Shown here: positions 1-46,183 of the stretch, piece by piece
Numbering within the stretch: the stretch's first letter is position 1
Layout: every line of letters starts with the position of its first letter
NCBI RefSeq assembly: GCF_016653355.1
Contig: NZ_NHSK01000149.1
Location: 1 to 46,183 of the forward strand
Direction of reading: 5' to 3'
DNA from: Rhodoplanes elegans
Lineage (GTDB): Bacteria; Pseudomonadota; Alphaproteobacteria; Rhizobiales; Xanthobacteraceae
DNA length: 46,183 nucleotides
Notes under the pieces: model-generated
The model's input: only the letters and a program-made list of their open reading frames with translations
The model's database searches: none
Told to the model about the DNA's origin: nothing
Position numbers and translations under genes: made by a program

Positions 1-114
1 CGCGGAAACCATCTTGGCCAGCGGCCGCGAGTGGCCGCACCGACAGGCCGAACATATGGACGCAAGCGATCCGATCCGTTCTGAAAATCTCTTGCTGCAC
101 GGGGGCCGTCCACA

Positions 115-157
115 TATGGGTCCCGGGCTCGGCGCTTGCGCGCCGCCCCGGGACGAC
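115..157. repeat. Dispersed palindromic repeat, family C (partial copy)
   Basis: An imperfect inverted repeat of the form gggtcccgggctcgg...ccgccccgggacgac. The same text recurs in the right half of the element at 39567-39689. Positions 1-114 hold nothing I can assign to a gene. Confidence 0.6.
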
Positions 158-179
158 GGCCGTTGCGGAGTGGCGCTGC

Positions 180-1556
180 CTACCGCGGCCTTACGGCCGA
201 GCGTACCGGCGTCGGCACGGCGCGGCCGTCGCCCTTCGCCGCCGCGCCGGCCGGCGTGTCGCGATACAGATCCGCCCGGGTCGGCGGCAGGCCGGAGGGG
301 CCGCGGCGGCGTTTTGAGGCGAGCGTCTGATAGAGGCCGACCGTGTTGCGCTCGAAGGCGATCGCGCAGGCCGCCAGATAGGCGATCCACATCCGGGTCT
401 TGACCTCGCCGACCTCGGCGACCGCGGCCGCCTCGTTGGCGACCAGGCGGTCGTGCCAGAGCTTGCAGGTCTTCCAGTAGTGCTCGCGCAGCTGCTCGAC
501 GTCGTGCACCTCGAAGCCGTGCCGCTCCAGCATCGTCACCGTGTTGCCGATGTGGTCGAGCTCGCCGCCCGGGAAGATGTACTTGGTCAGCAGCGCGAAC
601 TCGGCGCGCTTCTTGCGGAACGTCTTGTCGTCGCGCTTGGCCGGACGGGTGATGGCGTGGTGCAGGAACAGCCCGCCCGGGACCAGCACCCGGTTCACGG
701 TGTCGTAATAGGTCGGGTAGTTGTCGATCCCGATATGCTCCTGGATGCCGATCGCCGCGACCTTGTCGTACTGGCCGTCGACCGTCGAATAGTCGCGCAG
801 CTCGATCTTGACCCGGTCCTCGAGCCCGAGGCGGCGGACCTTCTCCTGGCCCCAGGCGACCTGCTGCTCGGACAGCGTGACGCCGTGCGCGATCACGCCG
901 TAGTGCTGCGCCGCGTAGCAGGAGAGCGCGCCCCAGCCGCAGCCGACGTCCAGGAGCCGCTCGCCCGGCTTCAGCCGCAGCTTGCGGCAGATGTGCTCCA
1001 GCTTGTCGCGCTGGATGGTGTCGACGTCGTTGTCCCAGTCGGTGCAGTAGCCGCAGGTGTAGACCATCTCGCGGTCGAGCCAGAGCGCGTAGAAGGCGTT
1101 CGAGACGTCGTAGTGATAGGCGATGTTCTTCTTGTTCTCGGATGGCGCGCCGCTGCTCGGCGCCTCGTCGGGCGTCTCCTCGAGCGGCCACGGGCCGCCG
1201 CGCGACACGGTGAAGAAGCGCGCCGCGGTCGTCAGCGTCAGCGTCTTGTCGAGGGTCTTCAGGAAGTCCTTGGTGCGCACCTTGGGGCGCTGCTTGACGA
1301 GATCGAAGATCGTCCCGTTGACGAGCGCGATGCGCCCCGCCGCCCACAGGTTGGCGAGCGTCTCCAGGTTCGGCCGGCGCACCAGCGCGGCGACGACGCC
1401 CTCGTCGGCGATCCTGACCGCCAGCGCCTCGGGGGCGAGCTCGGCCGGCACCCGGACGCCGTCCCAGAGCACGAAGCCGATGTCGAGCGCAAGCCGCTCG
1501 CGCGCATGGGCGAGGAGCTTTCCGAAGCTGTCGAGGCGCCGTGCGGCCGCGTCCAT
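180..1556 (-). CDS. cfa: Cyclopropane-fatty-acyl-phospholipid synthase family protein
   Basis: A SAM-dependent enzyme of 458 residues that methylenates the double bond of unsaturated acyl chains in membrane phospholipids, forming cyclopropane fatty acids. The SAM-binding motif LLDVGCGWG lies at about residues 201-209, preceded by the family signature HYDVSNAFYALWL (about 148-160) and CGYCTDW. Residues 1-140 form the N-terminal lipid-binding half typical of Cfa. The frame stays open far upstream, but homology begins at the ATG at 1556, giving a normal family length. It is divergent from cmk across 138 bp. A few C-terminal residues (proline, alanine and arginine rich) look non-conserved. Confidence 0.93.
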   Translation of the reverse strand: MDAAARRLDSFGKLLAHARERLALDIGFVLWDGVRVPAELAPEALAVRIADEGVVAALVRRPNLETLANLWAAGRIALVNGTIFDLVKQRPKVRTKDFLKTLDKTLTLTTAARFFTVSRGGPWPLEETPDEAPSSGAPSENKKNIAYHYDVSNAFYALWLDREMVYTCGYCTDWDNDVDTIQRDKLEHICRKLRLKPGERLLDVGCGWGALSCYAAQHYGVIAHGVTLSEQQVAWGQEKVRRLGLEDRVKIELRDYSTVDGQYDKVAAIGIQEHIGIDNYPTYYDTVNRVLVPGGLFLHHAITRPAKRDDKTFRKKRAEFALLTKYIFPGGELDHIGNTVTMLERHGFEVHDVEQLREHYWKTCKLWHDRLVANEAAAVAEVGEVKTRMWIAYLAACAIAFERNTVGLYQTLASKRRRGPSGLPPTRADLYRDTPAGAAAKGDGRAVPTPVRSAVRPR

Positions 1557-1694
1557 GAACCCTACTCCCACGCCATCGCCCGGCGGCTCCGGGCGGGGGG
1601 ATATTGCAGAACCGCGGCCGCCATGGAATAGCCTGCCGGCCCGACGGCGGCCCCCGGCGCCCCGAGGCTCGTGCAACGGGTTGACGAACAAGAC

Positions 1695-2318
1695 ATGATC
1701 ATCGCCATCGACGGGCCGGCGGCGTCCGGCAAGGGGACGCTCGGCAAGCGCCTCGCCCGCCACTACGGGCTGCGCCATCTCGACACCGGGCTCCTCTACA
1801 GGGCCGTCGCCCACGCGGTGCTGGCCGCCGGCCACGCCCCGGACGACCGGGCGACGGCGGCGGCGGCCGCGCAGGCGCTCGACCCGACCGGCTTCGACGA
1901 GACGGTGCTGAAGAGCCAGGCGGTCGGCGAGGCGTCGTCGATCGTCTCGGCGATCCCGGAGGTGCGGGCGGCCCTGTTCAACTTCCAGCAGGAGTTCGCG
2001 GCGACGCCGCCCGGCGCCGTGCTCGACGGCCGCGACATCGGCACGGTGATCTGCCCGCATGCCGACGTGAAGATCTTCGTCACCGCCTCACCCGAAGCGC
2101 GCGCGCGTCGCCGCTGGCTGGAGTTTTCCGCGCGGGGGCAGGCCATCGCGGAGGCCGAGGTGCTGGCCGACATCCGCCGTCGCGACGAGCGCGACTCGGG
2201 CCGCGCCGTCGCCCCGCTGGTCGCCGCCGCCGACGCGCATGTCCTCGACACGACCGAACTCGACGTGGAAGCCGCCGTGGCCGCCGCGATCGCGCTGGTC
2301 GAGGCGAGGCGGAGCTGA
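1695..2318 (+). CDS. cmk: Cytidylate kinase
   Basis: Phosphorylates CMP and dCMP with ATP in pyrimidine nucleotide salvage and in recycling of CMP from lipid synthesis. The P-loop is at the very N terminus ([11 protein letters not shown], residues 4-14), followed by [12 protein letters not shown], which binds the substrate, and DGRDIGT near residue 115. At 207 residues it is the normal size. I chose the ATG at 1695 because the P-loop normally starts about four residues in; an in-frame upstream start at 1671 adds eight unconserved residues. In many alphaproteobacteria cmk sits beside aroA and rpsA; here it has cfa and a transglutaminase-like gene as neighbours. Confidence 0.93.
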
Positions 2319-2332
2319 CCGCGCCGCCTGTT

Positions 2333-2490
2333 CCCTCTCCCCGCTGCGCGGGGAGAGGGTGGCTCGCCGCGAAGCGGCGAGTCGGGTGAGGGGGCGCCTC
2401 CGTAAAGCTCAGACTCGCGGATACGCCCCCTCACCCGACATCCGCGCTGAACGCACGAATGTCGACCTCTCCCCGCACGCGGGGAGAGGT
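2333..2490. repeat. Composite palindromic intergenic repeat, family G
   Basis: Three hairpins fill the cmk/transglutaminase gap: CCCTCTCCCCG...CGGGGAGAGGG (2333-2359), CTCGCCGC-GAA-GCGGCGAG (2363-2381), and CCTCTCCCCGC-AC-GCGGGGAGAGG (2466-2489). The segment GGGTGAGGGGGCG near 2384 is mirrored by CGCCCCCTCACCC at 2424-2436, so the whole block is one long inverted repeat. It may end transcription from both convergent genes, but there is no T-run. Confidence 0.75.
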
Positions 2491-2504
2491 GATCCTCGGT
2501 GTCC

Positions 2505-3311
2505 TCACTCCACCTCGTCGGTGATCACCGTGAAGTTGGCGAGATCGGCCCGGCCGAACGAGGTCGAGATCGCGACGTCGGTCGCATCGCGACCCCGGGC
2601 GACGAGAATCCGGCCGATGCGCGGCACGTTGTGGCGGGCGTCGAACGTGTACCAGCGGCCGCCCAGATAGGCCTCGAACCAGGCGGAAAAATCCATCGGC
2701 TGCGGGTCCTTCGGCACCCCGATGTCGCCCAGATAGCCGGTGCAGTAGCGCGCCGGGATGTTCATGCAGCGGCAGAACGTGATGGCGAGATGGGCGAAGT
2801 CGCGGCACACGCCGAGCCGCTCGGAATGGCCTTCGGCGGCCGTGCGGGTCGAGCGCGCCTGCATGTAGTCGAAGGTCAGGTGGTCGTGGACGTAGTCGCA
2901 GATCGCCTGCACCCGGGCCCAGCCCGGCGGCGTCCCGGCGAACAGCGACCACGCCTGCTCGGCGAGATGCTCGGTGTCGCAGTAGCGGCTGCCGAGCAGG
3001 TAGACGAGCGTGTCGTCGGGCAGGTCCTGGACGGCGACCTGCGGCGCGTCGGGGACGACCTCGTCGGGCCGGCCGGTGTCGCTCACCAGGAAGTCCGCCG
3101 CGAACCGCACCCGGCCGGCGGGCGCGACGATGCGGGTGCAGGCATTGCCGAACGGGTCCTCGTAGGTGCGGGTCGGCAGCGGCGGGTCGAAGGTGATGTG
3201 CTGCGGGCTCAAGAGGTCGCCGATGCGCGAGGCGTGCACCGACACCAGCAGGATCATCGGGGTGGGCTGCGGACAGTCGAAGGCGATGTCGTAGCCGGCA
3301 CGGATTTTCAC
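2505..3311 (-). CDS. Transglutaminase-like (cysteine protease fold) family protein
   Basis: A 268-residue protein of the bacterial transglutaminase-like family, whose members are probable cysteine peptidases or amidases; the substrate is unknown. The catalytic triad is visible as Cys in GVCRDFAHLAITFCR, His in YTFDARHNVPRIGR, and the following conserved residues. The N-terminal half is the beta-rich transglutaminase N domain. The likely start is the GTG at 3311 (V-K-I-R-A-G-Y-D-I), where family members begin; the frame is open upstream but that part is low-complexity repeat DNA. No signal peptide is visible, so it is probably cytoplasmic. It is convergent with cmk. Confidence 0.85.
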   Translation of the reverse strand: MKIRAGYDIAFDCPQPTPMILLVSVHASRIGDLLSPQHITFDPPLPTRTYEDPFGNACTRIVAPAGRVRFAADFLVSDTGRPDEVVPDAPQVAVQDLPDDTLVYLLGSRYCDTEHLAEQAWSLFAGTPPGWARVQAICDYVHDHLTFDYMQARSTRTAAEGHSERLGVCRDFAHLAITFCRCMNIPARYCTGYLGDIGVPKDPQPMDFSAWFEAYLGGRWYTFDARHNVPRIGRILVARGRDATDVAISTSFGRADLANFTVITDEVE

Positions 3312-3400
3312 GCGAAGGGCACTCCGGTTGCGGGGCACGGTCGTCTCGACGAGAAAAATGCAAGCGGGGTGCCAACGCCGAGCCCGCGGCTGCCCCCTCC

Positions 3401-3541
3401 CTGTCCCTCCCCCGCAAGCGGGAGAGGGGACGCTGGAGCCGCTACGCCGTGGCGATGCGGAAAGTTCCGATTGTTTCGGGCCTAGCCGTGCCGCGGGCGG
3501 CTCCCTCCCCCGCTTGCGGGGGAGGGTCGGGGAGGGGGCGC
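3401..3541. repeat. Pair of palindromic repeats, family G, in a 336-bp gene-free gap
   Basis: Two hairpins, CCTCCCCCGCAAGCGGGAG-type near 3405-3428 and CTCCCTCCCCCGC-TT-GCGGGGGAGGG near 3501-3526, face each other. The trailing text gacgctggagccg at 3429-3441 recurs next to the copy at 8785-8820. The rest of the gap 3312-3647 holds only the promoter signature at 3596-3622. Confidence 0.7.
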
Positions 3542-3595
3542 CCCGAGCACGGCACCGGCGCGAGCGGGCATGCCTCCCCGAAATTTCCGCCCCCG

Positions 3596-3622
3596 TGTCG
3601 GGATCGGCTAGGCTCGGCCGTC
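3596..3622 (+). promoter_or_regulatory. Putative ECF42-type promoter of the DGPF/sigma operon
   Basis: TGTCGG (3596-3601), 17 bases, then CGTC (3619-3622), 25 bp before the ATG at 3648. The same hexamer, spacing and -10 tetramer occur at 5359-5385. From memory, the ECF42 target motif described in Streptomyces venezuelae is TGTCGA around -35 and CG(A/T)C around -10, which this fits with one change. This suggests the sigma factor drives its own operon. Confidence 0.65.
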
Positions 3623-3647
3623 CTCGGATCACGGAGGGAGCCCCCGG

Positions 3648-4064
3648 ATGCTGTACGCCATTCTCTGCTACCATCAGGAAGACGTCGTCTGCTCCTGGAG
3701 CAAGGAGGAGGACGACGCCGTGATGGCGCGCCTCGCGCCGATCCAGGAGCGGCTGGCGCGCCAGGGCAAGCTCGGCCCGGTCGCGCGGCTGATGCCGACC
3801 ACGGCGGCGACGACGCTGCGCAAGGATCGCGATCCGCCGCTCGTCATCGACGGACCGTTCGCCGAGACGAAAGAGCAGCTTCTCGGCTTCTACATCGTCG
3901 ATTGCGCGTCGCTCGACGAGGCCCTGGAGATCGCCCGCGAGCTGGGCGCGGCCAATCCGGGCGGCGCCTACGAGCTGCGGCCAGTCGCGCTGTTTCATCC
4001 CGCCACGTCTCCGCCGAGCGCGTCTCCGCCCGCCACGTCTCCTCCCGCGAAGGTCACGGCCTGA
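3648..4064 (+). CDS. YCII/DGPF-domain protein, ECF42 partner
   Basis: A 138-residue member of the YCII-related (DGPF) family. The signature VIDGPFAETKEQ is at about residues 66-77 in an alpha-beta ferredoxin-like fold. Biochemical function is unknown; in many bacteria these genes lie directly next to ECF42 sigma factors, as here. A good ribosome site (ggaggg) precedes the ATG. The last 20 residues are a degenerate S-P-P-A-T repeat from a tandem cgccacgtctcc-like run. Its stop codon shares one base with the sigma-factor ATG (TGATG), so the two are probably translationally coupled. Confidence 0.88.
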   Translation: MLYAILCYHQEDVVCSWSKEEDDAVMARLAPIQERLARQGKLGPVARLMPTTAATTLRKDRDPPLVIDGPFAETKEQLLGFYIVDCASLDEALEIARELGAANPGGAYELRPVALFHPATSPPSASPPATSPPAKVTA

Positions 4065-5326
4065 TGGATGTCGACTGGATTGGCGCGACCCTTCATGCGG
4101 CGCGGCCGCAGGTGCTCGCCGCGCTGACCCGTGCGTTCCGGGATCTCGACCTCGCCGAGGAGGCGCTGCAGGAGGCGTCGCTGCGCGCGCTCAAGACCTG
4201 GCCGAAGAACGGCCCGCCGCGCGACGCCGCGGCGTGGCTGGTCATGGTCGGCCGCAACGCCGCGATCGACGCGGTGCGGCGCAAGCGCCGCGAGGCGCCG
4301 CTGCCCGACGAGGAGGTCTTGTCCGAGCGCGACGACGCCGAGGCGGCGCTGGCCGAGGAGCTCGACGAGAGCCACTATCGCGACGACATTCTGAGACTGC
4401 TGTTCGTCTGCTGCCATCCCGACCTGCCGGCGACCCAGCAGATCGCGCTGGCGCTGCGCATCGTCTCGGGCCTGTCGGTCGGCGAGATCGCGCGGGCGTT
4501 CCTCGTCAGCGAGGCCGCCATGGAGCAGCGCATCACCCGCGCCAAGCGACGGGTGGCGAGCGCGAACGTGCCGTTCGAGGCGCCGAGCCCGCCGGAGCGC
4601 GCCGCCCGCGTCGCCACCGTGGCGGCGACCATCTATCTCCTGTTCAACGAGGGCTATGCGGCGAGCGGCGGCGAGGCGCATGTGCGCCACGGCCTGTGCG
4701 ACGAGGCGATCCGGCTGGCGCGCCTGCTGCTCCGCCTGTTCCCGACCGAGCCCGAGATCATGGGCCTGACGGCGCTGATGCTGCTCCAGCATTCGCGCGC
4801 CGCGGCACGGCTCGACGCCGATGGTGACATCGTGCTGCTCGACGATCAGGACCGCAGCCGCTGGGACCGGCGGCTGATCGACGAGGGGCTCGCGCTGCTC
4901 GACAAGGCGATGCGGCATCGAGCCCCGGGACCATATCAGGTCCAGGCGGCGATCGCGGCCCTGCACGCGCGCGCCGCCCGGCCGCAGGATACCGACTGGG
5001 CCCAGATCGAGATTCTCTACGGCGTGCTCGAGCGGCTGACGCCCTCGCCGGTGGTGTCCTTGAACCGCGCCGTGGCGACCTGGAAGCTGCGCGGCGCCGA
5101 GGCGGCGCTCGCCGTGATCGGGCCGCTGGAGGCGGATCTCGCCGGCTACTTCTACTTCTTCGGCCTGAAGGGTGCGCTGCTCGACGCGCTCGGGCGCACC
5201 GGCGAGGCGCGCACCGCCTTCGACCGCGCCATCGCGCTCGCCCACTCGCCGGCCGAGGCCGCGCATATCCGCCGTCAGCTCGATCGCCTCGCCACGGCGC
5301 CCGTGACGACTGCGACGTCCTCCTGA
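4064..5326 (+). CDS. RNA polymerase sigma factor, ECF42 group
   Basis: A 420-residue extracytoplasmic-function sigma factor. Region 2 (DLAEEALQEASLRALKTWP...AAWLVMVGRNAAIDAVRR) is at about residues 25-70. Region 4 (LSVGEIARAFLVSEAAMEQRITRAKRR) is at about 140-170. A long C-terminal extension of about 240 residues has the group hallmark LLFNEGYAASGG and TPR-like helices (LNRAVA, ALLDALGRTGEARTAFDRAI). No anti-sigma gene is adjacent, as expected for ECF42, where the extension is thought to be needed for activity. It is coupled to the upstream DGPF gene. I infer it controls that operon and the DUF1428 gene through the shared promoter signature. Confidence 0.92.
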   Translation: MDVDWIGATLHAARPQVLAALTRAFRDLDLAEEALQEASLRALKTWPKNGPPRDAAAWLVMVGRNAAIDAVRRKRREAPLPDEEVLSERDDAEAALAEELDESHYRDDILRLLFVCCHPDLPATQQIALALRIVSGLSVGEIARAFLVSEAAMEQRITRAKRRVASANVPFEAPSPPERAARVATVAATIYLLFNEGYAASGGEAHVRHGLCDEAIRLARLLLRLFPTEPEIMGLTALMLLQHSRAAARLDADGDIVLLDDQDRSRWDRRLIDEGLALLDKAMRHRAPGPYQVQAAIAALHARAARPQDTDWAQIEILYGVLERLTPSPVVSLNRAVATWKLRGAEAALAVIGPLEADLAGYFYFFGLKGALLDALGRTGEARTAFDRAIALAHSPAEAAHIRRQLDRLATAPVTTATSS

Positions 5327-5358
5327 AATTACCTCCCGCAAAAAAAGATTCGCGTCAC

Positions 5359-5385
5359 TGTCGGGGTCCCGCCGCGCCGTCCGTC
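5359..5385 (+). promoter_or_regulatory. Putative ECF42-type promoter before DUF1428 gene
   Basis: TGTCGG (5359-5364), 17 bases, CGTC (5382-5385), 44 bp before the ATG at 5429. It matches the element at 3596-3622 in hexamer, spacing and tetramer, while the DNA between and around the two differs. It would make 5429-6260, and possibly the genes beyond, part of the sigma factor's regulon. Confidence 0.65.
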
Positions 5386-5428
5386 TTCAGGGCGTGACGG
5401 GAGACGAGACAGGAGAGGAGGACCCCCG

Positions 5429-5797
5429 ATGGAGATGCTGGGCAAGTATGTCGACGGCTATGTGCTGCCGGTGCCGACCGCGAAGCTCGATGCCTATCGC
5501 GCGATGGCCCGGGAGGCCGGCCGGGTGTGGCGCGATCACGGCGCGCTCGCCTTCGTCGAATGCGTCGCCGAGGACGTGAAGCCCGGCACCCACACGTCGT
5601 TCCCGCAGGCCGTCAAGCTCGAGCCGGACGAGACCGTGATCTTCTCGTGGATCGTCTTCGCCTCGCGGGCCGAGCGCGACCGTATCAACGCCGCCGTGAT
5701 GGAGGACGAGCGCATCAAGCAGTGGCACGAGCGCGAGCCGGTGTTCGACGGCAAGCGGATGTTCTGGGGCGGCTTCGACGTTCTGGTCGAAGCCTGA
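5429..5797 (+). CDS. DUF1428 family protein
   Basis: A 122-residue protein of the DUF1428 family, small alpha-beta-barrel-like proteins of unknown function (YbaA-like). The conserved opening YVDGYVLPVP and closing segments KRMFWGGFDVLV are complete. A ribosome site (aggagagga) precedes the ATG at 5429; the second Met at 5435 is an alternative start. DUF1428 genes are often grouped with DGPF and VOC genes and with ECF sigma factors, as they are here, which hints at a role in oxidative or xenobiotic stress, but this is association only. The DGPF gene follows after 31 bp. Confidence 0.88.
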   Translation: MEMLGKYVDGYVLPVPTAKLDAYRAMAREAGRVWRDHGALAFVECVAEDVKPGTHTSFPQAVKLEPDETVIFSWIVFASRAERDRINAAVMEDERIKQWHEREPVFDGKRMFWGGFDVLVEA

Positions 5798-5828
5798 TCC
5801 GACATCCAAACAAAGAGGGAAGATCATC

Positions 5829-6260
5829 ATGAAGGTCATGGTTCTGGTCAAGGCGAGCCAGGCGTCGGAAGCCGGCGAGATGCCGTCCACCGCGCTGTTC
5901 GAGGCGATGGGCAAGTACAACGAGGCGCTGGTCGAGGCCGGCATCATGCTGGCCGGCGAGGGCCTGCATCCGACCTCGAAGGGCAAGCGCGTGCGCTTCG
6001 ACGGCGCGAGCCGCACCGTCATCGACGGCCCCTTCGCCGAGACCAAGGAGCTGGTCGCCGGCTACTGGCTGTGGAACGTCGCCTCGATGGAGGAGGCGGT
6101 CGAGTGGCTGAAGCGCTGCCCCAACCCGCACGAGGAGGCCGGCGAGGTCGAGATCCGCCAGGTCTTCGAGATGGAGGATTTCGGCGAGGCCTTCACGCCC
6201 GAGCTGCGTGACCGCGAGGCGCGCATGCAGGAGCGCATCCGCGAGAAGACCGGCGGGTGA
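5829..6260 (+). CDS. YCII/DGPF-domain protein (second copy)
   Basis: A 143-residue YCII-related protein with the signature VIDGPFAETKELVAGYW at about residues 64-80, in a different subfamily from the copy at 3648 (it opens MKVMVLVKAS rather than MLYAILCYH). The C-terminal 30 residues (EDFGEAFTPELRDREARMQERI) are helical, as in longer family members. It follows the DUF1428 gene by 31 bp with an agaggga ribosome site and is probably co-transcribed. Function is unknown. Confidence 0.88.
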   Translation: MKVMVLVKASQASEAGEMPSTALFEAMGKYNEALVEAGIMLAGEGLHPTSKGKRVRFDGASRTVIDGPFAETKELVAGYWLWNVASMEEAVEWLKRCPNPHEEAGEVEIRQVFEMEDFGEAFTPELRDREARMQERIREKTGG

Positions 6261-6286
6261 CGACAGGCTCCGCAGCGGACGGCGTC

Positions 6287-6436
6287 CGTGTCCCGGGCGC
6301 GGCGCGCCGCGCCGTGACCCGGGACCCAGGGGCGACGGGACGATGCGCTCGTCGAGCCGCTCGTCGTGCGGCTCCTGGGCCCCGGCTCTGCGGCGCATCG
6401 GGCCGTTGGCCCGACGCGCCGCAGAGCCGGGGCACG
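6287..6436 (+). repeat. Composite repeat element R, copy 1
   Basis: A 150-bp element bounded by cgtgtcccggg at the left and gccggggcacg at the right. It has two hairpin arms: gtgtcccgggcgcggcgc...gccgtgacccggga and ccccggctctgcggcgc...gcgccgcagagccgggg. Closely similar elements are at 31711-31838 (inverted) and 35528-35676 (direct). This copy separates the second DGPF gene from the VOC gene within an otherwise compact co-directional run. Confidence 0.8.
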
Positions 6437-6485
6437 AGCGAAGCAACACGCCGGACCTGATCATAATCTCGCAAAGGAACCCCCG

Positions 6486-6917
6486 ATGAGCACCATGGTC
6501 TTCCTCAACCTGCCGGTCGCCGATCTGCCGCGATCGATGCGGTTCTTCGAGACGCTCGGCTGGACGTTCAACCCGCAGTTCACCGACGACACGGCGGCCT
6601 GCCTCGTCATCTCCGACACCATTTACGCGATGCTGCTGACCCACGAGAAATTCCGGCAGTTCACCGACAAGGCGATCGCCGACAGCCGCACCACGGTGGA
6701 GGTGATGACCTGCCTGTCGGCGGAGAGCCGCGAAAAGGTCGACGCGCTGGTCGACACCGCCGTCAAGGCCGGCGCCGCCGAGCCGCGTCCGGCGAGCGAC
6801 TACGGCTTCATGTACTACCGGGCGTTCGACGATCTCGACGGCCACACCTGGGAGATCATGTGGATGGATCCGGCGCATGTGCAGACGGCGCCGGCCGAAG
6901 CGGGTGCGGCCGCCTAG
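6486..6917 (+). CDS. VOC family protein (glyoxalase-like)
   Basis: A 143-residue single-domain protein of the vicinal-oxygen-chelate superfamily, of the type starting with (M)VFLNLPVADLPRSMRFFETLGW and ending in YYRAFDDLDGHTWEIMWMD. The terminal D-GHTWE supplies a likely metal ligand (Glu). Such proteins bind metals or act in detoxification; the substrate is unknown. The start at 6486 follows aaaggaacccccg, which holds a ribosome site. The MoaD-like gene follows after 3 bp, so the two are co-transcribed. Confidence 0.88.
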   Translation: MSTMVFLNLPVADLPRSMRFFETLGWTFNPQFTDDTAACLVISDTIYAMLLTHEKFRQFTDKAIADSRTTVEVMTCLSAESREKVDALVDTAVKAGAAEPRPASDYGFMYYRAFDDLDGHTWEIMWMDPAHVQTAPAEAGAAA

Positions 6918-6920
6918 GTC

Positions 6921-7190
6921 ATGCCCCGCGTCGTCTTCACCCAGAACATCCAGCGCCACGTCGCCTGCCCGGAGATCGAGGTCTCCGGCTCCACCGTGCG
7001 CGAGGCGCTGGACGCGGTGTTCGCGGAGAACCCGCAGGCGCGCGGCTACGTGCTCGACGATCAGGGCGCGCTGCGTCGCCACATGAGCGTGTTCGTCGAC
7101 GGCACCTTGGTGCGCGACCGCACGCGGCTCGCCGAGCCGGTCGGCCCGGCGAGCACCATCCATGTCTTCCAAGCACTCTCCGGAGGCTGA
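6921..7190 (+). CDS. MoaD/ThiS family small sulfur-carrier-like protein
   Basis: An 89-residue beta-grasp protein ending in Gly-Gly, the tail that is adenylated and thiocarboxylated in MoaD and ThiS or conjugated in ubiquitin-like proteins. Recognisable parts are STVREALDAVFAENPQARGYVLDDQG, FVDGTLVRDRTRLAEPVG and the closing FQALSGG. It lies 3 bp after the VOC gene and 4 bp before the BNR-propeller gene. The bases GGAGG that encode Gly-Gly before the stop also serve as the next gene's ribosome site. No molybdopterin or thiazole synthesis gene is nearby, so a dedicated carrier role with its neighbour is more likely than cofactor synthesis. Confidence 0.88.
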   Translation: MPRVVFTQNIQRHVACPEIEVSGSTVREALDAVFAENPQARGYVLDDQGALRRHMSVFVDGTLVRDRTRLAEPVGPASTIHVFQALSGG

Positions 7191-7194
7191 TCAG

Positions 7195-8298
7195 ATGAGC
7201 GACGTGATTCTCGTGTCCACGCGAAAAGGTCTGTTCACGGTCGCCCGCAACGGTGGCGGCTGGGAAATCGCCGACGTGGCCTTCCTCGGCGACAACGTGA
7301 CGCTCGCGATGACGGACCCGCGCGACGGTCGCCGCTACGCGGCGCTCGATCACGGCCACTTCGGCGTCAAGCTGCACGCCGCGCTCCCGGGCGGTGCCTA
7401 CACCGAGATCGCGACGCCGACCTATCCGGAGAAGCCGGAGGGCCACGAGGAGCTCGACATGTGGGGCCGGCCGCTGCCGTGGAGCACGGTGCGGATCTGG
7501 GCGCTGGCGCCGGGCGGCGCCGACGAGCCGGGCACGCTGTGGTGCGGCACCCTGCCGGGCGGCCTGTTCAAGTCGACCGACCACGGCGCGAGCTGGTCGC
7601 TGGTGCGGTCGCTGTGGGATCACCCGCTGCGGCAGAAATGGATGGGCGGCGGCGCGGATCTTCCCGGCCTGCATTCGATCTGCGTCGATCCGCGCAACTC
7701 CCGCCACGTCTCGATCGCGGTGTCGACCGGCGGCGTGTGGGCCACCGAGGACGGCGGCGACACCTGGACGCTGCGCGGCGAGGGCATGCGGGCCGAGTAC
7801 GCCCCGCCCGAGCAGGCGCACGAGCCGCTCGGCCAGGACGTCCATTGCCTGGTGCAGTGCCGCGGCGCGCCGGAGCGCATGTGGGTGCAGCATCACAACG
7901 GCATTTTCGTCTCCTCCGACGGCGGCCGCCGCTTCGCCGAGATCGAGAAGGCCGGCCCGTCGACCTTCGGGTTCGCCGTGGCGGTGCATCCGAAGGAGCC
8001 CGACACCGCGTGGTTCGTGCCGGAGATCAAGGACGAGAAGCGCATCCCCTGCGACGGCCGCCTGGTCGTCACCCGCACCCGCGACGGCGGCCGCTCGTTC
8101 GACGTGCTGACCGAAGGGCTGCCCCAAAAGCACGCCTACGACGTCGTCTACCGCCACGCGCTGGCGCTCGACGACACAGGCGAGCGCCTCGCCTTCGGCT
8201 CGACCACGGGCGGCCTGTGGGTGAGCGAAGACCAGGGCGACCGCTGGACCTGCATCAGTCACACGCTGCCGCCCGTCTACGCGGTGCGGTTCGGCTGA
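7195..8298 (+). CDS. BNR/sialidase-type beta-propeller protein
   Basis: A 367-residue protein made of repeated Asp-box/BNR units (STDHGASW near residue 125, TEDGGDTW near 184, SSDGGRRF near 240, TRDGGRSF near 300, SEDQGDRW near 345), predicted to fold as a beta-propeller of the exo-alpha-sialidase/VPS10 type. No signal peptide is visible (MSDVILVSTRKGLFTV), so it appears cytoplasmic and is unlikely to be a secreted sialidase. The start at 7195 is set by GGAGG eight bases upstream. It is tightly coupled to the MoaD-like gene; this pairing recurs in other proteobacteria as I recall, with no established function. Confidence 0.88.
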   Translation: MSDVILVSTRKGLFTVARNGGGWEIADVAFLGDNVTLAMTDPRDGRRYAALDHGHFGVKLHAALPGGAYTEIATPTYPEKPEGHEELDMWGRPLPWSTVRIWALAPGGADEPGTLWCGTLPGGLFKSTDHGASWSLVRSLWDHPLRQKWMGGGADLPGLHSICVDPRNSRHVSIAVSTGGVWATEDGGDTWTLRGEGMRAEYAPPEQAHEPLGQDVHCLVQCRGAPERMWVQHHNGIFVSSDGGRRFAEIEKAGPSTFGFAVAVHPKEPDTAWFVPEIKDEKRIPCDGRLVVTRTRDGGRSFDVLTEGLPQKHAYDVVYRHALALDDTGERLAFGSTTGGLWVSEDQGDRWTCISHTLPPVYAVRFG

Positions 8299-8311
8299 CC
8301 GGAGAGACGCG

Positions 8312-8734
8312 ATGACCCGCCCGACCACCCCGAGCACCGTCGTCCCGACGCTGCGCTATCGCGACGCGCCCGCCATGATCGACTGGCTGTGCGCCGTCCT
8401 CGGCTTCACGCGGCACGCCGTCTACGAGGACGGGGCGGGCGGCATCGCCCATGCCCAGCTCACGCTCGGCGGCGGCATGGTGATGCTCGGCTCCGCCCGC
8501 GACGACGACTTCGGCCGCCTGCAGGCGACGCCCGCGGTGCTCGGCGGCTGCAGCCAGAGTCCCTATGTGGTGGTGGCCGACGCCGACGCGGTGCATGCCC
8601 GCGCGGTCGCGCACGGGGCCGAGATCGTGATGCCGCTGCGCGACGAGAGCCACGGCGGCCGCGGCGTCTCGTTCCGCGATCCCGAAGGGCATCTGTGGAA
8701 CGTCGGCACCTACGATCCGTGGGCGACGAGCTGA
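8312..8734 (+). CDS. VOC family protein (PhnB/glyoxalase-like)
   Basis: A 140-residue VOC-superfamily protein, different from the one at 6486. It opens VVPTLRYRDAPAMIDWLCAVLGF and closes GGRGVSFRDPEGHLWNVGTYDPW; the conserved segments VYEDGAGGIAHAQLTLGGGMVMLG and DPEGHLW match the PhnB-like and glyoxalase/bleomycin-resistance subgroup. The substrate is unknown. It starts 13 bp after the BNR gene behind a ggagag ribosome site and is the last gene of the co-directional run. Confidence 0.88.
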   Translation: MTRPTTPSTVVPTLRYRDAPAMIDWLCAVLGFTRHAVYEDGAGGIAHAQLTLGGGMVMLGSARDDDFGRLQATPAVLGGCSQSPYVVVADADAVHARAVAHGAEIVMPLRDESHGGRGVSFRDPEGHLWNVGTYDPWATS

Positions 8735-8784
8735 ACCGGGACGCGTTGATCTGAGCGACGAACCGTCAGCACGGCACGGCCTGC

Positions 8785-8820
8785 TCTCTCCCCCACAAGG
8801 GGGGAGGGAACGCTGGAACC
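8785..8820. repeat. Palindromic repeat, family G (short copy)
   Basis: The stem CTCCCCC-ACAA-GGGGGGAG followed by gaacgctggaaccgc, almost the same trailing text as after the copy at 3405-3441. Confidence 0.6.
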
Positions 8821-8907
8821 GCAAGCTCCCGACGTGGGGCACGGCTCCACGAAAAAGTATCGAGCATGCAGTGCCGAGCCGCGGCGCCCGGCGGTGGCGG
8901 CGCCCCC

Positions 8908-8941
8908 GGCAGCGGGGCGCGGGCGAGCCCGCCCCGCTGCC
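8908..8941 (+). terminator. Strong GC hairpin, possible terminator or leader structure
   Basis: GGCAGCGGGGC (8908-8918) pairs perfectly with GCCCCGCTGCC (8931-8941), with an inner GGG-CGAG-CCC stem. There is no T-run behind it. It may end transcription from the VOC operon or fold in the region before the gene at 8996. The role is inferred from structure only. Confidence 0.4.
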
Positions 8942-8995
8942 GCCATCGTCTGTGCTATGGTGCCGGCCGAAGGGCGGCACATCCGAGGGCACGGC

Positions 8996-9337
8996 ATGAC
9001 GATGCGGGATCCGGAACGGCGGCCGATCCATTACGCGAACGGTACCGACGGGAACGGCATGCAGCAACGCTCTTCCGGCAACCTCGAACGGTTTCTCGGC
9101 GGCTCGCCCGGTGCGGTCGCCGTGCGGCTCGTCCTCCTGTCGATCCTGGTCGGCGTCGTCCTCTCCGCGGTCGGCCTCGATCCGCTCAACATCATCCACT
9201 CGATCGAGCGGCTCCTGCGCAGCGTCTGGGACATGGGCTTCGACGCGATCGTCTGGCTGTGGCGCTACTTCCTGCTCGGCGCCGTGCTGGTGATCCCGAT
9301 CTGGCTGATCATCCGGCTCGGCAAGGGCGGCCGCTGA
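8996..9337 (+). CDS. DUF6460-type small membrane protein
   Basis: A 113-residue inner-membrane protein. After a polar N terminus of about 30 residues come FLGGSPGAVAVRLVLLSILVGVVLSAVGLDP (helix 1), an amphipathic stretch (IIHSIERLLRSVWDMGFDAI), and VWLWRYFLLGAVLVIPIWLIIRLGKGG (helix 2). This layout matches a small family common in Hyphomicrobiales that I recall as DUF6460; no function is known. I chose the ATG at 8996; another Met at 9002 is possible. The gene stands alone between the VOC run and the S24 regulator. Confidence 0.8.
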   Translation: MTMRDPERRPIHYANGTDGNGMQQRSSGNLERFLGGSPGAVAVRLVLLSILVGVVLSAVGLDPLNIIHSIERLLRSVWDMGFDAIVWLWRYFLLGAVLVIPIWLIIRLGKGGR

Positions 9338-9401
9338 GGCCGCTCCCGGGCCGCGACCCGGCGTCGCCGGTCGGCCCCGCGGCGCCCCGTGCGCATTCCG
9401 C

Positions 9402-9431
9402 TTGGCAGACCCAGGCTAAAATTCCTATACT
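9402..9431 (+). promoter_or_regulatory. Sigma-70-like promoter of the S24 regulator
   Basis: TTGGCA (9402-9407), 18 bases, TATACT (9426-9431), 42 bp before the start codon at 9474. It is the best housekeeping-type promoter I see in the window and lies in a short AT-rich stretch. Confidence 0.6.
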
Positions 9432-9473
9432 GCTCCGAATCCACCGTGGCCCCGGCGTTCCGCAGGAGGTCCC

Positions 9474-10103
9474 ATGCTGACCCATGCCCAGATCTGGACG
9501 GCGATCGACCGGCTGGCGGCGCGCGCCGGCCTGTCCGCGTCCGGGCTCGCCAAGCGCGCCGGCCTCGATCCGACCACCTTCAACAAGTCGAAGCGCATCA
9601 CCCCGGACGGGCGTGCCCGCTGGCCGTCGACCGAGTCGGTGGCGAAGTCGCTCGCCGCGACGGGCGTGACGATCGACGACTTCGTCAAGCTGATCACCGA
9701 CGACGGCAGCAATGCCGAGCAGGCGGTGCCGCTGATCGGCTTCGCCGAGGCCGGCACGGGCGGCTATTTCGACGACGGCGGCTTCCCGGTCGGCAAGGGC
9801 TGGGACGAGATCCCGTTCCCGGCCGTCGAGGACGAGCACGCCTATGCGCTCGAGATCTCGGGCGACTCGATGCAGCCGGCCTACCGGGACGGCACCGTGA
9901 TCATCGTGTCGCCGCTGGCGCCGATCCGGCGCGGCGACCGTGTCGTGGTGAAGACCCGCGAGGGGGAGGTGATGGCCAAGGAGCTGCGCCGCAAGACGGC
10001 GAAGACGCTCGAGCTGCGCTCGCTCAACCCCGAGCACCAGGACCGCGTGCTCGCCGCCGAGGAGGTGCTGTGGGTCGCCCGCATCGTCTGGGCGAGCCAG
10101 TAG
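9474..10103 (+). CDS. LexA-like S24 peptidase/helix-turn-helix regulator
   Basis: A 209-residue transcription factor. Residues 1-70 form a helix-turn-helix (LSASGLAKRAGLDPTTFNKSKR). Residues 85-205 form an S24/LexA-type autoprotease domain, with Ser132 in SGDSM and Lys169 in GEVMAKEL, 37 residues apart as in LexA. An Ala-Gly at 93-94 (AEAGTGG) lies where LexA-type self-cleavage would occur. It is related to LexA and phage CI-like repressors but is not LexA itself. Genes of this kind are conserved single copies in Hyphomicrobiales; the regulon is unknown. A ribosome site aggagg precedes the ATG. Confidence 0.9.
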   Translation: MLTHAQIWTAIDRLAARAGLSASGLAKRAGLDPTTFNKSKRITPDGRARWPSTESVAKSLAATGVTIDDFVKLITDDGSNAEQAVPLIGFAEAGTGGYFDDGGFPVGKGWDEIPFPAVEDEHAYALEISGDSMQPAYRDGTVIIVSPLAPIRRGDRVVVKTREGEVMAKELRRKTAKTLELRSLNPEHQDRVLAAEEVLWVARIVWASQ

Positions 10104-10289
10104 GCCGTTCCGGATAAAAGCCTCCGGGTCGCCGGAAACGATTTCTCGACCGTGCTTCGTGGCTCACGGCGTGGTGTCTTGCGACCGTCGCCGGCCTCCC
10201 GGTAAGAGCGAACCGTCAATCTGGAGCGAGGGATTCGCGCGCCGCGGCACGGGTCGCGCCCGCCCCTTGCCGCATTGCACGGAGGCGTC

Positions 10290-11087
10290 ATGAAGCTCGA
10301 TCGGCGTAACACCCTCAAGGCCCTCGCGGGCCTCGCGCTCTGCCCGCTCTGCGCCCCCTCGGGCTTCGCGGCCGAGACCGGGCATCCCCACTGGGGCTAC
10401 GAGGGCGCCGGCGGCCCGTCGCACTGGGGCGATCTCGATGCCGCCAGCAAGGTCTGCTCGGTCGGGGCGCAGCAGTCGCCGATCGACGTCGACCACACGA
10501 TCCGGGCCGAGCTGTCGCCGCTCGACATCCAGTGGGGACGCGACGTCGCCGCGATCGTCAACAACGGCCACACCATCCAGGTCAACGTGGCGCCGGGCTC
10601 GATCCTGACGCTCGACGGCAAGCCCTACAAGCTCCTGCAGTATCACTTCCACCGGCCGAGCGAGCACACGGTGGGCGGCAAGAGCTTCCCGATGGAGGTG
10701 CACTTCGTCCATCAGAACGACGCCGGCGGCCTCGCCGTGGTCGGCGTGCTGATGGCCGAAGGGGCCGCCAATTCGGCGTTCTCGCACGTGGTCGCCGGCA
10801 TGCCGCAGCACGAGGGGCCGCCCGTCCCGGTGTCAGGCTCCTGGCCGTGGAAGACCGCGACCGCGCCCGGGATGGATCCCAACGCCTTTCTGCCGAAGGG
10901 TCGCAGCTACTATCGCTACACTGGCTCGCTGACCACGCCGCCGTGCAGCGAGACGGTCGAGTGGCTGCTGATGGCCGAGCCGGTCGAGGTTGCGGCCGCC
11001 GACGTCGCCGCCTTCGCCAAGCTCTACGCCATGAATGCCCGGCCCGTGCAGAATCTGAACCGAAGGTTCATTCTTCGCGCCGGGTGA
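10290..11087 (+). CDS. Alpha-class carbonic anhydrase, exported
   Basis: A 265-residue zinc enzyme interconverting CO2 and bicarbonate, in the periplasm. The zinc ligands are His119 and His121 (QYHFHRPSEH) and His138 (MEVHFVH). Other family marks are QSPIDV, the conserved GSLTTPPCSE loop, and Cys56, which would pair with the Cys of TTPPC. The N terminus DRRNTLKALAGLALC has a twin-arginine-like motif, so Tat export is plausible; a Sec or lipoprotein route is also possible. The ATG at 10290 follows cggaggcgtc. A conserved Met 15 bases upstream lacks such a site. It is probably monocistronic. Confidence 0.93.
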   Translation: MKLDRRNTLKALAGLALCPLCAPSGFAAETGHPHWGYEGAGGPSHWGDLDAASKVCSVGAQQSPIDVDHTIRAELSPLDIQWGRDVAAIVNNGHTIQVNVAPGSILTLDGKPYKLLQYHFHRPSEHTVGGKSFPMEVHFVHQNDAGGLAVVGVLMAEGAANSAFSHVVAGMPQHEGPPVPVSGSWPWKTATAPGMDPNAFLPKGRSYYRYTGSLTTPPCSETVEWLLMAEPVEVAAADVAAFAKLYAMNARPVQNLNRRFILRAG

Positions 11088-11115
11088 GGCGAAATTCGAA
11101 TAAATCACGTCGCGG

Positions 11116-11155
11116 GTCATTCCGGGTTCGCGGCTTCGCCGCGCCCCGGAATGAC
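11116..11155. repeat. Dispersed palindromic repeat, family B (short copy)
   Basis: GTCATTCCGGG-ttcgcggcttcgccgcgc-CCCGGAATGAC, a perfect 11-bp outer stem with an inner cgcggc/gccgcg stem. Related copies are at 29138-29244, 42665-42767 and 43517-43557. Confidence 0.85.
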
Positions 11156-11160
11156 GAGGC

Positions 11161-11280
11161 TCATCGCACCGGCGGGCCGCCGCGGCAGGCGGCGTAGCCC
11201 CAGGTCGGAATATCGCATTTCGAGCAGCCGGCGAGCCCGAGACCCAGGCCGACCACCAACAGAATCGCCACGGTACGCAT
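11161..11280 (-). CDS. Small lipoprotein of 39 residues
   Basis: A short gene, read directly: MRTVAILLVVGLGLGLAGC is a lipoprotein signal with lipobox LAGC (Cys19), and the mature part is only about 21 residues (C-S-K-C-D-I-P-T-W-G-Y-A-A-C-R-G-G...). Two further cysteines at 22 and 32 could form a disulfide. gcgaggct just before the ATG supplies a ribosome site. It is convergent with the carbonic anhydrase gene, its stop 6 bp from the family B repeat. No function is known to me. A clean lipobox, ribosome site and stop support it as real. Confidence 0.7.
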   Translation of the reverse strand: MRTVAILLVVGLGLGLAGCSKCDIPTWGYAACRGGPPVR

Positions 11281-11609
11281 AGCCTCGCAAACCCCTGCGA
11301 ACCCGATCCGTGTCCCCCGCCGAAGACTAGGCGGGGCCTAGTCCGCTGCGCCAGAGGTCTTTACGCTCCGTTTACAATCCGTCGAAGGAGTGTGGCCGCG
11401 GCGCCGCACCGCGCGCCGGTACCGCTCATCGCGTCGGCGGCCTGCGACTAGCATTCTTGCTCCGCAGCTCTCACGGTCCGTCTTGGCCGGGCTCGTCCCG
11501 GCCATCCACGGTCTTGTGCTGGCATTGTCTCGAAGGTCGTGGATGCCCGCGACGAGCGCGGGCATGACGGAGCGAGGCGCAAAAGGCTTCGTGAGATGCG
11601 TGCGAAAAA
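11281..11609. other. Gene-free gap with family E repeat (11480-11568)
   Basis: No coding region is supported here. The palindromic repeat at 11480-11568 runs gtcttggccgggctcgtcc...catccacg ... cgtggatgcccgcgacgagcgcgggcatgac, a form common between genes in Hyphomicrobiales. Positions 11281-11400 should hold the promoter of the small lipoprotein gene, but I see no clear -35/-10 pair. Confidence 0.6.
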
Positions 11610-12353
11610 TCAGCCGCCGAGCACCAGCGCGCTGCCGCGGGCCAGGTAGACCACGCCGATGGCGAGAATGATCCAGCGCGTCCAGGCGCGGAACCCGTGG
11701 TCGGTCATCCGCTCGAGCACCAGCACGGCGAGCGACGTGCCGGCGATGCTGAGCAGGAAGGCCGGCGCCAGCGCCCACCACGGATCGATCTGGGCGGCGC
11801 CCGCGAAGGAGGCGAAATAGGTCGCCCGCAGCACGTGGCTGAAGGTCTGGCTCACCGCCTTGGTGGCGACCGTGGTCTTGCGGTCGATCATGCTCTTCTG
11901 GAAGAACATGTCGAGGAACAGCCCGCCGACGCCGGACAAGAGCTGCACCACGGTCGTGATCAGGCCGGCCAGGAACGGCATGCCGCGCCACTCGATATTG
12001 GGCCGCGCGGACTTCGGCAGCAGCTCGACCAGGAACGGCATGGCGCCGAGCGCCAGATAGACGGTCGCCTTGTCGGGGATGAAGGCGACGAGCCGCATCG
12101 CGCCGAAGGCGGCGAGCGCGCCGAGAGCGTACCACCAGAAGATCGGCCAGCGCACATGCGCCCGCCACATCACGGCGCGCCAGCCGTTCGCCGCGAACTG
12201 GATGATCGAGAACAGCACCATGGCGGTGGCGACGTCGTAGAGCGTCAGCAGCACGCCGAGCAGGATCATCCCGCCCGCCATCCCGAAGATGCCGGAGACG
12301 AAGGACGAGCCGACGATGGTGACGCCGATCAGGGCGTAGGCGGCGAGAGTCAT
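11610..12353 (-). CDS. TauE/SafE family membrane permease
   Basis: A 247-residue inner-membrane protein with about eight predicted helices, in the sulfite exporter TauE/SafE family (anion or organosulfonate permeases). Typical features are the N-terminal GIFGMAGGMILLGVLL repeat and its second-half counterpart, LLSGVGGLFLDMFFQ. The specific substrate is unknown. The Met at 12353 starts just before the first helix (MTLAAYALIGVTIVG); an in-frame Met at 12392 would add 13 polar residues, and neither has a strong ribosome site. It stands alone between repeat-filled gaps. Confidence 0.87.
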   Translation of the reverse strand: MTLAAYALIGVTIVGSSFVSGIFGMAGGMILLGVLLTLYDVATAMVLFSIIQFAANGWRAVMWRAHVRWPIFWWYALGALAAFGAMRLVAFIPDKATVYLALGAMPFLVELLPKSARPNIEWRGMPFLAGLITTVVQLLSGVGGLFLDMFFQKSMIDRKTTVATKAVSQTFSHVLRATYFASFAGAAQIDPWWALAPAFLLSIAGTSLAVLVLERMTDHGFRAWTRWIILAIGVVYLARGSALVLGG

Positions 12354-12443
12354 GCGAGGGGGCTTATATAACGAGCGGGCCGGCGCCGTCATCGGCCGCC
12401 CCGCTGTTCCGAGTCATGCCGCGACGGATCGCAGTGACTCGCC

Positions 12444-12584
12444 CCTCATGGTGAGGAGCGATCCGGGCGCTCGCGCCCGGATCGCGTCTCGAACCATGCG
12501 GCCCCGGGTCGACGCGGCGGCGGCGCAGTCTGTGGCCGCCCTCGCCCTTCGAGACGCGGCCTTCGGCCGCTCCTCAGGGTGAGG
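12444..12584. repeat. Dispersed palindromic repeat, family D
   Basis: About 140 bp bounded by cctcatggtgaggagcg and gctcctcagggtgagg, with inner stems gatccgggcgc/tcgcgcccggatc and gaggcg-like arms (cgagacgcggccttcggccg). Its relative is at 18045-18160. It fills most of the TauE/lysK gap (12354-12629). Confidence 0.75.
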
Positions 12585-12629
12585 GCGGAACGAGAGACTC
12601 GCCCCGCGGTGACACGAACCCGGTCGTCG

Positions 12630-14270
12630 TCAGGCCGAGCGCGCCAGCGCGCCGTCGATCATGTCGACCGTGTTCTTCAGTCCGTAGATGGCGACGAACG
12701 AGCCGAAGCGCGGGCCCTTCTCCTGGCCGAGCAGCACCTGATAGAGCAGGTTGAACCAGTCGAGCGAGACGCCCGGCTTGCCGTCCTTGCCCTTCTTCTT
12801 CTCGTCCAGGAAGGGCGGCCGGCGGCCGACCTCGTAGACGACCTCCTGGATCGCCTCGGCGGTCGCGTCGTCGGCGAGCTGCGAGAGCGCGTCGCGCAGA
12901 TCCATCAGGGCCGCGCGCTCACCGTCGGTCGGCTCGCGGAAGCGCTTCGCGGGCAGCACGAAGTCGCGGAAATAATGGATCGCGTATTCGACCTCGCGCT
13001 GCAGCCGCGGGTGCGACTGCGGCGTCACGCCCGGCCAGTAGCGGCCGATGAAGCCCCACAGCGTCTCGGCGTTCTCGGCGTTCGACGCCGAGACGAGGTT
13101 GAGCAGCATCGTGAACGAGATCGGCACGCTCGTGTCGGGCGGCGTGCCCGCATGGATGTGCCACACCGGATTGGTCAGGCGCTGCTTGCCGTCCTGCCGC
13201 TTGTAGCCGTCGAGGAACTGGGCGTACTCGTCGACGTTGCGCGGGATCACGTCGAAGTACAGCCGCTTCGCCGCCTTCGGCTCGCGATACATGAACAGCG
13301 ACAGGCTCTCCGGGCTCGCATAGCGCAGCCATTCGTCGATGGTGAGCCCGTTGCCCTTCGACTTCGAGATCTTCTGGCCCTTGTCGTCGAGGAACAATTC
13401 GTAGGTGAAGCCCTCGGGCGGGCGGCCGCCGAGCACCCGGCAGATCTCGCCGGAGAGCTTGACCGAGTCGATCAGATCCTTGCCGGCCATCTCGTAGTCG
13501 ATGCCGAGCGCCGTCCAGCGCATCGCCCAGTCGGCCTTCCACTGGCACTTGACCATGCCCTTGGTGACCGCGGTGGTGACGCGCTCGCCGGTCTCCGGAT
13601 GCTCGTACGTGACGGTGCCGCGCTTGGCGTCGCGGGCGACCATCGGCACCTGGAGGACGACGCCGGTGCGGATGTCGACGGGCAGGAACGGCGAGTAGGT
13701 GGCGCGCCGCTCCGGCCCGAGCGTCGGCAGGATGATCTCCATCACGGCGTCGTAGTGCTCGAGCATCGCGAGCAGCGTCGCGTCGAAGCGGCCCGACTTG
13801 TAGTACTCGGTCGACGAGGCGAACTCGTAGTCGAAGCCGAAGGCGTCGAGAAACGCGCGCAGCCGCGCATTGTTGTGCTCGCCGAAGCTCGGATGCGTGC
13901 CGAACGGGTCGGGCACCCGGGTCAGCGGCTTGCCGAGATGGGCCGCCACCAGCTCCTTGTTGGGGATGTTGTCGGGCACCTTGCGCAGCCCGTCCATGTC
14001 GTCCGAGAAGGCGATCAGGCGGGTCTTGATCCTGTCGTCGGTCAGCACCCGGAAGGCGTGGCGCACCATCGTGGTGCGCGCCACCTCGCCGAAGGTGCCG
14101 ATATGCGGCAGGCCGGAGGGGCCGTAGCCGGTCTCGAACAGCACCTCGTCCTTCGGATGCTGCTTCAGCCGCGCGACGATCTTTCTCGCCTCCTCGAACG
14201 GCCAGGCCGTGGAGGTTTCGGCGAGCGCCCGCAGGGCGGCGGGATCGAGGGCGGCGGCGGGATCGGACAT
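12630..14270 (-). CDS. lysK: Lysyl-tRNA synthetase, class I
   Basis: A 546-residue aminoacyl-tRNA synthetase that charges tRNA-Lys. It is the class I (archaeal-type) enzyme, which in bacteria is typical of alphaproteobacteria and spirochaetes. The HIGH motif is HIGTFGE (about residue 56) in [12 protein letters not shown], and the KMSKS motif is KISKSKGNG (about 300). The start at 14270 is supported by a ggagacc ribosome site and by homology beginning there. No class II lysS is in the window. A neighbouring family 3 binding protein lies upstream in the same orientation, 147 bp away. Confidence 0.95.
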
Positions 14271-14417
14271 GCGTGGTCTCCGGCAGGGCCGGGGCGCGCA
14301 AGCCGCGTCGGGGCGGCGCAGCGGAAAGCCCGGCCCGCCTCGTCTAAGGACCGGGGCGCCCGGGGTCAATTTCTTTGCCCGGCAGGGGCGCCCGCCGAGG
14401 CGCGGCGGCGCGGTGCC

Positions 14418-15353
14418 TCAAAACGGATTGATCGGGAAGTATTTCAGCCAGAGGTCGGCGAACTTGCCCTTCTCCCACAGCCGGAACAGCGCCCAGTTCA
14501 TCGCCATGCGGAGCTGGTCGTTGCCCTTCTTCACCGCGATGCCGACGCCCTCGCCGAAATAGCGGCTCTCGACGAACGGGCCGCCGACGAACGTGCAGCA
14601 GCCGCCCGCGTCGGCGCCGTTGAGCCAGAAGGCGAGGCCGTAGCCGTCGCCGAACAGGAGGTCGACCTCGCCCTTCTGCAAAGCCGCCCGGGCGTCCTCC
14701 GCGGTCGGGTAGGGCTTCAGCTCGGCCTCGGTGAACAAGGCCTTCAGATACGCCTCGTGCGCCGTGCCGGCGACGACCGCGATCTTCTTGCCCTCCACCC
14801 GCTCGGGCAGGACCGTGTCGAGCCCCGCGCCGCGCCGCGCCGCGAAGCGCGCCACCGGCCGGTAATAGGGATCGGAAAAGTCGATCTTCTTGCGGGTCTC
14901 CGGCATCACCGCGATCGACGCGATGGCGGCGTCGCCGCGGTTCTCGGTGAGCGACTCGACCAGGGTGTCGAAGCGGCGCATCTGGATCGTGCAGGCGATC
15001 TTCAGCTCGTCGCAGATGGCACGGGCGAGATCGATGTTGAAGCCCGCCGGGTTGCCGTCCGGCCCCGCATAGTTGAACGGCGGGTAGTCGACCTCGCTCA
15101 TGAAGCGGATCAGGGTGAGGCGCAGGTCGGGACGCTCGGGACGGCGCTTCGGGTCCCAGAAGCCGGGGATCGGCAGGCCGGGCGACGCCGTCTGGGCGTG
15201 CGCCGTGGCGGGTGCGAGCGGGCCGGGGCCGCCAATCGCGCCGACCAGCCCGGCCGCGAGCCCGGCGAGCAGCGCAATCTTGACGCGCTTTTGATCGAGC
15301 GTTCGTGCAATCTGTCGCAACCTTGACGTGCTTTGGCTAGTCTGTCGTCGCAT
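14418..15353 (-). CDS. Periplasmic solute-binding protein, family 3 (amino-acid ABC type)
   Basis: A 311-residue secreted binding protein. The N terminus has a basic region, a hydrophobic segment (IALLAGLAAGLVGAIGG) and an ATAHAQ cleavage region. The mature part is type 3 SBP: SEVDYPPFNYAGPDGNPAGFNIDLARAICDEL (about 95-126), RFDTLVESLTENRGDAAIASIAVMPETRKKIDFSDPYYR, and a C-terminal FGDGYGLAFWL lobe. It probably binds a polar amino acid or similar ligand. No permease or ATPase gene lies beside it, so it is an orphan in this locus. The ATG at 15353 is my choice; the signal peptide with an unusually long basic N terminus leaves some doubt. Confidence 0.87.
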   Translation of the reverse strand: MRRQTSQSTSRLRQIARTLDQKRVKIALLAGLAAGLVGAIGGPGPLAPATAHAQTASPGLPIPGFWDPKRRPERPDLRLTLIRFMSEVDYPPFNYAGPDGNPAGFNIDLARAICDELKIACTIQMRRFDTLVESLTENRGDAAIASIAVMPETRKKIDFSDPYYRPVARFAARRGAGLDTVLPERVEGKKIAVVAGTAHEAYLKALFTEAELKPYPTAEDARAALQKGEVDLLFGDGYGLAFWLNGADAGGCCTFVGGPFVESRYFGEGVGIAVKKGNDQLRMAMNWALFRLWEKGKFADLWLKYFPINPF

Positions 15354-15500
15354 CCGGCCGTCCGGGGATTGAGCGCGCGAGGATCGCGGGCCGCCCTTAT
15401 AGACGAAGTTCCGGGCCGGAGCAGCGTCGAAGTCGCAGAAGAAGTCGAACGTGCAGCCTCGGTTTAAGTGGCGTGCCGGACCGGCCGGCCCGGAGGCGTG

Positions 15501-17600
15501 ATGCTCGATCGCGGCGAGGACCCGCGGCCGCGGGAGGGGGGTCTTGGACGGGCCGGGGCTGTCGTGCCGCGGCCTGCGGCCGCCGAGTCCCGGCTCGACC
15601 CGTCCCGGTTCGGCGACCCCGGCCTGGTCCGGCTGGCGAACGGCGTGCCGCGGCCGACGCTGCGCCGAGCCCGGAGTGCCTGCCCGGAGCTCGACTGCGT
15701 CCGTGACCGCCTGTCGCCCGGCGATCTCGCCTTCGCCGAGCGGCGCGCCCGCGCGATCGGCACCACGGCGGACCGGGTGCTGGTCGCCGCCGGCCTGCTC
15801 GGCGACGACGACTATGTCCGGGCGCTGGCGCGCCATCTCCGCGTGCCGTTCGAGCCGCTCGACGAGATCCCGCGCGCCGCCGTTCCGGTCGACGACGACG
15901 CCCTGATCGCCGCGGCGGCGGGCGGGATGCTGCCGCTCGACACCGGGCTGCGCCGCGAGACCGTGGTGGCGCCGCAGGGGGCGGCGGCCCGCCGCCTCGC
16001 CGAGCTCGCCGGGTCGCCCGACGCTCCGCGCGGCATCCGGCTCACCACCGAAGCCCGCCTGCGCCGCTTCGTGGCCCGCGCGGCCGACACGGCGCTCGGC
16101 CGCCGAGCGGCCTTCGGGCTCGCGGCCGCGCATCCGGACCTCTCGGCGGCGCCGCGCCGGCTGGCACCGGCCCGCGCCATCACCGCGATGGCGGCCGCGA
16201 TCCTGGTCGGCGTGACGTGGCCCGGGGCGAGCGCCATCGCGCTCGGCGTCGTCCTGGCCGTGCTGTTCCTCGCCTGGACGGCCTTGCGGCTCCTCGCCGT
16301 CGCGACCCCGCCCCAGCGCCCGCCGTTTCCCCCGTCGCGCGACGCGGACGAGACGCTGCCCGTCACCACGATCGTGGTCGCGCTCTATCGCGAGGCGGCG
16401 ACCGTGCCGCAGCTCGTCGCCGCCCTCGACGCGCTCGACTGGCCGCCCGAGAAGCTGCAGATCATCGTCGCGCTGGAGGCCGACGATGCCGCGACACGGC
16501 AGGCCTTCGCAGCCGAGCGCCTAAAACCCCATTGGGAGCTGCTGACCGTTCCGCTCACTGGTCCGCGTACAAAGCCGAAGGCGCTTAACGCCGCCCTGCC
16601 GTTCGCCCGCGGTGAATTTCTCGCGGTGTTCGACGCCGAGGACCGGCCCGAGCCCGACCAGCTCCGCCGCGCCGCCGCGGCCTTCGCGCGCGGCCCCGAG
16701 CGGCTCGCCTGCGTGCAGGCGCGCCTCGCCATCGACAACACGCGGGACAGCCTGCTCACCGCGCTGTTCACGGCCGAGTATGCCGGACTGTTCGACGTGT
16801 TCCTGCCCGTGCTGGCGAAGCTGCGGCTGCCGCTGCCGCTCGGCGGATCGTCGAATCACTTCCGCACCGCGGCGCTGCGCGCGGTCGGCGGCTGGGATGC
16901 GTTCAATCTGACCGAGGACGCGGATCTCGGCGTGCGGCTCGCCCGCTTCGGCTTCGCGACCGACGTGATCACGTCGACCACGCTGGAGGAGGCGCCGGCG
17001 AGGCTCGGCCCCTGGCTGAGGCAGCGCCGGCGCTGGTTCCAGGGCTGGATCCAGACCTTCGTCGTGCACATGCGTGCGCCGCGTAGCGCGCTGCGCGATC
17101 TCGGAGCGTCTGGCTTCGCGACGCTGCATCTCGTGGTCGGCGGCACCGTGCTGGCGGCGCTCGTCCATCCGGTGTTCACGACCACGCTCGTCGTGAAGCT
17201 GGTGCGCGAGCGCGGGCTCGTGCTCGACGATCCGGCCGCGCTCGCGCTCGCCGGGCTGTTCGGCCTCACCGCGGTGGCCGGCTGGGCCGCCTCGCTACTG
17301 CTCGGTCTCGTCGGCCTGATGCGCCGCGGCCTGCTCCGTTTCGCCTGGGTGCTGGCCCTGGTGCCGGTGCACTGGATCCTGCTGTCGGTCGCGGCCTGGC
17401 TGGCGCTGATCAAGGTGTTTCGCGATCCGTATCGCTGGGACAAGACCGAGCACGGGCTGGCCAAGACCTCGCGCAGCGGCGCGCGCACGGCGGCGCGTTC
17501 TGCCGTTCAGCGCGGCGCCGTCTCGGCGGTCGGCGGATCGGCCGGGCGGCTGCGCCACGGCTTGAAGAAGCCCGATGTCGTGCCGGCGACCAGCCAGTAG
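15501..17600 (+). CDS. Glycosyltransferase family 2 with N-terminal MshEN-like domain
   Basis: A 699-residue inner-membrane protein. Residues 65-190 resemble the N domain of type II secretion ATPases (MshEN-like). Residues 226-266 hold two transmembrane helices. Residues 286-515 are a processive GT2 domain with DAEDRP (378-383, UDP-sugar and metal), TEDADLG (470-476, catalytic base) and QRRRW (507-511), the pattern of cellulose/hyaluronan-type synthases. About four more helices follow. It probably polymerises an exopolysaccharide from a nucleotide sugar. The ATG at 15501 has ggagg six bases before it. The C terminus overlaps a convergent gene by 94 bp. Confidence 0.9.
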   Translation: MLDRGEDPRPREGGLGRAGAVVPRPAAAESRLDPSRFGDPGLVRLANGVPRPTLRRARSACPELDCVRDRLSPGDLAFAERRARAIGTTADRVLVAAGLLGDDDYVRALARHLRVPFEPLDEIPRAAVPVDDDALIAAAAGGMLPLDTGLRRETVVAPQGAAARRLAELAGSPDAPRGIRLTTEARLRRFVARAADTALGRRAAFGLAAAHPDLSAAPRRLAPARAITAMAAAILVGVTWPGASAIALGVVLAVLFLAWTALRLLAVATPPQRPPFPPSRDADETLPVTTIVVALYREAATVPQLVAALDALDWPPEKLQIIVALEADDAATRQAFAAERLKPHWELLTVPLTGPRTKPKALNAALPFARGEFLAVFDAEDRPEPDQLRRAAAAFARGPERLACVQARLAIDNTRDSLLTALFTAEYAGLFDVFLPVLAKLRLPLPLGGSSNHFRTAALRAVGGWDAFNLTEDADLGVRLARFGFATDVITSTTLEEAPARLGPWLRQRRRWFQGWIQTFVVHMRAPRSALRDLGASGFATLHLVVGGTVLAALVHPVFTTTLVVKLVRERGLVLDDPAALALAGLFGLTAVAGWAASLLLGLVGLMRRGLLRFAWVLALVPVHWILLSVAAWLALIKVFRDPYRWDKTEHGLAKTSRSGARTAARSAVQRGAVSAVGGSAGRLRHGLKKPDVVPATSQ

Positions 17601-18004
17601 GCGAGGCCGGCCGCGATTCCGGCGGCGACCAGACTGATCGGTGTGGAGAGCATGCGCATGCCGCCCTCGGTCGCCGCCAGCGACCAGCCGACCGCGGCCG
17701 CGAGCCCGCCGTTCGCGGCATGGAAGACGAACGAGCGCACCGCGAACACCTCGGCGATCAGCACGCCGACCGTGGCGACGGCGAGCGCATAGGTCGCGGT
17801 CGCGGCCAGCATCATCATCAGTTCGGGGGCGGCGCTCACGAAGGCGACGAAGAAGTCGCCCTGCTGCTCGGGTGCTGCGGCGGCGAGTGTCTGCACGGCG
17901 TTCCAGTTCGCCGCGACCACCACGGCGATCGCGACCAGGAGCGCGACCAGGGCGCCGAGCGGGACCAGGAGAAAGCGCAGGACCAGGCGGCCGACATCGT
18001 CCAT
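17507..18004 (-). CDS. Four-helix membrane protein of unknown function
   Basis: A 165-residue inner-membrane protein I do not recognise by family. It has four hydrophobic segments: LLVPLGALVALLVAIAVVVAANW, APELMMMLAATATYALAVATVGVLIAEVF, a glycine/alanine-rich segment (ANGGLAAAVGWSLAA), and ISLVAAGIAAGLAYWLVAG. It ends with a short polar tail. The sequence looks like a real protein with hydrophobic periodicity, and similar ones occur in Hyphomicrobiales. Its 3' end overlaps the glycosyltransferase gene by 94 bp on the other strand. The ATG at 18004 is preceded by gattgcc; the ribosome site is weak. Confidence 0.72.
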   Translation of the reverse strand: MDDVGRLVLRFLLVPLGALVALLVAIAVVVAANWNAVQTLAAAAPEQQGDFFVAFVSAAPELMMMLAATATYALAVATVGVLIAEVFAVRSFVFHAANGGLAAAVGWSLAATEGGMRMLSTPISLVAAGIAAGLAYWLVAGTTSGFFKPWRSRPADPPTAETAPR

Positions 18005-18044
18005 GGGGCAATCCTATAGCGCGACGCCTGGCAGAGACCCAGGT

Positions 18045-18160
18045 CCTCATCCTGAGGTGCCCGGCGCAGCCGGGCCTCGAAGGATGTGGCCCGGGCGCTC
18101 GGATCGCTCTCGGGCCGTCGCCCTTCGAGGGCCGCGCATCGCGCGGCCACCTCAGGGTGA
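18045..18160. repeat. Dispersed palindromic repeat, family D
   Basis: Bounded by cctcatcctgaggtg and cacctcagggtga, with inner stems gcccggc-gca-gccgggc and gggccgcgc-at-gcgcggcc. Related to 12444-12584. It fills the gap between the membrane protein start and the rlmN stop. Confidence 0.78.
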
Positions 18161-18183
18161 CGGTCGAGGAGACGTGGCCCGCC

Positions 18184-19452
<1,269 letters not shown>

Positions 19453-19627
19453 GGTCTCGTCGGGCGGTTCTTTACGGGCGTCGCCCGGATTTTTCGGAGG
19501 TCCGTCCGGGCGCGACCGCCCGGAACGCCCCGTTATGTAGGCGTTCGCGCGCGAGATGTCCAAACCGCAGCCTGCACGGCTCTCCTGCGGAGGCGGGGCC
19601 GGACCACGGCCCCACCCCTCCCGGACG

Positions 19628-20503
19628 TCAGTGTGCGGATCCCGATAGCCCGTTCAGCGCGGCCATCGCGTCGTCCGGCAGGTGCAGCGCCGCCGCGGCG
19701 AGGTTTTCGCGCAGATGGGCGAGCGACGAGGTGCCGGGGATGAGGAGAATGTTGGGCGCGCGGCGCAAGAGCCAGGCGAGCGCGACCTGCATGGGCGTCG
19801 CCCCGAGCTGCTTCGCCACGGTGTCGAGCGTCGAGGACTGCAGCGGCGTGAAGCCGCCGAGCGGGAAGAACGGCACATAGGGAATGCCGTCGCGGGCGAG
19901 CGCGTCGATCAGGGCGTCGTCGGCGCGCTGCGCCACGTTGTACATGTTCTGCACGCAGACGATCGGCACCATCTTCTGCGCGTCGGCGATCTGCTTCGCC
20001 GTGACGTTGCTCAGCCCGATGTGGCAAATCAGCCCCTTCTCGCGCAGCTCGGCCAGCACCGTGAGTTGCGGCTCCAGCGAGCCCTCGGCCGGGCCGTGGA
20101 CATCGAGCATGCTGCGGAAGTTGACCACCTCCAGCACGTCGAGGCCGAGGTTCTTCAGGTTGTCGTGCACGGCCTGGGTCAGCTCCGCCGGCGACATCGC
20201 CGGGATCCACGAGGCATCGGCGCCGCGCCGGGCGCTCACCTTGGTGACGATGACGAGATCGTCCGGATAGGGATGCAGGGCCTCGCGGATCAGGATGTTG
20301 GTGACGTGCGGGCCGTAGAAGTCGGACGTGTCGATGTGGGTCACGCCGCTCGCCACCGCCTCGCGCAGCACGGCGCGGGCCGTGTCGGGGTCCTTGGGCG
20401 GCCCGAAGACGCCGGGCCCGGCGAGCTGCATGGCGCCGTAGCCGAGGCGCCCGACGGTGCGGTCGCCGAGCCGATAGGTGCCGGCGGGGGTGAGGTCAGC
20501 CAT
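19628..20503 (-). CDS. Aldo/keto reductase (YdbC-like)
   Basis: A 291-residue NADPH-dependent (alpha/beta)8 oxidoreductase. The active-site Asp and Tyr are in [10 protein letters not shown], and the catalytic Lys in IVTKVS. The usual catalytic His (in the L-H segment) is replaced; LEVVNFRSM has Asn and Arg there, as I recall from YdbC-type members. The C-terminal NADP-binding part is [17 protein letters not shown]. The substrate is unknown. The ATG at 20503 follows aggagatcgacc. It is followed on the minus strand by rlmN (175 bp). Confidence 0.88.
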
Positions 20504-20621
20504 GGTCGATCTCCTGTTCGGGACGCCCCATAGCTACGCCGCGCGAGAGCGTTCGAGAACCGGGATCAATTTGGACGGGCCGTGCGAAATTTCGAACAGT
20601 CGATCGCCGAGGCCGTCGGCC

Positions 20622-21857
20622 TCACCCGAACGTCCGCGGCGCGGCGGAGAGGACCTCGCCGCCGGCCGTGGTGACCTTGAGGACGGCCAGCCCGCGCTGG
20701 TTGGTGCCGTCCTGGCGGAACCGGAAGACGCCGTCGATGCCGGCGAAGCCGGACGGGTTGAGCAGCATCTCGTCGGTGATGCGGCCGCCCCCTTGCGCCT
20801 TCAACAAAGCGGCGACGAGCGCCACGGCGTCGTAGGCGAGCGTCGCGGTGCGCACCGGGTCTTGGCCGTAGCGGATGCGGTAGCGGCCGGCGAAGCCGCG
20901 GAAGCCGGCCGAGTCGGGCGCCGCGAACCAGCCGCCGTCGAGCGCCGGGTCGGAAAACACCCGCTGGTCGTCCCACAGGCCGGTGCCGAGGAGCTGCAGG
21001 CGCTTGGGGTCGACGCCGGCGCCCTGCAGAGCCTGCACGACGCGCGGCAGCGCGTCCCCCGAGTCGGCGAGGAACAGGGCGTCGGAGCGGTTCGCGACGT
21101 CGGCGACCTGGCGGACTGGCCCCTGCGCCGCCTCGCCCGGCTTGTAGCGCTCGACCGCCGTGACCCGCCCGCCCTTTCGCGACACCGCCTGCTTGAAGGC
21201 CGCCTCGACCACGCCGCCATAAGGGTTGTCGGGCAGGAAGGCCGCCATCGAGCGCTTCCCCTGCGAGACCGCGTATTCGACGATCCGGTCGACGTCGGAC
21301 TCGGGCAGGAAGCTCAGAAGATAAATGCCGCGCGACGCGACATTGGCGTCGGTCGAGAAGGCGATCACCGGCACTTTTCCGCGCGCCACCTGCGCGGTCG
21401 CCCCGACCGCATGGGCGAACAGCGGCCCGAGGATCACGACGGCGCCTTCCTCCAGCGCCTGACGGGCGGCGGCCTGGGCGCCCTGCGCCGTGCCGGCGTC
21501 GTCCTTCACGTCGAGTATCACGTCGGGATTGTTGAACTCGGCGAGCGCCAGCTCGGCGGCGTTCTTCATCGACTGCGCGGCAGCGCCGGCATTGCCGCCG
21601 GCCGAGAGTGGCAGGATCAGCGTGACGCGGGCCTGGCCCGGCGCACCGGGTGCGCCGCCGGGACCGGCGCCGGGTGGCGGCAGCGGTTCGGCCGAGACGC
21701 CCGGTGTGGGGGAGGGCGCCGGTGGCGGCGCATCGGGCGAACGGCCGCCACCGCCGCCGCCGAGATCGAGCCCGGCGCAGCCGGCGACCAGCGCCGTGCC
21801 GCCGAGCCCGAGCACCCGCACCACGCCGCGCCGTGTCGGAGCCTTCGAGACTGCCAT
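20622..21857 (-). CDS. Penicillin-binding protein activator (LpoA-like) / periplasmic binding fold lipoprotein
   Basis: A 411-residue exported lipoprotein with a periplasmic binding protein type 1 fold. The signal is RRGVVRVLGLGGTALVAGC with Cys27 as the lipidation site, followed by a Gly/Pro-rich linker (residues 32-75). The binding fold is VTLILPLSAGGNAGAAAQSMKNAAELALAEF, VILGPLFAHAVGATAQVA and VPVIAFSTDANVAS. These proteins are annotated as PBP activators after LpoA, but the alphaproteobacterial members lack direct evidence and may bind a small ligand. It is divergent from rsmI, the arrangement found across the class. The start at 21857 is chosen for the signal peptide. Confidence 0.88.
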   Translation of the reverse strand: MAVSKAPTRRGVVRVLGLGGTALVAGCAGLDLGGGGGGRSPDAPPPAPSPTPGVSAEPLPPPGAGPGGAPGAPGQARVTLILPLSAGGNAGAAAQSMKNAAELALAEFNNPDVILDVKDDAGTAQGAQAAARQALEEGAVVILGPLFAHAVGATAQVARGKVPVIAFSTDANVASRGIYLLSFLPESDVDRIVEYAVSQGKRSMAAFLPDNPYGGVVEAAFKQAVSRKGGRVTAVERYKPGEAAQGPVRQVADVANRSDALFLADSGDALPRVVQALQGAGVDPKRLQLLGTGLWDDQRVFSDPALDGGWFAAPDSAGFRGFAGRYRIRYGQDPVRTATLAYDAVALVAALLKAQGGGRITDEMLLNPSGFAGIDGVFRFRQDGTNQRGLAVLKVTTAGGEVLSAAPRTFG

Positions 21858-22039
21858 CCGCCCAACTCCCCCGCGCCCGTCGCGGGCCCGAAAATCCCGG
21901 CGCGGGCGAGACCGCCCGGCGCGACGACGACATGGCGGCAACAGCGCCACAGCGCAACCGCCCGGTCAATCCTCGCGCACGCGACGCCGCGTCTCCGGCG
22001 GGGCTTCCGGCGCCGGGCGCGGGGCGATAGAACCGCCGC

Positions 22040-23032
22040 ATGAGCGCCGCACAGGATCACGATCAGCAGGGCGACGACCGTCGGGACGACGCGGGGCCGG
22101 ATGGGCCGGAGCACCTCGATCCGGCGGCGGCGGCCGAGGGCGAGCGCAGCGTCGTGCTGTTCGGCGCGCCGCGCCGGGCGCCGCCGCTCGCCGGCGGGCT
22201 GTTCGTGGTGGCGACCCCGATCGGCCATCTGGAGGACGTGTCGCTGCGCGCCCTGTTCACGCTGGCGGCCGCCGACCTGATCGCCTGCGAGGACACGCGG
22301 GTGACCCGCAAGCTGCTCGCCCGTTACGGCATCGCCCGGCCGCTGACCGCCTATCACGAGCACAATGCCGCCCAGGCGCGGCCGAAGATTTTTGCCAGGC
22401 TCGCCGCCGGCGAGTCGGTCGCGCTGGTGTCGGACGCCGGCACGCCGCTGGTCTCGGACCCGGGCTTCCGGCTGGTGCGCGAGGCGCGCGAGGCGGGATT
22501 CCCGGTCACCGCCGTGCCGGGTCCCTCCGCCGTTCTCACCGCGCTCGCCATCGCCGGCCTGCCGACCGACCGGTTCTTCTTCGAGGGATTTTTGCCGGCG
22601 CGCGGCGGGGCGCGAAAAAGCCGGATCGCGGAGATCGCCGCGATTCCCGCGACCCTGGTGTTGTTCGAGACCGGCCCGCGGCTCGCCGAGGCGCTCGCCG
22701 ATCTCGCCGAAGGGCTCGGCCCCCGCGAGGCGGCGGTGTGCCGCGAGCTGACCAAGCTGCACGAGGAGGTGCGGCGCGGCGATCTCGCCGGGCTCGCGAA
22801 GGCCTATGCCGAGGGCGCCGAGACGCGCGGCGAGGTGGTGCTGGTGATCGGCGGGCCTGCCGCCGACGCGCCCGTCTCGGGCGAGGAGATCGACCAGAAG
22901 CTGGCCGCGGCGATGCGCACCGCGTCGCTCAAGGACGCGGTCGCGGCCGTCGCGGCGGCGACCGGCGAGCCGCGCCGCACCGTCTATCAGCGCGCGCTGG
23001 CGCTCGGCCGGGAGACTTCCGATGAGCCGTGA
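22040..23032 (+). CDS. rsmI: 16S rRNA (cytidine(1402)-2'-O)-methyltransferase
   Basis: A 330-residue SAM-dependent tetrapyrrole-methylase-fold enzyme that 2'-O-methylates C1402 of 16S rRNA. Diagnostic segments are [18 protein letters not shown] (about residues 54-71), [31 protein letters not shown] and [16 protein letters not shown]. The N terminus has about 45 polar, acidic, non-conserved residues. The C-terminal region is extended, as is normal for alphaproteobacterial members. The stop overlaps the yraN start by 11 bp, so the pair is translationally coupled. Confidence 0.95.
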
Positions 23033-23639
23033 CGACGATGGTCCGCCCGACGCTCCGCCGAAGCGCAAGCCGGTCCGCGCGGTGCCCAGCAGCGTCGGCC
23101 CCGCCGGCGCGCCCGGCCGCACCCTGAAGCGCGCCGGCGAGATCGGCCCGGCCAAATCGCCGGTGCGGGCCGGAGCGCCCTCGCCGCTCGCCCCCGGGGC
23201 GGCGACGATGCGACCCGTCGCCGTGTTCAAGACCGGGTCGTTCGACGAGCCGCCCGACGTCGCGAAGCAAGGTCCGGCGCCGAAGCGTCAGGCGGCCCAG
23301 AAGCTCGGGCTGTCGGCGGAGAGCAAGGCGGCCGCGTTCCTGTGGGCCAAGGGCTACCGGATCGTCGATCGGCGCTACAAGACGCCGGTCGGCGAGATCG
23401 ACATCGTGGCGCAGCGCAAGGGCACCATCGTGTTCGTCGAGGTGAAGGCGCGCGCCTCGCTCGACGCCGCCGCCGAGTCGGTGTCGATGCGCCAGCGCGG
23501 CCGCATCCTCGATGCGGCGAAGCATTGGCTCGCCGGCCACCCGCAGGTGAGCGGCCTGCCGCTGCGCTTCGACGTGATCCTGATCGCACCGGGCCACCTG
23601 CCGCAGCACCTGCAGGGCGCCTTCGACGCGAGCGAGTGA
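23022..23639 (+). CDS. YraN family protein (UPF0102)
   Basis: A 205-residue protein with a nuclease-like fold (restriction endonuclease superfamily) and unknown function, coupled to rsmI. The conserved domain starts at about residue 87 ([56 protein letters not shown]). The Glu-Ile-Asp (GEIDIV) and Glu-Val-Lys (VEVKAR) pairs match the metal-dependent nuclease motif. The first 85 residues are a basic, Pro/Ala/Lys-rich extension that homologues often lack; the real start could be further down, but the ATG at 23022 directly overlaps the rsmI stop. Confidence 0.9.
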
Positions 23640-23660
23640 CGCCGGCGGTTCCAATCTCCG

Positions 23661-23808
23661 GTCGTCCCCGCGAAGACGCCCCGCGATGCATACATCGCGG
23701 GCCACGCATGAGAGCGTCATGCGCAGGCTCGACCCGCGCATCCATCACCTTAACCAGATAGCGTTCTATCGCAGAGAGATGGGTCGCCGGGTCGAGCCCG
23801 GCGACGAC
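23661..23808. repeat. Dispersed repeat family F between yraN and the chemoreceptor
   Basis: Contains the perfect palindrome CCGCGATG-CATA-CATCGCGG (23681-23700) and the common Hyphomicrobiales text gtcatgcgcaggctcgacccgcgcatccatc, ending in gggtcgccgggtcgagcccggcgacgac. It lies next to the point where the chemoreceptor gene interrupts the usual rsmI-yraN-gshB order. Confidence 0.75.
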
Positions 23809-23829
23809 GGCTGTGGGCGTCGCTCCGCC

Positions 23830-25566
23830 TCACGCCGCGCGCGACTGGCCGCCGGACGACGGCTGACCCGACAGCTGCTCCTGTCCGAGGCGCTCGAAGA
23901 AGTCCTGGATCGACCCGGCGAGCGATTCGGTGTCGCGGGTGAGGCCCCCGATCTTGTCGAGCACGCCGGCGGCGGAACGGCTGGTCTCGTCGATCGCCCC
24001 GGTGACGCCGGCGATGTTGCCGACCAGGCTCGAGTTGCCGTGCGCCGCCAGCTGGGCGCTCTGCGAGATCTCGCGCGAGGCGAGGTCCTGCTGCTCGACC
24101 GCGGTGGCGATGGTGCTGGTCACCTCGGAGATCCGGCGCATGGCGGTGCCGATCTCGGCGACAGCGGTCGCGGCGCTGCGAGTCGAGGCCTGGATGGCGC
24201 CGACCTGCTCGGAGATCTCGGTCGTCGCCTTGGCGGTCTGGCCGGCGAGCGTCTTCACCTCCTGGGCGACGACGGCGAAGCCCTTGCCGGCCTCGCCGGC
24301 GCGCGCCGCCTCGATGGTGGCGTTCAGCGCCAGAAGGTTGGTCTGGGCGGCGATCGCCTGGATCAGCTGGACGACGTCGCCGATCCGCACGCTCGCCGTG
24401 GCGAGCCCCTGGATCTCGCCGACCGACCGCTCGGTCCGCTCCGACGCATCGGCCACGATGGCGGTCGCCTGGCCGACCTGGCGGCCGATCTCGCCGACCG
24501 AGCTGGACAGCTCCTCGGCGGCGGCCGCGACGGTCTGGATGCTGCCCGACGCCTGCTCGGTCGCCTGCGACGCCGCGGCGGCCTCGCGGGCGGCGTCGCC
24601 CGCCATGCCCGTGATGGTCTCGGCGGCGGTGCGCATCTGTGCGGCGTCGTTGGTCACCGACCTCAGGATGTGCTCGACCGACCCGCGGAACGCCTCGATC
24701 GCCTCCTGGATGCGCCGGTTGCGGCCGGCCACCGCCTCGCCCTGCGCCTTGACCGCGATGCCGAGCTCCTTGTTGCGGGCCATCGCCTTCTGGAACACGG
24801 CGACGGCGCGCGCGAGCGCGCCGATCTCGTCGCCACGGTTCAGGTGGGGGAGGTCTCCGGCATGGCGGTCCTCGGCCACCGCCTCGATGGTCCGGGTCAT
24901 CGCCGAGAGCGGCTGCGCGACGGCACGCCAGATCACCAGCATGCCGACGACCGCGAAGCCGAGGCCGAGCACCGCGATGGCATCCTGCAGGAGCTGGCTC
25001 GCCTTGGTGCTCGCCTCCAGGTCGCGGGCCTTGTCGGCGCGCGCCGCATAGACCTTGGCGATCTCCTCGAGGTCCTTGTTGAGCGCCTGGCGGACCGCCC
25101 GGTTGGCGTCGTTGTCACCCCATTCGCGGCCGGCGGCGGGTGAGATCTCGTTGGCCCGCCGCACCAGTTCGGCGCGGAACTCGCGGAACTGCTGGACCCG
25201 CTTGGCGAGCGTCTCGAACTGGGCGCGATCGTCCGCCCGGACGATGTCGCGCCACTCCTTCATCACGCCGTCGATACGGTCGTTGAAGCGCATCAGCCCG
25301 TCGCCGTAGCGCTTCACCACCTTCGGATCGGTCGACATGTAGATGCCGCGCGACTCCATCACCACGGCGTAGACGAGGCTGTTGACCCGCTCGATGTTGC
25401 GGGCGCCGCGCGCCGCGGCGTCCATCTCGGCGGCGAGCTCGGCCTGCAGCGAGGCGCTACGGTTACCCACGATGGCGAGCGCCAGGAGCGTGACGCCGAG
25501 AATGGCGAAGATGGTGTAGAGCTTCGCCGCAATGGACACTCGTGAAAACGCGTGCAACACGGACAT
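23830..25566 (-). CDS. Methyl-accepting chemotaxis protein
   Basis: A 578-residue membrane chemoreceptor. Transmembrane helix 1 is at residues 17-34. A periplasmic four-helix-bundle sensor spans 40-190 and helix 2 196-214. A HAMP linker is at about 215-266 ([22 protein letters not shown]), followed by the coiled-coil signalling domain. The hairpin tip is [25 protein letters not shown], the CheA/CheW-binding part. It ends with SSGGQSRAA, without an NWETF-like CheR pentapeptide. The ligand is unknown. cggagg just before the ATG fixes the start. No che operon is in the window. It is divergent from gshB and its presence splits yraN from gshB. Confidence 0.93.
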
Positions 25567-25656
25567 GGCCTCCGGGAAGATTTAGGCGAACTGTCGCCAT
25601 CCTCGCGACGGGCCGTTAAGTAACCGTTGTGCCACCTCCAGAATTGGTGCCTCGAC

Positions 25657-26601
25657 ATGAAATATCGCGTGGCCGTGCAGATGGATCCGATCGATCGGAT
25701 CAATATTCGGGGGGACTCGACCTTCGCCCTGCTGCTCGAAGCTCAGGCCCGCGGCCACGATCTGGCCTACTACACACCAGAAAGACTTATACTCCGAGAT
25801 GGTGATATTTTCGCTCGGACTAATCCATTGTCCGTAAGGGACGAGCCCGGGAACCACTTCACGCTGGGCGAGGAGCGACGCGAGGCGCTGTCGTCCTACG
25901 ACGTGATCCTGATGCGGCAGGACCCGCCCTTCGACCTCGGCTACATCACGGCGACCCATCTGCTCGAGCGGCTGCACCCCAAGACCTTCGTGGTCAACGA
26001 CCCGGCGCATGTGCGCAACGCCCCGGAGAAGGTGTTCGTCACCGAGTTCCCGGACCTGATGCCGCCGACGCTGGTCACCCGCGACCGCGCCGAGATCCAG
26101 GCGTTCCGGGCCGAGCACGGCGACATCGTGATGAAGCCGCTCTACGGCCACGGCGGCGGCGCGGTGTTCCGGGTGACCACCGACGACCTCAATTTCGGCT
26201 CGCTCTACGACATGTTCTCGGTGACGTACCGCGAGCCGTGGGTGATCCAGAAGTTCCTGCCGGCGGTCGCCAAGGGCGACAAGCGCGTCATCCTGGTCGA
26301 CGGGGTGTTCGCCGGCGCCGTCAACCGCGTGCCGGCGGCCGACGACCTGCGCTCCAACATGGTGCGGGGCGGCGCCGCGCAGGCGACCGAGCAGACACCG
26401 CGCGAGCGGGAAATCTGCGAGCGCATCGGGCCGGCGCTGCGGGCGCGCGGCCTCCTGTTCGTCGGCATCGACGTGATCGACGGCTACCTCACCGAGATCA
26501 ACGTCACCTCGCCGACCGGCATCCGCGCCATCAAGAATTTGGGCGGCCCCGACATCGCGGCGCTGATCTGGGACACGATCGGAAAGAAGCGGGGCGGGTA
26601 G
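25657..26601 (+). CDS. gshB: Glutathione synthetase
   Basis: A 314-residue ATP-grasp enzyme that joins gamma-glutamylcysteine and glycine to make glutathione. The N-terminal [33 protein letters not shown] is the family opening. ATP-grasp parts are [17 protein letters not shown] (about residues 150-166) and [27 protein letters not shown] (about 270-297). The start at 25657 is set by homology; the upstream frame adds ten unlikely residues. About 70 bases near 25780-25850 are clearly more AT-rich than the surroundings. Divergent from the chemoreceptor. Glutathione fits the glutathione S-transferase at 42794. Confidence 0.95.
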
Positions 26602-26692
26602 GGGCGCCCGGGGCGGCCGATCACCACGCCGCTGCGATCGTTCCGAAATCGGCTATGATGGGTCCGGCGTTTCTCGAACCCGTCTCGTCGTC

Positions 26693-27013
26693 ATGCGCAC
26701 AGCCCCTGCCGTCGATCGCCGCCGCGAGACTCTCGACGATCTCGCGCACCGCTACGTCTGGTGGTCGAAGGACGCCGGGACGGGCGACGACGTGATCGTC
26801 TCCCAGGTGATGAATCTGGGGACCTATGACGACATTCGCCGGCTGGAGGCCGTGATGGCGCCGCAGGAGCTGCGCGCCGTGATGCTGCGGGCGCGCGCCG
26901 GCTGGATCGACGCCCGGTCGTGGGCGTTCTGGCGCGGCCGCCTGCTGGCGCAGGGCTGCGCCGACATCCCCGACGCGCCGCCGAAACGGGCGTTCCATGC
27001 CGACCTGCTTTGA
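26693..27013 (+). CDS. Small protein upstream of the AbiEii-like gene (putative partner)
   Basis: A 106-residue soluble protein: about 25 basic residues, then LDDLAHRYVWWSKDAGTGDDVIVSQVMNLGTYDDIRRLEAVM, an alpha-helical pattern with a Trp-Trp pair, and a C-terminal Trp/Arg-rich segment (AGWIDARSWAFWRGRLL). It overlaps the nucleotidyltransferase by 17 bp, so co-translation is likely. Small proteins with this layout often precede AbiEii-type genes and could be their antitoxin. I do not recognise it with confidence. The ATG at 26693 is the first Met. Confidence 0.68.
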   Translation: MRTAPAVDRRRETLDDLAHRYVWWSKDAGTGDDVIVSQVMNLGTYDDIRRLEAVMAPQELRAVMLRARAGWIDARSWAFWRGRLLAQGCADIPDAPPKRAFHADLL

Positions 27014-27695
27014 GCCGCGGCTCGAGGTGCTGCCGCCGGCCCAGCGCCGGCTGTGGCCGTCGCTCGCGCCGGCGCCCGGACTCGGCTTCGTGCTTTACGG
27101 CGGCACGGCCGTGGCGCTCTATCTCGGCCACCGCACCTCGGTCGACTTCGACTTCTTCCGGGCCGAGCCGCTCGACAAGGACGAGATTCACCGAGCCTTC
27201 CCGCGCGTCGCCGACGGGGCGATCCTGCAGGACCGCGTCGACACCCTGGTCGCGTCCGTCCCGACACCGGACGGCGCCGTGAAGCTGTCGTTCTTCGGCG
27301 GTCTCGACATCGGCAGGGTCGCCGAGCCGCTCCAGACGGCTGATGGCGTCTTGCTCGCGGCCTCACCGCTCGATCTTCTGGCCACCAAGTTGAAGGCGAT
27401 TCTCGACCGGGCCCAGGCCCGCGACTACCAGGACATCGCGGCACTGCTCCGTGCCGGCGGGTCACTGGCGAGCGGCGTCGCGGCCTTCCGCGCCCTGTTC
27501 GCCGGAGAGCCGGCGACGGTGCTGCGGGCGATCGGCTATTTTGCCGACGTGCCGGCTGTCTCGGCAGCCGACCGGGACACTCTGACGGCCGCCCGCGATG
27601 CGGTCTGCGAGCTGCCGGCCGTCACCGCGACGCCCGGGCGCCTCGCCGTCCCGGTCGGTCCGTGCGACGCGATCGTGGACCCGTTCCCGCGCTGA
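26997..27695 (+). CDS. AbiEii/AbiGii-type nucleotidyltransferase (putative toxin)
   Basis: A 232-residue protein with the DNA polymerase beta-like nucleotidyltransferase fold. The motif is GGTAVALYLGHRTSVDFDFF, with the catalytic Asp pair D-F-D in VDFDFF at about residue 51. AbiEii-type proteins can act as toxins of type IV toxin-antitoxin or abortive-infection systems by adding NTPs to tRNA or other targets. Others are of unknown function. The upstream 106-residue gene overlaps it. It is downstream of gshB and convergent with the 60-residue gene at 27704 (8 bp apart). Nothing shows phage-defence use here. Confidence 0.85.
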   Translation: MPTCFEPRLEVLPPAQRRLWPSLAPAPGLGFVLYGGTAVALYLGHRTSVDFDFFRAEPLDKDEIHRAFPRVADGAILQDRVDTLVASVPTPDGAVKLSFFGGLDIGRVAEPLQTADGVLLAASPLDLLATKLKAILDRAQARDYQDIAALLRAGGSLASGVAAFRALFAGEPATVLRAIGYFADVPAVSAADRDTLTAARDAVCELPAVTATPGRLAVPVGPCDAIVDPFPR

Positions 27696-27703
27696 GCTGT
27701 CCC

Positions 27704-27886
27704 TCACCCCAGCGAGAACAGGTCCGGCTTGGCGGCGTCGCGGCCGTAGGGGAGGCGGTACCAGGCGCGGTCCGATCCCTTCACGCTGTCGAGCAAAGTT
27801 TCGATGTCGCAGGCCGAGGCCTGCGCCTCCAGCCGCGCCTTGCGGGCCTGCTGCAGTTCGAGTCGAAGCGTGCCGATGTCCACCAT
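27704..27886 (-). CDS. Hypothetical protein of 60 residues
   Basis: A short, mostly helical protein: MVDIGTLRLELQQARKARLEAQASACDIETLLDSVKGSDRAWYRLPYGRDAAKPDLFSLG (read in two parts). The first 30 residues are charged with heptad-like spacing and could form a coiled coil. An AT-richer upstream region (27900-28000) and a GGAG about 11 bases before the ATG favour expression. No family recognised. Confidence 0.5.
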   Translation of the reverse strand: MVDIGTLRLELQQARKARLEAQASACDIETLLDSVKGSDRAWYRLPYGRDAAKPDLFSLG

Positions 27887-27963
27887 GTCCGGGCTCCGGG
27901 AGATGCGATGCCCGTCACCATAATGTGCTCGATCTGTTCCGTAAATGTTCTTTCTGCTCGATT

Positions 27964-27983
27964 TCGGGTTGTATCGGGTTGTA
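27964..27983. repeat. Tandem 10-bp repeat
   Basis: Two exact copies of tcgggttgta in an AT-richer patch upstream of the 60-residue gene (minus strand) and 42 bp past the cytochrome stop. It may be a regulatory site or chance. Confidence 0.45.
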
Positions 27984-28025
27984 ATCGGACTGGAATCGTT
28001 CTCGTCGGCGGGCGGCCGACCCCCT

Positions 28026-29033
28026 CTACCGGGCCGTCGGCGCCGCCTTCTCGGCCTTCAGCTTGTCGATCGCGGCGCGGATCGGGGCGAACGGGCCGTA
28101 CTTGTGCTGCTCGGTCGTGAAGCCGTCCGCATAGGGGCCGTAGGGCGTGTCGACCGGCTTCGACAGGAGATCGGGAAAATCCTTGTCGAGCCCGGCCCGC
28201 TGCGGCCGGGGCTGCGAGATCATGTAGGCGGCGATGTCCCAGGCGTCGGCGACCGAGAGTTGCGGGTCGAGATAGTCGGTGCCGTGCGGCATGTTGAAGT
28301 GCAGGAAGTTGGCCGCCGTGATCAGGCGCGCCATGCCGGCGCCGTCGTTGAAGCTGTCCGGGCCCCACAGCGGCGGGATCATGTAGCCGAGATCCGTGGT
28401 CGGCAGGCTGCGGCGGATGCCCTGGCCGTCGGTGTTGTGGCAGTCGAGGCAGGTCTTGGCGTAGAGCGCCTTGCCGCGCACCGGGTCGGCGGCGCGGTCG
28501 AGCTCCGGCATGGCGCCGGCGCCGAGCCCCGTCACCGGCTGGCCGGGCCGGTAGCCTTCGGACAGGAACTTCACATAGGCGACGAAGGCCGCCATCTCGG
28601 GCGAATCCTTCGGCAGCGACCGGCCGTTCATGCTGCGCGTCATGCAGCTCTCGATGCGGTCCTCGATCGTCACCTCGGCGCCGGCCCGGGCGCTGTATTG
28701 CGGGAATTTCTCGAACAGGCCGTAGATCGGCAGGCCGAACTTCTTGGTACCGGCGTGCAGGTGGCAGTTGCTGCAGGCGAGGTTGTTGCCGGCGAAGCGC
28801 TTGGCCGGGTCGGCCACCTCCGGCCCGATATGGGCGTAGGTCGCGGTGAACAGGTCGCGGCCGCGGCGCACCAGGCGGGCCGGCGGATCGTCGGGCAGGG
28901 CGCCGATCTCGGGGGCGGTCAGGATGCGGTCCGGCCCGGCTGGAGGTGCGGACGGGGCGGCGGACTGGGCGAAGGCGAGCCCGGCCGCCGTGACGGCGAC
29001 GAGCGGCAGCGACAGCACGGCGAAACGGCGCAT
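28026..29033 (-). CDS. tsdA: Dihaem cytochrome c, thiosulfate dehydrogenase (TsdA)-like
   Basis: A 335-residue periplasmic protein. The signal peptide is MRRFAVLSLPLVAVTAAGLAFA. Haem motifs are C87-SN-C90-H91 and C195-LD-C198-H199. TsdA enzymes oxidise two thiosulfates to tetrathionate, or the reverse. The protein keeps a conserved Cys (Cys130, in ESCMTRSMNGR) that ligates the first haem in Allochromatium TsdA, supporting the assignment; a general SoxAX-like or other c-type cytochrome remains possible. The gene is alone, without Sox genes or a TsdB partner nearby. Oxidoreductase function fits a chemolithotrophic or phototrophic lifestyle. Confidence 0.83.
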   Translation of the reverse strand: MRRFAVLSLPLVAVTAAGLAFAQSAAPSAPPAGPDRILTAPEIGALPDDPPARLVRRGRDLFTATYAHIGPEVADPAKRFAGNNLACSNCHLHAGTKKFGLPIYGLFEKFPQYSARAGAEVTIEDRIESCMTRSMNGRSLPKDSPEMAAFVAYVKFLSEGYRPGQPVTGLGAGAMPELDRAADPVRGKALYAKTCLDCHNTDGQGIRRSLPTTDLGYMIPPLWGPDSFNDGAGMARLITAANFLHFNMPHGTDYLDPQLSVADAWDIAAYMISQPRPQRAGLDKDFPDLLSKPVDTPYGPYADGFTTEQHKYGPFAPIRAAIDKLKAEKAAPTAR

Positions 29034-29137
29034 CGGGGGCTCCGGGGGTCGACCGGCAGGGCCGGCGGTGCGCCAGTGTGGCCGATCCCGCCGACGAATG
29101 CACCAGGTCCGGCGGCATTCGAGGATGACCCAGCGCC

Positions 29138-29244
29138 GTCATTCCGGTCCGCGTGCCGGAGGCGCGCGGACCCGGAATCCAGCCCGGGCTTCCGCACGTG
29201 TCGCTGGATTCCGGGTTCGCGCTTTCAGCGCGCCCCGGAATGAC
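29138..29244. repeat. Dispersed palindromic repeat, family B (long copy)
   Basis: A pair of inverted arms: gtcattccggtccgcgtgccgga... and ctggattccgggttcgcgctttcagcgcgccccggaatgac. It fills the cytochrome/antiporter gap together with a non-repeat stretch at 29034-29137. Confidence 0.78.
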
Positions 29245-29247
29245 GGG

Positions 29248-30864
29248 TCACAGCGGCGGGTCGTAGGCCTCCGACTTGCAGGCGATGCTCGCCTCCTCGA
29301 GGTCGAGCTCGCGCTCGATGCGACGGCGCGATTCGTCGGTGATCTCGCCCTCGCGCTCCAGCTTGTGGAGATGTACGCGCTCCGCCTCGATCAGCTCCAG
29401 CCGCAGCCTGGCGCCGAGCTTGGCCGTGGCGAAGTCCTCGTCGTCGAGGCTGCGCGGCACCACCCGGGTGCGCTGGTCGTTGCGCGCCTCGAGCAGGGCC
29501 GAGACATCGTCGTCGATCGTCAGGCCGTCGCGTCCGGCGATCGCCTCGAGCCGTGCGTGGGCGGCGGCAGCGGCGGAGTGGCGGGCGCGCAGCTCCTGCT
29601 CGCGGATGACACGGGCCTCGGCCGTGCCGACCGCGGCGAGGCCGAGCCAGCGCATGACCAGCGGCATCATCAGGCCCTGGCCGACCAGCGTGATGACGAT
29701 GACGCCGAACGTCACCACGACGATGAAGTCGCGATACGGAAACGGCGCGCCCGACTGCAGGGCGAAGGGCAGCGCCAGCGCGGCGGCGAGCGAGACGACG
29801 CCGCGCACGCCCACGAAGGCGATCATGAACGGGCGCTGCCATTCCGGCGAGGGGTCGCGGGCGCGCAACGACGGGATCAGCCAGCGCGGCAGATAGACGG
29901 CCGGGAACACCCAGACGAAGCGGGCGACGATGCAGATCGCCGTGGTGACGAGAATGCCGGCGACAATCTCGGAGAGCGAATGCGACTGGATGCGCTCGAT
30001 CAGGGCGCGCGCCTGCATGCCGGTGATCAGGAAGATGAAGCCTTCCAGCAGATAGACGAACAGGTCCCAGAAGAACACGCCCTGCAGGCGGGTCGCCGAG
30101 GAGATCAGCAGCGGCCCGTTCCAGCTCACATAGAGGCCGGCCGCGACGGTCGCGAGCACGCCGGAGCCGCCGAGATGCTCGGGCACCCAGTAGCAGAGAT
30201 ACGGCGTCATGATCGACAGGGTGATCTCGACCCGCGGGTCGCGCGCCCAGTGGCGCAGCCGCAGGCTGATCCAGCCGACCGCGATGCCCCAGAAAACCTC
30301 GCCGACCACGATGGCGCCGAAGGTTCCGGCGGCCTGCGGAAACGAGAACACGCCGGTGCTCACCGCCGCGACGGCGAAGCGGTAGAGGATCAGGGCGGTC
30401 GCGTCGTTGGCCAGCCCCTCGCCCTCCAGCACGACGAGGACGCGGCGCGGCAGGCCGAGCCGGCGGGCGACGGCGAGCGGCGCCACCACGTCGGGCGGCG
30501 ACACGATGGCGCCGAGCACGAAGGCGACCGGCCAGGGCAGGCCGATCAGGTAATGGGCGCCGGCCGCCACCGCGATCGTGGTGAAGACCACGCAGCCGAA
30601 GGCGAGCAGCGAGATCGAGCGCAGGTTGAAGCGGAACTCGCGCCAGCTCATGGCGACGCCGGCCAGATAGATCAGCGGCGGCAGCACGACGAGCAGCACG
30701 AATTCGGGGGCGAGCTCGATGGCCGGCAGACCCGGCACGAAGGCGAGCGCGACGCCGGCGATCACCAGGATGATCGAGGGCGCGACGTTCAGCCGGCGGG
30801 CCAGCACGGCGACCGCGACGAGGACGGCGAGGAGGAGCAGGAAGGTCTGGATGATCGCGGTCAT
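29248..30864 (-). CDS. Na+/H+ antiporter, CPA1 family
   Basis: A 538-residue inner-membrane sodium/proton antiporter of the CPA1 (NhaP/YjcE-like) group. About twelve helices occupy residues 1-400. The ion-binding segment is EGEGLANDATALILYRF (acidic Asp near residue 153), and the conserved LVVLPPLIYLAG and GVRGVVSLAAALALPF are also present. The C-terminal about 140 residues are a cytosolic, charged, coiled-coil-like domain (ARVIREQELRARHSAAAAAH...). Exports Na+ in exchange for H+, for pH and salt balance. The start at 30864 opens directly into helix 1. It is divergent from mtgA (71 bp). Confidence 0.92.
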   Translation of the reverse strand: MTAIIQTFLLLLAVLVAVAVLARRLNVAPSIILVIAGVALAFVPGLPAIELAPEFVLLVVLPPLIYLAGVAMSWREFRFNLRSISLLAFGCVVFTTIAVAAGAHYLIGLPWPVAFVLGAIVSPPDVVAPLAVARRLGLPRRVLVVLEGEGLANDATALILYRFAVAAVSTGVFSFPQAAGTFGAIVVGEVFWGIAVGWISLRLRHWARDPRVEITLSIMTPYLCYWVPEHLGGSGVLATVAAGLYVSWNGPLLISSATRLQGVFFWDLFVYLLEGFIFLITGMQARALIERIQSHSLSEIVAGILVTTAICIVARFVWVFPAVYLPRWLIPSLRARDPSPEWQRPFMIAFVGVRGVVSLAAALALPFALQSGAPFPYRDFIVVVTFGVIVITLVGQGLMMPLVMRWLGLAAVGTAEARVIREQELRARHSAAAAAHARLEAIAGRDGLTIDDDVSALLEARNDQRTRVVPRSLDDEDFATAKLGARLRLELIEAERVHLHKLEREGEITDESRRRIERELDLEEASIACKSEAYDPPL

Positions 30865-30935
30865 GGCGCGGGAAACTGGTCGAGTTTTTCCGCCCGTGCA
30901 AGGACGCGGCCGGCGCGGCCGGCTAAGATGCCCGC

Positions 30936-31652
30936 ATGAGCCCTACGATCGCACCGAGGCGCTGGCTCGCCCGTCCCGCCGGCTGGCGCGGCTGGCTGAT
31001 GCTCGCCGTCGTGGTCGTGCTCGTTCTTCTCCTGCTGCCCTATGTGCTGACGCCGTTCCTGCATTTCGGCCGGCCGGTGTCGACCCTGATGCTCGGCCGT
31101 TGGCTCACCGGCCAGCGGGTCGAGCGGGTGTGGGTGCCGCTCGCCGACATCGCTCCCGTCCTGCCCCGGACCGTGATCGTCGCCGAGGACGCGCGCTTCT
31201 GCGGCCATCGCGGCGTCGACCTCGCCGAGATCCGCGACGCCATCGAGGACGACGGACTCCTGGGGGCGCGCGGCGCCTCGACCATCTCGCAGCAGCTCGC
31301 CAAGAACGTCTTCCTGTGGCCGGGCCGCAGCTTCGTGCGAAAGGCTTTGGAGGCGCCGCTGGCCGTCTGGATGGACCTCGTGCTCGGCAAGCGCCGCGTG
31401 ATGGAGCTCTATCTCAACGTCGCCGAATGGGGGCCGGACGGCGAGTTCGGCGCCGAGGCCGGCGCGCGGCGGGCTTTTGGGCGCTCGGCCCGCGACCTGT
31501 CGGCCGGCCAGGCCGCCCTGATGGCCGCGATGCTGCCCGACCCGCACCGGCGCAACGCCGCCAAACCCGGCCCCGGCCTGCGCCGCCTCGCCGGCATCCA
31601 CGAGCGCCGCGCCGCCAAGGCGCTGGCGGCTTGCGTGGTGGCGCGGAGGTGA
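30936..31652 (+). CDS. mtgA: Monofunctional biosynthetic peptidoglycan transglycosylase
   Basis: A 238-residue inner-membrane enzyme that polymerises lipid II into glycan strands. One transmembrane helix (residues 21-43) precedes the GT51 domain. Catalytic motif 1 is [12 protein letters not shown] (about residues 84-95), motif 2 is [20 protein letters not shown], and motif 3 is [13 protein letters not shown]. There is no transpeptidase domain. In relatives mtgA is often next to rpmF; here the two are 4 kb apart, with the TetR cassette between. It is divergent from the antiporter gene (71 bp). Confidence 0.95.
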
Positions 31653-31710
31653 ATCGCCTTCTCCAGTGGAGCAACGCGAGGGATGCGACAGCTCTCCCGA
31701 TGCTCGGGCG

Positions 31711-31838
31711 CGTGCCCCGGACAAGGCGCGTCAGGCCGAAGGCCTGATGCGCCGCAGAGCCGGGGCCGCACGACGGGCGCCTCGCTTGAACGCCCCTGGG
31801 TCCCGGTTCGCGGCGCACGGCGCCGCGCCCGGGACACG
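31711..31838 (-). repeat. Composite repeat element R, copy 2 (inverted)
   Basis: A 128-bp copy of the element also at 6287-6436 and 35528-35676, but in reverse orientation. Bounded by cgtgccccgg and cccgggacacg, with the arm gcgcgtcaggcc-gaa-ggcctgatgcgc and the second arm tcccggttcgcggcgc...gcgccgcgcccggga. It lies just downstream of mtgA and forms the left flank of the TetR cassette. Confidence 0.78.
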
Positions 31839-31876
31839 AGACCTCCACCGCGGCAGCGCAACGCGCGGGCCGACGT

Positions 31877-32560
31877 TCACCCCTCCCCGTCCGCCGGCGG
31901 CGCCGCCATCCCAGCGACCAGGAACGGCATCGCGTAGCGCAGCGCGCCCTCGCCGTCGGAGAGGCTGAAGCCGGGGCCGAACAGGTGCTCCAGGCGGCCG
32001 TTGTCGGCCCGGATGTACATCATGGCGCCGTACACGCAGGCGATCCGCCAGAACAGCTCCTCCTTCGAGAGATCCGGGCAGGCGGCCGTGGCGGCGTCGA
32101 CGAAGCGGCGGCCGACCTCGTCGTAGACGGCGAAGACGAGGCGCCGGACCTCCGGGCTCGGATCGGTCGACGAGCGCCCGGCCAGCAGGTTGAAGCGATG
32201 GCCTTCCTCGGTCGCACCCATCCGCAGGGTCGGCGCGACGAAGGCCTCGAGCACCGCGGCGACCGCAGGCGGCCGCCCGGCCGCGGCGGCCTCGGCCAGG
32301 CAGACGTCGAGCAGGCGCGTGCGCTCGGCGTTGACGGCATCGAGCCGGCGCCGGAACACCGCCTCCAGCAGCGCTTCCTTGGAGCCGAAGTGATAATGCG
32401 CCGCCGCCGGGTTGGCGCGCGCCGCCTCGGCGATGTCGCGGGTCGAGACGTTGCTGTAGCCGTGCGCGGCGAACAGGGCCTCGGCGGCGTCGAGCAGACG
32501 CTCGCGGGTCTCGTCGCCCGGGACGGTGGCGCGGCGGCGGCGGGGGGCAGGGCTGGTCAA
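31877..32560 (-). CDS. TetR family transcriptional regulator
   Basis: A 227-residue repressor-type protein. The helix-turn-helix is in residues 17-62: TRERLLDAAEALFAAHGYSNVSTRDIAEAARANPAAAHYHFGSKEALLEAVF. The C-terminal ligand domain (LDVCLAEAAAAGRPPAVAAVLEAFVAPTL) is like CerR-type TetR proteins. The start is unclear: the first usable codon is the TTG at 32560 and no ATG suits; a GTG 36 bases further in is possible. It is divergent from the cyclase gene, with tandem palindromes between the two, so it probably represses both itself and the catabolic operon. Confidence 0.88.
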   Translation of the reverse strand: MTSPAPRRRRATVPGDETRERLLDAAEALFAAHGYSNVSTRDIAEAARANPAAAHYHFGSKEALLEAVFRRRLDAVNAERTRLLDVCLAEAAAAGRPPAVAAVLEAFVAPTLRMGATEEGHRFNLLAGRSSTDPSPEVRRLVFAVYDEVGRRFVDAATAACPDLSKEELFWRIACVYGAMMYIRADNGRLEHLFGPGFSLSDGEGALRYAMPFLVAGMAAPPADGEG

Positions 32561-32596
32561 GGCTTGTCTCGGTTCTTCAGGATGTTGGATTAAAAC

Positions 32597-32625
32597 TCAA
32601 GCAGTCGCTTGAAGCAACCGCTTGA
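32597..32625. promoter_or_regulatory. Tandem palindromic operator of the TetR regulator
   Basis: TCAAGC-AGTC-GCTTGA (32597-32612) is a perfect 6-4-6 palindrome. TGAAGC-AACC-GCTTGA (32610-32625) is a second, with one mismatch, 13 bp further and sharing three bases. Their position 37 bp from the TetR start and about 90 bp before the cyclase ATG is right for a shared operator. Confidence 0.75.
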
Positions 32626-32716
32626 CTGCCGGAGAAGGCCGTGGTGTCGTGCCGTCACCCCGCCGTCCGGCGCTTGCGCGCCGGCCTCTGCCGATCCCCG
32701 CCCCGGCGTTCGCTCC

Positions 32717-33508
32717 ATGCCTCAGCGCATCATCGATCTCTCCATCAGCATCGACACCGACGTGCCGAGCGATCCGCCGATGGCCCGCCCGAAGGTCACC
32801 TATCTGGACCACCGGCAGACCTTCGGGCGCCTCCAGACCTTCTTCCCGGGCCTGACGCCGGACCGGCTGCCGGACGGTGCCACCTGGGCGATCGAGAAGG
32901 TCGAGCTGACCACCCACAACGGCACCCATCTCGACGCGCCCTGGCATTACCACCCGACCATGAACCACGCGCTGGTCGCCGGCGGCGAGCGCGCCGCGAC
33001 CATCGACGAGATCCCGCTGGACTGGTGCTTCAAGCCGGGCGTGAAGCTCGACTTCCGCCATCTTCCCGACGGCCACGTGGCGACGGCGGCCGAGGTCGAG
33101 GCCGAGCTCGCCCGCATCGGCCACGTCTTGAAGCCGCTCGACATCGTGCTGGTCAACACCGCGGCCGGCGACCGCTACGGCACGTCCGACTATCTCGACG
33201 CCGGCTGCGGCATGGGCCGCGAGGCGACCCTGTGGCTCACCTCGCGCGGCGTCCGCGTGGTCGGCACCGACGCCTGGTCGTGGGACGCGCCGTTCGGGGC
33301 GACCGCGAAACGCTTTGCCGAGACCGACGACGCGTCGCTGATCTGGGAGGGCCACAAGGCGGGCCGCGAGATCGGCTACTGCCATCTGGAGAAGCTGCAC
33401 AATCTCGAGCTCCTGCCGGCGACCGGGTTCACGGTCGCCTGCTTCCCGGTGAAGATCCGCGCCGCCTCGGCCGGCTGGACCCGCGCCGTCGCGATCCTCG
33501 ACGACTGA
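32717..33508 (+). CDS. Cyclase family protein (kynurenine formamidase-like)
   Basis: A 263-residue metal-dependent hydrolase. The motif HNGTHLDAPWHYH (about residues 67-79) is the HxGTHxDxPxH signature of the cyclase/kynurenine formamidase family, whose members act on amides or cyclic compounds. The start PQRIIDLSISIDTDVP and the segment GTDAWSWDAPF also fit. Which substrate it acts on is unknown; the neighbours (binding protein and BKACE) suggest breakdown of an imported carboxylic acid or its derivative. The ATG at 32717 is set by homology. First gene of the cassette, behind the operator. Confidence 0.9.
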   Translation: MPQRIIDLSISIDTDVPSDPPMARPKVTYLDHRQTFGRLQTFFPGLTPDRLPDGATWAIEKVELTTHNGTHLDAPWHYHPTMNHALVAGGERAATIDEIPLDWCFKPGVKLDFRHLPDGHVATAAEVEAELARIGHVLKPLDIVLVNTAAGDRYGTSDYLDAGCGMGREATLWLTSRGVRVVGTDAWSWDAPFGATAKRFAETDDASLIWEGHKAGREIGYCHLEKLHNLELLPATGFTVACFPVKIRAASAGWTRAVAILDD

Positions 33509-33593
33509 CGGCGCCCGGGTCGCGGGGTCGCCCGCGCGCCGGACGACGATCGCTCCACGACCGCATCGCTCCTCAAAGACAAGAAGGACCATC

Positions 33594-34580
33594 ATGGGAC
33601 GAACGCACGCCACCCTCCTCTCCGGCTCCCTCGCCGCCCTCGCGCTCGGGCTCGCCGCCGCTTCTGTGCCGGCCCAGGCCCAGACGGCGGGCGAAAAATG
33701 GGCCAACCGCCCGATCGAGCTGATCGTGCCGTGGACGGCCGGCGGCGGCGTCGACATCGTCGCCCGCGCCATGGCGCAGGCGATGTCCGGCGACCTCGGC
33801 CAGAACGTCTTCGTCACCAATCGCGAGGGCGCCGGCGGCACGCTCGGCTTCCGGGCGCTGCTCGCCGCGACGCCGGACGGGCACGTGCTGGCCGGCGGGC
33901 CGGCGACGCCGGTCACCAACGCGCCCTATCTGGTGAAGGGCGTCAGCTACGATCCGGAGTCGTTCGAGTACATCTGCCAGTACTTCGAGAACGTCTTCGC
34001 GCTGGTGGTGCGGGCCGACTCGCCCTACGCCACCGCCAAGGACCTGATCGCGGCGGCCAAGAGCGCGCCGGCCCCGCTCACCTATGGCAGCCCGGGCGTC
34101 GGCTCGATCGGCCATCTGTCGGCCGAGAACGCCGCGGCGGCCCTCGCCATGAAGGTGCAGCACGTGCCGTTCCGCGGCGACGCCGCCGGCCTGCCGGTGC
34201 TGCTCAAGGGCGACATCGACTTCCTGGTGCCGGCGATCTCCTCGGTGCGCGGCCAGAACGTCCGGGTGCTCGCGGTGTTCTCGGAGGAGCGCCATCCGAG
34301 CCTGCCCGACGTGCCGACTGCCAAGGAGCTCGGCGTCGCCCGCTCGCTGTCGCAGGGGCTCAACGGCCTGTTCGCCCCGAAGGGCATCCCGGCGCCCGTC
34401 AAGGAGTCGCTGGAGAAGGCCTGCGCGGCGGCGGTGAAGTCCGAGCCGGTCGCGGCGGCGCTGAAGAACACCGGCCAGGTCGCGGCCTATCTCGACAGCG
34501 CGGCGTTCCGGGCCCGCATTCTCGACGACTACAAGCTGAAGGGCGAGCTGATCCGCCGGCTCGGCCTCGAGGACAAGTGA
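33594..34580 (+). CDS. Bug-family solute-binding protein (TctC-type)
   Basis: A 328-residue periplasmic binding protein of the tripartite tricarboxylate transporter (TTT) or Bug family. The signal peptide is LLSGSLAALALGLAAASVPAQAQ. Family marks are NRPIELIVPWTAGGGVDIVAR, VTNREGAGGTLGFRALLAATPDG and PLTYGSPGVGSIGHLSAE. Bug proteins bind carboxylates and other small ligands; many occur without their TctA/B membrane partners, as here. It sits 85 bp after the cyclase and 3 bp before the BKACE gene, so it is probably the uptake component for the same substrate. Confidence 0.92.
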   Translation: MGRTHATLLSGSLAALALGLAAASVPAQAQTAGEKWANRPIELIVPWTAGGGVDIVARAMAQAMSGDLGQNVFVTNREGAGGTLGFRALLAATPDGHVLAGGPATPVTNAPYLVKGVSYDPESFEYICQYFENVFALVVRADSPYATAKDLIAAAKSAPAPLTYGSPGVGSIGHLSAENAAAALAMKVQHVPFRGDAAGLPVLLKGDIDFLVPAISSVRGQNVRVLAVFSEERHPSLPDVPTAKELGVARSLSQGLNGLFAPKGIPAPVKESLEKACAAAVKSEPVAAALKNTGQVAAYLDSAAFRARILDDYKLKGELIRRLGLEDK

Positions 34581-34583
34581 GCG

Positions 34584-35519
34584 ATGGCTGACAGCAAGAC
34601 GTCCGGCGGCGCGGCCGCCGGCGCGACCTCGGGCAAGCGGCCCGTGATCGTCACCTGCGCGCTGACCGGCGGCGGCGACACGGTCGGCAAGAACCCGGCC
34701 GTCCCGGTGACGCCCGAACAGATCGCGACCTCGGCGCTCGACGCCGCCAAGGCCGGCGCCGCGGTCGTCCACATCCACGTGCGCGATCCGGCGACCGGGA
34801 AGCCGTCGACCGATCTCGCGCTCTATCGCGAGACGGTCGAGCGCATCCGGGCCGTCGACACCGACGTGATCATCAACCTGACGACCGGCGCCGGCGCCCG
34901 CTTCATCCCGTCCGACGCCGACCCGCGGGTCGGCGCGCCGGGCTCGACGCTGGCGCCGCCGGAGGCGCGGGTGCGCCACGTCGAGGCACTGCGCCCCGAG
35001 ATCTGCACGCTCGACATCACCACGATGAACTTCGGCGAGTTCGTCTTCGTCAACACGCCGGCGCATCTCCGGGTGATGGGCCGCGCCGTGGCGGCGGCCG
35101 GCGTGCTGCCCGAGCTCGAATGCTTCGACAGCGGCAATGTCCGGCTCGCCTTGCGGCTGATCGAGGAGGGCGTGCTGCGCGAGCCCGCCATGTTCCAGCT
35201 CTGCCTCGGCGTGCCGTGGGGGGCGCCGGCGACCCCGGAGGCGATGATGTTCATGCGCGACATGCTGCCGAAGGGCACGTTCTGGACCGGCTTCGGCATC
35301 GGTCCGGCCCAGTTCCCGATGGTCGCCCAGGCGATCCTGCTCGGCGGCCATGTCCGGGTCGGGCTGGAGGACAGCCTCCACATCGAGAAGGGCGTTCTCG
35401 CCCCGAGCAACGCCGCTCTGGTCGAGAAGGCGGTGCGGATTCTCCGCGCGCTCGACACCGAGCCGGCGACCCCGGCCGAGGCGCGCCACATCCTGGGGTT
35501 GCCGCGCGGGCCCGCGTGA
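34584..35519 (+). CDS. BKACE family protein (3-keto-5-aminohexanoate cleavage enzyme-like)
   Basis: A 311-residue (alpha/beta)8 metalloenzyme of the beta-keto acid cleavage family, which condenses a beta-keto acid with acetyl-CoA to give an acyl-CoA and acetoacetate. The Zn-binding HIHVRD is at about residues 56-61. INLTTGAG (about 95-102), TLDITTMNFGE and the late GLEDS are also conserved. The specific keto acid is unknown; the family covers 3-keto-5-aminohexanoate, dehydrocarnitine and others. It lies 3 bp after the Bug gene and is the last gene of the TetR cassette. The first 20 residues are non-conserved. Confidence 0.92.
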   Translation: MADSKTSGGAAAGATSGKRPVIVTCALTGGGDTVGKNPAVPVTPEQIATSALDAAKAGAAVVHIHVRDPATGKPSTDLALYRETVERIRAVDTDVIINLTTGAGARFIPSDADPRVGAPGSTLAPPEARVRHVEALRPEICTLDITTMNFGEFVFVNTPAHLRVMGRAVAAAGVLPELECFDSGNVRLALRLIEEGVLREPAMFQLCLGVPWGAPATPEAMMFMRDMLPKGTFWTGFGIGPAQFPMVAQAILLGGHVRVGLEDSLHIEKGVLAPSNAALVEKAVRILRALDTEPATPAEARHILGLPRGPA

Positions 35520-35527
35520 TGCCGGCT

Positions 35528-35676
35528 CGTGTCCCGGGCGCGGCGCATCGCGCCGTGACCCGGGACCCAGGGCCGCAGGACGAGGCCGTCCGCGGTGGTC
35601 TTCCCGTGCCGCCCCTGGGTCCCGGCTCTGCGGCGCGTCAGGCCTGCGGCCGGACGCGCCGCAGAGCCGGGACACG
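35528..35676 (+). repeat. Composite repeat element R, copy 3
   Basis: A 149-bp copy close to R copy 1, bounded by cgtgtcccggg and gccgggacacg, with arms gtgtcccgggcgcggcgc...gccgtgacccggga and tcccggctctgcggcgcgtcaggcc...ggacgcgccgcagagccggga. It forms the right flank of the TetR cassette in opposite orientation to copy 2. The remainder of the 302-bp gap 35520-35821 holds the rpmF promoter region: CTATAAG near 35747-35753 resembles a -10, with no clear -35. Confidence 0.8.
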
Positions 35677-35821
35677 CAACCATACGCGGGGACGAGCGGC
35701 AGGATTGCGTCCCAAAAACCGCTCTAGCCAGCCCGTGGCGCTTGCTCTATAAGCCCCACTTTCCGGAAAACCGGGCATCGGCGCGTCCTCGCTGCCGGCC
35801 CCTGTCGAGGAGACCGCACCC

Positions 35822-36007
35822 ATGGCCGTGCCGAAACGAAAGACCTCGCCCTCCCGCCGCGGCATGCGCCGCTCGGCCGACGCCATCAAGGCGCCGACCT
35901 ATGTGGAGGACAAGGACTCGGGCGAGCTGCGTCGTCCGCACCACGTCGATCTGAAGACCGGCATGTATCGCGGCCGGCAGATCTTCACCAAGAAGTCCGA
36001 GGACTGA
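35822..36007 (+). CDS. rpmF: 50S ribosomal protein L32
   Basis: A 61-residue zinc-independent L32, part of the large ribosomal subunit. Opening [21 protein letters not shown] is diagnostic; the middle has LRRPHHVD instead of the four-Cys zinc ribbon. In relatives rpmF directly follows mtgA; here the TetR cassette separates them. A ribosome site (gaggagacc) precedes the ATG. A TTCG-loop hairpin follows (36015-36032). Confidence 0.96.
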
Positions 36008-36014
36008 GCGGCCC

Positions 36015-36032
36015 GGTCCGGTTCGCCGGACC
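36015..36032 (+). terminator. TTCG-loop hairpin after rpmF
   Basis: GGTCCGG-TTCG-CCGGACC, a perfect 7-bp stem with a stable tetraloop, 8 bp after the rpmF stop. There is no T-run, so it may act as an RNA stabiliser or weak terminator. Confidence 0.45.
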
Positions 36033-36203
36033 TCGTCGTCGCCCGCCCGCCGCGACCGAAAGGTCGCGGACGACGTCCGTGCGCCCTGCGCCCGGGCGTT
36101 TTCGGCGTTTGGCGCCGGGCAATCGCGGCGTCACTGGACGGCCACGGTCGGCGCGTCTAAGAGGCGGGCCATTCCGCCGCCGGCCGTTTCGAGGACCTTC
36201 TCC

Positions 36204-36617
36204 ATGTTCATGCTCGGCTTTCCGCTGCTGCTCGTCCCGTTCGCGATCTACAACATCGTCGCCTTCCTGCTGCGCGGCTTCGTGTGGACCGACCCGGTGT
36301 TCCAGGTCCGGATGATCTCGCAGGCCGAGTTCGCCTTGAGCTGGGGCGACGCTCTGGTCGTGGTGGGGCTGGTGTTCCTGTTCCTGGAGATCGCCAAGGC
36401 GACCCGGATGTCGCGCCGCAGCGTGGTCGACCACGTGCTGTCGCTGCTCCTCTTCATCGCCATGCTGATCGAGTTCCTGGTGGTGCCGGAGACCGCGACG
36501 GCGACCTTCTTCCTCCTCCTCGTCATCGCCTTCGTCGACGTGATCGCCGGCTTCACGGTGTCGCTGCGCACGGCGCAACGCGACGTCTCGCTGGAGACGG
36601 TGCGCAGCGCCGACTAG
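36204..36617 (+). CDS. Four-helix inner-membrane protein of unknown function
   Basis: A 137-residue hydrophobic protein: helices FPLLLVPFAIYNIVAFLLRGF, WGDALVVVGLVFLFLEIA, HVLSLLLFIAMLIEFLVV, and TATFFLLLVIAFVDVIAGFTVSLRT. It begins at the first Met (MFMLGFP). The hydrophobic pattern and closeness (0 bp) to the next gene support it as real. Family unknown to me; similar proteins occur in Hyphomicrobiales. Likely co-transcribed with the deoxyribosyltransferase gene. Confidence 0.8.
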   Translation: MFMLGFPLLLVPFAIYNIVAFLLRGFVWTDPVFQVRMISQAEFALSWGDALVVVGLVFLFLEIAKATRMSRRSVVDHVLSLLLFIAMLIEFLVVPETATATFFLLLVIAFVDVIAGFTVSLRTAQRDVSLETVRSAD

Positions 36618-37130
36618 ATGATCTATCTCGCCGGTCCCGACGTCTTCCTGCCCGACGCCGCGGCGATCGGGCGGCGCAAGGTCGCGCTATGCGCCCGCTA
36701 TGGCCTGCCGGCCCTGTATCCGCTCGACAATGCGCTGGGGCCTGACCCCGCGTCGGACGCGATCTTCGCCGGCAATCTCGCCATGATGGACCGGGCTGCC
36801 GCCGTGATCGCCAACCTGACGCCGTTCCGCGGTCCGAGCGCCGATGCCGGCACCGTGTTCGAGCTCGGCTACATGGCGGGGCGCGGCAAGCTCTGCGTCG
36901 GCTACTCCAACGACCCGCGTCCCTATGCGGGCCGGGTGCCCGAGGACGGCCACCTGATCGAGGACTTCGGCCTCGCCGACAATCTGATGATCGCCCACGC
37001 GCTGGATCGCTTCGGCGCTCCGATCGTGGTGCCGAAGGCCGCCCCGGCCGATCCGTGGCACGATCTCGCCGCCTTCGAGACCTGCGTGCGGCTGATCGCC
37101 TCGCGTCTCGCCCCGCATCGCTCCGTCTGA
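36618..37130 (+). CDS. Nucleoside 2-deoxyribosyltransferase
   Basis: A 170-residue enzyme of the nucleoside deoxyribosyltransferase family, which moves or hydrolyses the deoxyribosyl group of nucleosides or nucleotides. Signatures: IYLAGPDVFLPDA at the N terminus, and NLTPFRGPSADAGTVFELGYMAGRGK, where Glu82 is the likely nucleophile and Asp76 a supporting residue. Its ATG begins right after the previous gene's stop (TAG-ATG), so translation is coupled. The physiological substrate is open; some members are DNPH1-like hydrolases. Confidence 0.88.
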   Translation: MIYLAGPDVFLPDAAAIGRRKVALCARYGLPALYPLDNALGPDPASDAIFAGNLAMMDRAAAVIANLTPFRGPSADAGTVFELGYMAGRGKLCVGYSNDPRPYAGRVPEDGHLIEDFGLADNLMIAHALDRFGAPIVVPKAAPADPWHDLAAFETCVRLIASRLAPHRSV

Positions 37131-37234
37131 GTGTCGCCGCGGCTCGATCCTGTCGGCGTCAGCTCTGGTGCAGGTCCAACGAGGCGTCGCGCGCGGGCCG
37201 GTCGTGGTGGCGTGCTTGCGGCCGGCCAAAAAAA

Positions 37235-37261
37235 GAGGCCCCGACACAAGGTCGGGGCCTC
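37235..37261 (-). terminator. Rho-independent terminator of glnK-amtB
   Basis: GAGGCCCCGAC-ACAAG-GTCGGGGCCTC, an 11-bp perfect stem. On the minus strand it is followed by seven T (A run at 37228-37234). It lies 91 bp past the amtB stop. A second weaker hairpin, GGAGCGG...CCGCTCC (37271-37294), precedes it. Confidence 0.85.
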
Positions 37262-37352
37262 CCAGCGGAAGGAGCGGTGCCGGGTCTCCGCTCCTCCCGT
37301 ATCGGGCCGCGAGGCGCGCCCCGCAGGGTGCGCATCGCGGGTGAGACGGGTC

Positions 37353-38801
37353 TCACATGTTGTAGGCGCGCTCGCCGTGGTCGGCGAGGTCGAGGCCCTC
37401 GCGCTCCTGCTCGGCGGTCGGCCGCAGGCCGACGACGAGGTCGACGATCTTGTAGAGGATCGCCGAGCCGACACCCGACCACACGATGGTCAGGCCGACG
37501 GCCTTGAGCTGCGAGATGAGCTGCGCCATCTGGTCGAAGTCGGCGACCTTGGCGGCGACGTAGTCGTAGACGCCGGTGCCGCCGAGCGCCGGGTTGACCA
37601 GGATGCCGGTGCCGATGGCGCCGATGATGCCGCCGACGCAGTGGATGCCGAACACGTCGAGCGCGTCGTCGTAGCCGAAGGCATTCTTCACGACCGAGCA
37701 GAAGAACAGGCAGACGATGCCGACGATCAGGCCGAGCACGATGGCGCCCATCGGGCCCGCGAAGCCGGCCGCCGGGGTGACGGCGACGAGACCGGCGATG
37801 CAGCCCGACAGCGCGCCGAGGAGCGACGGCTTGCCCTTCACGATCCACTCCGCAAACATCCACGACAGCGCGGCGGCGGCGGTGGCGACGAAGGTGTTGA
37901 CCATCGCGAGCGCGGCCGAGCCCGAAGCCTCCAGCGCCGAGCCGGCGTTGAAGCCGAACCAGCCCACCCACAGCAGGGCGGCGCCGATCATCGTCTGGGT
38001 CAGCGAGTGGGGAGGCATCAGCTCCTTGCCGAAGCCGATGCGACGGCCGACGATCAGGGCGCCGACGATGCCGGCGATGCCCGCATTGATGTGCACCACG
38101 GTGCCGCCGGCGAAGTCGAGCGCGCCCCACGAGAAGATCTGGCCGGCGTCGGCCATCACCTCGTCGAGCTTGGCCTGGGCGGCCGCCTTGGCGGCGGCGT
38201 CAGTGGCCGCGGCGACGGCGGCGGCGGCGTCGGCGATCGCGTCCGGGCCGGCCCAGTACCAGACCATGTGGGCGATCGGGAAGTAGATCAGCGTGACCCA
38301 CAGCGGGATGAACAGGGCGAGCGCCGAGAACTTCATGCGCTCGGCGAAGGCGCCGACGATCAGGGCGGGCGTGATCGCCGCGAAGGTCATCTGGAAGCAG
38401 ACGTAGATCAGCTCGGAGATGTTGGCGCCGACCGAGAAGGTCGCGGCCTTCGTCTCCGGCGTCACGCCGGCCAGGAACAGCTTGGAGAAGCCGCCGATGA
38501 AGGGCGAGCCGCCCGTGAAGGTGACGCTGTAGCCGTAGATGGCCCACAGCACGACGCAGATGCAGACCGTGTAGAAGACGTGCGCCAGCACCGACAGCAT
38601 GTTCTTGGAGCGCACCAGGCCGCCGTAGAACAGCGCGAGGCCCGGGATCGTCATCAGCAGAACGAGCACGGCCGACGTCATCATCCAGGCGTTGTCGCCC
38701 TTGTTGACGGTCGGCTCGGCCGCGAAGGCCGTGCTCGCCGCCAGCATCGCGACCGCGAAGGCCGCGATGCCCGCACGATACGGATTCTTTGTTGTCATCA
38801 T
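37353..38801 (-). CDS. amtB: Ammonium transporter AmtB
   Basis: A roughly 482-residue inner-membrane ammonium channel. It starts with a cleavable signal (AVAMLAASTAFAAEP). The twin-histidine pore residues are in IAHMVWYWAG and FGIHCVGGIIG. A 30-residue Ala-rich insert (ADAAAAVAAATDAAAKAAAQAKLDE, split here) in the third loop is usual for alphaproteobacteria. Two adjacent ATG codons (38801 and 38798) follow the ribosome site aggag; the second has the better spacing. It lies 25 bp after glnK in the same operon, ends 91 bp before the terminator, and is regulated by binding GlnK. Confidence 0.95.
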   Translation of the reverse strand: MMTTKNPYRAGIAAFAVAMLAASTAFAAEPTVNKGDNAWMMTSAVLVLLMTIPGLALFYGGLVRSKNMLSVLAHVFYTVCICVVLWAIYGYSVTFTGGSPFIGGFSKLFLAGVTPETKAATFSVGANISELIYVCFQMTFAAITPALIVGAFAERMKFSALALFIPLWVTLIYFPIAHMVWYWAGPDAIADAAAAVAAATDAAAKAAAQAKLDEVMADAGQIFSWGALDFAGGTVVHINAGIAGIVGALIVGRRIGFGKELMPPHSLTQTMIGAALLWVGWFGFNAGSALEASGSAALAMVNTFVATAAAALSWMFAEWIVKGKPSLLGALSGCIAGLVAVTPAAGFAGPMGAIVLGLIVGIVCLFFCSVVKNAFGYDDALDVFGIHCVGGIIGAIGTGILVNPALGGTGVYDYVAAKVADFDQMAQLISQLKAVGLTIVWSGVGSAILYKIVDLVVGLRPTAEQEREGLDLADHGERAYNM

Positions 38802-38826
38802 GTCACTCCTGTCCGTTGGGTGCGGA

Positions 38827-39246
<420 letters not shown>

Positions 39247-39264
39247 TTAGCCGACGGGACCCGA

Positions 39265-39280
39265 ATCAAACCGCGTGCCA
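39265..39280 (-). promoter_or_regulatory. Sigma-54-type promoter of glnK-amtB
   Basis: On the minus strand TGGCACG-CGGT-TTGAT, against the consensus TGGCACG-N4-TTGCW: the GG-G spacing is right and only the C of the -12 element is changed. It is 100 bp before the glnK start. No clear NtrC palindrome was seen upstream to about 39480. Confidence 0.65.
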
Positions 39281-39566
39281 ACCCGGGTTCCTTTCGGCGG
39301 CCCCATGATTCCGCGGTGCTTTGTCGCGTGGCCGTCGAAGCCGGGCGGCGCCGGGTGCGGCGGAGCGGGTGAAAAGGCGGGCAGTCGCGGCGCGACGGCG
39401 CGTCGCTGCGCAATCGGCAGGCGTTATCTGCCTAATTCGTGGTCAGGGAGGTCTCGGATCTTACCGGGACATAAACGGCGGGCTACGAAAGTATGAGACC
39501 CGGGGCGGGGCGCCGGCGAGCCGCCGCCGGCTCAGGGTGCGCGGATGCGGAGCCGCCTACGGACCC

Positions 39567-39689
39567 GTCATCCCGGGGCGCGGACCACAGGTCCGCGAGC
39601 CCGGGATCCATACTCCCGGTATCGGTGGCTCACGACAGGCAGGGTGTATGGGTCCCGGGCTCGGCCCTTGCGGGCCGCCCCGGGACGAC
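39567..39689. repeat. Dispersed palindromic repeat, family C (full copy)
   Basis: A 123-bp composite of two arms: gtcatcccggggcgcggacc...ggtccgcgagcccggga and tgggtcccgggctcgg...ccgccccgggacgac. The text ggtggctcacgag joins the arms and recurs at 41261-41325. The right arm recurs at 115-157. Confidence 0.78.
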
Positions 39690-39728
39690 GGCGCGCTTCT
39701 GCAAAGCTCCGCGCGGGCGCGGCGACGG

Positions 39729-40268
<540 letters not shown>

Positions 40269-41138
40269 TCAGCCGTGGCGCGGCCGCACCACGCCCTCCT
40301 GCGCCACCGAGGCGACCAACGTGCCGTCGCGCGCGAAGATCAGGCCGCGACCGAGCCCGCGCGCGCCGTGCGCGTTGGGGCTGTCCTGGCAGTAGAGCAG
40401 CCACTCGTCGGCCCGGAACGGCCGGTGGAACCACATCGCGTGGTCGAGGCTCGCCGCCATGATGTCCTTCTCGAACAGGGTGCGGCCGTGCGGGATCATC
40501 GAGGCGTCGAGCAGCAGCATGTCGGATGCGTAGGCGAGCACGCAGCGGTGGATCGCCGGCTCGTCGGGCAGCCGCCCGGTGGTGCGGATCCACACATGGA
40601 AGCGCCCCTCCGGGTGCGCCTTGCCGAGATAGCGCTCGAACTCGACCGGGCGCAGCTCGATCGGCCGCTCGCGCTCGTAATAGCCGCGCACCGGGTCGGG
40701 CATCAGCGGCAGGATGCGCTCCTTCAGCTCGAGCTCGCTCGGCAGGTTCTCGGGGCCGGCCACGTCGGGCATCTTGAACTGATGCTCGAAGCCCTCCTCG
40801 GGGCGATGGAACGACACCATGGCCGAGTAGATCGGCCGGCCGTGCTGGATCGCGGTGACGCGCCGGGTCGTGTAGCTCTTGCCGTCGCGCAGCCGCTCGA
40901 CTTCGTAGATGATCGGCACCTTGGGGTCGCCGGCGAGCAGGAAGTAGGCGTGCAGCGAATGCGGCGGCCGCTCGGCGATCTCGTCGACGGTGCGGCAGGC
41001 GGCGACCAGCGCCTGGCCGATCACCTGGCCGCCGAAGACGCGCTGCCAGCCCGACTGCGGCGAGCGTCCGCGAAAGAGATTCACCTCGAGCGGCTCGAGA
41101 TCGATGACGGACAGAAGGTGCTGGACGGCGGACGCCAT
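40269..41138 (-). CDS. tesB: Acyl-CoA thioesterase II
   Basis: A 289-residue double-hotdog thioesterase that hydrolyses medium- and long-chain acyl-CoA. The catalytic segment includes VFGGQVIGQALVAA (about residues 35-48), and HSLHAYFL, with Asp in DHAMWFHRPFRADEWLLY near residue 220. The start at 41138 (MASAVQHLLSVIDLEPLEVNLFRG) is set by homology; the frame is open upstream. In the upstream region of this gene two repeat elements precede the UbiH gene, which is divergent (296 bp). Confidence 0.94.
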   Translation of the reverse strand: MASAVQHLLSVIDLEPLEVNLFRGRSPQSGWQRVFGGQVIGQALVAACRTVDEIAERPPHSLHAYFLLAGDPKVPIIYEVERLRDGKSYTTRRVTAIQHGRPIYSAMVSFHRPEEGFEHQFKMPDVAGPENLPSELELKERILPLMPDPVRGYYERERPIELRPVEFERYLGKAHPEGRFHVWIRTTGRLPDEPAIHRCVLAYASDMLLLDASMIPHGRTLFEKDIMAASLDHAMWFHRPFRADEWLLYCQDSPNAHGARGLGRGLIFARDGTLVASVAQEGVVRPRHG

Positions 41139-41260
41139 GAGTTCACGACCTGTCGTTTCGCTGGGATGTCGCAGTGACGCCGGCGCACCGCACAAAGTCA
41201 AGGCGCCGGTGTCGTGCCCGCTCGTGATCGCCGGCCGGCGCGAACACTCATTCTCTCGTC

Positions 41261-41325
41261 GTCCCGGGGCGCGAACCGCAGGTTCGCGAGCCCGGAATCC
41301 ATACGCCCGGTGGCGGTGGCTCACG
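41261..41325. repeat. Dispersed palindromic repeat, family C (partial)
   Basis: gtcccggggcgcgaacc-gca-ggttcgcgagcccggaatc followed by gcccggtggcggtggctcacgag. It matches the left arm and joint of the copy at 39567-39689. It lies in the 296-bp gap between tesB and the UbiH gene. Confidence 0.7.
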
Positions 41326-41434
41326 AGAAACCGGGCGGGGCACAGGTCGCATGGCCGCCGCCGCACCGGCGATGCTATAGCTCGCGGCGGGATCGCGCCG
41401 GGGTGCCGGCGCGGCCGAAGCATGCGGTGACGAG

Positions 41435-42655
41435 ATGACGGTCGAACGAACCAATGTGGTGATCGCGGGTGGCGGCTTCGCCGGGCTGGCGCTGGCGCTG
41501 GCGCTGCGCCAGTCGCTCGGGCCGCGCTTCGGCGTCGTGGTCGCCGATCCGGCGGTGGCGCGGCCGGCCGTCGACGCGCGCGCCTCGGCGATCGCGGCGG
41601 CGACCCGGCGCATGCTGGAGACGCTCGGTGTGTGGCCCGCCGTGGCGGCGAGCGCCCAGGACATCCTCGACATGGTGATCACCGACAGCCGGCTCGACGA
41701 CGCCGTGCGGCCGGTGTTTCTCACCTTTGCGGGCGAGGTGGCGCCCGGCGAGCCCTTCGCCCAGATGGTCGAGAACGGCGTGCTCCTCAAGGCGCTGCTC
41801 GACCGCGCCGAGGTCGACCAGCTCGATCTGCGCGCCACGACCGTCACCGGCTACGAGACGACCCCCCAGGGCGTGACCGTCACGCTCGGCGACGGCGCCG
41901 TCGTTCAGGCGAGCCTGCTGGTCGCCGCCGACGGCGTGCGCTCGCGGCTGCGCGACCTCGCCGGCATCACGGTGGTCGGCTGGGAGTACGGTCAGTCGGC
42001 GATCGTCACCACGGTCAAGCACGAGCGCGATCACGGCGGCCGCGCCACCGAGCACTTTTTGCCGGCCGGGCCGTTCGCGATCCTTCCGCTCACCCAGAAC
42101 CGCGCGTCGCTCGTCTGGGTGGAGACGACCGAGGAGGCGAAGCGGATCGTCGCGCTGCCGGACGCCGACTTCCACGACGAGCTGGAGAAGCGCTTCGGCC
42201 TGCATCTCGGTGCGCTCGAAGCGGTCGGGCCGCGTAAGCACTATCCGCTCGGCCTCGGCGTCGCCCGCGCCTTCGTGGCCGATCGCCTCGCCCTGATCGG
42301 GGACGCCGCGCATCGCGTCCATCCGATCGCCGGACAGGGGCTCAATCTCGGGCTTCGCGATTCGGCGGCGCTCGCCGAGGCGGTGGCCGACGCGGCGCGG
42401 CTCGGCCTCGACATCGGCGCCCCGGACGTGCTGGAGCGCTATCAGCGCTGGCGGCGCTTCGACACCATGACGATGGGCATCGCCACCGACGGCCTCAACC
42501 GGCTGTTCTCGAACCGCTCCGACGTGCTGCGCCTGGTGCGCGACCTCGGCCTCGGCCTGGTCGACCGCGCCCCCGTGCTCAAGCGCGTCTTCGTCCGCGA
42601 GGCCGCCGGCCTCTCCGGCGAGGTGCCGAAGCTCCTGAAGGGCGAGGCGCTTTAG
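41435..42655 (+). CDS. UbiH/UbiF/VisC/COQ6-family FAD-dependent hydroxylase
   Basis: A 406-residue flavin monooxygenase of the ubiquinone biosynthesis hydroxylase family. The FAD dinucleotide motif is VIAGGGFAGLALALAL (about residues 8-23). ARASAIAAATRRML is the ASAIS-like signature, and LIGDAAHRVHPIAGQGLNLGLRD (about 288-310) binds FAD. Hydroxylates the ubiquinone ring (UbiH, UbiF, UbiI or an alpha-type UbiL/UbiM; which position cannot be told). The start at 41435 follows cggtgacgag. It stands alone, divergent from tesB. Confidence 0.92.
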   Translation: MTVERTNVVIAGGGFAGLALALALRQSLGPRFGVVVADPAVARPAVDARASAIAAATRRMLETLGVWPAVAASAQDILDMVITDSRLDDAVRPVFLTFAGEVAPGEPFAQMVENGVLLKALLDRAEVDQLDLRATTVTGYETTPQGVTVTLGDGAVVQASLLVAADGVRSRLRDLAGITVVGWEYGQSAIVTTVKHERDHGGRATEHFLPAGPFAILPLTQNRASLVWVETTEEAKRIVALPDADFHDELEKRFGLHLGALEAVGPRKHYPLGLGVARAFVADRLALIGDAAHRVHPIAGQGLNLGLRDSAALAEAVADAARLGLDIGAPDVLERYQRWRRFDTMTMGIATDGLNRLFSNRSDVLRLVRDLGLGLVDRAPVLKRVFVREAAGLSGEVPKLLKGEAL

Positions 42656-42664
42656 AGGGGCACC

Positions 42665-42767
42665 GTCATTCCGGGGCGCGCCGAAGGCGCGAACCCGGAA
42701 TCCAGCGGCGAACTCGACAGTCTGGGCTGGATTCCGGGTTCGGCGCGGCGCGCCGCCCCGGAATGAC
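42665..42767. repeat. Dispersed palindromic repeat, family B (long copy)
   Basis: gtcattccggggcgcgccgaaggcgcg...ccggaatccagc and ctgggctggattccgggttcggcgcggcgcgccgccccggaatgac (quoted in parts), an inverted arrangement like 29138-29244. Between the UbiH and GST stops. Confidence 0.8.
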
Positions 42768-42793
42768 CCGTGCTGATCGGTCGGTTCCCGGCC

Positions 42794-43420
42794 TCACACC
42801 ATCGGAATGGACGCGACGTGCTGCTGGAAGGCGGGACGCAGGTCGATGGCGCCGTACCAGCGCTCGAGATTCGGCATCGCCGGCCGCTCCGGCACCAGCT
42901 CCAGGAAGCGCCGCGCCATGATGGCGAGCGGGATGTCGCCGTAGGAGAAGCTGTCGCCGGCCAGATAGGCGGACTGCCCCAGCGCCGCGTCGGCGATGCC
43001 GAAGGCCGCGATGCTCTTCTCCTTGCCGGTCGCGATCGCCGCCGCGTCGCGCTTCTCCGGCGGCGTGCGCACGAGCTGCCAGAACACCGGGATGATGGCC
43101 GGCGCCGCCACGGTGAGCTGCCAGTCCATCCACTGGCCGGCGCGGGCGCGGCCGCGCGCATCGGCCGGCTCCAGCGGCTCCGGCCCGTGGGTCGCGGCGA
43201 GATGCCGGACGATCGCGTTCGACTCCCACAGCACGAAGCCGTCGTCGTCGCGCATGGTCGGGATCAGGCCGTTGGGGTTCAGCGTCAGATATTCGGGATC
43301 CCGGTTGCCGCCGAACGGCCCGCCGAGATCGATGCGCTCGTGCGGCAGCCCGAGCTCGCCGATCGCCCACATCACCTTCTGCACGTTGGACGAAGTCGTG
43401 CGGCCCCAGATCGTCAGCAT
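42794..43420 (-). CDS. Glutathione S-transferase family protein
   Basis: A 208-residue GST. The N-terminal thioredoxin-like domain opens MLTIWGRTTSSNVQKVMWAIGELGL (Ser in the active-site TSSN) and has the cis-Pro region NGLIPTMRDDD and the ESNAI motif. The C-terminal helical domain ends with PNLERWYGAIDLRPAFQQHVA. Conjugates glutathione to electrophiles or serves as a reductase; the substrate is unknown. The start at 43420 is set by homology. It is convergent with the UbiH gene across a repeat. GSH supply comes from gshB at 25657. Confidence 0.92.
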   Translation of the reverse strand: MLTIWGRTTSSNVQKVMWAIGELGLPHERIDLGGPFGGNRDPEYLTLNPNGLIPTMRDDDGFVLWESNAIVRHLAATHGPEPLEPADARGRARAGQWMDWQLTVAAPAIIPVFWQLVRTPPEKRDAAAIATGKEKSIAAFGIADAALGQSAYLAGDSFSYGDIPLAIMARRFLELVPERPAMPNLERWYGAIDLRPAFQQHVASIPMV

Positions 43421-43516
43421 TCGTGTCCCCCCGGCTTCCGCGTTCCGCTCCGGTCCTCCGGTGCGCGGGCGATGGCCCGCGAACTCGGACTTCAGAGGCA
43501 ACGCCTGTGATCTGCG

Positions 43517-43557
43517 CTGGAGTCCGGGTTCGCGCTCGTCGCGCGCCCCGGAACGAC
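43517..43557. repeat. Dispersed palindromic repeat, family B (short, degenerate)
   Basis: ctggagtccgggttcgcgctcg...cgcgcgccccggaacgac. The arm pattern matches the copies at 11116-11155 and 42665-42767, with base changes. Confidence 0.65.
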
Positions 43558-43573
43558 GGAGTAGGGCCGCGCC

Positions 43574-43774
43574 TCAGTCGAGGCGGCGGGCCTCGTCGAC
43601 CAGCATGATCGGGATGCCGTCGCGGATCGGATAGGCGAGGCGGGCCGCCCGCGACACCAGCTCCTGGCGCTCGGCGTCGTATTCGAGCGGCCCCTTGGTC
43701 AGCGGGCAGACGAGGATATCGAGGAGCTTCGGGTCGACGGCGCCGGCGGCTCGGTCGGAAGTCGTCGAGGTCAT
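43574..43774 (-). CDS. Trm112 family protein (YcaR-like)
   Basis: A 66-residue protein with the core [47 protein letters not shown], typical of the small Trm112/YcaR family. In eukaryotes and archaea Trm112 activates methyltransferases; the bacterial role is unclear. Only one Cys (CPLTKG) of the zinc pair is kept, as usual in bacteria. The start at 43774 is the first Met followed by polar residues; a longer frame upstream overlaps repeat-free DNA but shows no homology. Confidence 0.87.
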
Positions 43775-43917
43775 GCGGTCAATCCGTTCGTGAACGTCCT
43801 TCGTCGACGGAGTCGGTTCGGCCCAGCCGGACAGGCGGGAAGGCACCATACGCTCGGGCTCGCGGAGCGCCAACGCCTCGGGAGGTGCCGGGTTCCCGCG
43901 CCCGTCACCGTGCGCCC

Positions 43918-44592
43918 TCACTGCAGCGGCGCATCGCCGGAGTTGCGGCCCTTGGCCAGCTCGATCTCGGTGACGGCGACGAGGATCTCGGCCCGCGTCT
44001 TCAGGTCGGGCGCCTCCAGGAGGGCCTGCTTCTCGGCCGGGCCGTAAGGCGACATCATCGCCAGCGCGTTGACCAGCGCCTCGTTGGGGGCGCTCTCGAT
44101 GCCGTCCCAGTCGGCCTTCAGCTTGTTGGCCTCGAGGAAGTCGCGCAGCGCCCGGAGCAACGACGCGCGGTCGACTGCCTTCTCGCCCTTGCGGGCGACG
44201 AAGTCGTCGGCGAACGGCGCGTAGGAGACCAGGCACTGGCGGTAGGGCGTATCGACGGCGAGCTCATGCTCCAGCCGGAACCGCGACACCCCGGTGAGCT
44301 GTAGCAGGTAGCGCCCGTCGCCGCTCTCGGCGAACTGGGTGATGCGGCCGACGCAGCCGACCCGGAACAGGGTCGGCTTGTCCTCCGGACCCGGATGGGC
44401 GCTGTCCGGCTGGATCATGCCGATCAGCCGGTGGCCGCTCTTGAGCGCGTCGTCGACCATCGCGAGATAGCGCGGCTCGAAGATGTTGAGCGGCATCTGG
44501 CCGCGCGGCAGCAGCAGCGCGCCCGGCAGCGGAAACACCGGAAGGGTCGAGGGCAGGTCCGCCGGGCCCCGATACGATGCGTTCATGGGCAT
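43918..44592 (-). CDS. LON peptidase substrate-binding (Lon N) domain protein
   Basis: A 224-residue protein with only the N-terminal domain of Lon protease (PUA-like), not the ATPase or peptidase. [37 protein letters not shown] is the domain's signature (about residues 14-50), followed by [29 protein letters not shown]. Such proteins are widespread in alphaproteobacteria next to Trm112, as here, with no proven function; a substrate-recognition or ubiquitin-ligase-like adaptor role is a guess. Two ATG codons are six bases apart (44592, 44586), with a ribosome site cggaga upstream. Confidence 0.9.
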
Positions 44593-44654
44593 GGCCGATC
44601 TCCGGGTCCGGTCCGGCGCGCCGGATCGACCGGCGGCGGACCGGGCGTGAACAC

Positions 44655-45578
44655 TCAGGCGAACAGGATCGAGGACAGGCGGCGGCGGCCCGAGACCGTC
44701 GACTCGTCGGTCGGACCCCAGGCCTCGAACAGCTGGACGAGCTGCTTGCGGGCGCCGTCGTCGTTCCACTTGCGGTCGCGCCGGACGATCTCCAGGAGAT
44801 GGTCGACCGTCTCGGCCTTGCGGCCCTTGGCGGCGAGCGCGAGGGCGAGGTCGTAGCGCGCCTGGTGGTCGAGCGGGTCGGCCGCGACCTTCTTCTCCAG
44901 CTCGACCAGCGGCCCGAGGGCGGCGGCCTGCTCGGCGACCTCGAGGGCGGCCGCGGCGGCGGCGACCGGCTGCTGGGCGCGCTTGGCTTCCGGCACCATG
45001 GCGAGCGTCTGCCGGGCCTGGTCGAGCGCGCCGGTCTCGACATAGCAGCGCACCAGGCCCGCCATGGCGTGCAGGTTCTCCGGATCGTGCTGGAGCACCT
45101 GGGCGTAGATCTGCGCGGCCGAGCCGGCGTCGCCGTCGACCAGGGCGGCGTCAGCCGCCTCCAGGGCCTCGGCGACCGGGTCGCCCTCGGGCGCCGCGCG
45201 GCCGCGGGTCAGCCGGTCCAGGAAGGCGACGATCTGGCTCTCGGGGAGCGCGCCCATGAAGCCGTCGGCGATGCGGCCGTCGGCGAAGGCCAGCACGGCC
45301 GGGATCGACTGGATGCCGAGCTGCTGCTGGAGCTGCTGGAACACGGCGCGATGCTGCTCGATGTTCAGCTTGACCAGCTTCACCTTGCCGCGGGCCGCCT
45401 TGACCAGCTTCTCCAGCACCGGCGTGAGCTGCTTGCAGGGCTGGCACCAGTCGGCCCAGAGGTCGAGGAGCACGGGCTGCCGGCGCGACTCCTCGATCAC
45501 GTCCTTGGCGAACTCTTGCGTGGTCGTGTCCTTGATGAGCCCGTCCGCGGCCACCGCCGCCCCGCCGTCCTGAAGCAT
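44655..45578 (-). CDS. cnoX: Thioredoxin-TPR co-chaperone (CnoX/YbbN)
   Basis: A 307-residue cytosolic protein. Residues 15-120 are a thioredoxin domain with the active site WCQPC (Cys45, Cys48), unlike the usual WCGPC. The C-terminal about 170 residues are TPR helices (AQIYAQVLQHDPENLHAMAGLVRCYVETGALDQA, LAKK...). CnoX/YbbN binds unfolded proteins and hands them to GroEL, protecting them during oxidative stress. The start at 45578 is homology-based; the frame is open some way upstream. It lies next to the Lon N gene (same strand, 62 bp), probably one transcript. Confidence 0.92.
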   Translation of the reverse strand: MLQDGGAAVAADGLIKDTTTQEFAKDVIEESRRQPVLLDLWADWCQPCKQLTPVLEKLVKAARGKVKLVKLNIEQHRAVFQQLQQQLGIQSIPAVLAFADGRIADGFMGALPESQIVAFLDRLTRGRAAPEGDPVAEALEAADAALVDGDAGSAAQIYAQVLQHDPENLHAMAGLVRCYVETGALDQARQTLAMVPEAKRAQQPVAAAAAALEVAEQAAALGPLVELEKKVAADPLDHQARYDLALALAAKGRKAETVDHLLEIVRRDRKWNDDGARKQLVQLFEAWGPTDESTVSGRRRLSSILFA

Positions 45579-45676
45579 CTGGAGTGTCCTTGTATCCGGG
45601 TGCCGCCGCCCCCATCGAGCGACTAGATGGGGAAGCACGGAACTCATTGCAATCGCGTCGTCAACCGGGCGCGTCG

Positions 45677-46183
45677 TCAATCCGGCGAGGCGCCGCCCGA
45701 GACCGTGAGGAGGCGTGGCTCGTGACCCGTGTGGCGCAGGAAGCGCAGGAGGTCGGCGGGCGCGATCGCCGTCGTCATGGTGTTGACCAGCGGATGATAG
45801 TTGAGCGGGTCGTGCGCCAGCATGGGCTCGTCCAGCACGACGGTGACCCGCAGGGCGGTGTCGTTGATGACGGCGAACGGGGTCACCGAGCCGGGCGTCA
45901 CCCCGAGGACCTCCTGCATGAGCTCGGCCGAGCCGAACGAGAACCGGCCGGCATCCAGCCGCCGGTGCAGGCCCTTGAGGTCGATCACGGCGTCTTCGAG
46001 CGCCACCACCAAGTACAGCGTGCCCCGCTTGTCCTTGAGAAACAAGTTTTTCGTGTGCCCGCCCGGGATCGTGCCGCGCAGCGCCTGCGATTCCTCGACC
46101 GTGAACAGCGGCGGATGCGACACGGTGCGGTGCGCGACGCCGAGCCGGTCGAGGCAGGCGAACAGGTCGTCGGGGGTGGCGGG
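45677..46183 (-). CDS. YbaK/ProX-type aminoacyl-tRNA deacylase, partial at right edge
   Basis: The gene runs off the window: the 168 visible codons start in PATPDDLFACLDRLGVAH, where family members begin with a Met a residue or two before, so almost nothing is missing. It is a prolyl-tRNA synthetase-associated (YbaK/ProX) deacylase that removes mischarged alanine or similar from tRNA-Pro. Visible signatures: HPPLFTVEESQALRG, HTKNLFLKDKRGTLYLV (catalytic Lys in KNLFLKD) and GSVTPFAVIND. A GTG inside the frame could mislead a start call. Confidence 0.93.
   Translation of the reverse strand, partial: PATPDDLFACLDRLGVAHRTVSHPPLFTVEESQALRGTIPGGHTKNLFLKDKRGTLYLVVALEDAVIDLKGLHRRLDAGRFSFGSAELMQEVLGVTPGSVTPFAVINDTALRVTVVLDEPMLAHDPLNYHPLVNTMTTAIAPADLLRFLRHTGHEPRLLTVSGGASPD

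Follow-up and report, generated by a model that had tools for sequence, protein, structure and literature searches.

Candidate ECF42 promoters before and after a sigma factor gene of Rhodoplanes elegans, and a promoter base that probably separates ECF42 paralogues

The closest described counterpart of the locus studied here is RpoE10, an ECF42 sigma factor of Sinorhizobium meliloti, for which TGTCGG-N17-CGTC is printed upstream of SMc01151-rpoE10, SMc01149-48 and SMb20475-74 (PMC6180224, Table 1). Overexpression of RpoE10 raised SMc01149-48 and SMb20475-74 but not SMc01151, whose motif overlaps its mapped transcription start (PMC6180224). The entries printed for SMc01149 and SMb20475 run on for 9 bases past CGTC, whereas the SMc01151 entry stops at CGTC; the last letter of the SMc01149 entry is marked as the start (PMC6180224), and we have taken the last letters of the SMb20475 and SMc01151 entries to be starts as well. 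The ECF42 sigma factors of Streptomyces venezuelae are described as needing their C-terminal extension for activity, and the TPR extension of ECF42 proteins is proposed to be needed for activity and to be responsive to a partner that may be the YCII protein (PMC8999054, PMC9023288). For ECF sigma factors at large, a residue–base code has been put forward that links promoter letters with individual residues in the domains of the protein (Todor et al. 2020, as cited in PMC8103513).

The window analysed here, a stretch of 46,183 nucleotides of R. elegans, carries TGTCGG-N17-CGTC twice on the forward strand, at positions 3596–3622 and 5359–5385, with a spacer of 17 in both and with different spacer bases, exactly as the original prediction had it; Pfam matches also bore out its gene assignments. 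The promoter and gene features of the window given below are on the forward strand. Promoter 1 (−35 TGTCGG at 3596–3601, −10 CGTC at 3619–3622) is followed by a conserved T at 3624 and preceded, 9 bases before the −35 element, by the UP-element-like tract AAATTT (3581–3586), which lies in the columns (−18 to −10) that are kept as A/T in the sites of relatives. It ends 25 bases before the start of a YCII/DGPF gene of 138 amino acids (3648–4064; PF03795, E=2e-22; DGPF motif), whose stop overlaps by one base the start of the sigma factor gene (420 amino acids, 4064–5326). Promoter 2 (−35 TGTCGG at 5359–5364, −10 CGTC at 5382–5385, conserved T at 5387) lies between the sigma stop and the DUF1428 gene, downstream of another UP-element-like tract, AAAAAAA (5340–5346), and 43 bases before the DUF1428 start. 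The DUF1428 gene (122 amino acids, 5429–5797; PF07237, E=4.3e-41) would be the first of a second target operon, and a second YCII/DGPF gene (143 amino acids, 5829–6260; PF03795, E=1.3e-19; DGPF motif), which follows after a gap of 31 bases, is probably co-transcribed with it. The predicted ECF42-dependent transcription starts are 3631 and 5394, at offset 35, where the SMc01149 and SMb20475 entries of S. meliloti also end. Between the second DGPF gene and the VOC gene lies an inverted repeat at 6362–6450, with two 43-base arms that are 79% complementary and a 3-base loop, which may be the terminator of the DUF1428-YCII transcript or a palindromic element. Upstream of promoter 1, at 3400–3531, a 25-base palindrome-like element occurs twice (88% alike); it can also be seen as a 29-base inverted pair.

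We consider that RNA polymerase carrying the intervening ECF42 sigma factor, the counterpart of RpoE10, very probably reads both sites, and we would give this explanation as a whole a probability of about 0.88. Promoter 1 would then serve the DGPF-sigma operon, and promoter 2 would be an ordinary target promoter that drives DUF1428 together with the second DGPF gene. The sigma factor itself has the ECF core, with Sigma70_r2 and Sigma70_r4_2 (PF04542 and PF08281, both above cut-off), and a C-terminal extension of about 250 amino acids that contains DUF6596 (E=9e-38), where the ECF42 group is characterised by an extension of some 200 residues with TPR repeats. TPR matches in it are weak (TPR_2 at E=0.0027, below Pfam's cut-off), and at a permissive cut-off TPR_2 matches 23 of 23 homologues, at best with 1.2e-5. 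A YCII/DGPF gene adjoins the sigma gene, as expected for the ECF42 group, and the promoter motif of the group stands before the sigma operon and before targets, with a core that is identical to that of the printed RpoE10 promoters and conserved in relatives. The genome has one close sigma factor of this kind, three other matches being only 25–30% identical, and the nearest named relatives found are from Rhodoplanes, with sigma factors 83–87% identical. In line with the original prediction, a Pfam scan of the neighbours (CMAS, cytidylate kinase, transglutaminase, YCII, DUF1428, YCII, two VOC, BNR, DUF6460 and Peptidase_S24) turned up no member of an anti-sigma family; an anti-sigma factor of unknown kind would escape such a scan. 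By analogy with the group, the activity of the sigma factor is presumably set by its TPR-like C-terminal extension, and perhaps also by the DGPF protein.

To follow the conservation of the two sites we took the top 80 of 495 sigma loci, named L035–L114. The strict motif with a spacer of 17, on the strand of the sigma gene, has 131 matches in 77 of these loci, compared with at most 19 matches for each of the other spacers from 8 to 27, and 9 on the opposite strand at spacer 17; the core is absent from the sigma strand of three loci (L045, L082 and L098). The degenerate letters proposed originally (TGTCGR and CGWC) proved unneeded near a sigma factor of the window type, as they add 4 matches to the 131 on the sigma strand. 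Sites of an upstream class, 400–520 bases before the sigma start, are present in 59 of the 80 loci, and this is the class of promoter 1; sites of a downstream class, 1200–1800 bases after the sigma start, are present in 51, and both classes in 39. When sites of relatives are aligned, columns −18 to −10 upstream of TGTCGG stand out as an A/T tract, as does a T one base past CGTC; offset 35–36 is conserved too, as A in two of the classes and as G in the third. Some loci are arranged differently: in a Steroidobacter MAG (L041) a distance of 58 bases separates the motif from the sigma gene, leaving no space for a YCII gene, and in four Bradyrhizobium loci (L083, L095, L103 and L114) it is found 2.8–4.5 kb upstream of the sigma gene, before a probable RibD_C (dihydrofolate-reductase-like) gene.

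The motif also follows the sigma factor from genome to genome. We sorted 199 genomes of the order, with at most nine candidates scored per genome, into 51 that have a sigma factor close to that of the window (E≤1e-100), 36 that have only more distant ones (1e-100 to 1e-40) and 112 with none, and searched them for an extended pattern made of five A/T positions, 11 unspecified bases, the core, one unspecified base and T. This pattern is present in 39/51 genomes with a close sigma factor, 0/36 with distant ones only and 2/112 with none (Fisher p=2.7e-28). Both window sites miss it by one letter, a G within the five A/T positions, and the only match in the R. elegans genome is a site on another contig (C50). 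Among the 12 close-sigma genomes without the extended motif, five have a sigma factor that lacks Glu154, one has a sigma factor with Glu154, and for six the sigma factor was not fetched. Two genomes, G044 and G118, have one extended motif each and no ECF42 sigma factor at E≤1e-40; these may be chance matches or traces of a lost sigma factor. The enrichment of spacer 17 and the tracking of sigma presence indicate, from sequence comparison, that the motif is more than a chance pattern.

A conserved spacer is found in upstream-class sites only. Once rows more than 75% alike had been removed, 23/46 upstream-class sites versus 0/70 others showed, at offset 13 (one of 12 offsets looked at), a hexamer that differs from TATAAT in two letters or fewer (p=7e-12), and a sigma70 matrix placed its best −10 at this offset in 30/46 upstream-class sites versus 3/45 and 3/25 of the others. 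With a −10 element at offset 13, transcription would begin within CGTC, which is what has been reported for SMc01151. We infer that the upstream class combines the ECF promoter with an overlapping housekeeping promoter, which would give a basal supply of sigma factor and mutual exclusion of the two promoters. In the window itself such an overlap with a basal sigma supply, as proposed for many relatives, is only likely: the hexamer TAGGCT (3609–3614) in the spacer of promoter 1 has 3 mismatches to TATAAT and so fails the cut-off of two, while the sigma70 matrix also places its best −10 here, with a score of 6.1 versus a class median of 5.9. The hexamer of S. meliloti SMc01151 at the same offset, TAGCGC, is a poor match, and no convincing offset was found for a −35 element of the overlapping promoter (best p=0.015 among 14 offsets). 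A housekeeping-like −10 element within many sigma-operon promoters would fit the puzzling failure of RpoE10 to raise SMc01151. Because the spacer of promoter 1 holds this weak −10 element, we are less confident that the sigma factor activates its own operon than that it activates DUF1428.

Comparison with paralogous ECF42 sigma factors points to a role for the last base of the −35 element. The first 60 ECF42-type genes comprise 20 close ones (E≤1e-100) and 40 distant ones. Of the close ones, 15 have a site, TGTCGG in every case, and 5 lack one; the distant ones have TGTCGA in 30 cases, TGTCGT in 5 and no site in 5. G112, G171 and G194 each have three sigma factors, one of each kind. The sigma table also takes in 31 genes sampled across the phylum and 29 of a single family, besides 9 picked for a nearby TGTCGA (in one of them the pattern is 3.5 kb away) and the window. 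Of its 130 sigma factors 99 have a site and 31 do not, one of the latter having Glu154. The most A/T-flanked match upstream was taken as the site, and the base recorded comes from the site before the sigma factor's own operon, the target promoters of the paralogues being sampled by pattern only. Residue 154, whose codon in the window (4523–4525) lies in the −35 recognition helix, is Glu in 21 and Gln in 1 of the 22 rows with G, it is Ala (45), Gly (20), Ser (5) or Leu (2) in the 72 rows with A, and Ala in all 5 rows with T. In other words, Glu or Gln is found in 22/22 G rows versus 0/77 A/T rows, and column 154 of the window protein is the only column without overlap of residues between these two sets, although columns 106, 187, 226 and 281 separate them too once the Gln154 row (L257) is omitted. 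Residue 158 was rejected as the cause, because Thr occurs at this position in part of the A rows too.

Related rows are counted separately in these figures. A quick tree built without the recognition helix shows three independent residue–base pairs, all concordant (sign test p=0.25, three pairs being too few for significance). These are the window clade; L257/G403, with Gln154 and TGTCGG inside an A clade; and a genus (g53) inside the window clade that has lost Glu154, of which G176 has TGTCGA, while in its members G151 and G122 no site was found. The extended pattern with TGTCGA is present in 25/67 genomes that have other ECF42 sigma factors versus 4/132, one of these four being G176 (p=3.5e-10). 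In an alignment with Escherichia coli sigma E, the counterpart of residue 154 is the Arg of TVRSRIF, Arg171. This arginine is described as hydrogen-bonding the template base at −31 (PMC6713349); the sixth −35 base would be −30 if offset 35 is +1, and the register relative to sigma E may be off by one. It appears likely that sister ECF42 sigma factors, of which a genome may have as many as three, are separated by the sixth −35 base of their own site, G going with Glu or Gln154 and A or T with small residues, with at least three switches, one of them in reverse. The window sigma factor would tell its own promoters from those of its sisters by this base, probably through Glu154. If true, a one-residue, one-base rule would explain how several ECF42 sigma factors work in one cell without cross-talk. 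Both this split and the spacer −10 of sigma-operon promoters go beyond the literature found, and for the G/A/T split or for DUF1428 as a target no report was found in the literature searched, a weak negative as its coverage lacked the most relevant papers.

These observations bear on an alternative that we regard as improbable, though it is the most serious one: only promoter 2 would be of the ECF42 type, and the site before the sigma operon would be a housekeeping promoter, its ECF42-like letters being a relic or having another role, with no self-activation. In its favour are the housekeeping-like −10 that upstream-class sites alone have, with its offset fixed, as well as the unresponsiveness of SMc01151 to RpoE10 and the overlap of its motif with the mapped start (PMC6180224). 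Since this S. meliloti YCII gene is not raised by RpoE10 overexpression, promoter 1 may be weak or silent. However, the ECF42 core is kept in 59/80 upstream regions, and the A/T tract and trailing T are conserved there while the outer flanking columns have drifted. In addition, the letter of the own-operon site changes together with residue 154 in the paralogues, which suggests recognition by their own sigma factor. We keep the reading in which the intervening sigma factor recognizes both sites.

To examine the rest of the genome, the 30 exact copies of the strict motif were scored with a promoter matrix of the conserved features outside the core letters, for which 48 sites of the downstream class in other genomes served as training set. 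Promoter 2 has the highest score of all (18.3), followed by a site on contig C145 (16.9), promoter 1 (14.7), the C50 site (11.2) and a site on C154 (8.0); none of the remaining 25 exceeds −6.6. Controls with a wrong spacer (n=51) have a median of −21.5, a 95th percentile of 1.5 and a maximum of 12.2, and non-training sites of relatives have medians of 15.7 and 14.6, with low scores occurring among them too (minimum −11.0 in the upstream class and −15.3 in the other). The C154 site was rejected as a promoter, as it lies inside a transposase-like gene, on the opposite strand; a pair of sites on C156 and 23 further sites were rejected on their scores of −6.6 or less. Two sites of identical 27-base sequence lie inside two 545-codon open frames, 63 kb apart on one contig (C74). 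The C50 site ends 49 bases before a VOC/3-dmu-9_3-mt gene and the C145 site 48 bases before an AHSA1/SRPBCC gene, so that the predicted regulon would comprise about four promoters, the two of the window and those of these VOC/glyoxalase and AHSA1/SRPBCC genes; as the prediction uses the exact core only, sites with an altered core letter would be missed.

The extension of the regulon to DUF1428, which the original prediction proposed together with the second DGPF gene, was supported by other genomes. PF07237 is found in 83/199 genomes, and among the best 30 DUF1428 loci, the only ones taken, 8 have an exact site ending 34–63 bases before the domain on the strand of the gene and one more has a site with a mismatch; in another two the site is about 0.9 kb upstream and was left uncounted. 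The 8 sites fall in 8/16 loci of genomes with a close sigma factor versus 0/14 of the rest (p=0.0022), which indicates that DUF1428 is a recurrent target of the ECF42 sigma factor. DUF1428 stands next to the sigma gene as the second target in two of three Rhodoplanes loci (L036 and L037, not L035) and, by this test, in none of the other loci of the 80. Those 80 loci have 81 sites outside the upstream class, 4 of them without a usable gene, and the 77 genes scanned encode Glyoxalase (19), AHSA1 (16), DoxX_2 (13), Polyketide_cyc2 (12), YCII (7), 3-dmu-9_3-mt (7), RibD_C (4), SnoaL_3 (3) and DUF1428 (2) domains, where one protein may match several families, one gene is the sigma gene itself and gene starts were chosen by rule. 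The families commonly served (YCII, VOC, AHSA1/SRPBCC, DoxX-like, RibD_C and SnoaL) hint at a response to small molecules or a detoxification response.

A coherent gene set of this kind could also be marked by sites at which a different regulator, repressor or activator, binds to control a DGPF/VOC/SRPBCC regulon, rather than by sigma factor promoters. We consider this very unlikely, as the spacing is fixed at 17 bases, the four sites lie 25–49 bases before start codons on the strand of the gene, and the two S. meliloti target sequences end 9 bases past CGTC, one with a marked start; the covariation with a residue of the sigma factor's −35 helix also argues against it.

Counting the motif, as the original prediction proposed, gave numbers close to chance, and we rejected it as proof, whether in the window or in the whole genome. 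The relaxed motif has 2 matches in the window versus 1.18 expected, and 38 of 100 shuffles reach 2; sites with up to one mismatch number 7, including the two exact ones, versus 9.68 expected, and no further promoter was found before 6486, 7162 or 8312. In the 6.54-Mb genome there are 30 exact copies of the strict motif versus 9 for a reversed control, and 25 of the 30 have no other promoter features. Thirty copies per 13.1 million strand positions would place about 0.0005 copies in two 100-base upstream stretches, an after-the-fact figure. The evidence from relatives, in which enrichment is found, and from sigma presence is independent of counts. Chance occurrence of a 10-base pattern in GC-rich DNA, with which the 25 featureless copies and the shuffles agree, is strongly opposed by conservation at the same place in relatives and by the tracking of the sigma factor, and we hardly consider it credible.

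The Streptomyces ECF42 motif ends in TGTCGA, and the sites studied here differ from it: in the genomes compared, TGTCGA belongs to other ECF42 paralogues. The original prediction, which leaned on Streptomyces, stands in that an ECF42-type promoter is the best reading of both sites, and is corrected in that the exact motif is the TGTCGG of the RpoE10 branch. The window sigma factor resembles Sven_0747, Sven_4377 and Sven_7131 of S. venezuelae in having a YCII neighbour and a C-terminal extension, TPR-rich in those proteins and TPR-like in the window (PMC8999054, PMC9023288), and Pseudomonas putida ECF-10 and Xanthomonas campestris ECF42 are assigned to the same group (PMC8999054, PMC8103513, PMC10880074). 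The likeness is closest to S. meliloti RpoE10: in both, an ECF42 sigma gene lies behind a YCII gene with no anti-sigma gene, TGTCGG-N17-CGTC stands before the sigma operon and before the next operon, and targets have hydrophobic-ligand and glyoxalase-like domains. The differences are that the operon after the window sigma gene is DUF1428-YCII, that the VOC and AHSA1 targets of the R. elegans genome lie elsewhere, and that the transcription data come from S. meliloti only. The motif and the layout are thus already in print for Sinorhizobium RpoE10, and the window is a further case, whose promoters would extend the known ECF42 regulon to DUF1428.
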